Positions 1 to 64,000 of a stretch of DNA of 64,000 bases are shown here, piece by piece (positions within the stretch are counted from its first letter, which is position 1; the number at the start of each line of letters is the position of its first letter). Source of the DNA: Luteitalea sp. TBR-22 (GTDB taxonomy: Bacteria; Acidobacteriota; Vicinamibacteria; Vicinamibacterales; Vicinamibacteraceae); NCBI RefSeq assembly GCF_016865485.1, contig NZ_AP024452.1, positions 2,936,501 through 3,000,500 on the forward strand. The letters run 5' to 3'. The notes below the pieces were generated by a model. The model was not told the DNA's origin and did not search any database. It was given only the letters and a program-made list of their open reading frames with translations. The translations under genes and the position numbers were made by a program.

Positions 1-1
1 C

Positions 2-343
2 GAGAGCCCGTTCGTTCGCCTGGCCGAGGCACTGATCGGCAAGGGCGTCCCGCTGCGCATCTTCGATCCGGACGTCGAACTGACCAGCGTGTTCGGCCGC
101 AATCGTGCCTACATCGAAGACCACCTGCCGCACGTGGCCCAACTGGCCGCGGCGACGATCGACGAGGCCATTGCCGACGCCGAGATCATCGTGGTTGGCA
201 AGAAGGTCGTCGACGGCGCAACGCTGCAGGCGGCCGCCGCCGGTCGGACGGTGATCGATCTGGTGGGCGTCCCGGAACTGGCCGGGGCACTGCGCCCGTG
301 GGCATCCGCCTCCGCGTCGATGGTGGCCGCTTCGGGCGCATGA
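2..343 (+). CDS. algD: GDP-mannose 6-dehydrogenase, C-terminal part
   Basis: Only the last 113 residues are present; the frame is open to the left edge. The fragment matches the C-terminal UDP-glucose/GDP-mannose dehydrogenase domain: it opens with SPFVRLAEALIGKG, then LRIFDPDV, then a GANREYIE-like stretch (FGRNRAYIEDHLPH) typical of AlgD rather than UDP-glucose dehydrogenase. AlgD oxidises GDP-mannose to GDP-mannuronate with NAD+ in the cytoplasm, the committed step to alginate-type polymers. The stop overlaps the ATG of the next gene (ATGA), so the two are translationally coupled. A related nucleotide-sugar dehydrogenase cannot be excluded without the N-terminus. Confidence 0.75.
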   Translation, partial: ESPFVRLAEALIGKGVPLRIFDPDVELTSVFGRNRAYIEDHLPHVAQLAAATIDEAIADAEIIVVGKKVVDGATLQAAAAGRTVIDLVGVPELAGALRPWASASASMVAASGA

Positions 344-1359
344 CGGACTCCGGGGCGGTTGGGGCGAGCGGGGGACGCGTGACCTACGTGTCCTGGGCGG
401 AGTCGTGCAGCCGCAGCGATCACACGGCGCGCGAACTCGGCGGCCGGTCGTTCATGATCTATCGCCCCGAATACGGCAGCCGGGCCTCGACCATCCTGCT
501 GAAGTATCTCGGGCAGTGGCGCGAGACGGCCGCGGTGCTCCGACGAGAGCGGCCCGAAGCGGTGTTCGTGATGACGCCGCCGCTGTTTGCGTCACTGCCG
601 GCGTTCCTGTATGCCTGGCGACGTGGCGCGCGGGTCGTCCTCGACGCCCACTCCGCCGCGTTCATGCATCCGCGGTGGCGCCACCTGCAGTGGCTGCAGC
701 GGTTGCTCTGCCGTCGCGCGGCGACGACGCTGGTGCACAACGCCCACATCGCCGATCTCGTGCGCGAGGCAGGCGCCCATGCCACGCTGGTGCCCGACGT
801 GCCGGTGGTCTATCCGGCCATCGATCCGTTCGCCCGGCCGGCGGCCTTCACCGTCGTGGCGGTGTGCTCGTTCAACTACGACGAGCCCATCGCGGAGATG
901 CTGCAGGCGGCGGCGCTGCTGCCGGACGTGCGGTTCTTCATGACGGGCAACCCGAAGCACCTGTCGGCGGACCTCAAGGCGCGCGTGCCCGCCAACGTCA
1001 CGCTCACCGGATTCGTCACTACCGAGGCGTTCGGTGGGTTGCTGACCGGCGCCGACGTGGTGATGACGCTGACGACCCGTGATCACACGATGTTGCGGGG
1101 GGCGTACGAGGCGATCTACCAGGGCACGCCGGTCATCGTGTCCGACTGGCCGATCCTGCGGGAGTTCTTCGCTGAAGGCGCGTGCCACGTCGACAACACC
1201 CCGGAGGCCATCGCCGCGGCCATCGGGGAGGTGCAGGGCAACCTGGCGGCGTTTCGCGCCGGCGCGCAGCGGTTGCGCGCGCGGAAACTCGAGGCCTGGG
1301 CGAGCACCCGCCAGGCGATCCTGGATCGGCTGGGCGTCCGGGCCGATCACGGCAGTTAA
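340..1359 (+). CDS. Glycosyltransferase, GT-B (GT4-like)
   Basis: This 339-residue protein has a GT-B layout. The N-terminal half has the acceptor-side segments ([26 protein letters not shown]) and the C-terminal half a donor-side segment, [20 protein letters not shown], with an E-x7-E-like arrangement typical of GT4 and related families. I chose the ATG at 340 because it overlaps the upstream stop (ATGA); an in-frame GTG at 298 would lie inside the upstream gene. It probably adds one sugar to the lipid-linked repeat unit at the cytoplasmic membrane. The sugar specificity cannot be read from the sequence. Confidence 0.8.
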
Positions 1360-1388
1360 CCACCACGAAGGCGGACGCATACACTTCC

Positions 1389-2291
1389 ATGTCCACGCTC
1401 ACGCACCTGCAGCGGCTCGAAGCCGAAAGCATCCACATCATGCGGGAGGTCGTCGCCGAGGCCGAGAACCCGGTGATGCTCTACTCGGTCGGCAAGGACA
1501 GCGCCGCGATGCTCCACGTGGCGATGAAGGCCTTCTACCCGGCCCCACCGCCGTTCCCGTTGCTCCACATCGACACGAAGTGGAAGTTCCGGGAGATGAT
1601 CCGGTTCCGCGACGAACACACGGCCAACCTCGGGTGCAAGCTGCTGGTGCACACCAACCAGGAAGGGCTCGCCCGCGGCATCAACCCGTTCTCGGCCGGC
1701 TCGCAGGTCCACACCGACGTCATGAAGACGCAGGCCCTGCGCCAGGCGCTCGACATGTACAAGTTCGACATGGCGCTCGGCGGCGCGCGCCGCGACGAGG
1801 AGAAGTCGCGCGCCAAGGAGCGCGTGTTCTCGTTCCGGTCGGCGCAGCATCGCTGGGATCCCAAGCGCCAGCGTCCGGAGCTGTGGCGCCTCTACAACGC
1901 CCGCAAGCAGAAGGGCGAGAGCGTCCGGGTGTTCCCGATGTCGAACTGGACCGAGCTCGACATCTGGCAGTACATCCACCTCGAGAACATCCCGCTGCCC
2001 GACCTCTACTTCGCCAAGGAGCGCCCCGTCGTGGAGCGTGACGGCACGCTGATCATGGTCGACGACGATCGCATGCCGCTGCATCCCGGCGAGGTGCCGA
2101 TGATGAAGAAGGTCCGGTTCCGCACGCTGGGCTGTTACCCGCTCACCGGCGGCATCGAGAGCGAGGCCGCCACCTTGCCGGAGATCATCCAGGAGATGCT
2201 GCTCACCACGACCTCAGAGCGCCAGGGCCGCGTCATCGACCACGACGCCGCCGCCTCGATGGAGAAGAAGAAGCAGGAGGGCTACTTCTGA
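1389..2291 (+). CDS. cysD: Sulfate adenylyltransferase subunit 2
   Basis: This 300-residue protein is the ATP pyrophosphatase-type subunit of ATP sulfurylase. It forms adenosine 5'-phosphosulfate from ATP and sulfate with the GTPase CysN. The PP-loop is [12 protein letters not shown] near residue 33. Family blocks [42 protein letters not shown] and [15 protein letters not shown] are intact and the length is normal for CysD. The stop overlaps the start of cysNC by one base (TGATG). No reductive assimilation gene (cysH, cysI) is adjacent. With polysaccharide genes on both sides, this suggests sulfate activation for sulfation rather than for cysteine synthesis. Confidence 0.95.
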
Positions 2292-4195
2292 TGGCCCACA
2301 AGTCCGAACTCATCGCGCAGGACATCGACGCCTACCTGCTCGCCCACCAGCACAAGAGCCTCCTGCGCTTCATCACCTGCGGGAGCGTCGACGACGGCAA
2401 GAGCACGTTGATCGGCCGCCTGCTCTACGACTCGCAGATGATCTTCGAGGATCAGCTCGCGGCCGTGGAGCGCGACTCCAAGAAGGTCGGCACCCAGGGC
2501 GATCGCATCGACCTGGCGCTGCTGGTCGACGGCCTCGCCGCCGAGCGCGAGCAGGGCATCACCATCGACGTCGCCTACCGGTTCTTCTCGACCGATCGTC
2601 GCAAGTTCATCGTCGCCGACACGCCGGGCCACGAGCAGTACACCCGGAACATGGTCACCGGCGCCTCCACGGCGTCGCTGGCCGTGATCCTGATCGACGC
2701 GCGCAAGGGCGTGTTGACGCAGACGCGCCGCCACAGCTTCATCACGTCGCTGCTCGGCATCCGGGAAGTGGTGCTCGCCGTCAACAAGATGGACGCCGTC
2801 GGCTACGACCAGGGCGTGTTCGACGCCATCGTCGCCGACTACCTGGAGTTCTCCAAGCAACTCGGCTTCCGCCAGATCGTCCCGATCCCGCTTTCGGCGC
2901 TCGAGGGCGACAACATCACCCAGCTTTCACCGAACACGCCGTGGTACACGGGGCCGGCGCTGATGCCGCACCTGGAGACGGTGGAGGTGGAGGAGGACCT
3001 GCAGAAGGCCCCGTTCCGGCTGCCGGTCCAGTGGGTCAACCGGCCCAACCAGGACTTCCGCGGCTTCACCGGCCAGATCGCCTCCGGCGTCGTGCGGCCG
3101 GGCGACGTGCTGCGCGTGTCGCCTTCCGGCAAGCAGAGCACCGTGGCGCGGATCGTGACCCACGACGGCGACCTCGAGCAGGCGGTGGCCGGGCAGTCGA
3201 TCACCATCACGCTGGCCGACGAGATCGACGTGAGCCGGGGCGACGTGCTGGCCGCGGCGACGGCGCCGCCACCGGTCGCCGACCAGTTCCAGGTGACGTT
3301 GATCTGGATGCACGAGGAGCCCATGCTCCCGGGGCGTCCGTACCTGATGAAGATCGGCTCGAGCACCGTGACGGGCACCATCACGGAGCTGAAGTACAAG
3401 GTCAACGTCAACACGCTGGTCCACGAGCCGGGCAAGCAGCTCGAGTTGAACGAGATCGCCGTGTGCAACCTGAGCACCGACCGGCCGATTGCGTTCGACC
3501 CGTACGCGGAGAACCGCGACACCGGCGGGTTCGTGTTCATCGACAAGCTGAACAACGACACCGTCGGCGCGGGCCTGATGCACTTCGCGCTGCGGCGCGC
3601 CGAGAACGTGCACTGGCAGGCGCTCGAGATCGACCGCGAGGCGAGGGCCCGGCAGAAGGGCCAGAAGGCCTGCGTCGTGTGGTTCACGGGCCTCTCTGGC
3701 GCCGGCAAGTCGACGATCGCCAACCTCGTCGAGAAGCGCCTGCACGCCATCGGGCGCCACACCATCATGCTCGACGGCGACAACGTGCGGCATGGCCTCA
3801 ATCGCGACCTCGGGTTCACCGACACCGACCGCGTGGAGAACATCAGGCGCGTCGCCGAAGTGGCCAGGCTGATGACCGATGCGGGGCTGATCGTCCTCGT
3901 GTCGTTCATCTCGCCGTTCCGCTCGGAACGACAGCTGGCGCGCGACCGGATGGCGGAGGGCGAGTTCCTGGAGGTCTACGTCAACACGCCGCTCGAAGTC
4001 GCCGAGCAGCGCGATTCCAAGGGACTCTATCGCAAGGCCCGCGCCGGGCAGATCGAGCACTTCACGGGCATCGATTCGCCGTACGAGCCGCCCGAGCACG
4101 CCGAGATCGTCATCGACGGGGTGGCCTTGACCCCCGAGGCGGCGGCCGAGGCCGTGGTCGCCGAACTGGCAGCGCGAGGTCGACTCCACGGCTAG
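2291..4195 (+). CDS. cysNC: Bifunctional sulfate adenylyltransferase subunit 1 / APS kinase
   Basis: This 634-residue fusion makes PAPS from sulfate together with CysD. Residues 1 to about 430 are the EF-Tu-like GTPase CysN, with P-loop GSVDDGKST (31-39), DTPGHEQY switch II and NKMD. From about residue 450 it is APS kinase (CysC), with P-loop GLSGAGKST near 467, [11 protein letters not shown], and FISPFRSER. The architecture is that of NodQ of rhizobia, which supplies PAPS to a carbohydrate sulfotransferase. It is coupled to cysD by a one-base overlap. A fused CysC, together with the exopolysaccharide context, supports a role in making sulfated polysaccharide; the sulfotransferase itself is not in the window. 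Confidence 0.95.
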
Positions 4196-4222
4196 CGCCC
4201 GTGGCCCCGGAGGGGACGCAGC

Positions 4223-6133
4223 ATGTGCGGCATCGCTGGACGCGTGAACTACAGGACGTCGGCGCCGGTCTCGGCGGCCGACGTCACGGCGATGTGCGAC
4301 CTGCTGCGTCACCGCGGGCCCGACGGCAGCGGCGTGTGGTCCGACGGCCCCGTCGGCCTCGGCCACCGCCGGCTCGCGGTGATCGACCTGTCGCCGGCTG
4401 GCGCGCAGCCGATGGCCAGCGCGGACGGCCGGCTGTTCATCACCTTCAACGGCGAAATCTACAACTTCCAGGAACTGCGTGGCCGGCTCGAGGCGCGCGG
4501 TCACCGGTTCCGGTCGCACAGCGATACCGAGGTCATCCTCGCGGCGTACCGCGAGTACGGCGACGGGTGCGTGGAGCACCTGGCGGGCATGTTCGCCTTC
4601 GCGATCTGGGACGCAGACGCGCGGCGGGCCCTGATCGCCAGGGACCGGCTCGGGAAGAAGCCCGTGTTCTATCGTCAGGACGCCGACGGCCTGGCCTTCG
4701 CCTCCGAGGTCCGCGCGTTCTTCGGCGACCCTGGGTTCACGGCGTCGGTGGACCCGCAGTCGATCGCCGACTACCTCAGTTTCCAGTACGTGCCGACCCC
4801 ACGGTCGGCGTTCGCCGGCGTGCAGAAGCTGCCGGCGGCGCATGTGATGGTGATCGAGGACGGGCGGTGCGACATCCGTCGCTACTGGTCGCTGTCCTAT
4901 GTCCCGAAGTCGACCCTGTCGGAAGACGAGGCGCTCGAGGCGGTGGAGGAGTCGCTGACGCGGGCGGTGACCTGCCGCATGGTGAGCGACGTGCCGCTCG
5001 GCGCCTTCCTGAGCGGCGGCGTCGACTCGGGCACCATCGTCGCGCTGATGGCGCGGCACTCGTCATCACCGGTGCGGACGTTCTCGATCGGCTTCCCTGA
5101 GGAGCAGTACAACGAACTGCCCGCGGCCCGGCTGGTGGCGCAGAAGTACGGGACGCGTCACGAGGAACTGATCGTCGAGCCGGATGCGGTACGCCTCATC
5201 CCGAAGATCGTCTGGCACTACGGCGAGCCCTATGCCGACCCGTCGGCGTTGCCGTCGTTCTGCCTCGCGGAGATGACCCGGCGGCACGTGACCGTGGCCC
5301 TGAACGGTGACGGAGGCGACGAGAGCTTCGCAGGGTACCGGCGGTACACGGCGACGCTCGAAGGCACGCCGTACGATGCCGTGCCGCGCGGGCTGCGCGG
5401 GCTGCCGGCGGCCGTGGCGGCCCCGGTCGCGCGGGCCGTCGGCGGGGAACTCGGCCGTCGTGCCGCCGGGGTGCTCGAGCGCATCGGGGCGACACCGGAG
5501 CATCGCTATGCGGCCTCGATGCTGCACTTCGATGCGCGTCGCAAGCGCGAGATGTGCACGCCCGAGTTCCTGTCACAGGTGGACGTCGACGTGGTCCCCC
5601 GGCTCGACGCGTTGTTCGCGTCGAGCACGGGACCCGACCTGATCGACCGGATGATGGACGTCGACATCCGCTCGTACCTGGTCGACGACCTGCTCGTGAA
5701 GGTGGACGTGGCCACGATGGCCTACTCGCTGGAGGCGCGGTCGCCGCTGCTGGATCATCGACTGATGGAACTGGCTGCCAGCCTGCCGTCCCACTACAAG
5801 ATCCGCAGCGGCACGAAGAAGTACCTGCTGCGTCGGATCGCCGCGCGCCTGCTGCCGCCGGAGATCATGGAGCGGCCCAAGACCGGCTTCGGTGTGCCGC
5901 TCGATCGCTGGTTCGCCTCGAGCCTGCAGTCCTTCGCGCGAGAGATCCTGCTCGACCCGGTCACCGTGCGGCGCGGCATCCTCAGGCGTGAGGCCGTCGA
6001 GCGCATGCTGCGCGAGCACGCGGCAGGCGTGCGCGAGTCGCACCGGCAGATCTGGAACCTGCTCATGCTCGAGCACTGGTTCCGTGCCTACATCGACCGG
6101 CGGCCGTCTCGCGACGAGCAATCGCCAGCCTGA
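4223..6133 (+). CDS. asnB: Asparagine synthase (glutamine-hydrolysing) family amidotransferase
   Basis: This 636-residue protein has an N-terminal class II glutaminase domain with nucleophile Cys2 (MCGIAGR), RHRGPDG and FNGEIYN, followed by an ATP-pyrophosphatase synthetase domain with PP-loop SGGVDSG near residue 264. The family makes asparagine or transfers glutamine amide nitrogen to a carboxylate. Paralogues are regular members of XrtA/EpsH-type polysaccharide loci, where they are thought to amidate a sugar acid; that fits this location better than amino-acid synthesis. A GAGGGG ribosome site lies upstream of the ATG. The gene ends 23 bases from the opposing minus-strand operon. Confidence 0.9.
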   Translation: MCGIAGRVNYRTSAPVSAADVTAMCDLLRHRGPDGSGVWSDGPVGLGHRRLAVIDLSPAGAQPMASADGRLFITFNGEIYNFQELRGRLEARGHRFRSHSDTEVILAAYREYGDGCVEHLAGMFAFAIWDADARRALIARDRLGKKPVFYRQDADGLAFASEVRAFFGDPGFTASVDPQSIADYLSFQYVPTPRSAFAGVQKLPAAHVMVIEDGRCDIRRYWSLSYVPKSTLSEDEALEAVEESLTRAVTCRMVSDVPLGAFLSGGVDSGTIVALMARHSSSPVRTFSIGFPEEQYNELPAARLVAQKYGTRHEELIVEPDAVRLIPKIVWHYGEPYADPSALPSFCLAEMTRRHVTVALNGDGGDESFAGYRRYTATLEGTPYDAVPRGLRGLPAAVAAPVARAVGGELGRRAAGVLERIGATPEHRYAASMLHFDARRKREMCTPEFLSQVDVDVVPRLDALFASSTGPDLIDRMMDVDIRSYLVDDLLVKVDVATMAYSLEARSPLLDHRLMELAASLPSHYKIRSGTKKYLLRRIAARLLPPEIMERPKTGFGVPLDRWFASSLQSFAREILLDPVTVRRGILRREAVERMLREHAAGVRESHRQIWNLLMLEHWFRAYIDRRPSRDEQSPA

Positions 6134-6156
6134 CGCACCCTCGGCGCGGCGCAGGT

Positions 6157-7308
6157 TCAGTCGGATGAGCGCCGGCGAGGCGGGCTGGCTGCCGAGTCCA
6201 GGGCCGCGAGCACGTCGTGAGCGATGGCGACCCAGTTGCGCCTGGTCACGACCAGGGCGCGCGCGGCCATCCCGAGGCGTGCCCTGAGGGCCCGGTCCTC
6301 GGCCAGGCGCGCCAGCGCGCTGCGAAGAGCCATCATGTCGCCAGGGGGGAACAACACGCCGTTCTGGCCGGGCGTGACGATGTCCCGGAGGTTCGGGAGG
6401 TCGGGCGCAACGACAGCCTTGCCGGCGGCCATGTACTCCAGCAGCTTCATCGGCGAGGCCACCGCGGTGCGCTCGTCGGCAACCACGCCGATGTCCATGG
6501 CCGCCACGTAGCCTGGGAGTGCGTCGCGGCCGACGCGCCCGGTCACGAACACGCGGTCGGCGACGCCCAAGGTCCGGGCCTGGCGTTCGACGTCAGCGCG
6601 CACCGGGCCATCGCCCACGAGCAGCAATCGGACGTGTGAGGGCAACTGCGCGAACGCGTCCACCAGCAGGTCGAGCCCGTGCCACGGACGAAGGCCGCCG
6701 GTCCAGCCCACGATCACTCTCCCGGACGCCGACCATGGCCCGGAGACAGCGACGACACGTGCCGGATCGAAGGCATCCGGATCGGCGCCGTTGGGGAGCG
6801 TCAGGCATGCCCGCTCCGCCAGGGCCTCCACCTGCGCCGCCATTGGCGACGACACGGCATACACGACGGTCGCGGCGCGCAGGGCGGCTCGCTCCATCCG
6901 CCGGGCCAGGGGCTGCAGGGCCTGCGGCTCGAAGTCGCGGTACGGCCGCGCCGAGTACACGGCGTTGACTTCGAGGACCATCGGGACGCCCGCGGTGCGT
7001 GCCGCCATGGCAGGTCCGATGTCGTACCGGGCGTGTCGCTTGTACACGAGGTCGGGCCGCCACTCACGGATCTCACGGCGCATCGAAAGGTACTCGGGGC
7101 CGTTCAGGGCCGCCGATGCGGCCTCGAAGGCGACCCCTGGCAGCCAGTCCTTCACCCGTGACGCCCGCGAAGGGGCACCGCCGTCGCCCGCGGCCGGACC
7201 CACCACACGCACCTCGTGCCCGAGGGTCCGGAACGCGCGCACCATCTCGGCGATGTGGATGCCCTCGGCGCCGTCGCCGAGCGTGCGGTGGTGATAGAGG
7301 ATCCGCAT
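6157..7308 (-). CDS. Glycosyltransferase, GT4 family
   Basis: This 383-residue GT-B enzyme is the last gene of the 13-gene minus-strand operon. The N-terminus MRILYHHRTLGDG is followed by IHIAEMVRAFRTLGHEV, typical of GT4 acceptor domains. The donor half has IVGWTGGLRPWHGLDLL, VFVTGRVGRDALPGYVAAMD and SPMKLLEYMAAGKAVVAPD, the last being the E-x7-E region that contacts the nucleotide sugar. It starts five bases after the preceding gene stops. It probably adds a sugar to the lipid-linked repeat unit on the cytoplasmic face. The upstream frame stays open, but only this ATG fits the operon spacing. Confidence 0.85.
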   Translation of the reverse strand: MRILYHHRTLGDGAEGIHIAEMVRAFRTLGHEVRVVGPAAGDGGAPSRASRVKDWLPGVAFEAASAALNGPEYLSMRREIREWRPDLVYKRHARYDIGPAMAARTAGVPMVLEVNAVYSARPYRDFEPQALQPLARRMERAALRAATVVYAVSSPMAAQVEALAERACLTLPNGADPDAFDPARVVAVSGPWSASGRVIVGWTGGLRPWHGLDLLVDAFAQLPSHVRLLLVGDGPVRADVERQARTLGVADRVFVTGRVGRDALPGYVAAMDIGVVADERTAVASPMKLLEYMAAGKAVVAPDLPNLRDIVTPGQNGVLFPPGDMMALRSALARLAEDRALRARLGMAARALVVTRRNWVAIAHDVLAALDSAASPPRRRSSD

Positions 7309-7313
7309 GCGCG

Positions 7314-8405
7314 TCAGCGCGTGAGCAGGGCGACCTCGTCGGCCACCGTGTCGCGCACCTCGACGCCGGCTTGCCTGGCCATCACCTCGGCGCGGTTGTC
7401 GATCGTGTGCAGCACCGCCTCGGCCATCTTCGCGGCGTCCTCGGCGGGGTAGAGGACCACGCCCGGCGGGCGCGTCCCGTTGTCGCAGGCGACGACGGGC
7501 GTGCCGAGCGCGATCGACTCGAGGACCGACGAGGCCACGCCGTCGGTGATCGGCGTCCGCAGGTAGAGCACCGACCGCTGCAGCGCGGTGAGGAAGGCGT
7601 CGTGCCCGAGGTCCTCGAGGATGCAGACGCGATCGGCGATGTCGAGCTCGGCGAACTTCCGCTCGAAGGCTGCCTTGATCTCCGGATCGAAGTGGCCGGC
7701 GGACGCGCCACACAACACCACGCCGACGTCCGGCCGCTGCCTGGCGATCCGTGCGACGGCCTCGAGCAACGTCACCGGGTAGAACAGCGTCCGCAGCCGG
7801 ATGTAGGTGAACACGACGTGCGGGAAGCGCCCGAAGAAGGTCTCCAGTGACGAAGGCAGGTCGGCCTTCGTGAACTCCATGTACTGGGCGCTGAAGGCCG
7901 GGATCGGCGTGATCTTGCTGGCCGGCACGCCGTACTGGCGGATGCAGGCCTTGACCGCGTCGCTGTTGCAGATGATGTCGCGGGGCAGCAGGAAGAGCAG
8001 CCAGTACAAGGGCGTCAGTACCCACGACCGGTGCACGGGGAAGTAGCGCTGGATGGCGCCGGCGTGGAACGTCAGCACCGAGCGGCGGCCATGCACCAGG
8101 CTGATGGTCAGGACCGCGAGGGCCAGCAACGCGCCCTTCCAGGCATCACCGTTGGCGTGGGCATGGACCGTGAAGCCGTCGCGGCTGTAGCGCCACACCT
8201 TGCGCAGCAGGTCGCCGCCGCCGGCGATCGTCTCGTACTCGTCGCTCGGCACGTGGCGGCTCGGGCCGATGTTGAGCACCACGCAGCGGTGGCCCTCGGC
8301 GTCGAGTCGATGCTTCACGAACTCCGTGCGCACCGCCCAACCCGTCCGCGGTGGGGGGTAGGACGTGACCTCGAGAACGCGGCCGCGCGTCGTGCTGTCT
8401 GTCAT
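7314..8405 (-). CDS. Glycosyltransferase, GT4 family
   Basis: This 363-residue GT-B protein opens with VLEVTSYPPPRTGWAVRTEF, the glycine-containing N-terminal loop of GT4 enzymes. It has a hydrophobic, membrane-associating stretch around residues 125-140 (VLTPLYWLLFLLP). The donor domain ends with SSVLESIALGTPVVACDNGTRPPG, an E-x7-E-type motif. Its ATG overlaps the stop of the heparinase-like gene by four bases (ATGA), so translation is coupled. It is one of two consecutive GT4 genes at the distal end of the operon, consistent with stepwise assembly of an oligosaccharide repeat. Confidence 0.85.
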   Translation of the reverse strand: MTDSTTRGRVLEVTSYPPPRTGWAVRTEFVKHRLDAEGHRCVVLNIGPSRHVPSDEYETIAGGGDLLRKVWRYSRDGFTVHAHANGDAWKGALLALAVLTISLVHGRRSVLTFHAGAIQRYFPVHRSWVLTPLYWLLFLLPRDIICNSDAVKACIRQYGVPASKITPIPAFSAQYMEFTKADLPSSLETFFGRFPHVVFTYIRLRTLFYPVTLLEAVARIARQRPDVGVVLCGASAGHFDPEIKAAFERKFAELDIADRVCILEDLGHDAFLTALQRSVLYLRTPITDGVASSVLESIALGTPVVACDNGTRPPGVVLYPAEDAAKMAEAVLHTIDNRAEVMARQAGVEVRDTVADEVALLTR

Positions 8406-10714
8406 CGTTGCTCCGTCGAACGGTGAGTCGGACCCACCCGGCCGCGCGGCGCCGAGACAACCACGATGCTGCGGTCACCACTGGCGGGCGTGATCTCCAC
8501 CAGGGATGCGGCATCGCGCGGCTCGCGACTCGAAAGGGAAGCGCCGATGCGGTCGGTCATGGCCGTGCCCCGAGTCACCACCAGGCCATCTTCGTCGCGG
8601 TGGACCGTCCACGGCTGGTCGATCGCGCCGCCCGGCACCAGCACGGTGAGCAGGACGGTGCGCGCCGCCGCCGTGCGGCACCGCAGGGTCAGGCGCGGCG
8701 CGGCCTGCTTCACGCCCAGGCTGGGCGCGATCCACCCGGCGTCCGGACCGGTGTCGCCGCCGTCGGCGAGCGTGGACGTCCAGGCGACCGGCGAGGCCCA
8801 GTGCAGCGCGGCGACGTCGCCGAAGCGGACCGAGTTGTCGCCCTCGGCAGCGAGCGCGTGTCCCGGTGCGAACTGGAAGTTCACCTCGATGTCGTGCTCG
8901 CCCTGCCCGAGGAACTCGTCACACACGATCACGTAGCCGGCATCCCGCAACCAGACCGCCCGCCGATGGGTGACGCCCTCGGGTGCCCGGTCGTAGCCAT
9001 CGTGCGCCCCGACGGTCCACGCCTCGCGTCCCGAGGCGTGCCAGCCCTCCGGGAAGGCGCGGTAGCTGTTGGACCAGGCCATCTTGCCCAGGTGAAGCGC
9101 CTGGTCGCGTCCGTCGATGCGCGCCGTGTTGTGGGCGGCCGTCTCCCGGAAGTGCGCTTCCCAGGCGCCGCCGCAGTTGTAGGCGTGGAACCCCGAGTCG
9201 ATGAGGACCCGCTGCCCCCGCAGGCTCACGATGATCGACAGGCAATCGGCGTGGCCGTGCATGGAGTTCGGGATGCCATCGGGCCGCATGCCCGCAGCCT
9301 GCTCGCCGCAGTCGAAGCAGACGTAGTCGGCCGTCGCCGACCAGTCGCTCCGCAGCACGTAGTAGCCGCTGTGCGGCAGCGCCACCGACGTGCGCGCCGG
9401 CAACGCGGCCGGCAGCGCGTCGAACTGCGCAAGGCCATCCGTGCCGAGCAGCCACAGCGCATCCTCGTGGAACCGTCCGGCAATCGCCTTCAGGTCGCCC
9501 CGACGGAACAGCACGGCCCCCATCGCCTGGTAGGGCCTGAAGTCCCAGAGCGTCAGGTGCTCCATCCTGATCGGCTTGCCATCGTCGGCGCCGCCGATCT
9601 CGGGGATGCGGCCGTCGGGTAGCACGAGCGCCGCGCTGAAATCGATGCCGCGTTCGATCGCCTGCCAGATGGTCGGCGAGAATTCCTCGCCGATGGCGCG
9701 CGCCGTCAGTGCCGCCAGCAGGTAGTCACCGACGCTGGCGTGGTGATAGAAGGTCGACTGCTCGACGGAGCCGCCGTCGGCGTAGAACTGCTCGGCAAGG
9801 CGACCTTCGAGGACCGCGCGTGCGGTGGCGCGCCAGCGCTCCGCGTCGGCGAATTCGGGGAAGGTCGCACCGAGCATGTAGAGCGCGGCGGCCTCGCCGA
9901 CCAGATGGTTGTACGGACTCGAGTAGTGCTCGAGATGTCGCTCGATGAAGCGTGCGGCATCGTACAGGCCACACAGCCACTCCAGGTGGAAGTCGTCCTC
10001 GAGCGCGTGCCACGTGAGTGCGTACGACCAGATCCAGGAGAACGCCCGGAACGCCGGCTCGAGGGCGCAGGACCAGTGGACACCGGTCCCGTACGGGTTG
10101 CCGGCCATCCAGCTCCGCACCAGGAACTGCAGCGACGCCAGGCTCTCGCGGTCGTCATCGAGGAAGACCGCGCGCCCGAGATCGACCAGGTACTGCTGTC
10201 GACTCAGTTCCCAGACGTGCTTGACGTCGCCGTAGCCCTTGTTGCCGCCGTGCACTGGCACGTCGGCGTGGAAGGCGGCAGGCCAGGCCTTGCGCGTCAC
10301 CGGGTCGTCCTGCCAGGCGATGTCGTGGCCGTACTCGAACGTCTCGCCGAAGAACGAGAAGCGGTGCGCACGCGTGTCGGCGGCGCGCTGCCGCATGTCG
10401 TCACGCTCGGCCGCGTAGCGCGACTCGAACAACGTCCGCATCGCCCCACGCTGGCCGATGGAGGGGAGGAATCGCGACGCGCTCGCCGCCCGCGACTGCA
10501 GCAGCCGCGACTCCCAGCCAGCGCCTTGCAGATCGCGCCGCAGCGCGGCGGCGAGTCGATTGTCCGGCGCGAGCCTGCCGCGGGCGTGCGCGCGCCGCTC
10601 GAGCGTGACCACCGCCTTGTAGCGCAGCCGGTGGGTGAGTTCGGTGGGCGACATCGCGCGCAGCTTGCTCAGGCGTCGTCCCAGCCCGATCAGCCTGTCA
10701 GGAGCGCCGCTCAT
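8402..10714 (-). CDS. Heparinase II/III-like polysaccharide lyase family protein
   Basis: This 770-residue protein has the two-part architecture of heparinase II/III-like lyases. An alpha-toroid of about 400 residues (HWSCALEPAFRAFSWIWSY; SPYNHLVGEAAALYMLG; GGSVEQSTFYHHASVGDY) is followed by a beta-sandwich with MHGHADCLSIIV and HNTARIDGRDQ. These enzymes cleave uronate-containing polymers, including alginate, by beta-elimination. I see no clear signal peptide, which is common for members inside biosynthetic clusters. Both ends overlap neighbours by four bases. Next to an AlgD-type dehydrogenase it may trim or release a uronate polymer made by the same locus; the substrate is inferred. Confidence 0.85.
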   Translation of the reverse strand: MSGAPDRLIGLGRRLSKLRAMSPTELTHRLRYKAVVTLERRAHARGRLAPDNRLAAALRRDLQGAGWESRLLQSRAASASRFLPSIGQRGAMRTLFESRYAAERDDMRQRAADTRAHRFSFFGETFEYGHDIAWQDDPVTRKAWPAAFHADVPVHGGNKGYGDVKHVWELSRQQYLVDLGRAVFLDDDRESLASLQFLVRSWMAGNPYGTGVHWSCALEPAFRAFSWIWSYALTWHALEDDFHLEWLCGLYDAARFIERHLEHYSSPYNHLVGEAAALYMLGATFPEFADAERWRATARAVLEGRLAEQFYADGGSVEQSTFYHHASVGDYLLAALTARAIGEEFSPTIWQAIERGIDFSAALVLPDGRIPEIGGADDGKPIRMEHLTLWDFRPYQAMGAVLFRRGDLKAIAGRFHEDALWLLGTDGLAQFDALPAALPARTSVALPHSGYYVLRSDWSATADYVCFDCGEQAAGMRPDGIPNSMHGHADCLSIIVSLRGQRVLIDSGFHAYNCGGAWEAHFRETAAHNTARIDGRDQALHLGKMAWSNSYRAFPEGWHASGREAWTVGAHDGYDRAPEGVTHRRAVWLRDAGYVIVCDEFLGQGEHDIEVNFQFAPGHALAAEGDNSVRFGDVAALHWASPVAWTSTLADGGDTGPDAGWIAPSLGVKQAAPRLTLRCRTAAARTVLLTVLVPGGAIDQPWTVHRDEDGLVVTRGTAMTDRIGASLSSREPRDAASLVEITPASGDRSIVVVSAPRGRVGPTHRSTEQR

Positions 10715-11760
10715 GTCTGCGGGGCCGCGGCCCTTGGTGCGGGACGGAACGCGAATCGCTCGACCTCGAGCGCGAAGACCAGGTCCTCGAGCCGCTCCTC
10801 GATCTCGACACGTTCCATGGCGTAGGGGTCGCTGGCCAGCGTGGCGAACCCGTTGCTCGACGTGGCCGCGCCAGTGAACCCGGCGCGCTCCACCATCCGG
10901 TGCAGCTGCTCGGTGTGGTACAGCTCGGCACCGCCGTTGGGGTAGGAGAACTGTGTGACCTCCACGCCCAGACGTTCGCGCAACGCGCGACGGCACCCGT
11001 CGATCTCCTGCCACGCCGCCTCGGGGCCGGCACTGGGCAGGTTCGCGTGCGTGAGCGTGTGTCCGCCCATGTCCATGCCCAGTCGCACCATCTCCCGCAC
11101 CTGCTCCCACGTCAGCATGGTGGGAGTGGGCGCTGCCGTCATCCCGGCCAGTTCACGGAGTTCGGTCCGAAGCTGCTCTCGCACGGGAATCAGGTTGCCC
11201 TTGCACAGCTTCGTGAATGCCTTGATGGCCCTGTAGCGGTCGTCGGAGGTGACCAGCGGCAAGGTCAGCTCACGCGGCGTGCGCACCGTGACCGAGGGAC
11301 CGGGCAACCGGTCCACGAGGGTCTTGATCTCGGTCGGCCAGAAGGGTTGTCCGTCGGCGAGGCAATCGGCAGTCAGGTAGAAGGTGCCGACCACGCCGTA
11401 CTTGTGCAGCGTCCTGGCGGCGCCGAGGTTGTCGGCATACCCGTCATCGAAGGTGATCGCGACGGCGTTGGGCGGCAGCGGCCGCTTCTCGCGGATGCGG
11501 GCGACCGCTTCGGGAAGGGGCAGCACCGCGTACTGCGCGGACAGGTACGCGATGTGCGCATCGAAGGCCTCCGGACTCACGCAGATGCCGGGGTCGGCGT
11601 AGGCGTACCCCTCGGGGCCGCAGACGGCGTGGTAGCGCAGGATCGCGACCCCGCGACTGGGCGACAGCGACCGGAGTGCGCGGAATCCTCCCGTTCTGAG
11701 CAGGAGGGTCTTGGCGGCCGGCGCGAGGGCCCGCCGCACGCGGGAAAGGGCTGAACTCAT
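10711..11760 (-). CDS. Polysaccharide deacetylase (CE4/NodB-like)
   Basis: This 349-residue protein carries the NodB-homology motifs: FDDGYADN (catalytic base and metal Asp) near residue 105, HTLTHANL (metal-binding H-x3-H) near 240, and FSYPNGG further on. It resembles the deacetylases found in exosortase-associated polysaccharide loci. It would remove acetyl groups from N-acetylated sugars of the polymer or its precursor. No strong signal peptide is visible, so cytoplasmic or membrane-peripheral action is possible. It overlaps both the upstream double glycosyltransferase gene and the downstream lyase gene by four bases. Confidence 0.88.
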   Translation of the reverse strand: MSSALSRVRRALAPAAKTLLLRTGGFRALRSLSPSRGVAILRYHAVCGPEGYAYADPGICVSPEAFDAHIAYLSAQYAVLPLPEAVARIREKRPLPPNAVAITFDDGYADNLGAARTLHKYGVVGTFYLTADCLADGQPFWPTEIKTLVDRLPGPSVTVRTPRELTLPLVTSDDRYRAIKAFTKLCKGNLIPVREQLRTELRELAGMTAAPTPTMLTWEQVREMVRLGMDMGGHTLTHANLPSAGPEAAWQEIDGCRRALRERLGVEVTQFSYPNGGAELYHTEQLHRMVERAGFTGAATSSNGFATLASDPYAMERVEIEERLEDLVFALEVERFAFRPAPRAAAPQT

Positions 11761-14171
11761 ACGGGGCTGACCGGCGTCCGCGGGAACCGCCGCCAGGCCA
11801 CCGCCTGCCCGCCGATCAGGCCGCGCAGCATGCCGGTCGCGGCGGCCACGTGGACCATGCCGAAATAGTAGCAAACGCCGATCGGGAGCAGGCGGCGCAG
11901 TGACTGGAAGGACCCGAGCAGGCCGACGCCCATCGCGACCACCGCGCCCCACCAGATGAATGCGTAAGCGAGTCCCTCGTCGCGGAGCGCGTAGCACGAC
12001 ACGAAGAAGATGGCGCCCAGCACCGGCGACAGCCAGCGCAGCACCTTGTGCGAGAGCAACGAGAACACGACCTGCGGCGCCCGCCAGGGAATCTGGGTGC
12101 GGCCGCGCTGCAGGAACTGCACCGCACCGGCGACGATGCGCGTCTTGCGCGAGAATTCCTCCCAGGCCGACCGCGAGCCGTGCTCGAAGGCGATCGCGCC
12201 GGGCTCGAACACGACGCGACGCCCGGCGCGGATGACGGCCATCGGCACCGCCATGTCGTCGAGCACCGTGTCGGCGGGCGGCGTCACGAACAGATCGCGC
12301 CGCACGGCGTAGAGGGCGCCATCGACGCCGACCATCGACCCGAGTTCCGACTCCACCCGCTGCAACCAACGCTCGTACGTGTAGTAGAGGTCCTCCGGTT
12401 GCGCCAGCGCCGCGCGCTCGCCGGTCAGGATCACGTCGCCGCTGACGGCGCCGACGTTCGGGTTGGCGAAGTTCCGCACCAGGGCGTTCACGGCGTCCGG
12501 GCGCAGGAACGCGTTGGCATCGGTCAGGACGACGATCTCCTCGTCGATGCCTTCCATGGCCGCGCCGATCGACGCGATCTTGCCCCGGCGCTGGGGGAAG
12601 GGGAGCAACTCGACACCGCGGTCGGCGAAGCGACGGGCGATCGCGTTCGTCCGATCGCGTGACCCGTCGGAGGCGACGACGATGCGCAGGCGCTCGCGCG
12701 GGTAATCGAGCGCGAGGCTGTTCTCGAGCTTGCCGGCGATCACGTCCTCCTCGTCGTGAGCCGCGATGAGCAGGCAGACGGAGGGCAGGGTAGCCAGCGG
12801 TTCCTTCACGACGGGGCGGTGGCGGAACACGCGGGCCACGGCGATCACCAGTGGGTACCCGGCAAACAGGTAGAAGCTGAGGGCGAGCGAACTCCAGAAG
12901 ACGACGCGTACCAGGCGCGGGTGGTCCTCGAACTCCACCCCGATCCACGCCAGCAACAGCACCGAGGCCAGCAGTGCACTTCCGGTCCAGAGATCGACCA
13001 CGCCGCTGCTGCCTCGGGGGCCGGCGGACGCCTGTCGCGGCGTGCTCCACACCCCCGACACCTTCCCGAACGACCCCTTGACCAGGCCGACGACCGACGC
13101 CAGGTTCAGGACGCCGAAGTACCACGCCACCTGCAACAGGCGACGGCTCTCGGGCACCGCCATGACGATCAGCACGGTGAGGGCCATCACTGCCCAGACC
13201 CAGGGGGCGGCGGCCACGACCAGCGGCAGGAGCAGGGCGATCGCGGACAAGCCGATGCCGAGCAGGAACAGGCCGGAGAACCACCGCAGGATCTTGTGCG
13301 AGACGATCGAAACGGCGAAGAAGCCGACCTTCCATGGCTTCAGCACGTCGGCGGCGAGCCAGACCGCCCGCCAACTCCGGCTGATGATACGGACGCGGCG
13401 GCGGTACTCCTTGCTCGTGTCGCCGGCGGTCTCCTCGTAGCAGATGGCGTCGGGCTCGTAGATGCCGCGCCACCCGGCCGCGACAATCTGCAGCGGATTG
13501 AGGAAGTCGTTGATGCCGTCGTCGGGCAGCGTCTGCCAGAGCGGCTTCCGGATGGCGTAGATGGCGCCGTCGCCGCCGACGCTCGAGCCGACCGCCGTCT
13601 CGAGGCGCTTCAACTGGATCTCGTAGTTCCAGTAGGCGCCCTCGCCCTCGTCGGCGGCCCCGTCGACATCGCCCTGGTAGCGCGCCTCGCCGGTCACGCA
13701 GCCCACCGCGGGATCGGCGAAATTGCGCACCAGCATGCGTATCGCATCGGGCTGGTACATCGCGTTGGCGTCGGAGAAGACGACGATGTCGCCCGACACC
13801 GACGGCACGGTGGCATTGAGGCCTGCGGTCTTGCCGCGCCGCTCCGCCTGCCGCCGCAGGACGACGCCGCGATCGGCGAAGCTGGCCACGATCTCGTCGG
13901 TGCCGTCGTCGGACGCGTCGGAGATGACCACGATCTGCAACAGGCCGGCGGGGTAGTCCAGCGCCAGCGCGTTCTCGATCTTCGCGGCGATGACATCTGC
14001 CTCGTTGAAGGCCGAGATGATCAGGCTGACCGGTGGCGTGATCGGCGCCCTGGCCACGGGTCGCGGCCCCCGCACGCCGACGATCGCACGCAGCAGCAGC
14101 GGGTAGCCCACCAGGACGTACCCGAGGACGGCGACACAGGCCACCAGGACGACGAGCCAGACGATGGTCAT
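11757..14171 (-). CDS. Tandem double GT2 family glycosyltransferase, membrane protein
   Basis: This 804-residue protein consists of two homologous GT2 modules of about 400 residues. Each has an N-terminal transmembrane segment, a GT-A domain and C-terminal transmembrane helices. Module 1 has SLIISAFNEADVI, VISDASDDGTDE, FSDANAMY and GGDGAIYAIRK. Module 2 has LLIAAHDEEDVI, VASDGSRDRTNA, LTDANAFL, GVDGALYAVRR and DDMAVPMAVIRAG. The modules keep matching landmarks (SHKILRWFS and SHKVLRWLS), which points to an internal duplication. Such integral-membrane GT2 enzymes often extend or polymerise polysaccharide chains. The stop overlaps the deacetylase start. Module 1 lacks the clear acidic pair of module 2 and may be specialised. 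Confidence 0.85.
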   Translation of the reverse strand: MTIVWLVVLVACVAVLGYVLVGYPLLLRAIVGVRGPRPVARAPITPPVSLIISAFNEADVIAAKIENALALDYPAGLLQIVVISDASDDGTDEIVASFADRGVVLRRQAERRGKTAGLNATVPSVSGDIVVFSDANAMYQPDAIRMLVRNFADPAVGCVTGEARYQGDVDGAADEGEGAYWNYEIQLKRLETAVGSSVGGDGAIYAIRKPLWQTLPDDGINDFLNPLQIVAAGWRGIYEPDAICYEETAGDTSKEYRRRVRIISRSWRAVWLAADVLKPWKVGFFAVSIVSHKILRWFSGLFLLGIGLSAIALLLPLVVAAAPWVWAVMALTVLIVMAVPESRRLLQVAWYFGVLNLASVVGLVKGSFGKVSGVWSTPRQASAGPRGSSGVVDLWTGSALLASVLLLAWIGVEFEDHPRLVRVVFWSSLALSFYLFAGYPLVIAVARVFRHRPVVKEPLATLPSVCLLIAAHDEEDVIAGKLENSLALDYPRERLRIVVASDGSRDRTNAIARRFADRGVELLPFPQRRGKIASIGAAMEGIDEEIVVLTDANAFLRPDAVNALVRNFANPNVGAVSGDVILTGERAALAQPEDLYYTYERWLQRVESELGSMVGVDGALYAVRRDLFVTPPADTVLDDMAVPMAVIRAGRRVVFEPGAIAFEHGSRSAWEEFSRKTRIVAGAVQFLQRGRTQIPWRAPQVVFSLLSHKVLRWLSPVLGAIFFVSCYALRDEGLAYAFIWWGAVVAMGVGLLGSFQSLRRLLPIGVCYYFGMVHVAAATGMLRGLIGGQAVAWRRFPRTPVSPV

Positions 14172-14270
14172 CGACGTGTCGGGTCACCCGGGCGGGCGGG
14201 TCGTATCGGGCCGAAGTGCGTCATGCCTGTCGCGCGTGTGCCCCGGTGTCGACCGGTGCGGTTGCGGAGG

Positions 14271-15092
14271 TCACCGCCCGGCACGTGAGAGCAGGGCGTC
14301 CAGATCCGCCTGCGGGAGGTTGACCACGCCGAAGAACTCCTCGCGCCGCGTACCGGGGCCGTGGAAGTCGGAGCCGCCGGTCACGAGCAGGCCGTGGCGC
14401 TTCGCGATGGCGAGGTAATGGGCCGTGGCCGCCTCGTCGTGAGAGCTGTGATAGCACTCGAGACCGACGAGACCGGCCTCGACGAGCCCCGGGATGATCT
14501 CGTCCTTCGGCCGATACCCGGGGTGCGCCATCGACGGAATGCCGCCACCGGACAGCACGAGGGCGACGACTTCGGCGGGAGAGACGCCCGTGTGCGGGAC
14601 GTAGGCCGGGCTGTCCTCGCCGAGGTAACGGTCGAATGCCTCGGCCACCGTCGCCACGTGCCCGGCGGTGATGAGGGCCTGTGCGATCTGGGGACGGGCC
14701 AGCGACTTGCCGCTGCCAGCCGCGGCCTCGATCATCGCGTCCTTGTCCACCGGGGCGCCGAGTCGTTCGAGGCGACTCGCGATCTCGAGGGCGCGGTCGA
14801 CGCGCTGCTGGCGCTGGGCGGCGAGCATCGGCTGCAGGCCCGGCGTGTCCTCGGGGAGGAAGTACGCCAGCATGTGGACGTCCTTGCCACCGTGCACCGA
14901 GGTGATCTCGATGCCCGGCAGGCAGGTCATGCCCCTGGCCGCGGCCGCGCGCTGGGTCGGCGCCACGCCGGCCATCGTGTCGTGGTCGGTCACTGCCATC
15001 GTCCTGATGCCCTTGTCCCAGCAGCGCTGGACGAGGTCTTCCGGGGTGCAGCGTCCGTCGGACGCCGTGGTGTGCATGTGCAGGTCGATCAC
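14271..15092 (-). CDS. PHP-domain phosphoesterase (YciV/RnaAM-like)
   Basis: This 273-residue protein has the PHP metal-site motifs in order: DLHMHTTASDG at the N-terminus, TDHDTMAG near residue 37, PGIEIT near 60, MAHPGY near 190 and GGSDFHG near 240. Related proteins (E. coli YciV/RnaAM) dephosphorylate 3',5'-nucleoside bisphosphates such as pAp. That is notable here because pAp is the by-product of PAPS-dependent sulfation, and this locus also makes PAPS. The link is inference. It starts with GTG and lies between the priming transferase and the double GT2 gene on the same strand. Confidence 0.85.
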   Translation of the reverse strand: MIDLHMHTTASDGRCTPEDLVQRCWDKGIRTMAVTDHDTMAGVAPTQRAAAARGMTCLPGIEITSVHGGKDVHMLAYFLPEDTPGLQPMLAAQRQQRVDRALEIASRLERLGAPVDKDAMIEAAAGSGKSLARPQIAQALITAGHVATVAEAFDRYLGEDSPAYVPHTGVSPAEVVALVLSGGGIPSMAHPGYRPKDEIIPGLVEAGLVGLECYHSSHDEAATAHYLAIAKRHGLLVTGGSDFHGPGTRREEFFGVVNLPQADLDALLSRAGR

Positions 15093-15144
15093 GAATGGGG
15101 CCTCGTTGCTTGCGTGACGTGAAGGGGCATCGGACCGGCGGTGT

Positions 15145-16530
15145 TCACTGTCCGCGCTTGAGCACGACGGTCTGCACCGTCTTGAAGAGCACGAACAGGT
15201 CCAGGCTCATCGACAGGTTCTTGATGTAGTAGAGGTCGTACTGCAGCTTCTCCATCGCGTCCTCGACCGAGGCGCCATAGGTGTAGGACACCTGCGCCCA
15301 ACCGGTGACGCCCGGCTTGACGCTGTGCCGCTGGCCGTAGAAGGGGATCTGCTCGGTGAGCATCCGCACGAATTCCGGGCGCTCAGGGCGCGGGCCCACG
15401 AGACTCATCTCGCCCTTCAGCACGTTCCACAACTGCGGGATTTCGTCGAGGCGCGTCTTGCGGAGGAAGGCCCCCACGGGGGTGACCCGTGAGTCGTTGC
15501 GCTGCGCCCACACCGCGCCAGTGGCGGCCTCGGCATCGGAGCGCATGGAGCGGAACTTGTGCACCGTGAACGTGCGCCCGTGCTGGCCCACCCGTTCCTG
15601 GTGATAGAGCGCGGGGCCGTGGGAGGTCATGCGCACCGCAATGGCGACGATTGCCATCACCGGCGCGGCGATCACCAGCCCCAGGACCGCGGCCAGGATG
15701 TCGGCCGCGCGCTTGGCCGTCGTCAACAGGGCGCTCTTGCGGAACCCTTCGGAGAAGATGAGCCAGCTCGGTCGCAGGTTCTCCAGTGCGATCTTGCCCG
15801 TGTACTCCTCGTACACCGATGCCAGGTGGTCGAACACGACGCCAGCCAGCTTCATGTCGAGGAGCTTGTCCATCGGCAGCTTGCCGCGCGCGTCGGCCAG
15901 GCTCACCACGACGCGGTCCACCTGGTGCTCGCGGACGATGGCGGGGATGTCGTCGACGCTGCCGATCACCTTCTCCTCGCCGCCGAGCGGGCGGATCCCT
16001 TCGGCGTCGACGAAGCCGATGATCTTCACCCCCAGTTCACGGCGTCGCCCGCGGAGTTCCGCCGCCAGCGTGAGCGCAGCCGCGCCGGTGCCCACGACGA
16101 GCAGGCGCTCGCGCGGGCCGACACGGCCGGCGACCCACTCGAAGGCGAAGCGCCAGCCGGCGACCAGACTCACCACGGCGGCCGCCGCCAGCAGGAAGAC
16201 GCCGCGGCCGATGACGAGAGCCGGGAACCAGTAATAGAGCGCTGCCAGGACCAGCGACGCGGCTCCGAGCGATTGGAGTACCCGGACGAACAGTTCCCGC
16301 CGGTCAGCGACGACGCGCAGGTCGTACAGCTCGCCGTAGTACAGGCACACCTGGCACACGCCGACGACCAACCCGATCTTGAGCAGCGTCTGTACGGCGT
16401 GCGGTCCCTGCAGGGCATCGACGCCAAGACGGACCGAGGTCGCCACGGCGAGCGCCGCGACCAGCAGCACGCTTTCGAACAGGATCAGGACGGCGTTTCG
16501 CCAGGTGATCCGCTGGAGCAATGCGGCCAC
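15145..16530 (-). CDS. Polyprenyl-phosphate sugar-1-phosphate transferase (priming glycosyltransferase)
   Basis: This 461-residue membrane protein starts polymer synthesis by moving a sugar-1-phosphate from its nucleotide to undecaprenyl phosphate. Residues 1-135 hold several transmembrane helices, about 140-240 form a Rossmann-like domain ([18 protein letters not shown]), and about 265-461 are the bacterial sugar transferase domain. The latter has [39 protein letters not shown] and [10 protein letters not shown]. The layout matches the WbaP/EpsB2 type found in PEP-CTERM-associated loci. The gene follows the tyrosine-kinase gene with a six-base gap. Confidence 0.92.
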
Positions 16531-16536
16531 GTCAGC

Positions 16537-17499
16537 TCAGGCCTGACGCCGCGAGCGTGACTCGGCGTAGTAGTCGTCGTAGTAGTCGGACTGGTGCAGA
16601 TCGCTGGTCTCGGCGCGGTTGAGGACGACGCCGGCAATCCGGTGACGCCCGAGCGCCTCGGTGGCGCGCCTCACGAGGTCGTACGGCGTCGACATGGCGC
16701 GAACCACCAACAGCGCCACGTCGACCATGGCGGCCAGGAGGTTGGCGTCGGTCAGCAGACCGACGGGGGGCGTGTCGACAATCACGAAGTCGAACGCGTC
16801 GCGGGCCTCGTTCAACACCTGGCGCATGCGATCCGACGTCAAGCCACCCAGTGGGTCGGCGTTGGGTTCTCCGGCGGTCAGCAGCGTCAGGCGCGGGCTC
16901 ACCTGCACGAGCGGCGGGGCTTCGCGCCCGCTGAGGATGTCCCCGAGCCCCTTGAGCGACACGGTGTTGAACACCTGGTGCAAGGACGGACGCCGAAGAT
17001 CGGCATCCACCAGGAGCACCGAACGGCCGTACGACGCACTCAGCACGACCCCGAGGTTCGCCGCCGTCAGCGTCTTGCCTTCGCCGGCCACCGCGCTGGT
17101 GACCATCACGACGCGGACGCCTCGCTCGGTCTGGAGGTGATGGACGAAGGCGCCGAGGCGGCGGTACTCCTCCACCACGTGCGCGGGGAGCTGGCCCCCG
17201 ACCACCTTTTCCTTGAAGAGCCGCCCGACCGGCACGACGCGCCGGTCGCCACTGCCCGGCGACAAATCAGGCGCGGTCTCGCGAGCGGGTGCCGTCTCTG
17301 CCGTGATCGCAACGGCGGGCACGCTCATGGACGGCGCCGGTTCGACCGCAGATGCGGGGGGCGCCGCGTCGACGGGGGGCTGCCCGGGGAGCGGCGGTTC
17401 CACCGACCATGGATCGCTGAGCGTGCTGTCCGGGGTGGCGTCCTCAGGTGACGGTGCGGACTGCTGGACTCTGGACAGTGCCTGTTCGATGCGGCTCAT
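16537..17499 (-). CDS. BY-kinase type tyrosine autokinase (CpsD/XrtA-associated)
   Basis: This 320-residue cytoplasmic ATPase controls chain length and export together with the Wzz-like partner two genes upstream. The N-terminus MSRIEQALSRVQQ is typical of the exosortase-associated tyrosine kinases, followed by a Pro/Ala-rich linker to about residue 90. Then come Walker A TSAVAGEGKT (about 134-143), Walker A' LLVDADLRRPS and Walker B FVIVDTPPVG. The C-terminus has a tyrosine cluster, YYDDYY (306-311), the expected autophosphorylation site. The start overlaps the preceding stop by four bases, which is why I prefer 17499 over longer starts. Confidence 0.9.
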   Translation of the reverse strand: MSRIEQALSRVQQSAPSPEDATPDSTLSDPWSVEPPLPGQPPVDAAPPASAVEPAPSMSVPAVAITAETAPARETAPDLSPGSGDRRVVPVGRLFKEKVVGGQLPAHVVEEYRRLGAFVHHLQTERGVRVVMVTSAVAGEGKTLTAANLGVVLSASYGRSVLLVDADLRRPSLHQVFNTVSLKGLGDILSGREAPPLVQVSPRLTLLTAGEPNADPLGGLTSDRMRQVLNEARDAFDFVIVDTPPVGLLTDANLLAAMVDVALLVVRAMSTPYDLVRRATEALGRHRIAGVVLNRAETSDLHQSDYYDDYYAESRSRRQA

Positions 17500-18596
17500 G
17501 ATCGGCCTCTGAAGCTGAAGAACGAGAAGGGCCGGAGCAACCTCGAGAGCCATGAGGTCGCTTCAGCGCTTGGGGTGTCGTGCTCGGCCGCCGCCGTCCC
17601 GATCGGGATCACTCGCGCGTCCGACAGGATGCCGGGCGGGCGCGAGGGCGTCTCGGCGGCCGCTATACGCACCGGTGCGGGCGTGACCGGAGCAGTGCTC
17701 GCTACGGGCGGCGTGGGCGCCGGCTCCGCGGGCGCGCCCACCGTGGCCGGCGTCGGCACCGCCACGACTGGCGCGGCTGCCTGCACGGGGAGGTCGAAGT
17801 CGACGCACACGTCCCGGATGATGTCCTGCCCGACGGGGCGCACCCCGGCCGCGAAGCCGTTGACGAGGGCGTTGTCCGCGATCACGTTGATGAGGCGGGG
17901 GATGCCGCCCGATCCGTGGTGGATGGCGCCCACCGCTTCCCGCGTGAACAGGTTGAGGCTGTCACCGCCGGCCAGTTGAATGCGCTTGGCCAGGTAGGCG
18001 GCGGTCTCACGCAGATCGAGGGGCACGAGCGAGCACCGCAAGGCGACGCGCTGCTTCAACTGGCGAAGGCTCGGGTCGTTGAGCCGGTCGGCCAACTCCG
18101 GTTGCCCGAGGAGGATCAGCGGAAGGAGCTTGGTGTCCGGGGTCTCGATGTTGGCCAGAAGCCGGATCTCCTCCAGCAACTCTGTCGGCAGGCTGTGGGC
18201 CTCATCGATGACCAGGGCCGTCAGCAGGCCGGCCTCATGGCGCTGCCGGAGAAGGCCCTCGAACTCCTTCAGCATCACGGTCTTCGACGCGGCGGCTTCG
18301 GGGCTCAGGCTGAATTCCTGCGCGAGGAACTGCAGGAACTCCGCCCGATCCATGGTCGGGTTGCGCAACGTCGCCACGAGGTGGCCGGCTTCGCGCCACT
18401 GCGCGAGCGCCACGGTCAGCAGCGTCGTCTTGCCCGTGCCCGCTTCGCCCGTGAGGACCGTCAGCCCCTTCCGACCGGCCAATCCATACACCAGGTTGCC
18501 GAGGGCTTCCCTGTAGCGGCTCGTGAGGAACAGGTAGCGAGGGTTCGGCGTGAGGTCGAATGGGCGCTCACGCAGCCCGAAGAACTGCTCGTACAT
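17496..18596 (-). CDS. ExeA-like AAA ATPase, XrtA/PEP-CTERM-associated type
   Basis: This 366-residue protein begins MYEQFFGLRERPFDLTPNP, the signature N-terminus of the ExeA/GspA-like ATPases found in exosortase-associated polysaccharide loci. Walker A is GEAGTGKT (50-57), Walker B ALVIDEAH near residue 130, with LLLGQPEL after it. After about residue 265 the chain becomes Pro/Ala-rich and low in complexity, then ends in a short aromatic tail. It probably energises or positions the export machinery at the inner membrane. It overlaps the tyrosine kinase gene by four bases and follows the Wzz-like gene after eight bases. Confidence 0.88.
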   Translation of the reverse strand: MYEQFFGLRERPFDLTPNPRYLFLTSRYREALGNLVYGLAGRKGLTVLTGEAGTGKTTLLTVALAQWREAGHLVATLRNPTMDRAEFLQFLAQEFSLSPEAAASKTVMLKEFEGLLRQRHEAGLLTALVIDEAHSLPTELLEEIRLLANIETPDTKLLPLILLGQPELADRLNDPSLRQLKQRVALRCSLVPLDLRETAAYLAKRIQLAGGDSLNLFTREAVGAIHHGSGGIPRLINVIADNALVNGFAAGVRPVGQDIIRDVCVDFDLPVQAAAPVVAVPTPATVGAPAEPAPTPPVASTAPVTPAPVRIAAAETPSRPPGILSDARVIPIGTAAAEHDTPSAEATSWLSRLLRPFSFFSFRGRS

Positions 18597-18604
18597 GACG
18601 ACGC

Positions 18605-20188
18605 CTACCTCAGCTTCCAGAGCAGGACCGCGCTCCCGATGACCAGGGCGGTCACGCAACTGGCAGCGAGCATCCAGCGGCGACGGCGCCGCCCGACCCG
18701 CTCGTCGGCGGTCAGGAGGTTGGGCACCACGGCCACCACCGGTAGCGTCAACGCCTGCACGATGTCCCCGTCAGACCGGAAGGTCGTGTCGCGGTACTCC
18801 AGGATCCCGATGATCAGCAGCGTGGCCGCCAGTGCCGATGCTGCGGCCAGCATCGTGAGCCGCACCCGGTCAGGGCTGTACGGCTTCTCGGGGACCCGCG
18901 GCGGCTCGGTGATCCGGAACTGCTCGCTGACCTGTCGCCGCTCCATGTTGGCAGCGACCTTGGCTTCCTCGCTGCGGGCCAGCAGCGTGTTGTAGCGCGC
19001 CTTGAGCGTCTCGTAATCTCGCACCAGGCTCACCAGCTCCGCCTCGCGCGAGGGGACCGCGTCGACGCGCGACTGGTACACGGCCGACTGCGCCTGACGG
19101 GCCTGCAGGTCCTTCTGCTTGTTGGCCACCTGCTGTGTCAGCAGCGCCTCGCGCTGTCGGAGCTCGGTCAGCCGATTCTTGCGCTGCAGGGCCGCCGTGT
19201 TCCGGCCCGTCACCGGCGCAGGCGCGCCCGGCGTCACGGGGCGACGCAGCTGGGCCGCCTGGACGCGCTCCTCGAGGTCGGACACCGTGCGGCGCTGGCG
19301 CACGACATCGGGGTGGTCCGAGGTCAGCCGCAGCTCCAATGCCTCGAGCTGGGTGCGCGCCTTGGCCAGCGCCTCGTCATATGGCGTGGTGATGGGGCCC
19401 GGGTCGACGACGCCCGACTCCTCGCCGCCAGGACTGGCGCCGGTCAGGTCGTTCAGCTCGCGCTGGACCAGCAACAACTCGGTGCGGTCGCGAGTGATCG
19501 ACTCGCCCAGTGTCTGCATCTGCGTCTGCAGGTTCTGCAGGGCCGTCACATTGGCCTGCAGCTGCTCGGGCAGCTGGCCGCTGTGCTGTTTCTTGTAGGT
19601 CTCGAGCTGGCGCTCGGTCTCCTCGAGTCGCGTCCGCGCCGTCGTCACCTCGGCCTCGAGGAACTGATCGGTCCCCTCGGCGATCGTCTCGCGCTGCCGG
19701 GCGTTCTCGTCGACAAACAGGCTCACCAACCGCTCGGTGACGCGAAAGGCCGTGCGCGGCTCCTCCGACGAGTACGACAGGGTGAACGACAGGCCGTCGG
19801 GGCGCCGGGTGGCGACCTTGGCGACGTTGACGTTGATGTCCCGCCGCATGCGCGTGATCACGTCCTCCATCGTCAGCTCGGCCCGTTCGGACTTGTAGAG
19901 ATCGAAGTCGAGGATGATGCGCTCGAGACGGGCCCGGCTGAGGACTTCCTGCTCCAGCATCGGCAGGCGCTCTCGCAACGACATGGTCACCATGGGCCGC
20001 ACCACGCTGGTGGGCAGTTGGGGTGGGGTGACGAGGACCAGCGCCTGGGAGCGATAGAGATTGGGCTGGAAGCTCGCGTAGATCCCGCCTCCGAGCGCCC
20101 CGAAGAGCAACGGAAGGATCACGAGCCACATCCGTCGGCGAAGCACGGCCAGTAGCCAGTCGGGCGAGATCTGCTGAGTCGGAAGCAC
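18605..20188 (-). CDS. Wzz-like polysaccharide chain-length determinant
   Basis: This 527-residue inner-membrane protein has an N-terminal transmembrane helix (about residues 20-38), a long periplasmic region with heptad-rich coiled coils (roughly 170-420), and C-terminal transmembrane segments near residues 455-475 and 505-525. The start, DWLLAVLRRRMWLVILPLL, and FRITEPPRVPEKPYSPDRVR before the C-terminal helix are typical of Wzz/GNVR proteins of the PEP-CTERM-associated subfamily. It has no kinase domain of its own; that sits on the separate protein encoded at 16537-17499. It sets polymer length and links synthesis to export. Confidence 0.88.
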   Translation of the reverse strand: MLPTQQISPDWLLAVLRRRMWLVILPLLFGALGGGIYASFQPNLYRSQALVLVTPPQLPTSVVRPMVTMSLRERLPMLEQEVLSRARLERIILDFDLYKSERAELTMEDVITRMRRDINVNVAKVATRRPDGLSFTLSYSSEEPRTAFRVTERLVSLFVDENARQRETIAEGTDQFLEAEVTTARTRLEETERQLETYKKQHSGQLPEQLQANVTALQNLQTQMQTLGESITRDRTELLLVQRELNDLTGASPGGEESGVVDPGPITTPYDEALAKARTQLEALELRLTSDHPDVVRQRRTVSDLEERVQAAQLRRPVTPGAPAPVTGRNTAALQRKNRLTELRQREALLTQQVANKQKDLQARQAQSAVYQSRVDAVPSREAELVSLVRDYETLKARYNTLLARSEEAKVAANMERRQVSEQFRITEPPRVPEKPYSPDRVRLTMLAAASALAATLLIIGILEYRDTTFRSDGDIVQALTLPVVAVVPNLLTADERVGRRRRRWMLAASCVTALVIGSAVLLWKLR

Positions 20189-20203
20189 GTCGATTCCTCG
20201 CGC

Positions 20204-21601
20204 CTAGCGCAGGATGGGCAGCCAGATGTTCAGGCCGGCCCTGAAACCCAGACGACGCATCTCGGGCGCCGCGAGTACCTGGTCGCCGACGCCCTCATCG
20301 TAGGAGTAGTGATAGTAGAAGGTCTGCGCGAACAGCGCAGCGTTGGTGTGCAGCGCGAGCCGGAGGCGCACGCTGGCCAGGGCACTGTCGAAGTTGCGTT
20401 CGCGCATGCCGATGGCGCCGCTCGTGTACCCGGCAGTCATGGACAGATCGAGTGCCGGCGCCAGCAGACCGCCCAGCGCTGCGACCACCCGGTCGCCTTC
20501 GACGGGTTCCACGAAGCCATCGATGAAGCCGACCGAATGCAGGTACGAGACCGAACCCTGCCAGGTCCGCGAGAACGTATGAGTGAGCGTCGCGGTGCCG
20601 ACCACACGGAGGCGGAACTTGCCTGCGTCCTGGTCGCCATCGTTGAGCTGTTCGCGATTCACCAGCACCGTGCCGGGCGTGACGGTCAGCACCGTCTGGC
20701 CGCCGCCCATGACGAACGGCCGGTTGAAGTTCACGCCGATGTTGATGTTGTGGATGGCCGAGACGCCTTCGGCGGTGGTGTTGTACGTGCGATACGCATA
20801 GCCCACCTGGGCCTGCAGGTATCTGGACACGTCGTAGGCGTAGCCGACGCCGGCCATCATGCGATTGTTCTCGACGCTGTCGAGGTCCTGCGACCCGAAG
20901 TCGGTGTTGCCGTATCGTCCGCGGACATTGAGGTGCTGGCGCTTGGTGATCTGCCGGTTCAGTTGCCCCAGCGTCATCAACCGGATGCCGTTACGGTCCG
21001 AGGCGATGGTGTAGTCATCGGGGATCGCGACGTCGGGGTCGTCGAAGCCGCCGCTGAACTCCGGCGTGCCGCCAACCGCCGGTCCAACCGCCGAGGTCGG
21101 AGGGTACACGGACGGGGTGAAGAACGGGCGATAGCCGACGCTCTGCTGTAACTGCCAGGTCGTGCGCGCCGACGCGGTGCCACTTAGCGACACATTGGCC
21201 GCACTGAAGGTGGTGACGAAGTCGCCGCTGTCAGTAACGTACCGATTGGCCGTCGCGCCACTGGCTGCCAGCGTCATCGACTGGAACTTCCGCTGGTAGG
21301 CCATCGACGCCTGGGACCCGATGAACGTGCCCGCGACACGCGGCTGGCCGACATTGGGATTGCTGCCCCGCGCGAAGATGTCGTCGTCGTAACCGCCGAA
21401 ACCGGCGGCCGAGACGATGAGCGACTGATTGCCGCGGATGCCCTCGACGGCGCCCCCGAACAGCGCCCGGTAGGGCCGCTGGCTCGAGGCACTCGTGTCC
21501 ACCATCTGGGCCCGTGCCTGTGCGGTCATCAGGACACACGCGAAGGCCACCGGGAGGGCGGTGTGCGCCAACCGTCGCCGCGCGCGCTGGTGGAAGGTCA
21601 T
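20204..21601 (-). CDS. Outer-membrane beta-barrel protein of the polysaccharide locus
   Basis: This 465-residue protein has a signal peptide with cleavage near AQARAQ (about residue 31). The rest is built of alternating short strands rich in Gly, Tyr, Arg and Thr, the texture of a large beta-barrel, ending in an aromatic/hydrophobic strand (LNIWLPILR). Outer-membrane barrels of this kind are standard partners in exosortase-associated polysaccharide loci and may form the outer-membrane exit for the polymer together with the Wza-like protein. The start overlaps the stop of the export gene by four bases (ATGA). The exact function is not known. Confidence 0.75.
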   Translation of the reverse strand: MTFHQRARRRLAHTALPVAFACVLMTAQARAQMVDTSASSQRPYRALFGGAVEGIRGNQSLIVSAAGFGGYDDDIFARGSNPNVGQPRVAGTFIGSQASMAYQRKFQSMTLAASGATANRYVTDSGDFVTTFSAANVSLSGTASARTTWQLQQSVGYRPFFTPSVYPPTSAVGPAVGGTPEFSGGFDDPDVAIPDDYTIASDRNGIRLMTLGQLNRQITKRQHLNVRGRYGNTDFGSQDLDSVENNRMMAGVGYAYDVSRYLQAQVGYAYRTYNTTAEGVSAIHNINIGVNFNRPFVMGGGQTVLTVTPGTVLVNREQLNDGDQDAGKFRLRVVGTATLTHTFSRTWQGSVSYLHSVGFIDGFVEPVEGDRVVAALGGLLAPALDLSMTAGYTSGAIGMRERNFDSALASVRLRLALHTNAALFAQTFYYHYSYDEGVGDQVLAAPEMRRLGFRAGLNIWLPILR

Positions 21602-22203
21602 GGGATGACGACCGTGTCTCCGGGCATCAGCAGGATGTTCTGCTCGAGCTTCTTGCCTTGAATCACGTCCTTGTAGTTGAACTTGAAGCTCGTCGTCTGG
21701 CCATTGACGGTGCGCATCACCGAGATCCGGGTCTTCTTGGCAAAGTCGGTGGGGCCGCCGGCGATGGCCAGCATCTGCAACACCGTGGTCGGCTGGGTGA
21801 TGGGATACGGGCCGGGCTTGCCGACCTGCCCCGTCACGAAGACCTTCTTGCTGTTGATCTGCTTGACGATGATGGTGACGTCAGGGTCCTTGATGAACTT
21901 GGCGCTGGCCGTGCGGATCGACGTCCGCAGCTGGTCCGGCGTGAGTCCGGCCGCCTGGATGTCGTTGATCAGCGGCAAGGTGATCTTGCCGTCGGGGCGG
22001 ACCACCACGTCACCGCCGTGCGTGGGGAGCTCCCAGAACACGACGCCCAGCACGTCATCAGGGCCGATGACGTAGTTGGCATCGACGACGGGCGTGGCGG
22101 ACGCGGGTGCCTGCACCCCGGCCGGCGCCTGCGCCAGGGCGAGCGTGGGGCAGAGCACGGCGGTCGCAAGGACGACGGTTCGGGTGGGTGACAGAATCCT
22201 CAT
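21598..22203 (-). CDS. Wza-like polysaccharide export protein
   Basis: This 201-residue secreted protein has an N-terminal hydrophobic signal (residues 7-23, ending LALAQA). A polysaccharide export domain (YVIGPDDVLGVVFWELP; VVRPDGKITLPLINDIQAAG) is followed by an SLBB-type segment (KKVFVTGQVGKPGPYPI). The short length matches the single-SLBB PEP-CTERM-associated exporters rather than full Wza. I see no convincing lipobox. The single Cys in the signal (VLCP) does not fit the usual consensus, which is a difference from many homologues. It is the first structural gene after the sigma-54 activator, with a five-base gap. Confidence 0.88.
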   Translation of the reverse strand: MRILSPTRTVVLATAVLCPTLALAQAPAGVQAPASATPVVDANYVIGPDDVLGVVFWELPTHGGDVVVRPDGKITLPLINDIQAAGLTPDQLRTSIRTASAKFIKDPDVTIIVKQINSKKVFVTGQVGKPGPYPITQPTTVLQMLAIAGGPTDFAKKTRISVMRTVNGQTTSFKFNYKDVIQGKKLEQNILLMPGDTVVIP

Positions 22204-22208
22204 GGCCT

Positions 22209-23279
<1,071 letters not shown>

Positions 23280-23642
23280 GCGTTGTGGACCCGCGTCCCT
23301 CTCGCGGTTCGGCTGCCGATCTCCCGGATTTAATCGGCCCAGCTCGGGATTTCGCCAACGGCGGCGCCCATCGCTGTCATTGGCACTGCTCGGGTCAACG
23401 AAAGTCGCGTTGAAAGCGCACGACCGGGCAAACAAAGGCTACCATGCAGGCGACTTTTCTGCCGTTGTTCTAAAGCGCACCCCGGCAGTTCCCCCAACCG
23501 CGGCTGATCCTGTCTTTCGGCAGGAGGACGCCGCTGCTTGAGCCTGTCGAGCATGGCGACGAATCGCCCGGGTGGTGTGACCAGTCATACAGTCGGGTGG
23601 CTGGGTGAATCGGGCAGGAGCGACGGCAGTGGTGGACGAGCG
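23280..23642 (+). other. Divergent intergenic region, 363 bp
   Basis: This gap separates the polysaccharide operon (leftward) from the ABC transporter operon (rightward) and must hold both promoters. I could not assign a convincing sigma-54 -24/-12 pair to the regulator gene. The nearest partial match, TTGGCAC at about 23380, lacks the TTGC half and points rightward. A stretch near 23401-23470 is visibly richer in A and T than its surroundings. No ORF with coding character, RNA gene or strong hairpin was seen. Confidence 0.5.
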
Positions 23643-24305
23643 ATGTTGAGCGTCGAGGCAGTCACCAAGCGCTACGAGGGACAGGAGCGACCGGCCGTGG
23701 CCGACGTGTCGTTCTCGGTGGCGCCTGGCGAGTTCGTGGCCCTGATGGGGCCGTCGGGGTGCGGCAAGTCCACCCTGCTGCACCTCTGCGGGGCGATGGA
23801 CCGGCCCGACGCCGGCCGCATCCTGCTCGGCGAGACCGACCTGGCCCGCCTCGATGACGACACCCTCACCCGCGTCCGGCGGGACCGGGTCGGGTTCGTC
23901 TTCCAGTTCTTCAACCTGCTGCCGACCCTCACCCTCGTGGAGAACGTCGCCCTGCCGCTCCTGCTGGCCGGCACGTCGCCCACCGAGGCGACCAGCCGAG
24001 CCCGCGCCCTGGGTGACCGCGTCGGCCTGTCGGCCCGGCTCGACGCCTATCCGGCCCAGGTGTCGGGCGGGGAGATGCAGCGGGCTGCCATCGCTCGCGC
24101 CATCATCCACGCGCCGGCGCTTCTGGTGGCCGACGAGCCGACCGGCAACCTCGACTCCGGCAACGGCAGTCGGGTCCTGGCGCTCCTGCAGGAACTCAAC
24201 GCCTCCCTCGGCCTGACGATCCTCCTGGCGACCCACGCCCCCGACATCGCCGCCGCCGCCCATCGGACGCTGCAGATGCGGGATGGCGTCTTCGTGGCGG
24301 CGTGA
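23643..24305 (+). CDS. ABC transporter ATP-binding protein (MacB/LolD/AttE-like)
   Basis: This 220-residue nucleotide-binding subunit has Walker [10 protein letters not shown]-loop [13 protein letters not shown], signature [14 protein letters not shown], Walker [13 protein letters not shown] and the H-loop LLATHAPD. The [12 protein letters not shown] region is typical of the MacB/LolD/AttE family, which powers mechanotransmission or lipoprotein-release transporters rather than classical uptake. I chose the ATG at 23643 because the family starts right before the first beta strand; upstream in-frame codons give no homology. The stop overlaps the permease start by one base (TGATG). Confidence 0.92.
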
Positions 24306-26950
24306 TGCTGCGCCTGTTCCGGCAACTGATCCTCCGGCACGTCCGTGCCGAGGTACTGCGGACCGCCATCACCGTGGTCGGCGTCGCGGCGGGCATCGCC
24401 GTCGTCCTGGCGATCCGCCTGACGAACGCGAGCGCGGTGCGCGGCTTCCAGACGGCGCTGGACCTGACCTCGGGGCGGGCCGGGCTGGAGATCGCCGGGA
24501 CGGGATTCGGCCTCGACGAGCAGGTGCTTCCGCAGTTGGATTGGCTGCGCGCGTACGGCGTGACGTCGCCGGTGATCGATGGCGACATCCTGGCGGTGGT
24601 CGGCGGCGGGCAGGCCGCCCCGGGGAGCCCCCCTCGGACCGAGTTGCTGCGCGTGCTCGGGGTGGACATCCTGCGCGACTTCCCGGTGCGCGACTACGAG
24701 GTCGGTGACGCCGGCGCGGCGCCTCGCCCCCAGACCGCTGCCGACATCCTCGGCCTGCTGACCGATCCCTCGGCCGCCGTGATCACCCGCGCCTTCGCCG
24801 ACCGGCACGGTCTCGAGGTGGGGGATCCCCTGCGCGTGATCGTCAGCGATCGGCCCCGCGACCTGCGCGTCCGGGCACTCCTGGAGGCCGAAGGGCCGGC
24901 CAGGCTGCTCGACGGCAACTTCCTGTTGATGGACATCGCGGCGGCGCAGTGGGCCTTCGAGCGCCTCGGCCGCGTCGACCGCCTCGACGTGAAGCTGCAC
25001 GACGGGGTGGACATCGCTGTCGCCGAAGCCGCGATCGCCGCGCGGTTGCCGGTGGGGCTGGTCGTGCAGCGCCCCTCCCGACGTGGCCAGCAGGTGGAGC
25101 AGATGCTGGCGGCCTTCCACCTGAACCTGACCGCGCTGTCGTCGATCGCGCTGCTGGTCGGGCTCTTCCTCGTCTACAACGCCGTCTCGGTGTCGGTGCT
25201 GGCACGACGGCAGGAGATCGGGACCCTGCGCGCGCTCGGCGTCACACGTCGGCAGGTGCAGGCGCTCTTCCTCGGGGAGGGCGCGATGTTCGGCGTGCTC
25301 GGCGTTTCGCTCGGCATCCCGCTGGCGCGCCTGCTGGCTGACGCCACCGTCGGCCTCACGTCGGCGACGGTCAACACCCTGTACGTACAGGCCGGGGCCG
25401 CGCCTCCCCGCCTGGGCTGGGTGGACCTGTCCCTGGCCGTGGCGGTCGGTGTGCCGCTGGCGTTGCTGGCCGCCTGGCTGCCGGCGCGCGAGGCGGCCGC
25501 CGTACCGCCGACCGCCGTCCTGCGCGGCGCCGATCGCGCCCTGGCCCGGACCGCCCGGCAGGGCGGCACGCGCGTGGCGGCCGTGGCCTTGCTCGTTCTG
25601 GCCGGGCTCTGCAGCCAGGCGCCACCGATCGCCGGCCTCCCGCTGGCCGGGTACGTCGCCAGCTTCGCGCTCGTGTTCGGCGCAGCGCTCCTGATGCCGC
25701 TGGTGCTGCAGTCTGCCGCGCGACATGGCCGCGCCACCTGGTATCGGCTGTTCGGGGTCGGCGGCTGGCTCGCCCACGCGGCGCTGGGGGGCGCGATCTC
25801 GCGCGTCGCCGTCAGCGTCGCGGCCCTTGCCGTGAGCCTGGCCATGATGGTGGCCATCACGGTGATGGTCGGCAGCTTTCGCCAGACGGTCGTCGACTGG
25901 GTGGGGCAGAGCCTGAAGGCCGACCTGTTCGTGGGGCCGGCGTCGCGGCGCAGCGGCGCTCGCGCGCCGACGATCTCGCGTGCGGTCGAGGACGTGGTGC
26001 GCGCGCATCCCGAGGTCGTCGCCGTCGACGCCTTCGTGACCGTCACCATGCCGTACGGCAACAGCCTCATCTATCTTGGCGCGGGAGATTTCGCGCTGCA
26101 GGCGCGCGTCGGCGGACTCCGGTTCAAGTCTGCGGTGGGCGAGGACTCGCGTCGCCAGGGGCGGGCGAGCGGGCCAGCCGCGGCCGTCGCACTCGAGGCG
26201 GCCCGCGGGCGCGACGCGGTCGTGGTCTCGGAACCGTTCGCCAACCGCTACGGCGTGCAGGCCGGGGAGACCGTCACGCTGGCCACGCCGCATGGGCCCG
26301 GGCAGTTCCTCGTGACGGGCGTGTACTTCGACTACTCGGCCGACCGGGGCGTGGTCATGATGGACACGGCGACCATGGCGAGGCACTTCGGAGCGCAGCG
26401 TCCCACCGGACTCACGGTGTACCTGCGCGACGGCGAGCGCGCCGCCGCGGTGCGCGACGACCTCCTGTCGCGGCTCGACGGCGCCGATGGCGTGTTCATC
26501 TATACCAATCGGGCGTTGCGGGCCGAGGTGCTGCGCATCTTCGACGGCACGTTCGCCATCACTTATGCGCTGCAGGCAATCGCCATCGTCGTGGCGCTGC
26601 TGGGCATCATCGGCACGCTCATGACGCTGGTGATCGAAAGGCGCCGCGAGCTCGGGATCCTGCGGGCGATCGGCGCGAGTCGCGGGCAGGTCCGGGCGAT
26701 GGTGATCGCCGAAGCGGCGATGCTCGGGTCGATCAGCCAGGTCGCCGGCCTGGCACTGGGGCTACTGCTCGCCCTGATCCTCGTGTACGTGGTGAACCTC
26801 CAGAGTTTCGGCTGGACCATCCACCTGACCATTCCCTGGGGAGCGCTCGCGCAGATGTCGGTGCTCGTCGTGATCACCACGCTGCTGGCCGGGCTGTATC
26901 CCGCCCAACGCGCGATGCGCGAGCCGGCCTCGCCGCAGGAGGACGAATGA
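24305..26950 (+). CDS. FtsX/MacB-like ABC permease, two fused FtsX modules
   Basis: This 881-residue permease has an N-terminal transmembrane helix (AITVVGVAAGIAVVLAIRL), a large periplasmic domain, an FtsX block of three helices (about residues 275-400), a middle helix pair, a second periplasmic domain and a final FtsX block (about 750-870). The conserved EIGTLRALGVTRRQV and ELGILRAIGASRGQV are the coupling helices of the two FtsX modules. In att loci these modules can be separate proteins (AttF, AttG). Start is ATG at 24305, with GTG at 24302 as alternative. It is coupled to the ATPase before and the AttH-like gene after. Confidence 0.9.
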   Translation: MLRLFRQLILRHVRAEVLRTAITVVGVAAGIAVVLAIRLTNASAVRGFQTALDLTSGRAGLEIAGTGFGLDEQVLPQLDWLRAYGVTSPVIDGDILAVVGGGQAAPGSPPRTELLRVLGVDILRDFPVRDYEVGDAGAAPRPQTAADILGLLTDPSAAVITRAFADRHGLEVGDPLRVIVSDRPRDLRVRALLEAEGPARLLDGNFLLMDIAAAQWAFERLGRVDRLDVKLHDGVDIAVAEAAIAARLPVGLVVQRPSRRGQQVEQMLAAFHLNLTALSSIALLVGLFLVYNAVSVSVLARRQEIGTLRALGVTRRQVQALFLGEGAMFGVLGVSLGIPLARLLADATVGLTSATVNTLYVQAGAAPPRLGWVDLSLAVAVGVPLALLAAWLPAREAAAVPPTAVLRGADRALARTARQGGTRVAAVALLVLAGLCSQAPPIAGLPLAGYVASFALVFGAALLMPLVLQSAARHGRATWYRLFGVGGWLAHAALGGAISRVAVSVAALAVSLAMMVAITVMVGSFRQTVVDWVGQSLKADLFVGPASRRSGARAPTISRAVEDVVRAHPEVVAVDAFVTVTMPYGNSLIYLGAGDFALQARVGGLRFKSAVGEDSRRQGRASGPAAAVALEAARGRDAVVVSEPFANRYGVQAGETVTLATPHGPGQFLVTGVYFDYSADRGVVMMDTATMARHFGAQRPTGLTVYLRDGERAAAVRDDLLSRLDGADGVFIYTNRALRAEVLRIFDGTFAITYALQAIAIVVALLGIIGTLMTLVIERRRELGILRAIGASRGQVRAMVIAEAAMLGSISQVAGLALGLLLALILVYVVNLQSFGWTIHLTIPWGALAQMSVLVVITTLLAGLYPAQRAMREPASPQEDE

Positions 26951-28086
26951 CGCGCGTGCTGATGGCGGTGGTCACCTCGATGGTCATCGCGGTGGTGGGC
27001 ACGGCCGGGGCGGAGATCGTGCGCCGACCGGCCGACGACCCGTGGGCGCGTGCCACACCGGCCCGCCCGGTGCGGGTGCCCGCCGATCACGTGGCCCACC
27101 CGGAGTACCGCATCGAGTGGTGGTATTACACGGGGAACGTGCGCGACGGCGCCGGGCGGGCGTACGGATACCAGGTCACCTTCTTCCGCGTCGGCGTCGA
27201 TGCTGCGCCGGCCAATCCGTCGGCGTTCGCGGTGCGCGACCTTTACATGACGCACGTGGCGCTGACCGACGCCTCGGGGCGCGAGCACCGGTTCGCCGAT
27301 CGCCTCAACCGGGCGGGCGTCCACTGGGCCGGCGCGCGCACCGACCGCTACGACGTGTGGAACGAGGACTGGCGCGCGTCGCTCGACGACCAGGGACGCC
27401 ACCGTATCGTGGCCGACGCCGGAAGCTTCGCGCTCGATCTCACGCTCTCGCCCGGCAAGCCCGCCGTCCTGCAGGGAGACCGTGGCTACAGCCGGAAGGG
27501 CGTCGATCCCGGCAACGCCTCGCACTACTATTCGCTCACGCGCATGCCGACGGTCGGTTCGGTCCGCATCGACGGGCGGACGATCACCGTCGAGGGCTCG
27601 AGCTGGATGGATCACGAGTTCGGCACGAGCGCCCTCGACGCCGGCACGCGGGGCTGGGACTGGTTCGCGCTCCAGCTCGAGGACGGTCGCGAGCTGATGC
27701 TGTACGCCCTGCGCCTCGACGACGGACGCCCGAGCGCCTTCTCGAGCGGCACCCTCGTGGAGCGCGACGGGCGCACCACGGCGCTGGCCGTGTCCGACTT
27801 CCGGCTCACGCCGCGGCGCTCGTGGCGGTCGCCCGTGAGCGGCGCCTCGTACCCGGTCGAGTGGGACGTGTCCATCCCGCGCCTCGGGCTGACGTTGCGG
27901 GTGTCGGCTGCCGTCGATGCCCAGGAACTGCGCACGCGGCGCTCCACCAACGTCACGTATTGGGAGGGCGCAGTGCGCGTGTCGGGGCGCCAGGAGCAGG
28001 CCGGTCGCCAGTCGGCGGTAGCCGGCGTCGGCTACCTCGAGATGACCGGCTACAGCGGCGCGAAGATGAGCGACGTCATGCGCTGA
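26947..28086 (+). CDS. Exported AttH/CrtC-like lipocalin-fold protein
   Basis: This 379-residue protein has a signal peptide (about residues 1-22, ending GTAGA). It is followed by the CrtC/AttH-like domain: HPEYRIEWWYYTGNVRD, YGYQVTFFR, YYSLTRMPTVGSVRIDG, SWMDHEFGTS and WDWFALQLEDGRELMLY. The family includes carotenoid 1,2-hydratase, but exported members next to MacB-like transporters form the AttH group, a predicted periplasmic or lipoprotein component. The ATG overlaps the permease stop (ATGA). The three genes form one transport operon; the substrate is unknown. Confidence 0.88.
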   Translation: MTRVLMAVVTSMVIAVVGTAGAEIVRRPADDPWARATPARPVRVPADHVAHPEYRIEWWYYTGNVRDGAGRAYGYQVTFFRVGVDAAPANPSAFAVRDLYMTHVALTDASGREHRFADRLNRAGVHWAGARTDRYDVWNEDWRASLDDQGRHRIVADAGSFALDLTLSPGKPAVLQGDRGYSRKGVDPGNASHYYSLTRMPTVGSVRIDGRTITVEGSSWMDHEFGTSALDAGTRGWDWFALQLEDGRELMLYALRLDDGRPSAFSSGTLVERDGRTTALAVSDFRLTPRRSWRSPVSGASYPVEWDVSIPRLGLTLRVSAAVDAQELRTRRSTNVTYWEGAVRVSGRQEQAGRQSAVAGVGYLEMTGYSGAKMSDVMR

Positions 28087-28138
28087 GGGGACCTCCGCGC
28101 ACCGACCGAATCGGCAGGTTATCGTAGCCTTCAGCCGC

Positions 28139-28738
<600 letters not shown>

Positions 28739-28770
28739 GGTGTACCGAGGTTTAGACTGGCGCTGCCCGC

Positions 28771-31311
28771 ATGGTGCGAGACACGTCCTCCCTGTTTCCG
28801 GGCGACGCCTGGGGACACCTCACGATTCGCCGCGCACTCGGAGCAGGGCCCCTCGGCCATGTCTACCGCGCGTGGGACCCTGGCCTCGGCAGGGAAGTGA
28901 TCCTCGCGATCGCGAGTGGCGCCACGCTCGCCGAGGCGCGACGCGACCTGCTGCGGGAGGCGCGGGTGCTCGCCAAGGTGCGCCACCCCAACCTCGCGGC
29001 GGTGCTGGGTGCCGAGCGCCGTGGCGGCGCCACTGGCGTGTGGCTCGAGACGATCGACGGCGACACGCTCGAGACGACGCTGGCGCACGTCGGCCGGTTC
29101 AATGCCCGCGAGGCCGCCCTGATCGGCATCGACGTGTGTCAGGGGTTGCAGGCGATGCACGAGGCCGGTGTGCTGCATCGCGACCTCAGCACGCGGCAGG
29201 TGGTGCGCGATCGCAACGGCCGCATCGTCGTCGTCCCGTTCGGTGCCGGACGCGACGCGGCGCGGGAGGCGCTCCCCGACCTGCCGCAGCCGCTCGACGA
29301 CCCGGCCCGGGGACTGCTCGGCCCGGACGGCGGCTCCGGCAGCGGTCCTGCCGTCGCCGACGACCTGGTGCGCGTCGGGCTCCTGCTGCATCGGCTCGTG
29401 TCCGGGCGCACCGACCCGGGGACACCGCTGCGGCCGCTGGCCGACGTCCGGGCAGACTTGCCGCTGGGCTACATCAGGGTCGTCGAGCGTGCGCTGTCGC
29501 CCTCGCCGGGGCAGGGGCACGCATCGGCGCGCGCCCTCGGCACGGCGCTCGGCACGTTGTGGACGCCCCTGCCGGAAGCGCCGCCGCCGCCTCGCCGGCG
29601 ACTCGGGCGACTTGGCGCCGTCACCGCGCTGGCCGCGCTCATCGTCGGCATCGGGATGGTGCTGGGGGCGTGGATGACGCGGCAGGCGCCGCCGCCCGAG
29701 GTGCGGTTCGACGTCACGCCGGAAGGGGACGAGGTCGAGAGCGTCGCGTTCTCGCCCGATGGGCAGCGCCTCGCCTACACGTCCGGCGGTCGGCTGCGGG
29801 TACGGGCGCTGCATGACGAGACCTCGACCGCGCTCGAGCCGCCGCTGGGGGCTCGCAACCCGTTCTTCTCGCAGGACGGGCAGTGGATCTACTTCTTCGG
29901 CGGTACGTCGCTGTGGCGCGTCCGGTTCTCGGGTGGCAGCCCGCAGTTTGTCGCGGCGGCGCGGCGGCCCTCGTCTGGTGCCGCGCTCCCCGATGGGCGG
30001 CTGCTGTACACGGTCGAGAACGGCGCCTCGCTGCTGGTCCTCAACGCCGACGGCACGTCACGCGTGGTGCGCGCACAGGTGGCCGGCCTTCGCATGGCGC
30101 TGCGATGGCCTTCCTTCGTGGCCGACGGCGAGCAGGTGCTGTACTCGGCCGTCGACGCGCGGACCGGGCGACGGGCGCTTTACATCGGGCCGATCGCCGC
30201 GCCGGCCGACACTCCGGATCGCGAGGTGATGGCGCTGGAGTCCAACGCGGTGGCGCAGGGCGGCTACCTGTACTTCGTGCGTGATGGCGTCCTTCAGGTA
30301 CAGCGGCTCGACGCCGGTCGGGCGCGCCTCGTGGGGACGCCCCGGCCGCTGGCCGGAGGGATCGTCACCGACCCCTACGACGAGTTCCGCGTCGAGCTGT
30401 CGGTCTCCGAGTCCGGCGCGATCGCGTACGTCGGGGGGCTGCGGATGCAGCGCACGGTGCGCGTCCTCGACGAGTCGGGGCACGCGTTGCGGGACCTCGT
30501 GGCCGGCGACGTGCGCGATCTCGCCGTGTCGCCGGATGGCCTGCGGGTCGCCTACGAGCGACTCGACCCGGAGACGGGCGGGCGTGACATCTGGGTGGTG
30601 GGCCTCGACGGTGGGACGCCGGTGCGGTTGTCGAGACACCCCGCCCACGACGTGGCGCCCACGTGGTCGCCCGATGGCCTGACCGTGTATTACCTCTCCC
30701 ACCGGACACCTCCCGGGGCGCTCGTGTCGGCCCCGGCCGACGGCACCGGCCCCGAGCGCGTCCTGTGGATCTTCGAGGCGCCCGCACTGCCGACGCAGGT
30801 GACGCCCGATGGCAAGCGGCTGCTGTACCAGCAGGAGGGCGTCCAGAGCGGATGGGACGTGTGGATGCGGCCGCTCGATGGTGGCGCCGCGACGGTGCTG
30901 GTCGGCGGCCCGGCGAGTGAGCAGACGCCGGCGCTCTCGCCCGACGGGCGCTGGCTGGCGTACTCGTCGCCCGAATCACAGGGGCGGCAGGTGTACGTCG
31001 AGCCGTTGCCCACCGATGGGCGGCGCTGGCGCGTCTCGATGGAGCATGGCCGGCAGCCCCTGTGGAGCGCCGATGGCGCCTGGCTCTACTACCACGGGCA
31101 TGAACGCCAGCTGGTGCGCGTCCGCGTTGAAGGTGGTGGCAACTTGCCGGCCTTTGGTCCGCCGGACCTGCGCTTCACGCTCCCGCTGCGCGGCTACGAC
31201 GTGCGGTACCACTACGGGTTGGCGGGCCCGGGCCGCGTGGTCGTCAACGTGCCGCCCGCCGAGGCCCCCTCGGTGCCGGCCACGGTCATCCTGAACGCAC
31301 CGCTGCCCTGA
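28771..31311 (+). CDS. Pseudokinase fused to TolB/WD40-like beta-propeller
   Basis: This 846-residue protein is a degenerate paralogue of the kinase that follows it. The fold landmarks remain (glycine loop LGAGPLGHVYRAWDP, HRD at 136-138), but the catalytic residues are gone. The ATP lysine position is Ala46, the catalytic-loop Lys and Asn are Ser140 and Gln143, DFG is PFG (Pro156), and the activation segment with the APE motif is missing. A transmembrane helix (about 278-303) leads to an outer beta-propeller built of TolB-like blades (SPDGQRLAYTS; SPDGLTVYYLSHR). It probably acts as a membrane sensor or scaffold. A TAGACT box 12 bases before the ATG suggests a short leader. Confidence 0.85.
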   Translation: MVRDTSSLFPGDAWGHLTIRRALGAGPLGHVYRAWDPGLGREVILAIASGATLAEARRDLLREARVLAKVRHPNLAAVLGAERRGGATGVWLETIDGDTLETTLAHVGRFNAREAALIGIDVCQGLQAMHEAGVLHRDLSTRQVVRDRNGRIVVVPFGAGRDAAREALPDLPQPLDDPARGLLGPDGGSGSGPAVADDLVRVGLLLHRLVSGRTDPGTPLRPLADVRADLPLGYIRVVERALSPSPGQGHASARALGTALGTLWTPLPEAPPPPRRRLGRLGAVTALAALIVGIGMVLGAWMTRQAPPPEVRFDVTPEGDEVESVAFSPDGQRLAYTSGGRLRVRALHDETSTALEPPLGARNPFFSQDGQWIYFFGGTSLWRVRFSGGSPQFVAAARRPSSGAALPDGRLLYTVENGASLLVLNADGTSRVVRAQVAGLRMALRWPSFVADGEQVLYSAVDARTGRRALYIGPIAAPADTPDREVMALESNAVAQGGYLYFVRDGVLQVQRLDAGRARLVGTPRPLAGGIVTDPYDEFRVELSVSESGAIAYVGGLRMQRTVRVLDESGHALRDLVAGDVRDLAVSPDGLRVAYERLDPETGGRDIWVVGLDGGTPVRLSRHPAHDVAPTWSPDGLTVYYLSHRTPPGALVSAPADGTGPERVLWIFEAPALPTQVTPDGKRLLYQQEGVQSGWDVWMRPLDGGAATVLVGGPASEQTPALSPDGRWLAYSSPESQGRQVYVEPLPTDGRRWRVSMEHGRQPLWSADGAWLYYHGHERQLVRVRVEGGGNLPAFGPPDLRFTLPLRGYDVRYHYGLAGPGRVVVNVPPAEAPSVPATVILNAPLP

Positions 31312-31331
31312 GCGGTACACTACCGCCCGGC

Positions 31332-34133
31332 ATGATTCGCGATCCGGATGCGCTCTTCGAGTTCGTGTCTCGCAAGGTCGCCGACGGTGAGGCCATCGAC
31401 TGGAATGCGCTCGCCGTCGACACGCAGACGCGTGGCGTGGTCGAGGAACTGAAGGTGCTGGCCGAGGTCGCACGCCTGCATCGCGACACGCTGCCCGACC
31501 CGGCCGGTCCGGCGGCCCTCCCGCCGCCCCCGGTGCACCCGGGCGACCCCTGGGGACACCTCACCATCCGCGCGGAGATCGGGCGGGGCGCGCGCGGCTA
31601 CGTCTTCCGCGCGTGGGATCCCCAACTCGATCGCGAAGTGGCCCTCAAGCTCACGGGCGAACGTGGCGACGAACGCGCCGCCAAGGACGTGATCGGCGAG
31701 GCGCGGCTGCTGGCGCGCGTCCGCCACCCGCATGTCGCCACGATCTATGGCGCCGAGCGCCGCGACGGGCTGGTGGGCCTGTGGATGGAACTTGTCGAGG
31801 GCGAGACGCTGGAGGCCATGCTCGGTCGCGTCGGGCGGTTCAATCCCCGCGAGGTGGCGCTGATCGGCATCGACGTGTGCTCGGCGCTCTCGGCGGTGCA
31901 CGCCGCCGGCCTGTTGCATCGCGACGTGAAGGCGCAGAACGTGATGCGCGACCGCAACGGGCGGCTCGTGCTGATGGACTTCGGTACCGGCCGCGATCTC
32001 GACGCCGCCGAGGACGCGTTCGTGCACGACGAGGTGGGGACGCCCCTGTACATGGCGCCCGAACTCTTCGAGGGGGGCAAGGCCAGCATCCAGAGCGACA
32101 TCTACAGCGTGGGCGTGCTGCTGTACCGGCTGGTGACGGGATCGGTCCCGGTGGAAGCACACTCGCCGACGGCGCTGCGCGAGGCGCACCAGGCGCGCGC
32201 CCGCACGCCGCTGGCCGACGTCCGCAGCGACCTGCCAGTGGCGTTCATCCGCGTCGTCGAGCGTGCCCTGGCCACCGCTGCCGCAGACCGGTACCCGAGC
32301 GCCGGGGCGTTCGAGATGGCGCTCTCGGGCTTGCTCGTGCCGATGGAGCCGCAGGCGGCGCCCCCACGCAGCAGCGGCCGCCTGCTCGCGGTGGGGGCGA
32401 CGATCGGCGCGCTGGTCGCCGGCCTGTCGGTGGGCGGATGGTGGTGGGCGTCGCGTCCGCCGGTGCCACAGGAGGTCCGGTTCGCGGTGGTGCCCCCGGG
32501 GCCGCGCGAGGACGTGCAGCACCTCGCGCTCTCGCCCGATGGCCTCCGCCTGGTGTACGCCTCCGCGGGGCGATTGCACCTCCGGCGCATGAACGACGTA
32601 GGCGCCGTCGAACTCGAGCAGACCCAGGGGGCGCGCGATCCGTTCTGGTCGCCCGACGGGCAGTGGATTGCCTTCTTCCGCGGTGTCTCCCTGTGGAAGA
32701 TGCGCGCCTCCGGAGGCGACCCGCAACTGGTCGCCCCGGCGCGTCGCCCGTCATCAGGCTCGTGGAGCGCCGACGGCAACCTGCTGTACTCGGTCGACCA
32801 TGGCAGTTCGCTGATGATCGTTCCGGCAAATGGCGGGTCGCCGCGCGTCGTGCGCGCCCAGCGGCAGGGCCTGAGGACCGCGCTCGCGTGGCCGTCATGG
32901 CTGCCCGACGGCACGCACTTCGTGTACTCGGCCATCAGTGCGCGTACGGGGCGACGGACGTTGTTCCTGGCGCGCGCCTCCGATGGCCCGGACGCCGAAG
33001 ATCGCCCGCTCGTCGAGTCGCCCTCCAACGCCCTGGTGGTCGGCACGCGCCTGTTCCTGGTCACGCAGGGGCAGGTGCGGGCGTTGCGGATCGACGTCGC
33101 CGCAGGAACGTTGATCGGCGAGCCGGTGCCTGTCGTGGACGGCGTCGCCGTCGATCCCTATGCGGCCGGGGACGCCGATTTCTCGGTGGCCCTGCCTGGC
33201 CGTGTCGGCGTCGGCAGCAGCGAGTCGTCCCGGGCGATCGTCGCCTTCGTCGGCAGCGCGCAGGGCGCCCGCACGATGCGGGTCGTTGACCTCGCGGGCA
33301 CGACGGTCGACACGCTGGGCACGTCGGAAACCCGCGACATGCGGCTGTCGCCCGACGGGCGCCTGCTGGCCTACGAAGAGATCGACGCCGAGACCGGCAC
33401 GCGCGAGATCTGGGTGCACGACCTCGAGCGCCGGGCGCGGGTCCGGCTCACGCAGCATCCGGCGGAGGACATCTCGCCGATGTGGTCGCCCGACAGCCAC
33501 ACGGTCTACTTCATCTCCTACCGCGATCAGCGGGTCGCGCTGTACGGCAGGTCGGCGGGCGGCGGCCAGCGGGAGCAGTCGCTGGTCGAGTTCGATTCGC
33601 AGGTGATCGCCTACGACATCACGCCGGACGGTCGCTCGCTGATCTACCAGCGCCTCGACCAGCAGGGCGGCTGGGACATCTGGCAACGGGCGCTCGCCGG
33701 CGGTGGCCAGATCCCGCTGGTGCAGTCGCCGAGCAACGACCAGCACCCCGCGGTGTCCCCTGACGGGCGTTACCTGGCCTACTCGACTCCCGAGTCGGGG
33801 GGGCAGCAGGTCTGGGTGATGCCGCTGCCGGCCGACGGCCGCCGCTGGCGCGTGTCGAGCGACTACGGACGGGAGCCGGCCTGGAGCGCCGATGGCCGCA
33901 CCATCTACTTCCACGGGCTCAATCGGGCGCTCATGCGTGCCGCGGTCGACTTCGACACGGCCACGCCCGTCATCCGGCCTCCTGTGGCGCTGTTCACGAT
34001 CCCCTTCCGCGGCTACGACGTCCGCAGTCACTTCGTCGCGCTGCCCGGCGGAAGCCGGTTCGTGGTGAATGCGCCCCCCGACTCGCTGCCACCCGCCTCG
34101 GCCACGGTGGTGTTGAACGCCCCGGTGCCGTAG
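31332..34133 (+). CDS. Membrane Ser/Thr protein kinase with TolB/WD40-like propeller
   Basis: This 933-residue receptor kinase has a 70-residue N-terminal extension, then an intact Hanks-type kinase domain. It has a glycine loop IGRGARGYVFRAWDP, ATP lysine Lys106, HRDVKAQN (His196 to Asn203), DFG (Asp216) and GTPLYMAPE. A transmembrane helix at about 350-373 separates it from an extracytoplasmic propeller (SPDGLRLVYAS; SPDGRLLAYEE; SPDGRYLAYSTPE). Ligand binding at the propeller presumably controls phosphorylation in the cytoplasm. It lies 20 bases after its pseudokinase paralogue; TACACT ends ten bases before the ATG, so a near-leaderless mRNA is possible. Confidence 0.92.
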   Translation: MIRDPDALFEFVSRKVADGEAIDWNALAVDTQTRGVVEELKVLAEVARLHRDTLPDPAGPAALPPPPVHPGDPWGHLTIRAEIGRGARGYVFRAWDPQLDREVALKLTGERGDERAAKDVIGEARLLARVRHPHVATIYGAERRDGLVGLWMELVEGETLEAMLGRVGRFNPREVALIGIDVCSALSAVHAAGLLHRDVKAQNVMRDRNGRLVLMDFGTGRDLDAAEDAFVHDEVGTPLYMAPELFEGGKASIQSDIYSVGVLLYRLVTGSVPVEAHSPTALREAHQARARTPLADVRSDLPVAFIRVVERALATAAADRYPSAGAFEMALSGLLVPMEPQAAPPRSSGRLLAVGATIGALVAGLSVGGWWWASRPPVPQEVRFAVVPPGPREDVQHLALSPDGLRLVYASAGRLHLRRMNDVGAVELEQTQGARDPFWSPDGQWIAFFRGVSLWKMRASGGDPQLVAPARRPSSGSWSADGNLLYSVDHGSSLMIVPANGGSPRVVRAQRQGLRTALAWPSWLPDGTHFVYSAISARTGRRTLFLARASDGPDAEDRPLVESPSNALVVGTRLFLVTQGQVRALRIDVAAGTLIGEPVPVVDGVAVDPYAAGDADFSVALPGRVGVGSSESSRAIVAFVGSAQGARTMRVVDLAGTTVDTLGTSETRDMRLSPDGRLLAYEEIDAETGTREIWVHDLERRARVRLTQHPAEDISPMWSPDSHTVYFISYRDQRVALYGRSAGGGQREQSLVEFDSQVIAYDITPDGRSLIYQRLDQQGGWDIWQRALAGGGQIPLVQSPSNDQHPAVSPDGRYLAYSTPESGGQQVWVMPLPADGRRWRVSSDYGREPAWSADGRTIYFHGLNRALMRAAVDFDTATPVIRPPVALFTIPFRGYDVRSHFVALPGGSRFVVNAPPDSLPPASATVVLNAPVP

Positions 34134-34167
34134 CGAGGCGGGCACCGTGACGCCACGTCGAAGCGCG

Positions 34168-34179
34168 TAAGATCGGGGC
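34168..34179 (+). promoter_or_regulatory. -10 box for leaderless aldo/keto reductase mRNA
   Basis: TAAGAT (34168-34173) ends exactly six bases before the ATG at 34180, placing the predicted transcription start on the A of the start codon. No Shine-Dalgarno sequence is present. The -35 region is weak. The same spacing recurs at four other genes of the window. Confidence 0.55.
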
Positions 34180-35157
34180 ATGCAGACACGACAACTCGGG
34201 CGCACCGACCTCCACATCACGAGCATCGGGTTCGGCGCCTGGGCGATCGGCGGCGAGTGGCGCTTCGGCTGGGGACCGCAGGACGATGCGGACTCGATCG
34301 CGGCGATTCGGCAGGCGGTCGCCCGCGGCATGAACTGGATCGACACCGCCCCCGCGTACGGGCTCGGCCACTCGGAAGAAGTGGTCGCGCGCGCCCTCGC
34401 CGACATCCCGAGGCGCGAGCGCCCGTACGTGTTCACCAAGTGCACCCTGGTGTGGGGCGACGACCGCGTGGTGCGCCACGACGTGTCGGGCCCGTCGATC
34501 AGGCGGGAAGTCGAGCACAGCCTGCGCCGACTCCAGGTCGAGACGATCGACCTGTACCAGATGCACTGGCCTCGCTGGGCGGCACAGGCCGAGCCATCAC
34601 CGGGCAGCGTCGCCGAGGCCTGGGAGACGCTGGCGGACCTGCAGCGGCAGGGGAAGGTGCGGCACATCGGCGTCTCGAACTTCACGGTCGACGACCTGAA
34701 GACGGCCGGCGCGATTGCGCCCGTCGCGTCGCTGCAGCCCCCGTACTCGATGCTCAGGCGCGCCATCGAGTCGGAGATCCTCCCGTACTGCGCCGAACAC
34801 GGCATCGGCGTCATCGTGTACAGCCCCATGTTGTCGGGCCTGTTGACCGGCGCGATGACACGCGAGCGCGTCGCGAACCTGCCGGCTGGCGACTGGCGAC
34901 GCAACAACAAGGAGTACCAGGAGCCACAGCTCTCGGCCAACCTGGCGCTGGTCGAGGTGCTCAAGACCATCGGCGCGCCGCACGGCAGGTCGGCCGGCGA
35001 GGTCGCCATCGCGTGGACGCTGCGCCATCCGGCGGTGACCGCAGCCATCGTCGGCGGACGGTCGGCGTCGCAGGTCGATGGCGTGGTGGGCGCGGCGGAC
35101 TTCCGCCTGTCGGACGCGGAGCTCGCGCGCATCGAGGAGGCTCTGCCACGGGCGTGA
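34180..35157 (+). CDS. Aldo/keto reductase
   Basis: This 325-residue NADPH-dependent oxidoreductase has the aldo/keto reductase tetrad: Asp55 and Tyr60 in DTAPAYG, Lys87 in FTKC and His129 in QMHWP. It also has the IGVSNF block near residue 165 and a C-terminal cofactor site with [11 protein letters not shown]. It resembles the YdhF/general stress or auxin-type AKR groups that reduce small carbonyls or sugars; the substrate cannot be inferred. Transcription probably starts at the ATG itself. The gene is followed after five bases by sdaA, so the two are likely co-transcribed. Confidence 0.9.
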
Positions 35158-35162
35158 CCGCC

Positions 35163-36617
35163 ATGACCGACGAGCGACTCTCGATCGTCGACATGTTCAA
35201 GATCGGCGTCGGCCCGTCGAGTTCCCACACGCTCGGACCGTGGCGCGCGGCCCAGCAGTGCGTCGCGGCCTGGGGTGCGTCGCCCGGCCTCGACGGCCTG
35301 CGCCGCATCGACGTGCACCTCTTCGGATCGCTGGCCAAGACCGGCCGAGGCCACGGCACCGACGTCGCCGTCGTCGCCGGGTTGATCGGGGCCGATCCCG
35401 AAACATGCGAGATGACCGAGGTGCATGGCCGCGTCACCCGCGCGCTCGCCGAAGCGGCAGTCGCGCTGCCCGGCCACGACGTCGTCGCGCTGCAGGTGCA
35501 CTTCCACACTCACGAAGTGCTGCCGCAACACCCCAACGGACTCCGCTTCTCCGGGGTGTGGTCCGGCGACACCGTGCGCGAGCGCACCTGCTTCTCCGTG
35601 GGCGGCGGGTTCGTGGTGTGGGAGGACGATCGGGGCCAGTCGCGGGAGACAGTGACGTTGCCCTATCCGGTCGACACCGCCGAGGACCTGTTGCGGTGGT
35701 GCGGGGAGGCCGGCCTCTCCGTGTCGTCGGTGGTGCTGGCCAACGAGGCGGCGTGGCGTCCGGAGGCCGAGACGCGCGCGTTCATCGCCCGCATCTGGGA
35801 CGTGATGCGGGCCTGCATCCACCGTGGGTGCCACACGCCGGGGCGGCTGCCCGGTGGACTCAACGTGCGTCGGCGTGCGGCCGACATCAACACGCGGTTG
35901 ATGGGAAGCACACCGACCGGGATCGGTCCCGCGCCGGGCCGCCATCCTGCCACCACGGACGTGGACGCCTGGTTCGCGGCCATCCGCGCCCACGGCGACG
36001 ACTTCGCCTGGACGCTCGACTGGGTGACCGCGTTCGCGCTGGCGGTGAACGAGGAGAACGCCTGCTTCGGGCGCGTGGTCACCGCGCCGACCAATGGCGC
36101 GGCAGGCGTCGTGCCGGCGGTGCTGGCCTACGACGTCGTGTTCGGCCCGGAGGGAGGGTCGCCCGATCGCATCGCGCGGTTCCTGCTCACGGCGTCGGAG
36201 GTCGGCTGCCTCTTCAAGAAGGGCGCGACGATCTCTGCGGCGATGGGCGGCTGCCAGGCCGAGATTGGCGTGTCGTCCGCGATGGCGGCGGCCGGTCTCA
36301 CCGAGGTGCGCGGAGGGTCACCGAGCCAGGTGCTGATGGCGGCAGAAATCGCCATGGAGCACCACCTCGGGCTCACGTGCGATCCCGTCGGTGGCCTCGT
36401 GCAAATCCCCTGCATCGAGCGCAACACGATGGGCGCGATCAAGGCGATTACCGCGTCACAGCTCGCGCTGGCCAGCGATCCGGCCAACGCCAAGGTGCCG
36501 CTCGACGCGGTCATTCACGCCATGTGGACGACGGCGCTGGACATGAGCGCCAAGTACAAGGAGACCGCCGATGGCGGCCTGGCGGTGCACATCCCGCTGA
36601 GCCTCAGCGAGTGCTGA
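35163..36617 (+). CDS. sdaA: L-serine dehydratase, iron-sulfur type, single chain
   Basis: This 484-residue enzyme deaminates L-serine to pyruvate and ammonia using a 4Fe-4S cluster. The beta-like part opens with [21 protein letters not shown] and the alpha-like part has [22 protein letters not shown] and [23 protein letters not shown]. These supply the conserved cysteines, and the length matches the fused single-chain SdaA type. The in-frame sequence upstream belongs to the shadow of the reductase gene, so I start at the ATG five bases after its stop. The gene converges on the RRM gene, with a hairpin between them. Confidence 0.95.
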
Positions 36618-36686
36618 ACGCCGCGGGGCCGTCGATGGCCGGAGAGGCAACAGGAGACCGCCGAGGGCAGGGCGGACAGATGCAGA

Positions 36687-36711
36687 AGGCCGGCGGGAGT
36701 GCCGCCGGCCT
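36687..36711. terminator. Hairpin between convergent sdaA and RRM gene
   Basis: A perfect 10-bp stem (AGGCCGGCGG against CCGCCGGCCT) with a five-base loop lies in the 109-bp gap between the two convergent genes. Neither side has a strong T tract, so it is a probable bidirectional terminator of the GC-rich type rather than a textbook one. Confidence 0.6.
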
Positions 36712-36726
36712 GTCTCGCGAAATCCG

Positions 36727-37125
36727 TTACCAGCGGGGCTCGCGACGATTGCCGCCGCCGTAGCCGCCGCGGCCACCGCCGCCCCCGGGACGACGACCAC
36801 CGCCGCCGCCGGGACGCCCGCCGCCCCCGCCGCCGAATCCACCACCGCCACCACCGAAGTCACCCGGGCCGCGCTCGGGGCGCGGGCGCGCTTCGTTGAC
36901 GGCAATGGCACGGCCGCCCAGCTGGGTACCGTCGAACTGCTGGATCGCCTTCTGCGCCTCGTCGTCGTTGGCCATCGACACGAAGGCGAAGCCGCGTGGC
37001 CGACCCGTCATGCGATCACGCATCACGGTGACGCTTTCCACTGTTCCCGCCTGCGAGAACATCTCCTCGAGTTCGGGCTCGCTGATTTGATAGGGGATGT
37101 TCCCGACGAACAGGCTCTTGGCCAC
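36727..37125 (-). CDS. Glycine-rich RRM RNA-binding protein
   Basis: This 132-residue protein has one RNA recognition motif with RNP2 LFVGNI (5-10) and RNP1 RGFAFVSM (44-51). A tail of about 45 residues made almost only of Gly, Arg and Pro follows, with RGG-like spacing. Bacterial RRM proteins of this kind (Rbp family) are often cold- or stress-induced and may act as RNA chaperones. The start is GTG, supported by a perfect AAGGAGG seven bases upstream. The tail could drive self-association; that is inference. Confidence 0.93.
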   Translation of the reverse strand: MAKSLFVGNIPYQISEPELEEMFSQAGTVESVTVMRDRMTGRPRGFAFVSMANDDEAQKAIQQFDGTQLGGRAIAVNEARPRPERGPGDFGGGGGGFGGGGGGRPGGGGGRRPGGGGGRGGYGGGNRREPRW

Positions 37126-37455
37126 TGCCGTTCCTCCTTGCCTGACGTGCCGGCCTGCCCGTGAGACAGGCCACTCGGAAGATGCCGGAGACCGTGCGGG
37201 TCCCCGCTCACAGGCACGCGAGCAGAATCGAGTCAGGCGGGCTCGAAACTCGTGGCGTTGAGTCTGGCTGTCCTTCCACCGCAGACGGTACCACCGTGGG
37301 GCGACTCCCGCAACGCCATAGGGAAGCTCAGCCCTTCACCCCTGCCTCCTTCCCCCTTCCATCCTTCACCCTTCGATCCTTCCCCCTTCAATCCTTCACC
37401 CTTCCCGCCCTGCCTTCTTTCCTTCTGCTCTTCTACTCTTCTACTCTTTGTGCCC
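37126..37455. other. 330-bp intergenic region with polypyrimidine tract
   Basis: This gap lies between the divergent RRM and hydrolase genes. The right third (about 37332-37449) is almost pure C and T on the plus strand and contains the 15-base tandem repeat listed separately. The left part has a small hairpin, GGCCTG with CAGGCC, at about 37153-37173 in the RRM gene leader. The frame of the hydrolase stays open through the tract, giving a Pro/Ser/Phe repeat, but no sign shows that it is translated. Confidence 0.6.
37354..37398 (+). repeat. 15-bp tandem repeat in a polypyrimidine tract
   Basis: Three units of 15 bases follow each other: CCCTTCCATCCTTCA, CCCTTCGATCCTTCC and CCCTTCAATCCTTCA, with partial units on both sides. 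They sit directly upstream of the hydrolase start. In frame they would encode a five-residue PSPFx repeat. The complementary strand is purine-rich with several GGG runs. Confidence 0.85.
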
Positions 37456-39234
37456 ATGCTCGCGCTGCTCATCGCCCTCCTGCTGCAGGCGCCCGCGGTT
37501 CCCACCGCGCCCGCGCCAGTCCAGCCGCCCGCCGATCGTCGCAACGTCGAGGTGCCCGACACCGACACGCACGTGGTGCTCGGCACCTTTCCGACGCGCG
37601 AGGCGTGGGAGGCACACCGCGACCGCGTCAAGGCGCGCATCCTCACGGCGGCCGGTCTCGACCCGATGCCCGAGAGGACGCCGCTGAACCCGCAGCGCTT
37701 CGGCAAGCTGGAGCGCGACGGCTACACGATCGAGAAGGTGCTGCTCGAGACGTGGCCGGGCTTCTTCCTCGGCGGCAACCTCTACGTACCGACCAGCCCG
37801 GGCAAGCACCCGGCGATCGTCTCCCCGCATGGGCACTGGAACTACGGGCGGCTCGAGCACCAGCCGCTCGCGTCGGTGCCGATGCGCGCCGCCAACCTCG
37901 CCCGCCGCGGCCACGTGGTCTTCATCTACGACATGGTCGGCTACAACGACACCCGGCAGGTGCCCCATGCCTTCGGCGGGCCGCGCGAGACGCTGTGGGG
38001 CTTCGGCCCGCTCGGGCTGCAGCTGTGGGACTCCATCCGCGCGGTCGACTTCGTGGCGGCGCTGCCCGAGGTCGATGCCACGCGCATCGGGGCCACGGGC
38101 GCCTCCGGCGGCGGCACGCAGACGTTCCTGCTGGCGGCGGTCGACGATCGCATCGCCTACGCCGCACCCGTGAACATGGTGTCGGCCTACATGCAGGGAG
38201 GCTCCCCCTGCGAGAACGCGCCCGGGCTGCGCCTGGGGATCAGCAACCTCGACATCGCCGCGACGTTCGCGCCCAAGCCGATGCTGCTGATCTCGGCCAC
38301 CGGCGACTGGACCAAGCACGTGCCGCAGGAGGAGTACCCGGCCATCAAGCGCATCTACGACCTGTACGGCGCCGGCGACAAGCTGACGCAGCACCAGGTC
38401 GACGCGCCGCACAACTACAACCAGCAGACGCGCGAGCACGTGTACCGCTTCATGGATCAGCAGGCGTTCGGCCGCAGCGACGACGGCAAGGAGAGGTCGG
38501 CGCCTGTCGAGCGGCTCGGCGACATGCTCGCGCTCATGGGGCGCACGCTGCCGGCGCATGCGCTCGATTACGAGGGCCTGTTCACCGACTGGCGGCGCGC
38601 CGCCACACGACAGGCGGAGGCCACCACCGATCTCGGCCAGCTTCGCGCCCGCCTGGCGCGCGCCGTGGCGCTCCCCGGTCTCGCCGGCGTGACCCGTGAC
38701 GCCTCGGGCACCATCACGCGCGGCGAGGGCGACCGCGTGCCGAGCCTCTGGACGCCAGGCAAGGGACGCCCCCTCGTCGTCATCCACCCCGACGGGGCAC
38801 CCGCTGGGGCGGCGCTGCCGGAAGTGGCGATCGCCAGGAAGGCCAGGCGGCCGGTGCTCGTGCTGCAGGTGTTCCAGACGGGCACCTCGAAGGCCGATCG
38901 GAAGCGCACGCACAACCACTGGCTCACCTTCAACGTCAGCGACGACCAGGCGCGGGTGCACGACATCGCGGCGGCATTGGCGTGGCTGCCTGCCGATGCC
39001 GATGTCCTTGCCGTGGGCGCCGCTCGCTACTGGGCGGCCGTGGCCGTGGCCGCTTCCGGGGCGCGTGATGCGCTGGCGTTCGACGTGGCGGGCCTCCCGG
39101 CGGACGACCAGGACCTCCAGGCGCAGTGCTTCATCCCCGCACTGCAACGGGCCGGGGGCCTGCGGGCCGTCCAGCGCCTCGTCAACGGGAGTAGGTCGTG
39201 GGCATCCTCAGGGCAGGCTTCATCGCGGCGGTAA
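37456..39234 (+). CDS. Exported alpha/beta hydrolase (acetyl xylan esterase-like)
   Basis: This 592-residue protein starts with a hydrophobic signal (MLALLIALLLQAPA). It has an alpha/beta-hydrolase core with PAIVSPHGHWNYG (oxyanion region), IYDMVGYNDT and the nucleophile elbow GATGASGGG (Ser217). TGDWTKHVPQEEY and DAPHNYNQQTRE probably carry the acid and the His. A second domain follows from about residue 390. Similar proteins are annotated as acetyl xylan esterases or dienelactone-type hydrolases. I use the ATG at 37456; GTG at 37450 is equally possible. The last 37 bases overlap the next gene in another frame. Confidence 0.82.
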   Translation: MLALLIALLLQAPAVPTAPAPVQPPADRRNVEVPDTDTHVVLGTFPTREAWEAHRDRVKARILTAAGLDPMPERTPLNPQRFGKLERDGYTIEKVLLETWPGFFLGGNLYVPTSPGKHPAIVSPHGHWNYGRLEHQPLASVPMRAANLARRGHVVFIYDMVGYNDTRQVPHAFGGPRETLWGFGPLGLQLWDSIRAVDFVAALPEVDATRIGATGASGGGTQTFLLAAVDDRIAYAAPVNMVSAYMQGGSPCENAPGLRLGISNLDIAATFAPKPMLLISATGDWTKHVPQEEYPAIKRIYDLYGAGDKLTQHQVDAPHNYNQQTREHVYRFMDQQAFGRSDDGKERSAPVERLGDMLALMGRTLPAHALDYEGLFTDWRRAATRQAEATTDLGQLRARLARAVALPGLAGVTRDASGTITRGEGDRVPSLWTPGKGRPLVVIHPDGAPAGAALPEVAIARKARRPVLVLQVFQTGTSKADRKRTHNHWLTFNVSDDQARVHDIAAALAWLPADADVLAVGAARYWAAVAVAASGARDALAFDVAGLPADDQDLQAQCFIPALQRAGGLRAVQRLVNGSRSWASSGQASSRR

Positions 39235-39905
39235 TGGCGATGGCGACGGGGGCTGCGCAAGCGCAGACCCCCGATACCGTGCACGACACGCAGTTCTGGT
39301 TGCTGCTGCTCGCGCAGGTGCCGGTCGGCGAGAAGTACGTCGTGCATCTCGAGGCGCAGCCGCGCTGGAAGAACGACATGCAGGACAAGGACCAGTTGCT
39401 GTTGCGGGCCGCGGTGGGCCGCCGGCTCAGCCCCCGCGTGACGGTGTGGGCCGGGCACGGGTACATCCCCCGCTGGAGCGGCGACACGGTCTTCCACGAG
39501 CAGCGGATCTGGGAACAACTGAGTGCGACCTTGCCCAAGGCAGGGAAGTGGGCCCCCTCCATCCGCCTGCGGCAGGAGCAGCGGTTCCTCGAGCAGTGGG
39601 GCGACACTTCCCACCGATTCCGCGCGCTCGGCCGACTGGTTCGCCCGATCGGCGCAAGTCCCTGGTCCGTGGCGGTGTGGGACGAGTGGTTCGTCACGTT
39701 CGACAAGACCGTCGGCGGACCACGGCAGGGCTACGACCAGAACCGGTTCTTCGTGACCGCACTCCGGAAGATGTCGCCGTCGCTGACCATCGAGGGCGGC
39801 TATCTCTGGCAGCACGTGCCGGGAACGCCGGCACGCGCCGAGCGCCACGGGCACACGCTCTTCACCTGGTTCACGTACGCACCGCCCGTGAAGAAGAAGA
39901 CCTAG
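39198..39905 (+). CDS. DUF2490 family outer-membrane protein, copy 1
   Basis: This 235-residue protein has a signal peptide (about residues 1-22, ending AQAQ). It has the DUF2490 pattern of alternating amphipathic strands: DTQFWLLLLAQVPVGEKY, LEAQPRWKN, QLLLRAAVGRRLS, RLRQEQRFLEQWG and a final strand ending in FTWFTYAPP. The family is predicted to form an outer-membrane barrel of unknown role. The start is GTG inside the 3' end of the hydrolase gene. A paralogue follows 69 bases downstream. Confidence 0.82.
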   Translation: MGILRAGFIAAVMAMATGAAQAQTPDTVHDTQFWLLLLAQVPVGEKYVVHLEAQPRWKNDMQDKDQLLLRAAVGRRLSPRVTVWAGHGYIPRWSGDTVFHEQRIWEQLSATLPKAGKWAPSIRLRQEQRFLEQWGDTSHRFRALGRLVRPIGASPWSVAVWDEWFVTFDKTVGGPRQGYDQNRFFVTALRKMSPSLTIEGGYLWQHVPGTPARAERHGHTLFTWFTYAPPVKKKT

Positions 39906-39974
39906 GTGGCCAGGACCCTTCGCAGCCCGTCCGCGTGATCGAGGTGTTGGGGCATAATCAGGCGTAATACAGCC

Positions 39975-40772
39975 GTGCCGTATCGCCTGTCCGCCGTGAT
40001 GTACCCCGCGCCTGCTCTCGCTCGCGCCGCGCTGCGAGCGGTGCTGGTGATCGCGTTGTGGGCCGGTCGCGCGGAGGCGCAGGCCGTCGTCGATGACTGG
40101 GACGCGCAGCTCTGGCTGCAGTGGAACAGCCAGATCCCCGTCGCGGGCACCTGGTCGCTGGTGCTCGAGGCACAGCCGCGCTGGAACCAGAACGTCGACC
40201 ACTTCGACCAGATCGTGCTGCGCGCAGGCGTGCTCAAGCGCGTCACGCCGAAGGTACAGGTCGGGGCGGCGTACGCCTTCGTGCCCCGCCATACGGCGCT
40301 GGGCAATCTGTTCGAGCACCAGGCGTACCAGCAGGTCGCCTTCACCCTGCCGCGCGTCGGCCGATGGGCGCCGCAGGTCCGGGTGCGCGAGGACCAGCGC
40401 TACCTGTCCCAGTGGGGAGATCTGGCGCACCGGGTGCGCGAGCAGGTACGCGTCACGCGGCCCATGCCGGGCGCCCGGTCGTGGACGCTCGTGCTGCACC
40501 AGGAACTGTTCTACAACTGGGACCACACAACGCTCGGACCTTCACCAGGGTGGGACCAGCACCGTCTGTTCGTCGGGGTGCAGCATCCCCTGACCCGCGA
40601 CCTGGCCATCGAGACCGGCTACATGTGGCAGGACGTGTTCCGCCTCGGCGTGCGGCCAGAACGCCAGAACCACATCGCGATGTTCCAGTTCCAGTACCGC
40701 CCGCGGCGCGATGCCGGGCCGCGGACCGCGGCGGCCCTGCCGGTCGCCCTCGTGCCGACCGGCACGTGGTAG
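39975..40772 (+). CDS. DUF2490 family outer-membrane protein, copy 2
   Basis: This 265-residue paralogue of the preceding gene keeps the same landmarks: DAQLWLQWNSQIPV, LEAQPRWNQN, QIVLRAGVLKRVT, RVREDQRYLSQWGD and IETGYMWQDVFR. A signal peptide ends near AEAQA. The start is GTG at 39975; an ATG at 39999 would also keep the signal peptide. TAATAC (39965-39970) lies just upstream and CATAAT a little further, so a separate promoter is likely. The tandem pair probably arose by duplication and may form related outer-membrane channels. Confidence 0.8.
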   Translation: MPYRLSAVMYPAPALARAALRAVLVIALWAGRAEAQAVVDDWDAQLWLQWNSQIPVAGTWSLVLEAQPRWNQNVDHFDQIVLRAGVLKRVTPKVQVGAAYAFVPRHTALGNLFEHQAYQQVAFTLPRVGRWAPQVRVREDQRYLSQWGDLAHRVREQVRVTRPMPGARSWTLVLHQELFYNWDHTTLGPSPGWDQHRLFVGVQHPLTRDLAIETGYMWQDVFRLGVRPERQNHIAMFQFQYRPRRDAGPRTAAALPVALVPTGTW

Positions 40773-40825
40773 CCGGGAGCCTCGGCTGAGGCCACCAGCC
40801 CGTCCCCGGCGTCTATCCAAGGGTG

Positions 40826-41314
40826 ATGCGTCCCCCGTGGCATCCCGGCGACGACCACACGGCAGACTCCGGCGAGTCCGCGCACACCGTGGTGCCCTTC
40901 CGGGCGCCGTCGTCCGGAGGCGTCGGCGATGCGCCGGCTGGGGTGCGCGAGCGCGAGTTGATCGCCGCCTGGCGCGAGGCCCACTGGACCTTGCAGGAGC
41001 GATTGCGGGAACTGCCGACACCCGACCAGCAGGAAGTGGATTATCTCTACCAGCTGGCGCGCAGGGCCGACACCGACCTCACCGCGCTGTACCAGCATCG
41101 AGCCGAAGCACTGGCGCGGCAGGTGCGTGAGCTCCTGATCCACCGTGTCACCGACGCGAGCGTGATCCCCCCTGCCGCCTCGGTGCCGCTGGTCCCTCCA
41201 GCCGCGTCGGTGGACGGGACTGCCGAGCACGCCCTGCTGGCCTGCTTCCGATCCCTCGCGCCCGAAGACCGCAGGACGATCACCGATCTCGCGGACCGCC
41301 TGGCGCGCCGCTGA
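40826..41314 (+). CDS. Hypothetical protein
   Basis: I do not recognise this 162-residue protein. It is soluble and acidic to neutral, with a predicted helical core around ELIAAWREAHWTLQERL and QQEVDYLYQLARRADTD. A linker with a doubled PPAAS motif (PPAASVPLVPPAASV) leads to a second short helical region at the C-terminus. Codon positions keep the strong GC bias of neighbouring genes. The ATG at 40826 has TATCCA six bases upstream, a weak version of the leaderless arrangement. A hairpin follows 25 bases after the stop. Confidence 0.65.
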   Translation: MRPPWHPGDDHTADSGESAHTVVPFRAPSSGGVGDAPAGVRERELIAAWREAHWTLQERLRELPTPDQQEVDYLYQLARRADTDLTALYQHRAEALARQVRELLIHRVTDASVIPPAASVPLVPPAASVDGTAEHALLACFRSLAPEDRRTITDLADRLARR

Positions 41315-41338
41315 TTCCTGGAATCCCGAGCGCACGGC

Positions 41339-41359
41339 CCGATGACGGGGCGTCATCGG
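41339..41359 (+). terminator. Stem-loop after the 40826-41314 gene
   Basis: A perfect 9-bp stem (CCGATGACG against CGTCATCGG) with a GGG loop starts 25 bases after the stop codon and precedes the next promoter. No T run follows, so termination is likely but not certain. Confidence 0.45.
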
Positions 41360-41402
41360 ACGCCACCACAGGCGCCGTCGCGGGCGGGCGAAAGTTTCGC
41401 CT

Positions 41403-41414
41403 TATGATCGCCTC
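41403..41414 (+). promoter_or_regulatory. -10 box for leaderless 98-residue gene
   Basis: TATGAT (41403-41408) ends exactly six bases before the GTG start at 41415. No Shine-Dalgarno sequence is present, so translation probably starts at the first base of the mRNA. Confidence 0.6.
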
Positions 41415-41711
41415 GTGCCACCCAAGCTCTGCACCGTGCGGTTCGAGGACGCCGACGGCACCATCCACGCCGTGACGGTGATGGCGTCGAGTCTCTATGA
41501 GGCCGTGGGCCTGGCCGTGCAGGCGTTTCGCGCCCAGGCCTGGACGCCGCCGGTGCCTCCGGCGGCGCCGCTCGCCGTCGAGGTCAGGCAGCCCGTCGTC
41601 GAACATCGGGTGACGGTACAGGCGGTCCGGCAGTGGGCGAGTGGGGCGGGGCGATCGCCGGCAGAGCGCCTCCAACGCGAGCGCGTGCGGGCCCTTCTCG
41701 CGAGTTCGTGA
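41415..41711 (+). CDS. Small conserved-looking hypothetical protein
   Basis: This 98-residue protein has an N-terminal beta-alpha element, CTVRFEDADGTIHAVTVMASSLYEAVGLAVQAFR, of a type I have seen in small uncharacterised Acidobacteria proteins. A Pro/Ala linker and a basic helical tail (SPAERLQRERVRALL) follow. The start is GTG, placed by the -10 box six bases upstream. No function can be proposed. It is followed by another small gene 24 bases downstream. Confidence 0.6.
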   Translation: MPPKLCTVRFEDADGTIHAVTVMASSLYEAVGLAVQAFRAQAWTPPVPPAAPLAVEVRQPVVEHRVTVQAVRQWASGAGRSPAERLQRERVRALLASS

Positions 41712-41735
41712 CGACGCGTGATAGAAGGGTCGGCC

Positions 41736-42194
41736 ATGGATGCACGGCCCTCCGCGCTGCCGGCCATCGACGACATCACCCACGTGCCTGGCCTCGGCGA
41801 CGTGGTGCCGCTCATGCGCGACGAAGTGGCCGGCCTCGCCCTGCTCGCGCAGTTCGCGCTGCGGGCCGGGCGCGACGCCTCGGTGCGGCCGCTGGCCGAA
41901 CTCGCGCAGGACGTCGTCATCGGCCTGCACAGCGGGCGAGCGCTCCTGGCCCAGCGCGTCCCGGGCTTGGTGGAGTGGCAGGAGTCGATCGCGCATCACG
42001 CCGCGTCGGCGGCCGCACTGCAGGCGGTGCAGGCGTACCGGTCGCCCGGCACCGGGACGCACATCGGTGATCTCGCGGCAGTGCTCGAGGCGCACGCCCG
42101 GTCGTTGGCCGCGGCGCAGGCCGCCCTCGAGCAGCGCCTCGCCGCCGCCGCGCGCCTGCAGGGGACGGCAGGCTTCGCGCCGCCAGTCACGTAG
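41736..42194 (+). CDS. Hypothetical protein
   Basis: This 152-residue protein is mostly helical, with long Ala-, Leu- and Gln-rich stretches (VAGLALLAQFALRAGRD; AHARSLAAAQAALEQRLAAAARLQG), and could form a coiled coil. I do not recognise it. The ATG at 41736 is preceded by AGAAGGG with normal spacing, which is why I prefer it to the GTG at 41718. It may be co-transcribed with the 98-residue gene. Confidence 0.55.
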   Translation: MDARPSALPAIDDITHVPGLGDVVPLMRDEVAGLALLAQFALRAGRDASVRPLAELAQDVVIGLHSGRALLAQRVPGLVEWQESIAHHAASAAALQAVQAYRSPGTGTHIGDLAAVLEAHARSLAAAQAALEQRLAAAARLQGTAGFAPPVT

Positions 42195-42324
42195 CCCCTG
42201 CTCGGCCAACTCCTGACCACCGTCGCGCGACCGACGCTGCCGCGGGTCGATGACGCTCCATCCCGGCTGGCGCGAGGTCACGACGACTGCCGCGGGCGGC
42301 GCACCTGGGAGGCCTCCCTCGTCG

Positions 42325-42732
42325 TCAGTCGCGGGACTGGTCTTCGAGGTATCGGTGGGCCCGCGAGGCGTACCACGTACCGGCGTACCAGGCCAGGCCG
42401 CTGAGCCCGACGCCCACCAGCGCGAGGAGGACGGCTGGCACTGGCACGCGCATGCGTCCCAGGTGCAGCGTGGTGCCGGGCTGCGTGCTGGAGAGGAACA
42501 CCAGCAGCAGGAGGCCGGTGGGCGCGAACGGGAGCAGCCGCGCGATCGGCTCGTCGAGCTGTCGTCCGAGGCCCACGCCGATGCCGGCGAGGATCACCCA
42601 GAACAGTCCCCACTGGAACGCGCCGTCGGCCGAGGAGAGGTCGAGGCCGGTCATCGGTTCCATCGGCGCGACCACGGCGAACAGGCACGCCAGGAACGCG
42701 AGCACGGCAGCCAGGAAGGCCTGGATGGGCAT
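42325..42732 (-). CDS. Small four-helix membrane protein
   Basis: This 135-residue protein has four hydrophobic helices: AFLAAVLAFLACLFAVVA, WGLFWVILAGIGVGLG, LPFAPTGLLLLVFLSS and VPAVLLALVGVGLSGLAWYAG. A charged C-terminus follows. I know no family for it. It lies 23 bases downstream of the sulfatase gene on the same strand, so it is probably co-transcribed and might anchor or assist that system. A 12-bp palindrome, GGGAGGCCTCCC, lies just past its stop at 42307-42318. Confidence 0.7.
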   Translation of the reverse strand: MPIQAFLAAVLAFLACLFAVVAPMEPMTGLDLSSADGAFQWGLFWVILAGIGVGLGRQLDEPIARLLPFAPTGLLLLVFLSSTQPGTTLHLGRMRVPVPAVLLALVGVGLSGLAWYAGTWYASRAHRYLEDQSRD

Positions 42733-42755
42733 GCGGAATTGTCGATCGAACCCGG

Positions 42756-44201
42756 CTAGTCGGCCCTCGTGCCCGGGCGCGGCGGCAACGCCGGGTCGGC
42801 AGTGCGCACCATCCAGTCCAGGAGCCGCGCCAGCAGCTGCGCCTTGATCTCTCGGTGCGCCTCGTCGGCGAACAGGTTGTGCAGTTCGTTCGGGTCCTGC
42901 CGGAGGTCGTACAGTTCGCCGAGCGGCTGGCCGACGTAGTGCACCAGCTTCCAGTCGTCGGTGCGGATCATCTTCGTGGCGGGGAACTCCGCGTAGACGG
43001 CGTCGCGGCTGGCCGACGTTCCTGCAACCTGCGGCAGCAGGCTGCGCCCCTGGATGCGTGGCGAGGGCGCCATCTCCAGGAGCTCGAGGACGGTCGGCAT
43101 GATGTCGATGGCTTCGGTCAGCGTCGTGACGCGCCGCCCGGCGGGGAGCTTTCCGGGGGCGCGCATCAGCAGCGGCGTGCGGACCACCTCGTCGTACATG
43201 TACCCGGCCTTGAACAGCAGGCCGTGGTCGCCGAGCATCTCGCCGTGGTCGGCCGTCACGATCACGATGGTTCGTGACGCGAGCCCGAGCGCCTCGAGCG
43301 TGTCCAGGATGCGCCCGATGTGCGTGTCGTTCAGCGACACCATCCCGTAGTAGTAGCTCTTGATCTGCTCGAGATCGGCGGCGGTCATCGTGCGGAGGTC
43401 CGCGCCGCCCGTGTCGGCCAGCGCCTGCGCGTGCGACGGCGGCTTGCCGTCCATCTCGCCGGGGCGGCTGTGCGACGCCGGGAACGAGGCGCCTGCGTAC
43501 ATGCGGTCATATGGCGCGGGCGGGTCGAAAGGGAAGTGCGGCCGCCGGAAGTTCACGTGCAGGAAGAACGGGCGGTCGCGGCGCCCGGTGATGTACTCGA
43601 TGGCCTTGCCCGCGAAGTAGGTCGTCTCGTCGAGTTCCTCCGGCCATGGCGCGGGCAGGTTCTGGAAACCGCGGCGTGCACGAGCGCGGTGCTCCGCGGC
43701 GCGCGGTCCCCAGCCTTTGGCGTCGAGCAACGCCAGCCAGTCCGGATCGGTGGCGTAGAACTGCCGGAAGCCGCCCATGGCGTTGGTCGGCGCGAAGGGT
43801 TCGTCACCGATCGCGGCCGTGGCGTACCCGCGCGCGTCGAGGATGTCGGCCAGCGTCTCCTCGTCCTCGGGGAGCTCGTGCTGGTTGGTCATCGTGCGCG
43901 TCACATGCGGGTAGCGACCGGTGTGCATGGCGGACCGCGAAGGCACGCATTGCGGACTCTGGACGAAGTTCCGCTCGAACAGCACGCCCTCGCGTGCCAG
44001 GCGGTCCATGTTCGGCGTCCTGATCACCGGGTTGCCGGCCGCGCCGAGCGCGTCGTGCCGCTGCTCGTCATTGGTGATCAGCAGCACGTTCCACGGTGGC
44101 GCGGATTGCGTTGCGGCAGCGTGCGGCGTGCCTGGCGCGGTCACGACGACGAGCGCTGCGGCCGCGCAGGTGAGCGCGAAGCGGGAAAGGCCGACGGTCA
44201 T
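42756..44201 (-). CDS. Sulfatase (type I, formylglycine-dependent)
   Basis: This 481-residue exported enzyme has a signal peptide (about residues 1-30) and the sulfatase core. The formylglycine motif is CVPSR (Cys85 to Arg89), followed by the SAMHTGRYPH block. Metal and active-site segments include LLITNDEQRHD, FLHVNFRRPHFPF and VTADHGEMLGDHGLLFK. Cys85 must be oxidised by formylglycine-generating enzyme or anSME, not in this window. It would remove sulfate esters from carbohydrates in the periplasm or outside. It may be linked to turnover of sulfated glycans; that is inference. Confidence 0.93.
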   Translation of the reverse strand: MTVGLSRFALTCAAAALVVVTAPGTPHAAATQSAPPWNVLLITNDEQRHDALGAAGNPVIRTPNMDRLAREGVLFERNFVQSPQCVPSRSAMHTGRYPHVTRTMTNQHELPEDEETLADILDARGYATAAIGDEPFAPTNAMGGFRQFYATDPDWLALLDAKGWGPRAAEHRARARRGFQNLPAPWPEELDETTYFAGKAIEYITGRRDRPFFLHVNFRRPHFPFDPPAPYDRMYAGASFPASHSRPGEMDGKPPSHAQALADTGGADLRTMTAADLEQIKSYYYGMVSLNDTHIGRILDTLEALGLASRTIVIVTADHGEMLGDHGLLFKAGYMYDEVVRTPLLMRAPGKLPAGRRVTTLTEAIDIMPTVLELLEMAPSPRIQGRSLLPQVAGTSASRDAVYAEFPATKMIRTDDWKLVHYVGQPLGELYDLRQDPNELHNLFADEAHREIKAQLLARLLDWMVRTADPALPPRPGTRAD

Positions 44202-44349
44202 GGGGATGGGCGATTGTGCCGGAGACTGCCGCCAAGCGCCAATTCGTGGATGCGCGCCATGAACCCGGCGCGCCGGGGGCGCGCACGCGCGGCGCGGACC
44301 CGACTCTCAGGAGGGGGACCCTGAACTGCCTGAATTGAACGGGGAAGGA

Positions 44350-44378
44350 ATGGTGCCGAGGGCCAGAATCGAACTGGC
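44350..44378 (-). repeat. att-like copy of tRNA-Phe 3' end
   Basis: These 29 bases are identical to 50545-50573 and cover CCA, the discriminator, the 3' acceptor strand and most of the T arm of tRNA-Phe. No other part of a tRNA follows, so this is not a second tRNA gene. Confidence 0.85.
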
Positions 44379-44444
44379 TAAGAAAAGGCGTCATTCATTG
44401 TCGACATACGGCTTCGACCGGTGCGGAATGACTGTCGTTTCGAC

Positions 44445-44466
44445 TGTCGAGACGACCGTCTCGACA
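44445..44466. repeat. Perfect 9-bp inverted repeat near the island end
   Basis: TGTCGAGAC and GTCTCGACA are separated by four bases. Nearby GACTGTCG and CGACTGTCGA echo the half-site. It may be a recombinase or excisionase site, or the terminator of higBA. It lies within 90 bases of the att-like copy. Confidence 0.6.
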
Positions 44467-44510
44467 CGGGGTCGGTTCAGAGCGCGATTGGAGCAGACAC
44501 TCGGCTCGGC

Positions 44511-44813
44511 TCACGCCACCCTGGTCTTCACGGACGCCGCCACGATGGGCCAAACGGTCTGACGCGCGACGCGCAGCTCGAAGTCCGACTGCAGGTCGAG
44601 CCAGAGCTCCGGAGACACGCCGAAGTACTTGCCGAGCCGGAGCGCCGTGTCCGCCGTGATCGCCCGCGTGCCGTTGATGATGCCGCTGATGCGGTTGGGC
44701 GGTACCGCCAGGTCTCGGGCAAGCGCATTGATGCTGATGCCCAGCGGCCGCATGAACTCTTCCATCAGAATCTCGCCCGGCGGAATCGGTTCAAGCATCT
44801 TGGTGGTCTTCAT
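44511..44813 (-). CDS. higA: HigA-type antitoxin, XRE HTH
   Basis: This 100-residue protein has the HigA-family pattern: PIPPGEILMEEFMRPLGIS at the start, then a helix-turn-helix (INALARDLAVPPNRISGIING), then RAITADTALRLGKYFG and SPELWLDLQSDFEL. It neutralises the HigB toxin and represses the operon by DNA binding. It follows the toxin gene with a nine-base gap, the inverted gene order characteristic of higBA. It is the first gene inside the left island boundary. Confidence 0.93.
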   Translation of the reverse strand: MKTTKMLEPIPPGEILMEEFMRPLGISINALARDLAVPPNRISGIINGTRAITADTALRLGKYFGVSPELWLDLQSDFELRVARQTVWPIVAASVKTRVA

Positions 44814-44822
44814 GGCTGCCTC

Positions 44823-45101
44823 TCAGTGGTAATCCACGATCTCGACGTCGTGTGCATCGCCGTCCGTCCACGTGAGGCACACGCGCCACTGATCGTTGAT
44901 CCGGATGCTGTGCTGCCCCCGGTGGTCTCCCTTGAGGGCCTCCAGATGGTTCCCCGGCGGCACCTTCAGGTCTTCAAGGGTGCGGGCGCGGTGCAGGTAC
45001 AACAACTTTCGCCGCGCAGGTCGCTCGATGGCCCTGAAGCGCCTCACCGGGACGTCGCTGAACAGCAGTTCCACGTCCTTGTCCCGGAAGGAACGAATCA
45101 C
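44823..45101 (-). CDS. higB: HigB-type toxin (RelE superfamily)
   Basis: This 92-residue protein belongs to the RelE/HigB mRNA interferases. It has the family start MIRSFRDKDVELLF, then ARRKLLYLHRARTLEDLKVPPGNH, and the C-terminal strands YSIRINDQWRVCLTW-like (here HSIRINDQWRVCLTWTDGD) with VEIVDYH. The RINDQWRV block holds the conserved RNase-site Arg. The start codon is GTG and lies exactly six bases after a -10 box, so its mRNA is predicted to be leaderless. The partner antitoxin follows. Confidence 0.93.
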   Translation of the reverse strand: MIRSFRDKDVELLFSDVPVRRFRAIERPARRKLLYLHRARTLEDLKVPPGNHLEALKGDHRGQHSIRINDQWRVCLTWTDGDAHDVEIVDYH

Positions 45102-45107
45102 TGGGTT

Positions 45108-45136
45108 AGGGTATTACGCGTGACGTAACGGGTCAA
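45108..45136 (-). promoter_or_regulatory. higBA promoter with operator-like inverted repeat
   Basis: On the minus strand TTGACC (45136-45131) and TACCCT (45113-45108) are 17 bases apart, and the GTG of higB starts six bases after the -10 box. An inverted repeat TTACG/CGTAA (45114-45128) fills the spacer, where bound HigA would block RNA polymerase. Confidence 0.7.
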
Positions 45137-45224
45137 GCTGATGCTCGTCCCGCAACACGCGGTCCGCCACGCTGAGTGTCGCCGGCAATTGACCCAGATC
45201 GTCCCGGTATGCACGGTCGCACAC

Positions 45225-45443
45225 ATGGACGAAATGCTGACCGTTCGGGTCCAGAGGGGCATGCGCCGGCGCTTGGAACGACGCGCGAAGGCCCAGCACC
45301 TCACGGTGAGCGAGTTGTTCCTTCGGGCCTTGGATCAGGATGAACCATTGGACGGCCTTACCGCCGCGCGGGCAGAACTCGTCCCGCAAGCGCGAGCCCA
45401 GGGCATCTACACGGACGAGGACGTGTTCGCGCTCATCTCGTGA
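45225..45443 (+). CDS. Orphan antitoxin-like small DNA-binding protein
   Basis: This 72-residue protein opens with MDEMLTVRVQRGMRRRLERRAKAQHLTVSELFLRAL, which has the strand-helix-helix pattern of ribbon-helix-helix antitoxins (VapB/CopG type). A C-terminal part follows that would bind a toxin and ends DEDVFALIS. I start at the ATG at 45225 because the ribbon strand begins right after it; the longer frame to 45141 adds nothing family-like. The stop overlaps a GTG that opens a toxin-like frame of only 16 codons, so the partner toxin appears lost. Confidence 0.6.
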   Translation: MDEMLTVRVQRGMRRRLERRAKAQHLTVSELFLRALDQDEPLDGLTAARAELVPQARAQGIYTDEDVFALIS

Positions 45444-45490
45444 TCGTCGTGGTCGCCGCCCTGGTGGCCAAGGGACTCCGGACACCCTAG
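45440..45490 (+). pseudogene. Possible VapC toxin stub
   Basis: The GTG overlaps the antitoxin stop (GTGA) as in vapBC pairs. The 16 residues VIVVVAALVAKGLRTP resemble the first strand of a PIN-domain toxin (typically MIVVDASVLVA), but the catalytic Asp is missing and a stop follows. The rest of the gene is absent; a VWFA gene begins on the other strand. The match is short and the call tentative. Confidence 0.35.
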
Positions 45491-45516
45491 GCGTGCGACG
45501 CCGGGGTCCGCAAGGG

Positions 45517-46701
45517 CTACGGGACGGAGCCGGGCTGGGCTCCGGCAGGGGCTCGGCCGTACCGATCACGAACGAGCACGGTGGCTCCACGGACCTTCAC
45601 GCGCACCCGCACCCGTACCGAACTGCCGGTGACATCGCGATCGGAGTCGAACGACAGCAGGTAGTAGTGCTGCATGTCGGCCCACATCCGGGCGACCGCG
45701 GGCCGCAGGCCGTTGCTGCCGTCGGCGAAGGCGCCACCCGTCTCTCGGGCCAACAGGGACAGGCCCGCGCGGGGCTCCTCCATCAGCTGTCCAGTCGCCG
45801 TGGTGTGCAGGCGCAGACCGGCCGCGTCGAACGTGTAGAACGCCACGTTGGCTTCGCTGGCCCGGGCGATCAGGGCCTCGAACCGGCTCCGTCGGTCATC
45901 GCCGAACTGCCCCCGAGCGCCGCTGGTCAGGTCGAGTCCCTCGGAGAACAACGCCACCGACTTTCTTCCGCGGAAGCCCGCGAGCGCGTCGACGACGGCC
46001 GTCAGTCCCGCGAAGGTGTTGACCCCACGTTGCCGATGCATCTGTGACTCGCCGGCCGGCGAGCAGGCCGTCATCTGTGCCTGACGATGACCCAGGTGCG
46101 ACTCGAACACCGGGCAACCCGGGCGCTCGGCGGCGGCATCGATCGCACGTCGCAGGGCGTCACGGTCCAGTGTGAGGGGGTGCACCTGCTCCAGGCCATT
46201 CCGGAGCACGAAGACGCCGGCGCGGATTGGAGACGCACCGTTGACGAGCGAGACAGCGGCCTGGCGGGCGAGCCGTCGTGCCTCGGGGCCAAGTTCCTCG
46301 AAGATGACGGCCACCGTCGGCACGTCGACGGACGCGGGAACACCTGCCTGCAGCTCCGGCCCCACGTTCGTTCGCGGACCCGCGATCGATGCAGGCATTC
46401 GCACTTCCTCGAAGCTGCTCAGCGGTCGAGCGCGCCCGTCTTCGAGTACCTCGAAGTCCTTCGCCTCCAGGTCGGGGATCGGTTTGTGGTCTCGTCCGCG
46501 CACGACTACGTCGAGGACGATCCTCGTGACCTTCGCATTGAAGGTGGGTTGAGTCGCTCGGAAGGGATGCCGGTGGATGAACGCCACGCCGGCAGGGCGC
46601 CGCATGGCAGGCTCGGCAGCAGCGGAGGCGACGAGCGCGGCAGCGAGGACGGCCTCGCAGCGCATTCCTCGCCAGCAGGGGGCGCGCCATGGCCTGGGCA
46701 T
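45517..46701 (-). CDS. VWFA-related exported protein
   Basis: This 394-residue protein belongs to the VWFA-related family that is expanded in Acidobacteria. Family blocks are VTRIVLDVVVRGRDHKPIPDL, KDFEVLEDGR, TVAVIFEELGPEARRLARQA, GRKSVALFSEGLDL, FYTFDAAGLR and ETGGAF. A signal peptide is present from either start (46701, four bases after the preceding gene, or ATG 46665). The VWA fold often binds metal and proteins at the cell surface; here the classical DxSxS metal motif is not obvious. It forms an operon with the small membrane protein upstream. Confidence 0.8.
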   Translation of the reverse strand: MPRPWRAPCWRGMRCEAVLAAALVASAAAEPAMRRPAGVAFIHRHPFRATQPTFNAKVTRIVLDVVVRGRDHKPIPDLEAKDFEVLEDGRARPLSSFEEVRMPASIAGPRTNVGPELQAGVPASVDVPTVAVIFEELGPEARRLARQAAVSLVNGASPIRAGVFVLRNGLEQVHPLTLDRDALRRAIDAAAERPGCPVFESHLGHRQAQMTACSPAGESQMHRQRGVNTFAGLTAVVDALAGFRGRKSVALFSEGLDLTSGARGQFGDDRRSRFEALIARASEANVAFYTFDAAGLRLHTTATGQLMEEPRAGLSLLARETGGAFADGSNGLRPAVARMWADMQHYYLLSFDSDRDVTGSSVRVRVRVKVRGATVLVRDRYGRAPAGAQPGSVP

Positions 46702-46705
46702 GACC

Positions 46706-47146
46706 TCAGCGCCTCGCCGCGACCTCAGACGCCTGACGGAGATTCGGAATGTGCCGTCCCCGCAGGATGTCCCACAGGCTGCACCGCTGCGAGGACACTC
46801 GCCATCGATCCCACTTGGCTCGGTTCACTCGTGACTCGACCAGTGCCAAGGAAGGGCTGGCGACCATGCTGGCACCAATGAGAGGCCACCACGCGGCAGG
46901 GAGGTCCGGGTAGACCATGCCGGCAGCGGCCAGCGTTGCCAGGAGCGCACAGCTGGCAGCGGCGATCGCCATGGCCGCAGTGACGAACGGCAGGCCGGTC
47001 CTCCGCCAGCACAACCTCGCGCCGATGCCGAGCTGAATCGTCAGGGCGCTCCACCAGATCACCGACCCGGTCGGCTGGGGCGCCACCTTCGTCGCGAGAA
47101 AGAAACCGAGGCCGATCACGCAGCCGTACATGAGACTGCCAATCAT
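46706..47146 (-). CDS. Small membrane protein of unknown function
   Basis: This 146-residue protein has four hydrophobic segments (MYGCVIGLGFFLAT; GSVIWWSALTIQLGIG; VTAAMAIAAASCALLATLAAAG; AWWPLIGASMVASPSLAL). A basic cytoplasmic tail of about 35 residues follows. I do not recognise it. AGAGAGG lies six bases before the ATG. It is followed after four bases by the VWFA-related gene, so the two are co-transcribed. Confidence 0.65.
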   Translation of the reverse strand: MIGSLMYGCVIGLGFFLATKVAPQPTGSVIWWSALTIQLGIGARLCWRRTGLPFVTAAMAIAAASCALLATLAAAGMVYPDLPAAWWPLIGASMVASPSLALVESRVNRAKWDRWRVSSQRCSLWDILRGRHIPNLRQASEVAARR

Positions 47147-47349
47147 GCAGAACCTCTCTCTGAACCTGACGAAGAAGCTTGGGAATTCCCGGCAATTGTA
47201 GCCCGAGGATCCAAGGCGCTCTCGACGTGGACGCGCATGCAGCCGATGTTCGCTACTGCCGAGGTCAGGCAGATATCGGTAGAACCGCGGCCATCAGAAG
47301 AAGGTAGACTCCTCGAACAGCCACAGAGATGAGGCCAGGAGCGCCGCAG

Positions 47350-49443
47350 ATGTTATTCGTTCGCGTTCTGACCGTCGCTGTTCTGCTCTGTTTCTGTGCG
47401 CAACCTGCAGCCAGTGACGGGCAGTCCGCACCTGACCAGCCAACGTTCCGGCAGGGAACCCTTGTGGTGACCGTGGACGTCGTCGTCCGTGATTCGCGAG
47501 GGCGTCCTGTCCTCGACCTTGCAAGGCAGGATTTCGAGGTTCGCGAGAATGGAGCGCTTCAGTCGGTCCTATCTTTCGAGGCGCCCGCGGTTGGCCAGGG
47601 CGCGAGTTTCCCCGAGGCGGGTGTGAACAGTGCCGCAGTGTCGACTACGGCGTCTGCAAGTCAGTTGATCGGTCCGAACACTGGTGCAATCAACCGCAGA
47701 GCACTGCCCACGGCCATTGTGTTCGATCGGCTCGCGCCTCAGCCTCGGCAGCTCGCCTACGCCGCCAGTCTCGCCCACATCGAAGCTCTCGGCGCGGACC
47801 TACCACCTACGGGGATCTTCGTGCTCGACCCGCGGTTGCAGGTCGCCCAGGACTTCACGGGGCAGAAGCCGTCTCTGGTGCGAGCCCTCGACAGCGTGCG
47901 CAGGCGTGCGAACTGGGAGTACAGCTTCAGAGTTGCGAGTTCCGAGGACGACGCGGAGAGAGCGCTGCGCCAGGCGGCGGGCCTTCCTGCGCCCGCAGGT
48001 GCCAACGACGCCACGCAGTTCCTGCAGTTGGAGAGGGTACAAGCCGGTTATGCGGCTCTTGGCGGCCTGAGGCTGCTGGTCAAGGCAATGGCCGATCCGC
48101 CAGGTCGAAAGAGCGTGGTGCTCTTCTCCGAAGGACTGCTGCTGACCCGGGACCTCGAAGGTGATTTCGAGCGACTCATCGCCGAAGCGAACCGGGCGAA
48201 CGTCAGCTTCTACATCATCAACAGTGCAGGTCTGACCACTGTCAGTGATGAGTACCGCGCCAGCCAGCAGATTCAGTCTGCGGCGAAGACCATGCTCGAT
48301 TGCGATCCGAGCGTGAGCGTGTGCTCCGCGATAAGCGGACTCGACCGCGGTGAAGGACCGGACACGAATGCTCGGTCCTTCGACCAGACCGCCGGATTGA
48401 GCCGGCTAGCTCAGGACACTGGCGGAACCTTCGTACGAAATCGGAATGATTTCGACGTCGTGCTCCGGCGGATGCAGGACGACCGCCGTCATCATTACCT
48501 CCTGACGTACGCGTCGACGAACCCGACGCTGGATGGCACATTCAGGCCACTCAAGGTACAGGTGCGCCGGCGCGGCACGTCGGTTTCCGCCAGACGTGGC
48601 TTCGTGGCTTCTCGCGTCGAGTCCTCGAAGCCGTGGCTGTCCCGCGGCGATCCGGCCGTCCTGGCCTTGGAAGCGTCACCGCTTCCCAATGCGTTTCCGT
48701 CGATGCTGGATGTTGTTCGAGTCCCGTCGAATGACGGCGGGCGTGCTGCCATCGTCGTCGATGTGCCCATCGAGCACCTGACGGCATCGGCTGGCGCACC
48801 CACACCTTCACGCGTCGCCGTCGTGGTGGCGCGCGTGCGGGCGCTCAACGGCGATGTCATCCAGACGTTCGCGCAACGCTACGTGCTGGACGGGGCATTG
48901 TCCCTCAGAAATGGGCAGCAACCCCGACTGCGCTTTCTGTGTGCGGCTGTGCTTTCGCCGGGACCGTACACGGTCGAGAGCGCCGTCCATGACGAAGCAG
49001 GCCGGCGCAGCAGCGTGCGGGTGAAGTCCCTCGACATGCCGGCCGTTTCGAAGTTCTCAGCCGGGGACGTGTTCCTTGCCAGCAGGGTGGTTCCGATAAA
49101 GAGCGGGGACGTCGCAGAGGGCCATCCGTTCCTGACCCGCAGCGGGCACCTCGTCGAGCCCCTGGCCGGAACTCGCGTGAGTCGAGCGCAGCAGCCGGAG
49201 CTCATCGTCGCGGTGCCTCTCGACGGTCAAGCGACTCCGGGGCAGCTGACAATCAGCCTGAGCCGTGCCGGTGACGCGCCGCTCCAGGCGGCCATGCCGG
49301 TCGACGCGGGCGCCGGACCTGGTACCCAGGTATTTCGCATCCCGACAGGATCGCTGCAGGACGGCTCGTACACGCTGCAGGTGAGCGGCGATTCACAGGG
49401 CAACCGCTGGCTCCGGGAACTTCGGCTGACGGTGGCACCCTGA
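47350..49443 (+). CDS. VWFA-related exported protein, long form
   Basis: This 697-residue protein has a signal peptide (MLFVRVLTVAVLLCFCAQPAAS) and then the same VWFA-related domain as the gene at 45517. It has LVVTVDVVVRDSRGRPVLDL, DFEVRENGALQSV, TAIVFDRLAPQPRQLA, GRKSVVLFSEGLLL, FYIINSAGL and DTGGTFVRN. It adds about 280 C-terminal residues of beta-rich sequence. I chose the ATG at 47350 because AGGAG lies eight bases upstream; the ATG at 47329 lacks this. Base composition is less GC-rich than neighbouring chromosomal genes. It is divergent from the shorter paralogue. Confidence 0.85.
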   Translation: MLFVRVLTVAVLLCFCAQPAASDGQSAPDQPTFRQGTLVVTVDVVVRDSRGRPVLDLARQDFEVRENGALQSVLSFEAPAVGQGASFPEAGVNSAAVSTTASASQLIGPNTGAINRRALPTAIVFDRLAPQPRQLAYAASLAHIEALGADLPPTGIFVLDPRLQVAQDFTGQKPSLVRALDSVRRRANWEYSFRVASSEDDAERALRQAAGLPAPAGANDATQFLQLERVQAGYAALGGLRLLVKAMADPPGRKSVVLFSEGLLLTRDLEGDFERLIAEANRANVSFYIINSAGLTTVSDEYRASQQIQSAAKTMLDCDPSVSVCSAISGLDRGEGPDTNARSFDQTAGLSRLAQDTGGTFVRNRNDFDVVLRRMQDDRRHHYLLTYASTNPTLDGTFRPLKVQVRRRGTSVSARRGFVASRVESSKPWLSRGDPAVLALEASPLPNAFPSMLDVVRVPSNDGGRAAIVVDVPIEHLTASAGAPTPSRVAVVVARVRALNGDVIQTFAQRYVLDGALSLRNGQQPRLRFLCAAVLSPGPYTVESAVHDEAGRRSSVRVKSLDMPAVSKFSAGDVFLASRVVPIKSGDVAEGHPFLTRSGHLVEPLAGTRVSRAQQPELIVAVPLDGQATPGQLTISLSRAGDAPLQAAMPVDAGAGPGTQVFRIPTGSLQDGSYTLQVSGDSQGNRWLRELRLTVAP

Positions 49444-49470
49444 GGCTGGTAGATCTCGGGTTCGGGCTGC

Positions 49471-50388
49471 TCAGTCAGGCGGGCCGACAACGCGAGGGCT
49501 ACCGACTTCCGTCGTGAACCTTCGGAATGAGTCATACGTCGCCAGCCCCTCGACATACCGATCGCGCAGCGAGCCCTGCTGCCAGTACCACTCCCACATC
49601 TGCACGGGCACCCGGCGGGGCACGCCATCGACGGCGCCGAATGTGACCTCGAGATGGGTATAGAGGTCGGCGGCGCGCGGCTCCATGGTGGCTCGCAGCA
49701 ACTCGCCGGTGACGCCGTCCAGCACGAAACTGCCTTCGGTCCGCACATCCCGGCCGTTGCGGTCGCGGATGACGCGCAGACGCCCTCGCTCGCTGAAGGA
49801 GATCCGGCGAGCCGCGCGACCACTTTCGGCGACCATGCCGCGGTCGCGGAACTCGAACCGCCACTGATTCTCAGGGTGCAGGACGACCATCGGGAACGTC
49901 GGGATGTTGATGTTGCGCTCGATGTGTCCGAGGTTGTGGCGGGCGCTGTCCTCGACGATCGCCAGCAGCAGTGCGCGCACGTCGGCCGCTGGTGCCGAGA
50001 ACAGCTGACGCAGGCGTGCCTCCCGGCCCGCAAGGTCGCGGCCGTCGACGGCGAGCACGTCGCGATGAATCTGCCACGGCACTGACGGATCGTGGACCAG
50101 CAGCAGGTCGGACCGGAGGTGCCGCTCCTCGATCAGGCGACCCTTGCCAGGCGACTTTGGAACGGAGGCGGGCCACTGCCGCACCGTCTGCACGTACGCC
50201 TCGCGCGCCACGATGCCCTCGAGATCCCGGCCAAAGGCGACGACCTGCTCGCCGGCGAGTCGGAGCAGGTCGGTCGTGGTGGGACGCGCGCTGGAGACCG
50301 ATTGCGAGGCGCGCGCATTGTCGCGTGCGGGCACGAGGCTCGTGCCGCCCGCGACTGCAACGAGGCACATCACGGCGAAGATCCGCAT
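49471..50388 (-). CDS. Exported protein of unknown function
   Basis: This 305-residue protein starts at an ATG that gives a clean signal peptide (MRIFAVMCLVAVAGGTSLVPA); a longer frame begins at 50421. The mature part opens with a helical segment (LLRLAGEQVVAFGRDLEGIVAREAYVQT) that I associate with uncharacterised secreted Acidobacteria proteins. Beta-rich sequence follows with FVLDGVTGELLRATMEP and LYTHLEVTFGAVDGVPRRVPVQMWEWYW, reminiscent of outer-membrane lipoprotein-sorting folds. The function is unknown. It is the last gene before tRNA-Phe, inside the putative island. Confidence 0.7.
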   Translation of the reverse strand: MRIFAVMCLVAVAGGTSLVPARDNARASQSVSSARPTTTDLLRLAGEQVVAFGRDLEGIVAREAYVQTVRQWPASVPKSPGKGRLIEERHLRSDLLLVHDPSVPWQIHRDVLAVDGRDLAGREARLRQLFSAPAADVRALLLAIVEDSARHNLGHIERNINIPTFPMVVLHPENQWRFEFRDRGMVAESGRAARRISFSERGRLRVIRDRNGRDVRTEGSFVLDGVTGELLRATMEPRAADLYTHLEVTFGAVDGVPRRVPVQMWEWYWQQGSLRDRYVEGLATYDSFRRFTTEVGSPRVVGPPD

Positions 50389-50465
50389 CGAGTTCTGCCT
50401 GCCGACCGTCCGGTAGGGCAAGCGTAGCCGATCGCGTCCGTGAGGCTGTCGGCGCGAACGTCCGC

Positions 50466-50489
50466 GCGTCGGCCAAGGCCGACGCCTAC
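50466..50489 (-). repeat. REP-like element with GTAG head, copy A
   Basis: Read on the minus strand, GTAG is followed at once by a perfect palindrome of GCGTCGGCC and GGCCGACGC around a TT loop. GTAG followed by a palindrome is the layout of REP elements mobilised by RAYT proteins. Confidence 0.6.
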
Positions 50490-50545
50490 ACCCGGAGGCG
50501 GCGAGCTGCCGCGCTAGGGCTTTGTGACTGACTGGAGAGGGGAGA

Positions 50546-50621
50546 TGGTGCCGAGGGCCAGAATCGAACTGGCGACACTACGATTTTCAGTCGTATGCTC
50601 TACCAACTGAGCTACCTCGGC
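50546..50621 (-). tRNA. tRNA-Phe (GAA)
   Basis: The 76-base gene on the minus strand begins GCCGAGGTAGCTCAG and ends with encoded CCA. The acceptor stem pairs GCCGAGG with CCTCGGC, and the discriminator is A. The anticodon loop is CTGAAAA with anticodon GAA between a 5-bp stem (TACGA/TCGTA). The T arm has the GTTCGATTC-type loop. Its 3' 28 bases are duplicated at 44350. Confidence 0.97.
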
Positions 50622-50675
50622 ACGAAGTAGCGGGCGGAACAACCCGCGAAGCATAGCACAGCCTCGCGTGAGTGG

Positions 50676-50701
50676 GTAGGGTCGGCTGCGCGCAGCCGAC
50701 C
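50676..50701 (+). repeat. REP-like element with GTAG head, copy B
   Basis: GTAG (50676-50679) is followed by a perfect 22-base palindrome whose half is GGTCGGCTGCG. Copy A, on the opposite strand across tRNA-Phe, shares GTAG plus the GTCGGC core. The two heads face each other. Confidence 0.6.
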
Positions 50702-50839
50702 ATCTCTCCATGCAGTGTGTGAGGCAGGGGAGGCGGCCAGGGAAATCCGCCGGGACGGACCTCCGCAAACCCTACCAACTTCTTGTAACGCCCCGCCCCC
50801 GCCCGGCGTTTCGCTGGGCGGGCACGGGCGGCGCGGAGA

Positions 50840-51868
50840 TCAGCCGGCGACCGGCTCCGGAGTCGTCGGCGCGAGGCCCAACTCCTTGCGGAGCCGCTCG
50901 TCGATGGCCTGGTACGTCGCCGGGTTGTCCTTCAGGAACTGCTTCACGTTCTCGCGGCCCTGGCCGAGGCGCTCGCCGCTGTACGAGAACCACGTGCCGC
51001 TCTTGTCGACGATCTTCCGCTCCACGGCGAGGTCGAGCAGGTCGCCTTCCTTGGAGATGCCCTCGCCGTACATGACGTCGAACTCGGCCTCGCGGAACGG
51101 CGGCGCCACCTTGTTCTTCACGATCTTGACGCGCGTGCGCCCACCGGTGACCTGGTCGCCGTCCTTGATGGCGCCGATGCGGCGGATGTCGATGCGGACC
51201 GACGAGTAGAACTTCAGCGCCCGCCCGCCGGTCGTCGTTTCGGGGTTGCCGAACATCACGCCGATCTTCTCGCGCAGCTGGTTGATGAAGATGAGGCAGG
51301 TCTTGCTCTTGGCCACCACGCCGGTCAGCTTGCGCAAGGCCTGCGACATGAGGCGCGCCTGCAAGCCCATCTGCTGGTCGCCCATCTCGCCCTCGATCTC
51401 AGCGCGCGGCACCAGCGCCGCCACCGAGTCGACCACCACCACGTCGACACTGCCCGAGCGCACCAGCACCTCGACGATCTCGAGGGCCTGCTCACCGTTG
51501 TCGGGCTGCGACACCAGCAGGTCCTCGAGGTTCACCCCGAGCTTCTGCGCGTAGGAGGCGTCGAGCGCATGCTCCGCGTCGACGAACGCCGCCATGCCGC
51601 CCAGCTTCTGCGCCTGGGCAATCACCTGCAGCGCCAGTGTCGTCTTGCCCGACGACTCGGGCCCGAACACCTCGATCACCCGGCCGCGAGGCACGCCGCC
51701 GACGCCGAGCGCGTAATCGAGGCTGATCGAGCCGGTCGAGATGCTCGGGATGGCCACGGCATCCTTCTGCCCGAGCCGCATGATCGAGCCCTTGCCGAAC
51801 TGCTTCTCGATTTGGCCCACGGCCATCTCGATGGCGCGCACGCGTTCCTTCAGGTCGTCAACGGGCAT
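50840..51868 (-). CDS. recA: Recombinase A
   Basis: This 342-residue protein drives homologous strand exchange and stimulates LexA self-cleavage. Walker A is GPESSGKT (69-76). Other landmarks are [42 protein letters not shown] and [28 protein letters not shown]. The length is normal. The ATG at 51868 is preceded by AGGAG at eight bases; a GTG directly before it is a less likely start. A strong sigma-70 promoter lies about 80 bases upstream. The gene after it in the transcription direction is tRNA-Phe on the same strand. Confidence 0.98.
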
Positions 51869-51949
51869 CACTCGTACTCCTTGCGGTCGGAAAAGGCAGA
51901 CAGGCCAGCCGTGCCGCCGTGCGGCAGGCGCTTCGCTGACGCCTTCGTC

Positions 51950-51978
51950 ATTCTAGGGGCGTGCCAGCCGGCTGTCAA
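51950..51978 (-). promoter_or_regulatory. recA promoter
   Basis: On the minus strand TTGACA (51978-51973) and TAGAAT (51955-51950) are separated by 17 bases: a consensus -35 and a five-of-six -10. Transcription should start near 51943, giving a leader of about 75 bases. Confidence 0.85.
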
Positions 51979-51985
51979 GCGAAAG

Positions 51986-51997
51986 TCTGTCGACAGA
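51986..51997. promoter_or_regulatory. Palindrome upstream of the recA promoter
   Basis: TCTGTCGACAGA is a perfect 12-base palindrome seven bases upstream of the recA -35 box. Its place suggests a regulator site, possibly for the SOS response. The consensus of the local LexA is unknown to me, so the assignment is open. Confidence 0.4.
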
Positions 51998-52087
51998 TTG
52001 TGATTAAGCGTCCTGTTCCTAGTGACTTGCGGGCGATGAGCACTTTCGCCACTGGGGACAGGGCTCGCAGCATCTGCACCCTTCAGG

Positions 52088-52122
52088 TTGCCGGGGTGGA
52101 GCAGGATTGCTACTGTCGCCGG
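52088..52122 (+). promoter_or_regulatory. Promoter of leaderless ydjM-like gene
   Basis: TTGCCG (52088-52093) and TACTGT (52111-52116) are 17 bases apart, and the ATG at 52123 begins six bases after the -10 box. Transcription is predicted to start at the ATG. Confidence 0.7.
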
Positions 52123-52665
52123 ATGCCCAGCCCCCTGGGGCACGCGCTGGCCGGTGTGGCGGTCGGCGTGCTCGCCGCCGGTCCCCGCACCCTCGTTCGT
52201 CACCTCGATCCGCCGGCCGCGCGGCGTCCCGTGGATACCGCGGTCCTGGCGATGTTGCCCTTCGCCGCGCTCGGGGCGCTGCCCGACATCGACCTGCTGT
52301 TCGGCGTGCATTCCATGTACACGCACAGCCTCGGCGCCGTGGTCGTGGTGCTGCTGGTCGCTCGCGTCCTGACCGGCGGGTGGCGCTGGGCCATCGCCGC
52401 CAGCCTGGCCTACGCCTCGCACATCCTGCTCGACTGGCTCGGCCACGACACGACGGCGCCGATCGGCGTCATGGCCTTGTGGCCGCTGCGGCCCGACTTC
52501 TACCAGTCGGACCTTCACCTGTTCCTGCCCATCTCCCGCCGGTACTGGGTGCCGGGCTTCCTTGCGCACAACCTCACCGCCGTCGCCAGGGAAGTCCTGT
52601 GCATCGGCCCGCTCGCCTTCTTCGCCTACTGGCGACTCACGCGCGTGGCCGGCAAGCGGATGTAA
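52123..52665 (+). CDS. Membrane-bound metal-dependent hydrolase (YdjM/DUF457-like)
   Basis: This 180-residue protein has about four transmembrane helices. It has the family residues SPLGHALAG near the N-terminus, PDIDLLFG (near residue 64), YTHSLG and HILLDWLGHDT. The conserved His and Asp are predicted metal ligands facing one side of the membrane. E. coli YdjM belongs to this family and is SOS-induced, so its position divergent from recA, about 130 bases from the recA start site, is suggestive. The start is fixed by the -10 box six bases upstream. The substrate is unknown. Confidence 0.85.
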   Translation: MPSPLGHALAGVAVGVLAAGPRTLVRHLDPPAARRPVDTAVLAMLPFAALGALPDIDLLFGVHSMYTHSLGAVVVVLLVARVLTGGWRWAIAASLAYASHILLDWLGHDTTAPIGVMALWPLRPDFYQSDLHLFLPISRRYWVPGFLAHNLTAVAREVLCIGPLAFFAYWRLTRVAGKRM

Positions 52666-52680
52666 GCAGAGCATCCGGAC

Positions 52681-52708
52681 GGGAGTCGGGAGACGGGAGT
52701 CGGGAATC
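52681..52708 (+). repeat. Heptad G-tract array, plus orientation
   Basis: Four consecutive seven-base units (GGGAGTC, GGGAGAC, GGGAGTC, GGGAATC) start 15 bases after the stop of the ydjM-like gene. GGG-N4-GGG-N4-GGG-N4-GGG is a canonical G-quadruplex motif on the coding strand of that gene. Confidence 0.85.
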
Positions 52709-52832
52709 GAGGCGCGTCGGGCCGCGGGCGCTTCTCCCGTCGTCTGGCCTGCGGCGCAGGTGATCACGCTGTGTGGACGGCAGGGCCGAGGGATTCTGAC
52801 AGCGGCCGTGCGCCGGTCCGTACCTCCTGTCT

Positions 52833-52863
52833 CCGACTCCCGACTCCCGACTCCCGATTCCCG
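52833..52863 (-). repeat. Heptad G-tract array, minus orientation
   Basis: On the minus strand the same heptads occur as GGGAATC, then GGGAGTC three times. The array begins three bases past the stop of the 3-hydroxyacyl-CoA dehydrogenase gene. It mirrors the array at 52681 across 124 bases, and the two could also pair into a long imperfect stem. Confidence 0.85.
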
Positions 52864-52865
52864 CT

Positions 52866-53720
52866 CTACGCGTAGTGGTAGAAGCCGCGCCCCGTCTTGC
52901 GCCCCAGGTGGCCGGCCGCGACCATCCGGCGGAGCAGGGGACAGACGCGGTACTTCGGATCGCCCAGCCCCTGGTGCAGCACGTCGAGGATCGCGACGCA
53001 CACGTCGAGGCCGATGAAGTCGGCCAGCGTGAGGGGCCCCATGGGGTGGTTCATCCCGAGCTTCATCACCGAGTCGATCGCCTCGGCCGTGCCGACGCCC
53101 TCCATCAGCGCGAAGACCGCCTCGTTGATCATCGGCATCAGGATCCGGTTGGCGATGAACCCGGGGTAGTCGCTCGCCGGGATGCCCGTCTTCCCGAGGC
53201 GCCGGCACAGCTCCTCGGCCAGCGCCATCGACGCATCGGACGTCGCCTGGCCGCGGATCAACTCGACCAGTTGCATCAACGGCACCGGGTTCATGAAGTG
53301 CATCCCGAGCACCTGCTCGGGCCGACGCGTCGCCGCGGCGATCTCGGTGATCGAGATCGAGGACGTGTTGGTCGCCAACACCACGTCTTCGCGCACCAGC
53401 GCATCGAGCTTCGCGAAGAGCTCGCGCTTGGCGTCGCGCTGCTCCACGATCGCCTCGACCACGTAGTCGGCATCGGCGAGGTGGTCGATGGAGCCGAAGA
53501 AGGCGAGGCGCCCCAGCGTCGCGTCGCGATCCTCGGCGCTCAGCGTGCCCTTCTCGACGAACTTGCCGAGGCTCTTGCTGATCGTCGCCTTCGCCTTGTC
53601 GAGCGCTGGCGCCGACACGTCGACGAGGCGCACGTCGAACCCGCGCTGCGCGAACGTCTGCGCAATGCCGTTGCCCATCGTGCCCGACCCGATCACGCCT
53701 ATCAGTTGGATGTTGGTCAT
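52866..53720 (-). CDS. 3-hydroxybutyryl-CoA dehydrogenase
   Basis: This 284-residue NAD-dependent enzyme oxidises or reduces the 3-hydroxyacyl-CoA/3-ketoacyl-CoA pair. The Rossmann motif is GVIGSGTMGNGIAQ at the start, then TNTSSISITEIA, GMHFMNPVPLMQLVELI (catalytic His) and YPGFIANRILMPMINEA. The C-terminal domain has GMNHPMGPLTLADFIGLD and ends GRKTGRGFYHY. It matches the Hbd/PaaH type. It follows the thiolase gene by 38 bases on the same strand, so the two probably interconvert acetyl-CoA and 3-hydroxybutyryl-CoA in short-chain fatty acid or PHB-type metabolism. Confidence 0.95.
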   Translation of the reverse strand: MTNIQLIGVIGSGTMGNGIAQTFAQRGFDVRLVDVSAPALDKAKATISKSLGKFVEKGTLSAEDRDATLGRLAFFGSIDHLADADYVVEAIVEQRDAKRELFAKLDALVREDVVLATNTSSISITEIAAATRRPEQVLGMHFMNPVPLMQLVELIRGQATSDASMALAEELCRRLGKTGIPASDYPGFIANRILMPMINEAVFALMEGVGTAEAIDSVMKLGMNHPMGPLTLADFIGLDVCVAILDVLHQGLGDPKYRVCPLLRRMVAAGHLGRKTGRGFYHYA

Positions 53721-53758
53721 GTGCGTCACGGCGTCGGCCGGGGGCGACGCCTGCGTCC

Positions 53759-54946
53759 TCAGGGGCGTTCGATCGCGAGGGCGACGCCGTTGCCGCCGCC
53801 GAGGCACAACGCGGCGACGCCGCGTCGGAGGTTCCGGCGTTCCAGCGCGTGCAGCAGCGTGACGAGCACGCGCGCGCCACTGGCGCCGATCGGGTGGCCG
53901 AGCGCCACCGCGCCGCCGTGGACGTTGACCTTGTCCTCGGGGATGCCCAACTCTCCCGTGACGGCGATTGCCTGCACCGAGAACGCCTCGTTGATCTCGA
54001 ACAGGTCGACCGAGTCCATCGTCCAGTCGGCCTTCTCGAGGACGGTGCGGATGGCCGGCACCGGGGTCATCATCACCCACTTCGGCTCGAGGCCGGAGGT
54101 CGCCTGCGCGACGATGCGCGCCCGCACCGTGAGCCCGCGCTCGGCGGCCACGTCGTCGGCCGCGATCACCAGGGCGGCGGCGCCGTCGTTCACCCCGGGC
54201 GCGTTGCCGGCCGTGACGGTGCCATTGGCATCGAAGGCCGGCCGCAACTTCGCCAACGCCTCGACCGACGTGTCCTCGCGCACCGACTCGTCGCGGTCGA
54301 CGACGATGGCCGGACCCTTCTTCTGCGGAATGGTGACCGGCAGGATCTCGGCCGAGAAGGCGCCCTCGCGCTGCGCCTGGGCCGCCTTCTGGTGGCTGCG
54401 CACCGCGTAGGCGTCCTGCGCCTCGCGGCCGATGCCGTACTTGCCGGCGACGGCCTCGCCGGTCATGCCCATGTGCCAGTTGTCGACCGCGCACCACAGG
54501 CCGTCCTGGATCATGCTGTCGACCACCTGCGCGTGGCCCATGCGGAACCCCTCGCGGGCCCGCGGGAGGAGGTATGGCGCCTGGCTCATCGACTCCATGC
54601 CGCCGGCAACGACGATGTCGCGATCACCTGTGGCGATGCCCTGGGCGGCGAGCATGACGGCACGTAGCCCCGAGCCGCACACCATGTTCACGTTGAGCGC
54701 CGGCACCTCGGCAGGCAGGCCAGCCGTCAGGGCCGCCTGCCGTGCCGGATGCTGGCCCAGCCCGGCCGACACGACGTTGCCGAGGATGCACTCGTCGATG
54801 TCGTCGGGTGCCAGCCCCGCCCGTGTCACGGCCTCCCGGAGCACGAGGGCCCCGAGTTGCGGCGCGGTGAAATCCTTGAGCCCGCCGAGGAACTTGCCGG
54901 TGGGCGTGCGAACGGCGGAGACGATGACGGCCTGACGTTGGCGCAT
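53759..54946 (-). CDS. Acetyl-CoA C-acetyltransferase (thiolase)
   Basis: This 395-residue thiolase condenses or cleaves acetoacetyl-CoA. The nucleophile is Cys90 in [11 protein letters not shown]. The second catalytic part has [24 protein letters not shown] (His) and Cys381 in CLGGGNG. The length and motifs are those of biosynthetic-type tetrameric thiolases. GGAGGT lies seven bases before the ATG. It is the first gene of a two-gene operon with the 3-hydroxyacyl-CoA dehydrogenase. Confidence 0.95.
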
Positions 54947-55073
54947 GGCGGGGACCTCCCCGGGAGGGGCTCCGTACAGCCTACCCGAACCGCCATGCCG
55001 AGGGGGCAGGCGTCGGTTTTCGTAGACTCGCCGGTCTGCGCCTCCGGCGCGACGGCGCCCGGACAGGGGCTGC

Positions 55074-55085
55074 TATGCTGCGGCC
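55074..55085 (+). promoter_or_regulatory. -10 box for leaderless dciA-like gene
   Basis: TATGCT (55074-55079) ends six bases before the GTG at 55086. The -35 region is not recognisable. It probably drives the whole downstream maf-ccm operon. Confidence 0.55.
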
Positions 55086-55358
55086 GTGTTCTCCTCCAAG
55101 GAACTGGCGCCCGGCACCATCATGAAACTGATTGCCGCCCAACCCCACAGCTGGGGCAAGGTCGAGGCGTCGTGGCATCTGGCCGTGGGCGGGGCCATGG
55201 CGCGCCTGAGCAGTCCCATCCGTGAGGCCGATGGCGTCATCTACGTGCGGGCCAAGGACGGACGGGTGGCTGAACAACTCGACCTGCATCGGCGTGTGAT
55301 CGAGGGGCGGCTCCGCGAGCTGCTCGGCGATGCGGGACGAACCTTCTCGGTGATCTAG
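55086..55358 (+). CDS. DciA/DUF721 family protein
   Basis: This 90-residue protein has the DUF721 core: a helix, then WHLAVGGAMARLSSPI, then GVIYVRAKDGRVAEQLDLHRRVIEGRLRELLG. DciA loads the replicative helicase in bacteria that lack DnaC/DnaI; short members may differ. The start is GTG, and the predicted mRNA is leaderless. The stop touches the ATG of maf with no gap. It heads the operon that continues into cytochrome c maturation, which seems a chance grouping of housekeeping genes. Confidence 0.8.
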   Translation: MFSSKELAPGTIMKLIAAQPHSWGKVEASWHLAVGGAMARLSSPIREADGVIYVRAKDGRVAEQLDLHRRVIEGRLRELLGDAGRTFSVI

Positions 55359-55922
55359 ATGAAGCTCGTGCTCGCGTCCTCGTCGCCGCGCCGGTCGGCG
55401 CTGCTGGCGGCGATCGGCTACACCTTCGAAGTCCGGGCGACCGACGTCGACGAGACGCCGCTGCCCGACGAGACCGGCGAAGCGCTGGTCCGCAGGCTGG
55501 CGGACGCAAAGGCGCGAGCCGTGGCGTGCGGGCCCGGGGAGATCGTCCTCGCGGCCGACACCACCGTGGTGTGCGCGGGCGTGATCCTGAACAAGCCGGA
55601 AGACGACGCCGAGGCAGCGGCGATGCTGCGGCAGCTCTCGGGCCGGGCTCACGACGTGTACACCGGGGTGACCCTGCGCCACGCCGATGGTGAGGAGGCC
55701 TTCGTGGAGCGGACGACGGTGTGGTTCGCGCCGCTCGACGAGGAGGAGATTGCCTGGTACGTGGCCTCGGGCGAGCCGCTCGGCAAGGCCGGTGCGTACG
55801 GCATCCAGGGACGGGCCTCGCGCTTCGTCACCCGTGTCGAGGGTTCCTACCCGAACGTGGTGGGCCTGCCGGTGGCGCAGGTGGCGAAACTTCTGGCGAA
55901 GTACGTCCAACCGGCGTCATAA
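55359..55922 (+). CDS. maf: Maf-like nucleotide pyrophosphatase
   Basis: This 187-residue cytoplasmic enzyme hydrolyses non-canonical or pyrimidine nucleoside triphosphates to monophosphates. It has LASSSPRRSALL at the N-terminus, DVDETP, AADTTVVCAGVILNKP, YTGVTL and GKAGAYGIQGRASRFVTRVEGSYPNVVGLP. These are the full set of Maf motifs; the QGRA form is typical of the YhdE-like group. It starts directly after the dciA-like stop. Confidence 0.95.
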   Translation: MKLVLASSSPRRSALLAAIGYTFEVRATDVDETPLPDETGEALVRRLADAKARAVACGPGEIVLAADTTVVCAGVILNKPEDDAEAAAMLRQLSGRAHDVYTGVTLRHADGEEAFVERTTVWFAPLDEEEIAWYVASGEPLGKAGAYGIQGRASRFVTRVEGSYPNVVGLPVAQVAKLLAKYVQPAS

Positions 55923-55969
55923 TCCGCCAGAGGGGTGACATTCGTGCACCCGCGCCCCTCCCCAAAACC

Positions 55970-56422
55970 ATGAGCGGATCCAAGACCGTCAAGATCGCGA
56001 TCTCGACCCTCGTCCTGGGACTGGCGTTCAGCGCGATGCTGTACTCGAGTCTCAGCGAGGATACGCAGTACTACAAGCACGTCAACGAGGTGATGACCCA
56101 GCCGGCCAACTGGTACGGCAAGCGCCTGCAGCTGCACGGCCATGCGTCCGACATCCGGCGCAAGCCCGACTCCCTGGACTACCGCTTCGACGTCGCGTAC
56201 GGCGGACAGGTCGTCAGGGCCAACTACACCGGCATCGTGCCCGACACGTTCAAGGACGGGTCGGAGGTGGTGGTGAAGGGGACGCTCGGGCCGGAGGGGT
56301 TCGTCGTGGAACCCAATGGCGTGATGGCGAAGTGTCCGTCCAAGTACGAGGCCGGCTCCCCGGGCAACCCGGGAGGCGCGTCGCATCCCGCAGGCGTCAA
56401 GCAGACGTCGGCCGCGAACTAG
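55970..56422 (+). CDS. ccmE: CcmE haem chaperone, CXXXY variant
   Basis: This 150-residue protein has one N-terminal transmembrane helix (about residues 8-26) and a periplasmic OB-fold domain (VKGTLGPEGFVVEPNGVMAK). In classical CcmE the haem-binding residue is His in a HxxxY motif. Here the site reads CPSKY, so Cys122 replaces His and Tyr126 is kept. This is the CXXXY type described in Desulfovibrio and archaea. The C-terminal tail is Gly/Pro-rich and ends without the usual acidic stretch. It shares the operon with all other visible ccm genes. The start follows the alignment of the membrane anchor. Confidence 0.93.
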   Translation: MSGSKTVKIAISTLVLGLAFSAMLYSSLSEDTQYYKHVNEVMTQPANWYGKRLQLHGHASDIRRKPDSLDYRFDVAYGGQVVRANYTGIVPDTFKDGSEVVVKGTLGPEGFVVEPNGVMAKCPSKYEAGSPGNPGGASHPAGVKQTSAAN

Positions 56423-56428
56423 CGCGCC

Positions 56429-58924
56429 ATGCCAGCGCTCGGCACGTTCCTCCTCCTGTCCTGCTTCGTGGTTGCGGCCTATGCCGCCACGGCGTGCCTC
56501 GCGGGCGCGCGGCGCCAGTCGACGCGCCTCACCGAGAGCGGGATCGGGGCCTTCTACCTCGTGACGGCCCTCATGTCGGTGGCCTCGGCGATCATCATGT
56601 ACGCCTTCGTCACCGACAGCTACGCCATCAAGTACGTCGATCGGTACTCCGACGCCGCGCAGCCGCTGTTGTTCAAGCTGACGGCGTACTGGGGCGGCCT
56701 CGACGGCTCGATCATGTTCTGGGTGCTGCTGCTGTCGGTGTTCGGGGCCATCGCGGTCCGGAACTCGCGCGAGTCGCACCGCGAGCTGATTCCGTACGTC
56801 GTGGCGGTCATCGCCATCGTGGAGATGTTCTTCCTCTTCCTGATGGTCGTGCACAACAACCCGTTCGAGACGTACCTGGCCGACATCCCGCCGGACGGGC
56901 AGGGGCTCAACCCGCTCCTGCAGAACGTCTACATGGTCATCCACCCGCCGTCGCTGTACATCGGCTTCGTCGGGATGACGATCCCGTTCGCGTTCGGCAT
57001 GGCGGCTCTGGCGACCGGGTACCTCGACGACTCGTGGTTGCGCGCGGTGCGGCGCTGGACGATGGTGAGCTGGCTGTTCCTGTCGCTCGGCCTCACGCTC
57101 GGGATGATCTGGGCGTACGAGGAACTCGGCTGGGGCGGCTACTGGGGCTGGGATCCGGTGGAGAACGCCGGCCTGCTGCCGTGGTTCACGGCGACCGCCT
57201 TCCTGCATTCGGTGATGGTGCAGGAGCGTCGCGGCATGCTCCGCGTGTGGAACATGACGCTGGTGATCACGACGTTCTTCCTGACGATCTTCGGCACCTT
57301 CATGACCCGCTCCGGCGTGGTGCAGTCGGTGCACGCGTTCGGCGAGGACAAGCAGCTGGCCTTCATGTTCACGGCGTTCATGACGGTGCTGCTCGTCGTG
57401 AGCTTCGGCCTGCTGATCTACCGCCTGCCGCTGCTGCGGGCCCGCCACGAGCTCGACTCCTGGATCTCGCGTGAGGCGGCGTTCCTGGCCAACAACTGGA
57501 TCCTGCTGTTCTCGGCCATCTTCGTCCTGTTCGCGACGATGTTCCCGACGCTCAGCGAGGCGGTGGCCGGCGAGCGGCTGACGGTCGGGCCGCCGTTCTT
57601 CAACAAGTGGATGCTGCCCATCGGCCTGGCGCTGCTCGCCCTCACGGGCATCGGTCCGCTGCTGGCCTGGCGCAAGTCGACGATCGACAACCTCCGGTAC
57701 CAGTTCCTCTGGCCGGTGGTCGCGGCGGTGGTGACCGGCGGCGGGTTGGTGGCGCTGGGCGTCCGTGTGTGGTCGTCGGGCACGTGCTTCGCGCTGTCGG
57801 CGTTCGTGACCGCGACCCTCGTGCAGGAGTTCGTGCGCGGCGCGCGGGTGCGCCAGCAGTACTCGGGCTCGGACCTGGTCACGTCGGCGATCGGCCTGGT
57901 GGCGCGCAACCAGCGCCGCTACGGCGGCTACATCGTCCACCTCGGCATCGTGCTGATGGCGCTGGGCTTTGCCGGCGACGGCTTCAAGCAGGAGGAGCAG
58001 CTGCTCCTCAAGCCGGGGCAGTCGGTGACGGTCGGGCCGTATTCGGTGCGCCACGACGGGATTGCGATCACGCAGGACGCGCAGAAGCAGATGGTCACCG
58101 CGCGCATGGTGGCGTTCCGCGACGGCAAGGAGATTGGCCCGATCGCTCCCGCCAAGTGGTTCTACAACAAGCGGACCGAGGAGCCGACCACCGAGGTGGC
58201 GATCCAGCGGTCCATCGGCTACGACCTCTACGTCGTGCTGGCCGGCTTCGACGCACAGCAGCAGTCGGCGACGTTCCACGTCGTGGTCAACCCGCTGGTC
58301 AACTGGATCTGGGTCGGCTTCGGCATCCTCGCCATCGGCACGCTCATCGCGTTGCTGCCCGAGCGGGCGCTGGCGACGGCCGCCGTGAAGGTGCCCGCGG
58401 GGGCCGCGACGGGCTCGTCCACGACGGTCCTCCTGCTCCTGGTGCTGTTGGGGGCGTCGGCGTTCCCGGTGCACGTGCACGCGCAAGGGCACGTCGAGGG
58501 CGCGAGCACGGTGGTCGTGCCGATGTCGCCGTTCGAGCGCGAGATGCAGGGCCAGATCGTCTGCATGTGCGGCACGTGCGGTCGCCAGCGCCTCTCGGAG
58601 TGCACGTGCGGCACCGCCGAGCAAATGCGCGTCGAACTGGCCGGCCTCGTGAAGCAGGGCTACACGCGCGAGCAGGTGCTCGACTACTACGTGCAGAAGT
58701 ACGGCAGCCAGGAGCCCCTGGCCATGCCGATCGACAAGGGGTTCAACCGCCTGGCCTGGGCGGTCCCCTACGCGGTGGGCGTGGCCGGCGCGATCTTCGC
58801 CGGTGCAGCCGCCTTCCGCTGGAGTCGTCGTCGGCATGGACCGGAGGCGGCTCCCGCCGTCGAGGCAACGCAGGCCGAGGCCTGGCAGCAGAAGCTCGAC
58901 GAGGAACTGCGTGACCTCGACTGA
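56429..58924 (+). CDS. ccmF: CcmF-CcmH fusion, cytochrome c haem lyase
   Basis: This 831-residue membrane protein joins two subunits normally encoded separately. Residues 1 to about 650 are CcmF, with many transmembrane helices and the WWD domain (WGGYWGWDPVENAGLLPW), followed by HSVMVQERRGMLRVWNM and GTFMTRSGVVQSVHAF. A hydrophobic anchor (about 663-684) leads to a CcmH-like domain from about residue 700 with redox cysteines CMCGTC (Cys712, 714, 717). GYTREQVLDYYVQKYGSQEPLA and a final transmembrane helix follow. It takes haem from CcmE and ligates it to apocytochromes held by the CcmH part. Confidence 0.93.
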   Translation: MPALGTFLLLSCFVVAAYAATACLAGARRQSTRLTESGIGAFYLVTALMSVASAIIMYAFVTDSYAIKYVDRYSDAAQPLLFKLTAYWGGLDGSIMFWVLLLSVFGAIAVRNSRESHRELIPYVVAVIAIVEMFFLFLMVVHNNPFETYLADIPPDGQGLNPLLQNVYMVIHPPSLYIGFVGMTIPFAFGMAALATGYLDDSWLRAVRRWTMVSWLFLSLGLTLGMIWAYEELGWGGYWGWDPVENAGLLPWFTATAFLHSVMVQERRGMLRVWNMTLVITTFFLTIFGTFMTRSGVVQSVHAFGEDKQLAFMFTAFMTVLLVVSFGLLIYRLPLLRARHELDSWISREAAFLANNWILLFSAIFVLFATMFPTLSEAVAGERLTVGPPFFNKWMLPIGLALLALTGIGPLLAWRKSTIDNLRYQFLWPVVAAVVTGGGLVALGVRVWSSGTCFALSAFVTATLVQEFVRGARVRQQYSGSDLVTSAIGLVARNQRRYGGYIVHLGIVLMALGFAGDGFKQEEQLLLKPGQSVTVGPYSVRHDGIAITQDAQKQMVTARMVAFRDGKEIGPIAPAKWFYNKRTEEPTTEVAIQRSIGYDLYVVLAGFDAQQQSATFHVVVNPLVNWIWVGFGILAIGTLIALLPERALATAAVKVPAGAATGSSTTVLLLLVLLGASAFPVHVHAQGHVEGASTVVVPMSPFEREMQGQIVCMCGTCGRQRLSECTCGTAEQMRVELAGLVKQGYTREQVLDYYVQKYGSQEPLAMPIDKGFNRLAWAVPYAVGVAGAIFAGAAAFRWSRRRHGPEAAPAVEATQAEAWQQKLDEELRDLD

Positions 58925-59459
58925 TTCCGGCGGCGCCCGCGCCTGGCAATTCTTCATCGTCCTGGGGCTGGTGGGGGCGACGGCTGCCGTCTGGCGGGAG
59001 CCGCGCTTCACCCGCCCGGAACACCTCGTCCTGCTCAGCATCGGCATCGTCGCCGCCGCCCTGGCGGCCACGGCCTTGCACCGCACGCTGCTGCCGCTGG
59101 TGATGCCCGAGCGCGTCGTCGGCGACGCCCGCCGATCGACGCGGCACCTCATCGCGCTCGAGCGCGAGAAGAAGCTCGTGCTGCGCAGCATCAAGGAACT
59201 GGAGTTCGACAAGGCGATGGGCAAGGTCGCCGAGCCGGACTTCGACGAGATGGTCGGCCGACTGCGGCAGCGCGCCGTGGGGCTGATGCAACGCATCGAC
59301 GCTGGCGAGGCGGGACTGCGCGAGCGCATCGCGAGCGACCTGGCCGGCCTCAAGACCCAGAAGGGCGGCAAGAAGGTGAGCGCGCAGCAGTGCGGGCAGT
59401 GCCGGACGCTCAACGACGCCGACGCGCGGTTCTGCAAGACGTGCGGAGCAACGCTGTGA
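58911..59459 (+). CDS. Membrane-anchored zinc-ribbon protein in the ccm operon
   Basis: This 182-residue protein has two transmembrane helices (AWQFFIVLGLVGATAAVW; LVLLSIGIVAAALAATAL), a helical, coiled-coil-like middle (LIALEREKKLVLRSIKELEFD) and a C-terminal zinc ribbon with CGQC and CKTC. The start is GTG at 58911, overlapping the ccmF stop by 14 bases; longer starts run into ccmF. Its place after CcmH and its two helices plus coiled coil recall CcmI, but it has no TPR domain. A CcmI-like role is inference. Confidence 0.75.
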   Translation: MTSTDSGGARAWQFFIVLGLVGATAAVWREPRFTRPEHLVLLSIGIVAAALAATALHRTLLPLVMPERVVGDARRSTRHLIALEREKKLVLRSIKELEFDKAMGKVAEPDFDEMVGRLRQRAVGLMQRIDAGEAGLRERIASDLAGLKTQKGGKKVSAQQCGQCRTLNDADARFCKTCGATL

Positions 59460-60715
59460 TGGCACGAGGGATGGTGTTCGCGGGGGCGTTGGTGGCGCTG
59501 CTGATCCTGTCGACGGCCAGTGGACCGGCGGCTGCGCAGCAGATGCCAGATCTTCGGCAGATGAATGGCATGGCGTTGCCGAGCCAGGACCTGCCCGACG
59601 GCTCCGTCTCGGTGCGCGTGTTGCGGCAGACGATGGGGAACAACGCCGTCGGCGTGGAGGTCTCGGTCAGCGGCGATGGCGTGACCGACAAGGCGCCGAC
59701 CGACGAATCGGGGCGGGCCATCTTCGCTGGCCTCGGGGCCGGCAAGACGCTGGTGGCGACGGTCACCGTCGATGGCGAGTCCCTGACGTCGCAGCCCTTC
59801 CAGGTTCCGGCCAAGGGCGGCCTCCGCGTGATTCTCGTGTCGGGTCTCAACGGCACCGCGAGCGGCGCCGCTGGCGGTCCCGCCAGTGGGGCGGCGGCGC
59901 CTCCCGGAGCACCGGCATTGCCTGCCCGCCCTGGCATCGTGGTGCTCGGCACCCAGTGGCGCACCATCGTCGACTTCGCCGAGGAGAAGCTCGAGATCTT
60001 CCACATCTTCGAGTTCGTCAACGCCGGCGCCGCCCCGGTCTCGGTCGACAAGCCGATCGAGGTGACGCTGCCCGCCGATGCCGAACAGGCGAGCCTGCTC
60101 GAGGGCTCGGCACCCAGCGCCCGCATCTTCGAACGCAAGCTCGTGGTGGCAGGCCCGTTTGCGCCAGGCCGCACGCTCGCGCAGGTCGCCTATCGACTGC
60201 CGATCACCGGCGGTCGTCGCGAGGTGTCGATCGTGTTGCCCGTCGCGAGCATGGCCACCAACGTGATCCTGCGCCGGCTCGGCGACACGCGGCTGGCCTC
60301 GCCGACGCTGCCGCAGTCGCAGCAGGCCGACGTCGAAGGCAAGGCCTACTGGACGGGGACCGGCCCGGGCATGAAGGCTGGCGAGACGCTGACCCTGGTC
60401 GTCGAGGGCATGCCCCACCATCCCGTGTGGCCGCGGTACACGGCACTCACGCTCGCCGCGCTCGTCGTCGCCACCGGGCTGTGGGTGATGTTCCGCGTGC
60501 CGGTGGACCCCACCGCGCGGATCAAGGCCCTGGAAGCGCAGCGGACCACCCTTCTGGCCCGCCTTCAGCGACTGGAGCAGGGCGGGGAGCCGGCCACCGA
60601 GGAACTCCGCGACGAGCGCGATGCCGTGTTGCGCGACCTCGAGGGCGTCTACGCGCTCCTGGACGCCGAGCGCGTCCGCGCGGGGCAAGCGCCAGCCATC
60701 CGCCAGGCGTCGTAG
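59459..60715 (+). CDS. Exported beta-sandwich protein in the ccm operon
   Basis: This 418-residue protein has a signal peptide (about residues 1-26, ending PAAAQ). A carboxypeptidase-regulatory-like beta domain (VSVSGDGVTDKAPTDESGRAIFAGL) follows, then a Gly/Ala/Pro linker. A second beta domain has an FEFVNAGAAPVSVDKPIEVTLP segment, then a transmembrane helix (about 325-345) and a cytoplasmic coiled coil. The start overlaps the previous stop by one base. Its position between CcmF/H and CcmA/B suggests a part in cytochrome c or electron-carrier assembly; no known Ccm subunit matches. Confidence 0.75.
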   Translation: MARGMVFAGALVALLILSTASGPAAAQQMPDLRQMNGMALPSQDLPDGSVSVRVLRQTMGNNAVGVEVSVSGDGVTDKAPTDESGRAIFAGLGAGKTLVATVTVDGESLTSQPFQVPAKGGLRVILVSGLNGTASGAAGGPASGAAAPPGAPALPARPGIVVLGTQWRTIVDFAEEKLEIFHIFEFVNAGAAPVSVDKPIEVTLPADAEQASLLEGSAPSARIFERKLVVAGPFAPGRTLAQVAYRLPITGGRREVSIVLPVASMATNVILRRLGDTRLASPTLPQSQQADVEGKAYWTGTGPGMKAGETLTLVVEGMPHHPVWPRYTALTLAALVVATGLWVMFRVPVDPTARIKALEAQRTTLLARLQRLEQGGEPATEELRDERDAVLRDLEGVYALLDAERVRAGQAPAIRQAS

Positions 60716-62239
60716 GTGGAACCACTCCTGGTCGCGTCGCGGATCGCCCGCCAGTTCGGACGGCGCCGCGTGCTGCGCGACATCACGTTCGAAGGCTATC
60801 CGGGCGAGGTGTTCGGCTTGCTCGGGCCCAACGGCTCGGGCAAGACGACCCTGCTCGGCGTGCTTTCGACGCTCGCCGAGCCGTCGCGTGGCACCGTACG
60901 GTATCCGCTGGCCGATGGCCTCGACTCTCCCCGCCGCCTGATCGGCGTGCTCGGCCACGAACCGCAGCTGTATGGCGAGCTCACGGCGCGCGAGAACCTG
61001 GAACTGTTCGCGCGGCTCGCTGGCCTCTCCGACGTGGGTGCGCTGGTCGACGCGTCGCTCGAGCGGGCGCGCCTGGCCGATCGGGCCGACGATTTCGTGG
61101 AGCGCTTCTCGCGCGGCATGCGTCAGCGCCTGGCCTTCGAGCGCGTCCTGTTGCCGCAGCCACGCGTCCTGCTGCTCGACGAGCCGTTCACGGGCCTCGA
61201 CGACGAGAGCGCGCGTCGCATGGTGGGCAGGCTCGCCGCGCTGCGCGACGCCGGGACACTGGTGGTGCTGGCCACGCACGACCTGTTGCTCGTCGAGTCG
61301 CTGGTCGACCGGGCGGGGATCATCCGGCAGGGCGTGCTCGTGCCGCTCGATCGCTCGTTGCCGCTCGCTGACGCGTACCGGGCGGCGGTGGATGCGGGGA
61401 ACGCGGAACGCGGTACGCCGACCGTCCAGGGGAACGCCGGCGTGGAGAGCGTCGGACGACGAACGCCGAGCGCCGAAGGGACGATGCGACAGTCCGATTC
61501 GGTGGGCGCGGGCGCCGCTGAGGCATCGCTGGCCGACATCGCGCGGGCGGCTGGCGTGCTCCTGGCCAAGGACCTGCGCATCGAATGGCGCTCGCGTGAG
61601 GGGCTGTTGACCACGGCGTGCTTCGCGCTGGCGTGCGTGCTGGTGTTCTCGTTCGGCCTCGTGCGGGAGGGCACGCCGGTGCCCGACGCCGGTCCCGCCG
61701 TGCTGTGGGTCACGGTGGCGCTGGCCGGCACGCTGGCGATGGCGCGCACGTTCGAACGGGAACGGTCGGCCGGCACGTTGATGGCGGTGCTGGCATCGCC
61801 AACGCCGCGGCCGGCCGTGTACCTCGGCAAGTGGCTGGGACTGATGGCGCTGATGTTCTCGGTGGAGGTGGTGCTGCTGCCCCTGGTGGCGCTCTTCTTC
61901 CAGATGCCGCTCGACCGCCATCCGTTGATGGTGGCGGGCCTGCTGGCCACCGGCACGGCCGGCTATGCAGCCATCGGCACGCTGTTCGCCGCGATGCTGG
62001 CCCGGACGCGGACCCGCGACGTGCTGCTGCCGCTGCTGCTGTATCCGATGAGCGTGCCAGTGATCATCGGTGGCGTGCGCGGCACCGCTGCCGCTCTCGC
62101 CGATCCGTACGTGCCCGGCATCGTCGGGCTGTGGCTGCCCCTCTTGGTATGCTTTGACGCGGTGTTCGCCATCCTCGCCCTGTGGACGTTCGGCACGCTG
62201 ATGACCGAAGCCGCGCCCAGGGTCGCCAAGGAGAATTGA
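60716..62239 (+). CDS. ccmA: CcmA-CcmB fusion, haem-export ABC transporter
   Basis: This 507-residue protein fuses the ATPase and membrane subunits of the CcmABCD complex that releases haem-loaded CcmE. Residues 1 to about 220 are CcmA: Walker A GPNGSGKT, signature FSRGMRQRLAFERV, Walker B VLLLDEPFTGLD and H-loop ATHD. A low-complexity linker (about 221-275) leads to CcmB with six helices, starting LLAKDLRIEWRSREGL and including ERSAGTLMAVLASP. It starts with GTG directly after the preceding stop. The linker DNA has short degenerate repeats (GAACGC-type) unlike the flanking coding sequence. Confidence 0.93.
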   Translation: MEPLLVASRIARQFGRRRVLRDITFEGYPGEVFGLLGPNGSGKTTLLGVLSTLAEPSRGTVRYPLADGLDSPRRLIGVLGHEPQLYGELTARENLELFARLAGLSDVGALVDASLERARLADRADDFVERFSRGMRQRLAFERVLLPQPRVLLLDEPFTGLDDESARRMVGRLAALRDAGTLVVLATHDLLLVESLVDRAGIIRQGVLVPLDRSLPLADAYRAAVDAGNAERGTPTVQGNAGVESVGRRTPSAEGTMRQSDSVGAGAAEASLADIARAAGVLLAKDLRIEWRSREGLLTTACFALACVLVFSFGLVREGTPVPDAGPAVLWVTVALAGTLAMARTFERERSAGTLMAVLASPTPRPAVYLGKWLGLMALMFSVEVVLLPLVALFFQMPLDRHPLMVAGLLATGTAGYAAIGTLFAAMLARTRTRDVLLPLLLYPMSVPVIIGGVRGTAAALADPYVPGIVGLWLPLLVCFDAVFAILALWTFGTLMTEAAPRVAKEN

Positions 62240-62240
62240 G

Positions 62241-62900
62241 ATGCTGAACCGCAGCGTGCCCGTGATGCTGGTGCTCGCCATGGGCATGTTCCTGGCCGCG
62301 CCGTACTTCATCGCGCAGGCCCCCTACGAGTCCACGATGGGACTCGTCCAGAAGATCTTCTACTTCCACGTGCCTGCGGCGATCATGATGTTCCTGGCGA
62401 CGTTCACGTGCGGGTTCGCCAGCGTCGCGTACCTGGTGCGGGGACGGGCGCGCAGCGACCGCCTGGCCGAGGCCGCCGCCGAGCTGACGGTGCTGTTCGG
62501 GATCGTGGTCCTGATCTCGGGGCCGCTGTGGGCGCGCAAGGCGTGGGGCGTGTGGTGGCAGTGGGACGCGCGGCTCACCTCGACGCTCGTCCTCTGGCTG
62601 CTGTTCTCGGCCTACCTGCTGTTGCGCCGCTTCGGCGGGCCCGGCACCGAGAAGCTGGCGGCCGGCGTGGCGCTCTTCGGCATGGCCAACGTGCCGTTCA
62701 TCTACTGGTCGGTCAACGTGTGGCGGACGCTGCATCCCAAGACGACGGTGGTGCCGTCGCTGGTACCGGCCATGAAGTTCCCGTTCTACTGGTGCATGGT
62801 GGCGTTCCTGCTCCTGTTCCTCGCGCTGCTGCGCACGCGCGTGCGGCTGGCCGAACAGCAGGACGCCCTGGACCTCCTCCTCGCTGACGCGGAAGGCTGA
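62241..62900 (+). CDS. ccmC: CcmC haem delivery protein
   Basis: This 219-residue integral membrane protein of six helices presents haem to CcmE. The WWD motif is WGVWWQWDARLTS. Conserved periplasmic histidines lie in YFHVPAAI and in NVWRTLHPKTTV. The length fits CcmC. The gene follows the CcmA-CcmB fusion with one base between stop and start and is followed by ccmD after two bases. Confidence 0.95.
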   Translation: MLNRSVPVMLVLAMGMFLAAPYFIAQAPYESTMGLVQKIFYFHVPAAIMMFLATFTCGFASVAYLVRGRARSDRLAEAAAELTVLFGIVVLISGPLWARKAWGVWWQWDARLTSTLVLWLLFSAYLLLRRFGGPGTEKLAAGVALFGMANVPFIYWSVNVWRTLHPKTTVVPSLVPAMKFPFYWCMVAFLLLFLALLRTRVRLAEQQDALDLLLADAEG

Positions 62901-62902
62901 GC

Positions 62903-63217
62903 ATGACGACCCTCGTGACCCGCTACGCTCGTTCCCTGGCACTCGCGTGCGCGCTGCTGGCCGCCGTCGGTGTGCGTCCGGCCCTGGCCCAGGCTCCCGA
63001 GACGCAGCCCGGCAAGACGACCACGGCGGCGCAGGACGAGTACGTCCCCATCGACCAGCTTCCGGACAACGAGAAGCTGCCGGCGGCGCCCTTCGTCATC
63101 GGGGCCTACGCGGTGGCGTGGGTGGCGATTCTCGTCTACCTGCTGATGCTGTGGCGCCGGCTCGGTCGCGTCGAAGCCGACCTGCACGACGCCCGGCGGC
63201 TCGCCGCGGGGAAGTAG
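62903..63217 (+). CDS. ccmD: CcmD-like small membrane protein
   Basis: This 104-residue protein has an N-terminal signal-like segment ending RPALAQ, a short acidic linker (EYVPIDQLP), one transmembrane helix (APFVIGAYAVAWVAILVYLLMLW) and a basic amphipathic tail (RRLGRVEADLHDARRL). CcmD is a small single-helix protein that stabilises CcmABC with CcmE; this version is longer because of the N-terminal signal. Its position right after ccmC supports the call. Confidence 0.85.
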   Translation: MTTLVTRYARSLALACALLAAVGVRPALAQAPETQPGKTTTAAQDEYVPIDQLPDNEKLPAAPFVIGAYAVAWVAILVYLLMLWRRLGRVEADLHDARRLAAGK

Positions 63218-63223
63218 GCGCGC

Positions 63224-63361
63224 GTGACGGCCGGGCACTTCATCTTCATCCCCGCGACCTTGCTCGTGGGCATCGTGATTGGCTGGATTCTCGGCTCGCG
63301 GGCCGCCATGGACGCGATGCGGTCGCAGCAGAAGCGACAGGACGAAAAACGCAAGGCGTGA
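63224..63361 (+). CDS. Small single-helix membrane protein, 45 residues
   Basis: The GTG at 63224 opens a 45-residue frame: a hydrophobic helix (FIFIPATLLVGIVIGWILG) followed by a basic tail rich in Arg, Gln and Lys. It lies six bases after ccmD on the same strand, keeps the local codon bias, and ends eight bases before the stop of the opposing gene. Small proteins like this occur at the end of ccm operons in related bacteria as far as I recall; its role is unknown. Confidence 0.65.
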   Translation: MTAGHFIFIPATLLVGIVIGWILGSRAAMDAMRSQQKRQDEKRKA

Positions 63362-63369
63362 GCGCGGCC

Positions 63370-64000
63370 CTATCGGCCTTCGCCGAGTCGTGAGGCGAGC
63401 AGTTCCGGCAGTCCGGCGGCGCGGATGGCCTGTTGCTCGGCCCCGACGTCGTAGGCGACGCGGCAGAGCGTGACGGTGCGGGCCCCGAGGTCGACGATGG
63501 CGTAGGCAGCGCGAGGATCGCCGTCGCGCGGCTGGCCGACCGAGCCGGGATTGACCAGCCACCGGTCCTCGAGGCGGATGGACAGCGTGGTCCGCGTCCG
63601 GTGCTCGCCGCTCTCGACGACGGGATGGCCCTCGCCGGATCCGTACGCGCCCTGCACGTGCGTGTGCCCGAACAGGCAGAGCGGGCGACGGCCCAGTGCC
63701 GCAGCGTCACGGATGTCGTCGATCCACACCAGGTAGGCGTCCTCGTCGGCGGGCGACCCGTGCCACACCTCCAGCACATCGTCGACCAGGAGGGGGCCGG
63801 GCGGGAGGTCCCGCAGGTAGGCCAACTGTCCCTCCGTGAGCGTGCGCGTGGTCCACTCCGCCGCCTCGCGGGCGTGCGAGTTGAACCCGTACAGTTCCAT
63901 CAGGCCGCACACGGCCTTGTCGTGGTTGCCCCGGACCACCACGTGCGGGGCGAGCGCCCGGATGCGCTCGATCACATCGCCGGGCTCGGCGCCATAGCCG
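63370..64000 (-). CDS. Metallophosphoesterase, YfcE/calcineurin-like, N-terminus missing
   Basis: The gene runs off the right edge; about 210 residues are visible. They begin GYGAEPGDVIERIRAL, the stretch that follows the first metal motif in this family. Then come VVRGNHDKAV (metal-binding N and H), WHGSPAD, LFGHTHVQGAY (GHTH metal motif) and LVNPGSVGQPRDGDPRAAYAIV. This subgroup of cytoplasmic phosphodiesterases is widespread and mostly uncharacterised. It converges on the ccm operon with an eight-base gap. Confidence 0.9.
   Translation of the reverse strand, partial: GYGAEPGDVIERIRALAPHVVVRGNHDKAVCGLMELYGFNSHAREAAEWTTRTLTEGQLAYLRDLPPGPLLVDDVLEVWHGSPADEDAYLVWIDDIRDAAALGRRPLCLFGHTHVQGAYGSGEGHPVVESGEHRTRTTLSIRLEDRWLVNPGSVGQPRDGDPRAAYAIVDLGARTVTLCRVAYDVGAEQQAIRAAGLPELLASRLGEGR

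Follow-up and report, generated by a model that had tools for sequence, protein, structure and literature searches.

A Cys-type cytochrome c maturation operon with a five-cysteine CcmH domain fused to CcmF in Luteitalea sp. TBR-22

Introduction

Does a haem chaperone that carries cysteine in place of its haem-binding histidine go with the loss of CcmH, and, where a CcmH does stand beside it, of what kind is that CcmH? The question is raised by a cytochrome c maturation (ccm) locus of Luteitalea sp. TBR-22, lying in a stretch of 64,000 nucleotides (the window; positions 2,936,501 to 3,000,500 of contig NZ_AP024452.1; coordinates below count from its first letter). A first-pass annotation of the locus had described a CcmE with a CPSKY haem site next to a protein with a CcmH-like domain, and had taken this as a break in the usual pairing of CXXXY-type CcmE with absence of CcmH. 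The observation is confirmed here, and its interpretation is partly supported.

The literature bears directly on this pairing. Absence of CcmH belonged to the 2006 definition of System I* (Cys-type) and was dropped in 2011, when a review (PMC3601427) found CcmH in about one-third of bacteria with Cys-type CcmE and called the lack of it "not a characteristic feature"; among Cys-type motifs it saw CPSKY most often (25 of 36 genomes). Also described are CXXXY CcmE with two putative CcmH proteins in Geoglobus and Ferroglobus (PMC4600277), CcmH homologues in Ferroglobus (PMC4429474) and CcmH in ANME-2d (PMC9012536). That CXXXY stands beside CcmH is not new, and the question of the pairing is already answered in print. 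We consider the better finding to be the form of this CcmH, a five-cysteine domain fused to CcmF, together with the fact that no sampled Cys-type locus with CcmH has the LRCxxC motif. A literature search combining Ccm terms with Acidobacteri- found no paper on a Cys-type Ccm with such a CcmH in Acidobacteriota; PMC4600277 is a partial archaeal precedent for a cysteine-rich CcmH beside CXXXY.

Results

A cysteine replaces the haem-binding histidine in the only CcmE of the genome

The features of the operon are collected in Table 1; CcmA, CcmB, CcmC, CcmD, CcmF and CcmH were named by family models, several of the NCBIfam matches lying below their cut-offs.

Table 1. Features of the ccm operon in window coordinates.
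Feature	Coordinates	Strand	Evidence or remark
ccmE, Cys-type, 150 aa	55970..56422	+	ATG to TAG; site K-C122-P-S-K-Y126
CPSKY codons, Cys122 (TGT) to Tyr126	56333..56347	+	read in sequence
CcmF part of fusion, residues 1-644	56429..58360	+	PF16327 6.1e-53, PF01578 1.6e-36
CcmH-like domain without LRCxxC, residues 713-815 of fusion	58565..58873	+	PF03918 E 4.6e-13
Five-cysteine stretch C712-M-C714-G-T-C717-(7)-C725-T-C727	58562..58609	+	sequence
CcmI-like small membrane protein, C-terminal zinc-ribbon-like stretch	58926..59459	+	start codon unsure (ORF listed from 58803)
CPDreg (conserved unnamed membrane-protein gene)	59459..60715	+	predicted model
CcmA-CcmB fusion, 507 aa	60716..62239	+	ABC_tran 20-158, CcmB 282-490
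ccmC, 219 aa	62241..62900	+	PF01578 5.9e-27
ccmD, alternative family	62903..63217	+	TIGR04391 27.6 bits, above cut-off 24

The ccmE product belongs to Pfam family PF03100 (E 2.7e-20, 73 bits; curated cut-off 24.6) and scores below the own cut-off of each of the eight NCBIfam CcmE equivalogs listed. Its sole cysteine, Cys122 (codon TGT at 56333, context MAKCPSKYE), takes the place of the haem-binding histidine, with Tyr126 four residues on, as in System I*; in HMMER alignments CPSKY falls column for column on HDENY of CcmE chains 8ce8 and 1sr3, and Cys122 on the cysteine of chain 2kct. The replacement of HxxxY by CPSKY described in the first-pass annotation is borne out by the open reading frame, the PF03100 match and these alignments.

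CcmE is present in 165 of 193 genomes of the host class. A comparison of CcmE sites across 60 class loci (the window and 59 picked from the family matches) gave 51 CXXXY and 9 HXXXY sites, and both congeners read (L062, L063) have MAKCPSKYE, so the Cys site is not a chance occurrence; a frameshift or misreading of CcmE was rejected, and relatives keep the site. By the first-pass annotation's own criterion, a second CcmE of HXXXY type would have refuted its reading, and we looked for one throughout the genome (6.47 Mb, one contig); no second CcmE, HXXXY or other, was found, PF03100 matching once.

The same contig holds one CcmF_C, one PF03918 (CcmH) and one DsbD_TM match. A second maturation system, through ResB, was rejected, the sole ResB match in the genome being the tail of the window's CcmF. 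The CcmG/DsbE model TIGR00385 has no genome match above its 123-bit cut-off and three weaker ones (best 49.6 bits), which may be CcmG or TlpA/ResA-like reductants. There are 39 Cytochrome_CBB3 matches in the genome, 30 of them above cut-off, and these proteins are possible clients of the operon.

A five-cysteine CcmH domain is fused to CcmF

Directly downstream of ccmE, an 831-residue product (56429-58924) joins CcmF to a CcmH-like domain. The CcmF part aligns with CcmF chain 6zmq (E 8.7e-101) and carries WGGYWGWDPVENA at 235, HPP at 172, SVHAF at 300 and HLGI at 504. The CcmH-like domain scores 49.1 bits against PF03918 (cut-off 25) and belongs to that family, in agreement with the earlier remark that a CcmH-like domain adjoins CcmE; the operon thereby departs from the 2006 'no CcmH' definition of System I*, which PMC3601427 gave up. 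What the first-pass annotation had missed is that this CcmH lacks LRCxxC and is a five-cysteine variant, and that two further conserved genes belong to the operon.

In place of the LRCxxC dithiol of the classical redox-type CcmH stands VCMCGTCGRQRLSECTCG. All five cysteine columns are invariant in the 28 of 28 aligned CcmH sequences, an alignment made of the window and 27 of 61 CcmH pieces gathered by a pattern that requires the first cysteines, and leaving out, among others, three pieces with long misread N-termini. The pattern CxC...C...C...C recurs in 117 of the 119 cysteine-rich CcmH loci, the spacing of the cysteines varying and their count remaining constant.

A predicted model of fusion residues 690-831 (pLDDT 85.6, pTM 0.52) has the three-helix CcmH fold and a transmembrane helix. 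Its best PDB matches are both CcmH, namely 2hl7, which comes first (Foldseek E 4.3e-3; Z 8.9, rmsd 3.1, 72 residues), and 2kw0 (Foldseek E 4.2e-2; Z 6.7, rmsd 3.2, 73 residues), with Z values in a range common for helical bundles and modest taken alone, so that the CcmH assignment rests mainly on the PF03918 match. We conclude that the window CcmH is a non-classical, five-cysteine variant fused to CcmF.

Two other types of CcmH-like protein were seen in short stretches of DNA without a CcmA, CcmC, CcmE or CcmF match. One has CC replacing LRCxxC, typically APCCWSQQVSVHQS (L042-L050, L052-L054, L056, L057, L059, L295-L300, L303, L304), and the other has MSPxCPG (L051, L055, L061, L301, L302, L305, L306, L308-L310).

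Two further conserved genes and a characteristic gene order

The gene after the fusion encodes a CcmI-like small membrane protein that zinc-ribbon models match below cut-off only. Neither the Pfam TPR models nor the CcmI model TIGR03142 (cut-off 29.3 bits) match the window protein, which in both respects departs from CcmI. Of four relatives, three do match TIGR03142, though below cut-off (E 2e-5, 5.2e-5 and 1.3e-3). The family profile of the CcmI-like protein weakly picks up proteins of three HXXXY operons (E 2e-4 to 4.5e-6), and these are CcmI by TIGR03142 (101-114 bits vs. 29.3).

CPDreg, which has a weak carboxypeptidase-regulatory-like stretch below cut-off, is predicted (pLDDT 74.8, pTM 0.46) to consist of an N-terminal, signal-like helix, two beta-rich domains, one TM-like helix and a C-terminal helical hairpin. 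Its nearest structures among the 50 Foldseek matches listed are oligosaccharyltransferase complex chains and aminopeptidase N-type proteins, and at TM-scores of 0.12-0.31 these likenesses of a predicted model are suggestive only. The C-terminal hairpin appears CcmI-like by eye, but of six C-terminal pieces TIGR03142 picked up just one (E 0.024), besides the Metabacillus protein (E 0.017). CPDreg might do what the TPR domain does in CcmI and hold the apocytochrome. The weak resemblance to CPDreg of a carboxypeptidase-regulatory-like protein encoded next to ccm genes in Halobacterium was not used as evidence.

A CcmA-CcmB fusion in a single frame is confined, among the non-identical loci scanned, to the window and the congener L062 (529-aa ORF). 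The ccmC product matches TIGR01191 (3.5e-35, 121.6 bits) below the cut-off of 186.

Gene order was scored in non-identical loci extending as far as ccmC. The full series E-F-CcmI-like-CPDreg-A-B-C stands in this order in 36 of 37 CXXXY loci from the host class and in 38 of 40 loci from the best 80 of 288 relatives; in the wider phylum set it is complete in 8 of 32, the others lacking CPDreg only (15), lacking more (7) or having all genes in another order (2). It recurs at one Metabacillus plasmid locus, with Cytobacillus annotated alike, and is found in 0 of 17 HXXXY loci. The nine HXXXY operons of the host class lack both the CcmI-like gene and CPDreg. Among loci with CcmH in the locus, the CcmI-like gene (E < 1e-6) occurs in 115/121 CXXXY vs. 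0/20 HXXXY, and CPDreg in 95/121 vs. 1/20 (L282), a second HXXXY locus (L283) giving a weaker match.

Ligand type and CcmH motif do not mix across the sampled loci

For the contingency count 206 loci were given, nearly all of one phylum; 205 have CcmE (L118 does not), and counting 8 identical CcmEs once leaves 197. The count was made apart from L001-L061 and L202-L231 (short, and in many cases covered again by longer loci), L295-L310 (distant CcmH-like genes), L313-L341 and L342-L345. CXXXY loci comprise 119 with a cysteine-rich CcmH, 2 with another motif without LRCxxC (L194, L311), 53 without CcmH in the locus, in some cases because the contig ends there, and 0 with LRCxxC; HXXXY loci comprise 20 with an LRCxxC CcmH and 3 without CcmH in the locus. 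No mixed locus, whether HXXXY without LRCxxC or CXXXY with it, occurs among the 20 HXXXY and 121 CXXXY loci that have both genes.

By source, with identical CcmEs kept, the host class gave 44 cysteine-rich, 7 without CcmH and 9 LRCxxC loci; the phylum set gave 21, 29 and 11, plus 2 HXXXY loci without CcmH; and the relatives search, limited to the best 80 of 288 (almost all titled Acidobacteria/Acidobacteriota), gave 61 cysteine-rich, 1 other and 18 without CcmH, all CXXXY because its search patterns ask for Cys. CXXXY with CcmH is the norm in the host class, and the co-occurrence survey (44 of 51 class CXXXY loci with CcmH in the locus) is at odds with the earlier view that a usual pairing is broken here. 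In the phylum sample CcmE is present in 186 of 297 genomes, PF03918 in 146 and both in 142; the ligand type was read in part of the 186, and the PF03918 matches include orphan genes that lie apart from ccm.

For other phyla the sampling came from plasmid records only and took in regions of Bacillota, Actinomycetota, Deinococcota and Halobacteria. On inspection by eye, Pseudonocardia, with HDENY and LRCPVC, and Cytobacillus, with CPSKY and without LRCxxC, fit the rule. Two haloarchaeal plasmid CcmEs (Natronorubrum L342, 7001-7456; Halobacterium L343, 6944-7369) have the site RAHEGE, neither CXXXY nor HXXXY, and were not counted; almost all archaeal CcmE are described as having Cys (PMC9084895).

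One genome may be an exception. G176 has a ccm locus (L119) with CPSKY and a cysteine-rich fusion, while another contig, of 9 kb, carries an RCLVC-type CcmH; the stretches of that contig that were read gave neither a CcmE nor a CcmF match, and this CcmH is perhaps contamination. In a separate case, the G256 bin contains CPSKY and HDEQY CcmEs on two short contigs (L247, L248), from real coexistence or contamination.

A CcmF tree of 166 rows has one change between the CXXXY and HXXXY types, on a separating branch with a support of 55 at which long branches meet; in it, the CcmFs of L141 (titled Bacillota) and L201 (titled Betaproteobacteria) fall among Acidobacteriota ones. With one change only, repeated coevolution is not claimed, and the association of ligand and CcmH, which is weak evidence for coevolution, may go back to a single ancient split preserved because the genes are inherited jointly. 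CXXXY beside CcmH without LRCxxC in Bacillota plasmids and, by report, in archaea makes the association old and broad, which is not functional proof.

Discussion

We read the window as a System I* cytochrome c maturation operon holding the only CcmE, CcmF and CcmH matches of its genome, and we give this reading, with the haem steps outlined below, a probability of roughly 0.88; it is a little-described subtype of System I*. The analysis shows the gene content, single copies and gene order, the Cys site, the predicted CcmH fold, the missing LRCxxC and the five conserved cysteines; the chemistry that follows is inferred. By analogy with D. desulfuricans and M. acetivorans, CcmAB, CcmC and CcmD would attach haem to CcmE at Cys122, probably through a thioether, and Tyr126 would serve as iron ligand; holo-CcmE would then pass haem to the WWD stretch of CcmF, and the five-cysteine CcmH domain, tethered by the fusion, may hold or reduce the thiols of apocytochrome CXXCH or carry a structural metal. 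Covalent attachment at Cys122 would accord with M. acetivorans CcmE, in which C120A shows no haem (the C120H protein was not detected; PMC9084895), and with the covalent haem of Desulfovibrio CcmE (PMC3601427); against it, the binding of ferric haem by CcmE of D. vulgaris, through the conserved Cys, was reported to be non-covalent (PMC3884852). Cytochrome maturation does without CcmH in Desulfovibrio and in most archaea, so the CcmH domain of the window need not be essential.

Several readings of the CXXXY-CcmH combination have to be weighed. That the window is an exceptional break of a CXXXY/no-CcmH pairing, as the first reading of the locus had it, would suit the title of the 2006 paper ('no CcmH'), but it is very improbable given the revision in PMC3601427, the archaeal CcmH proteins of PMC4600277, PMC4429474 and PMC9012536, and the CcmH found in 44 of 51 class CXXXY loci. 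We see about an even chance that the combination is frozen history, two ancient operon lineages having been inherited or transferred whole, with ligand and CcmH motif travelling together without mechanistic need. The single change on the CcmF tree speaks for this, and the gene-order difference (0/17 HXXXY loci) together with both extra genes missing from the nine class HXXXY operons fits whole-operon replacement; yet the recurrence of the combination in Bacillota plasmids and, by report, archaea points to an old module kept together, and E. coli H130C CcmE, which binds haem and cannot hand it over (PMC9084895), suggests a real constraint. It is possible, though in our view doubtful, that ligand and CcmH thiol motif are functionally matched and that a Cys chaperone works only with a CcmH without LRCxxC, the argument being that a CcmH of the classical dithiol kind would become disulfide-linked to the CcmE Cys or fail to release the thioether haem. 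Such matching would agree with the lack of mixed loci (HXXXY with LRCxxC in 20/20, CXXXY without it in 121/121, from 197 non-identical CcmE loci), with Pseudonocardia and Cytobacillus as read by eye, and with Geoglobus and Ferroglobus as reported in PMC4600277; however, the tree needs one change (166 rows, support 55, long branches) and so maybe one event, 80 loci (the best 80 of 288) came from a search by Cys-type patterns, CcmH is missing from the locus in 53 of 174 CXXXY cases, some of them at contig ends, and G176 combines a CPSKY CcmE with its RCLVC-type CcmH, perhaps through contamination.

A related choice concerns the five cysteines themselves. We put at slightly under even odds the reading that they bind a structural metal (zinc or similar) and that thiol-disulfide activity is lost, a judgement made from the sequences: five columns invariant in 28/28, CxC...C...C...C in 117/119, and a count that stays while spacing varies would suit a metal site, but a reducing multi-thiol site would look alike, and both Bacillota CcmH proteins have just two cysteines in the region. 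Tentatively, and with the odds against it, System I may comprise two non-mixing modules whose thiol centre is chemically matched to the ligand, one with a His chaperone, an LRCxxC CcmH and a TPR CcmI, the other with a Cys chaperone, a multi-thiol CcmH, a TPR-less CcmI-like protein and a beta-sandwich CPDreg that would take over apocytochrome presentation.

PMC3601427 and PMC9084895 pose two questions: how the haem thioether on a CcmE cysteine could be cleaved once formed, and what prevents His and Cys chaperones from standing in for each other. Should the CcmH thiol centre indeed switch along with the ligand, the CcmF-CcmH partner may hold the answer, and the natural fusion offers a single polypeptide for testing the match between ligand and thiol.

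Comparison with known systems

Desulfovibrio System I* shares with the window a Cys-type CcmE and a Ccm set without the His ligand; it is described as lacking CcmH and CcmG (PMC3601427), whereas the window has a CcmH domain fused to CcmF. The archaeal Ccm systems of Geoglobus and Ferroglobus have CXXXY CcmE and cysteine-rich CcmH-like proteins without LRCXXC, but, as reported in PMC4600277, their motif is LX[SN]C[EDH]C and the two genes flank a duplicate CcmF, in contrast to one domain with CxCGxC...CxC fused to the sole CcmF of the window. Classical System I and the HXXXY operons of the host class (L102-L110) use the same core proteins and the same CcmH family, and differ in their His ligand, LRCPxCQ CcmH and gene order and in having no CcmI-like/CPDreg pair. 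The Metabacillus and Cytobacillus plasmid operons (L311, L345) resemble the window in their CPSKY CcmE and in their order, E-F-H-hypothetical-hypothetical-A-B-C followed by TlpA; their CcmH, however, is separate from CcmF and has ELHPPGC...C instead of five cysteines.
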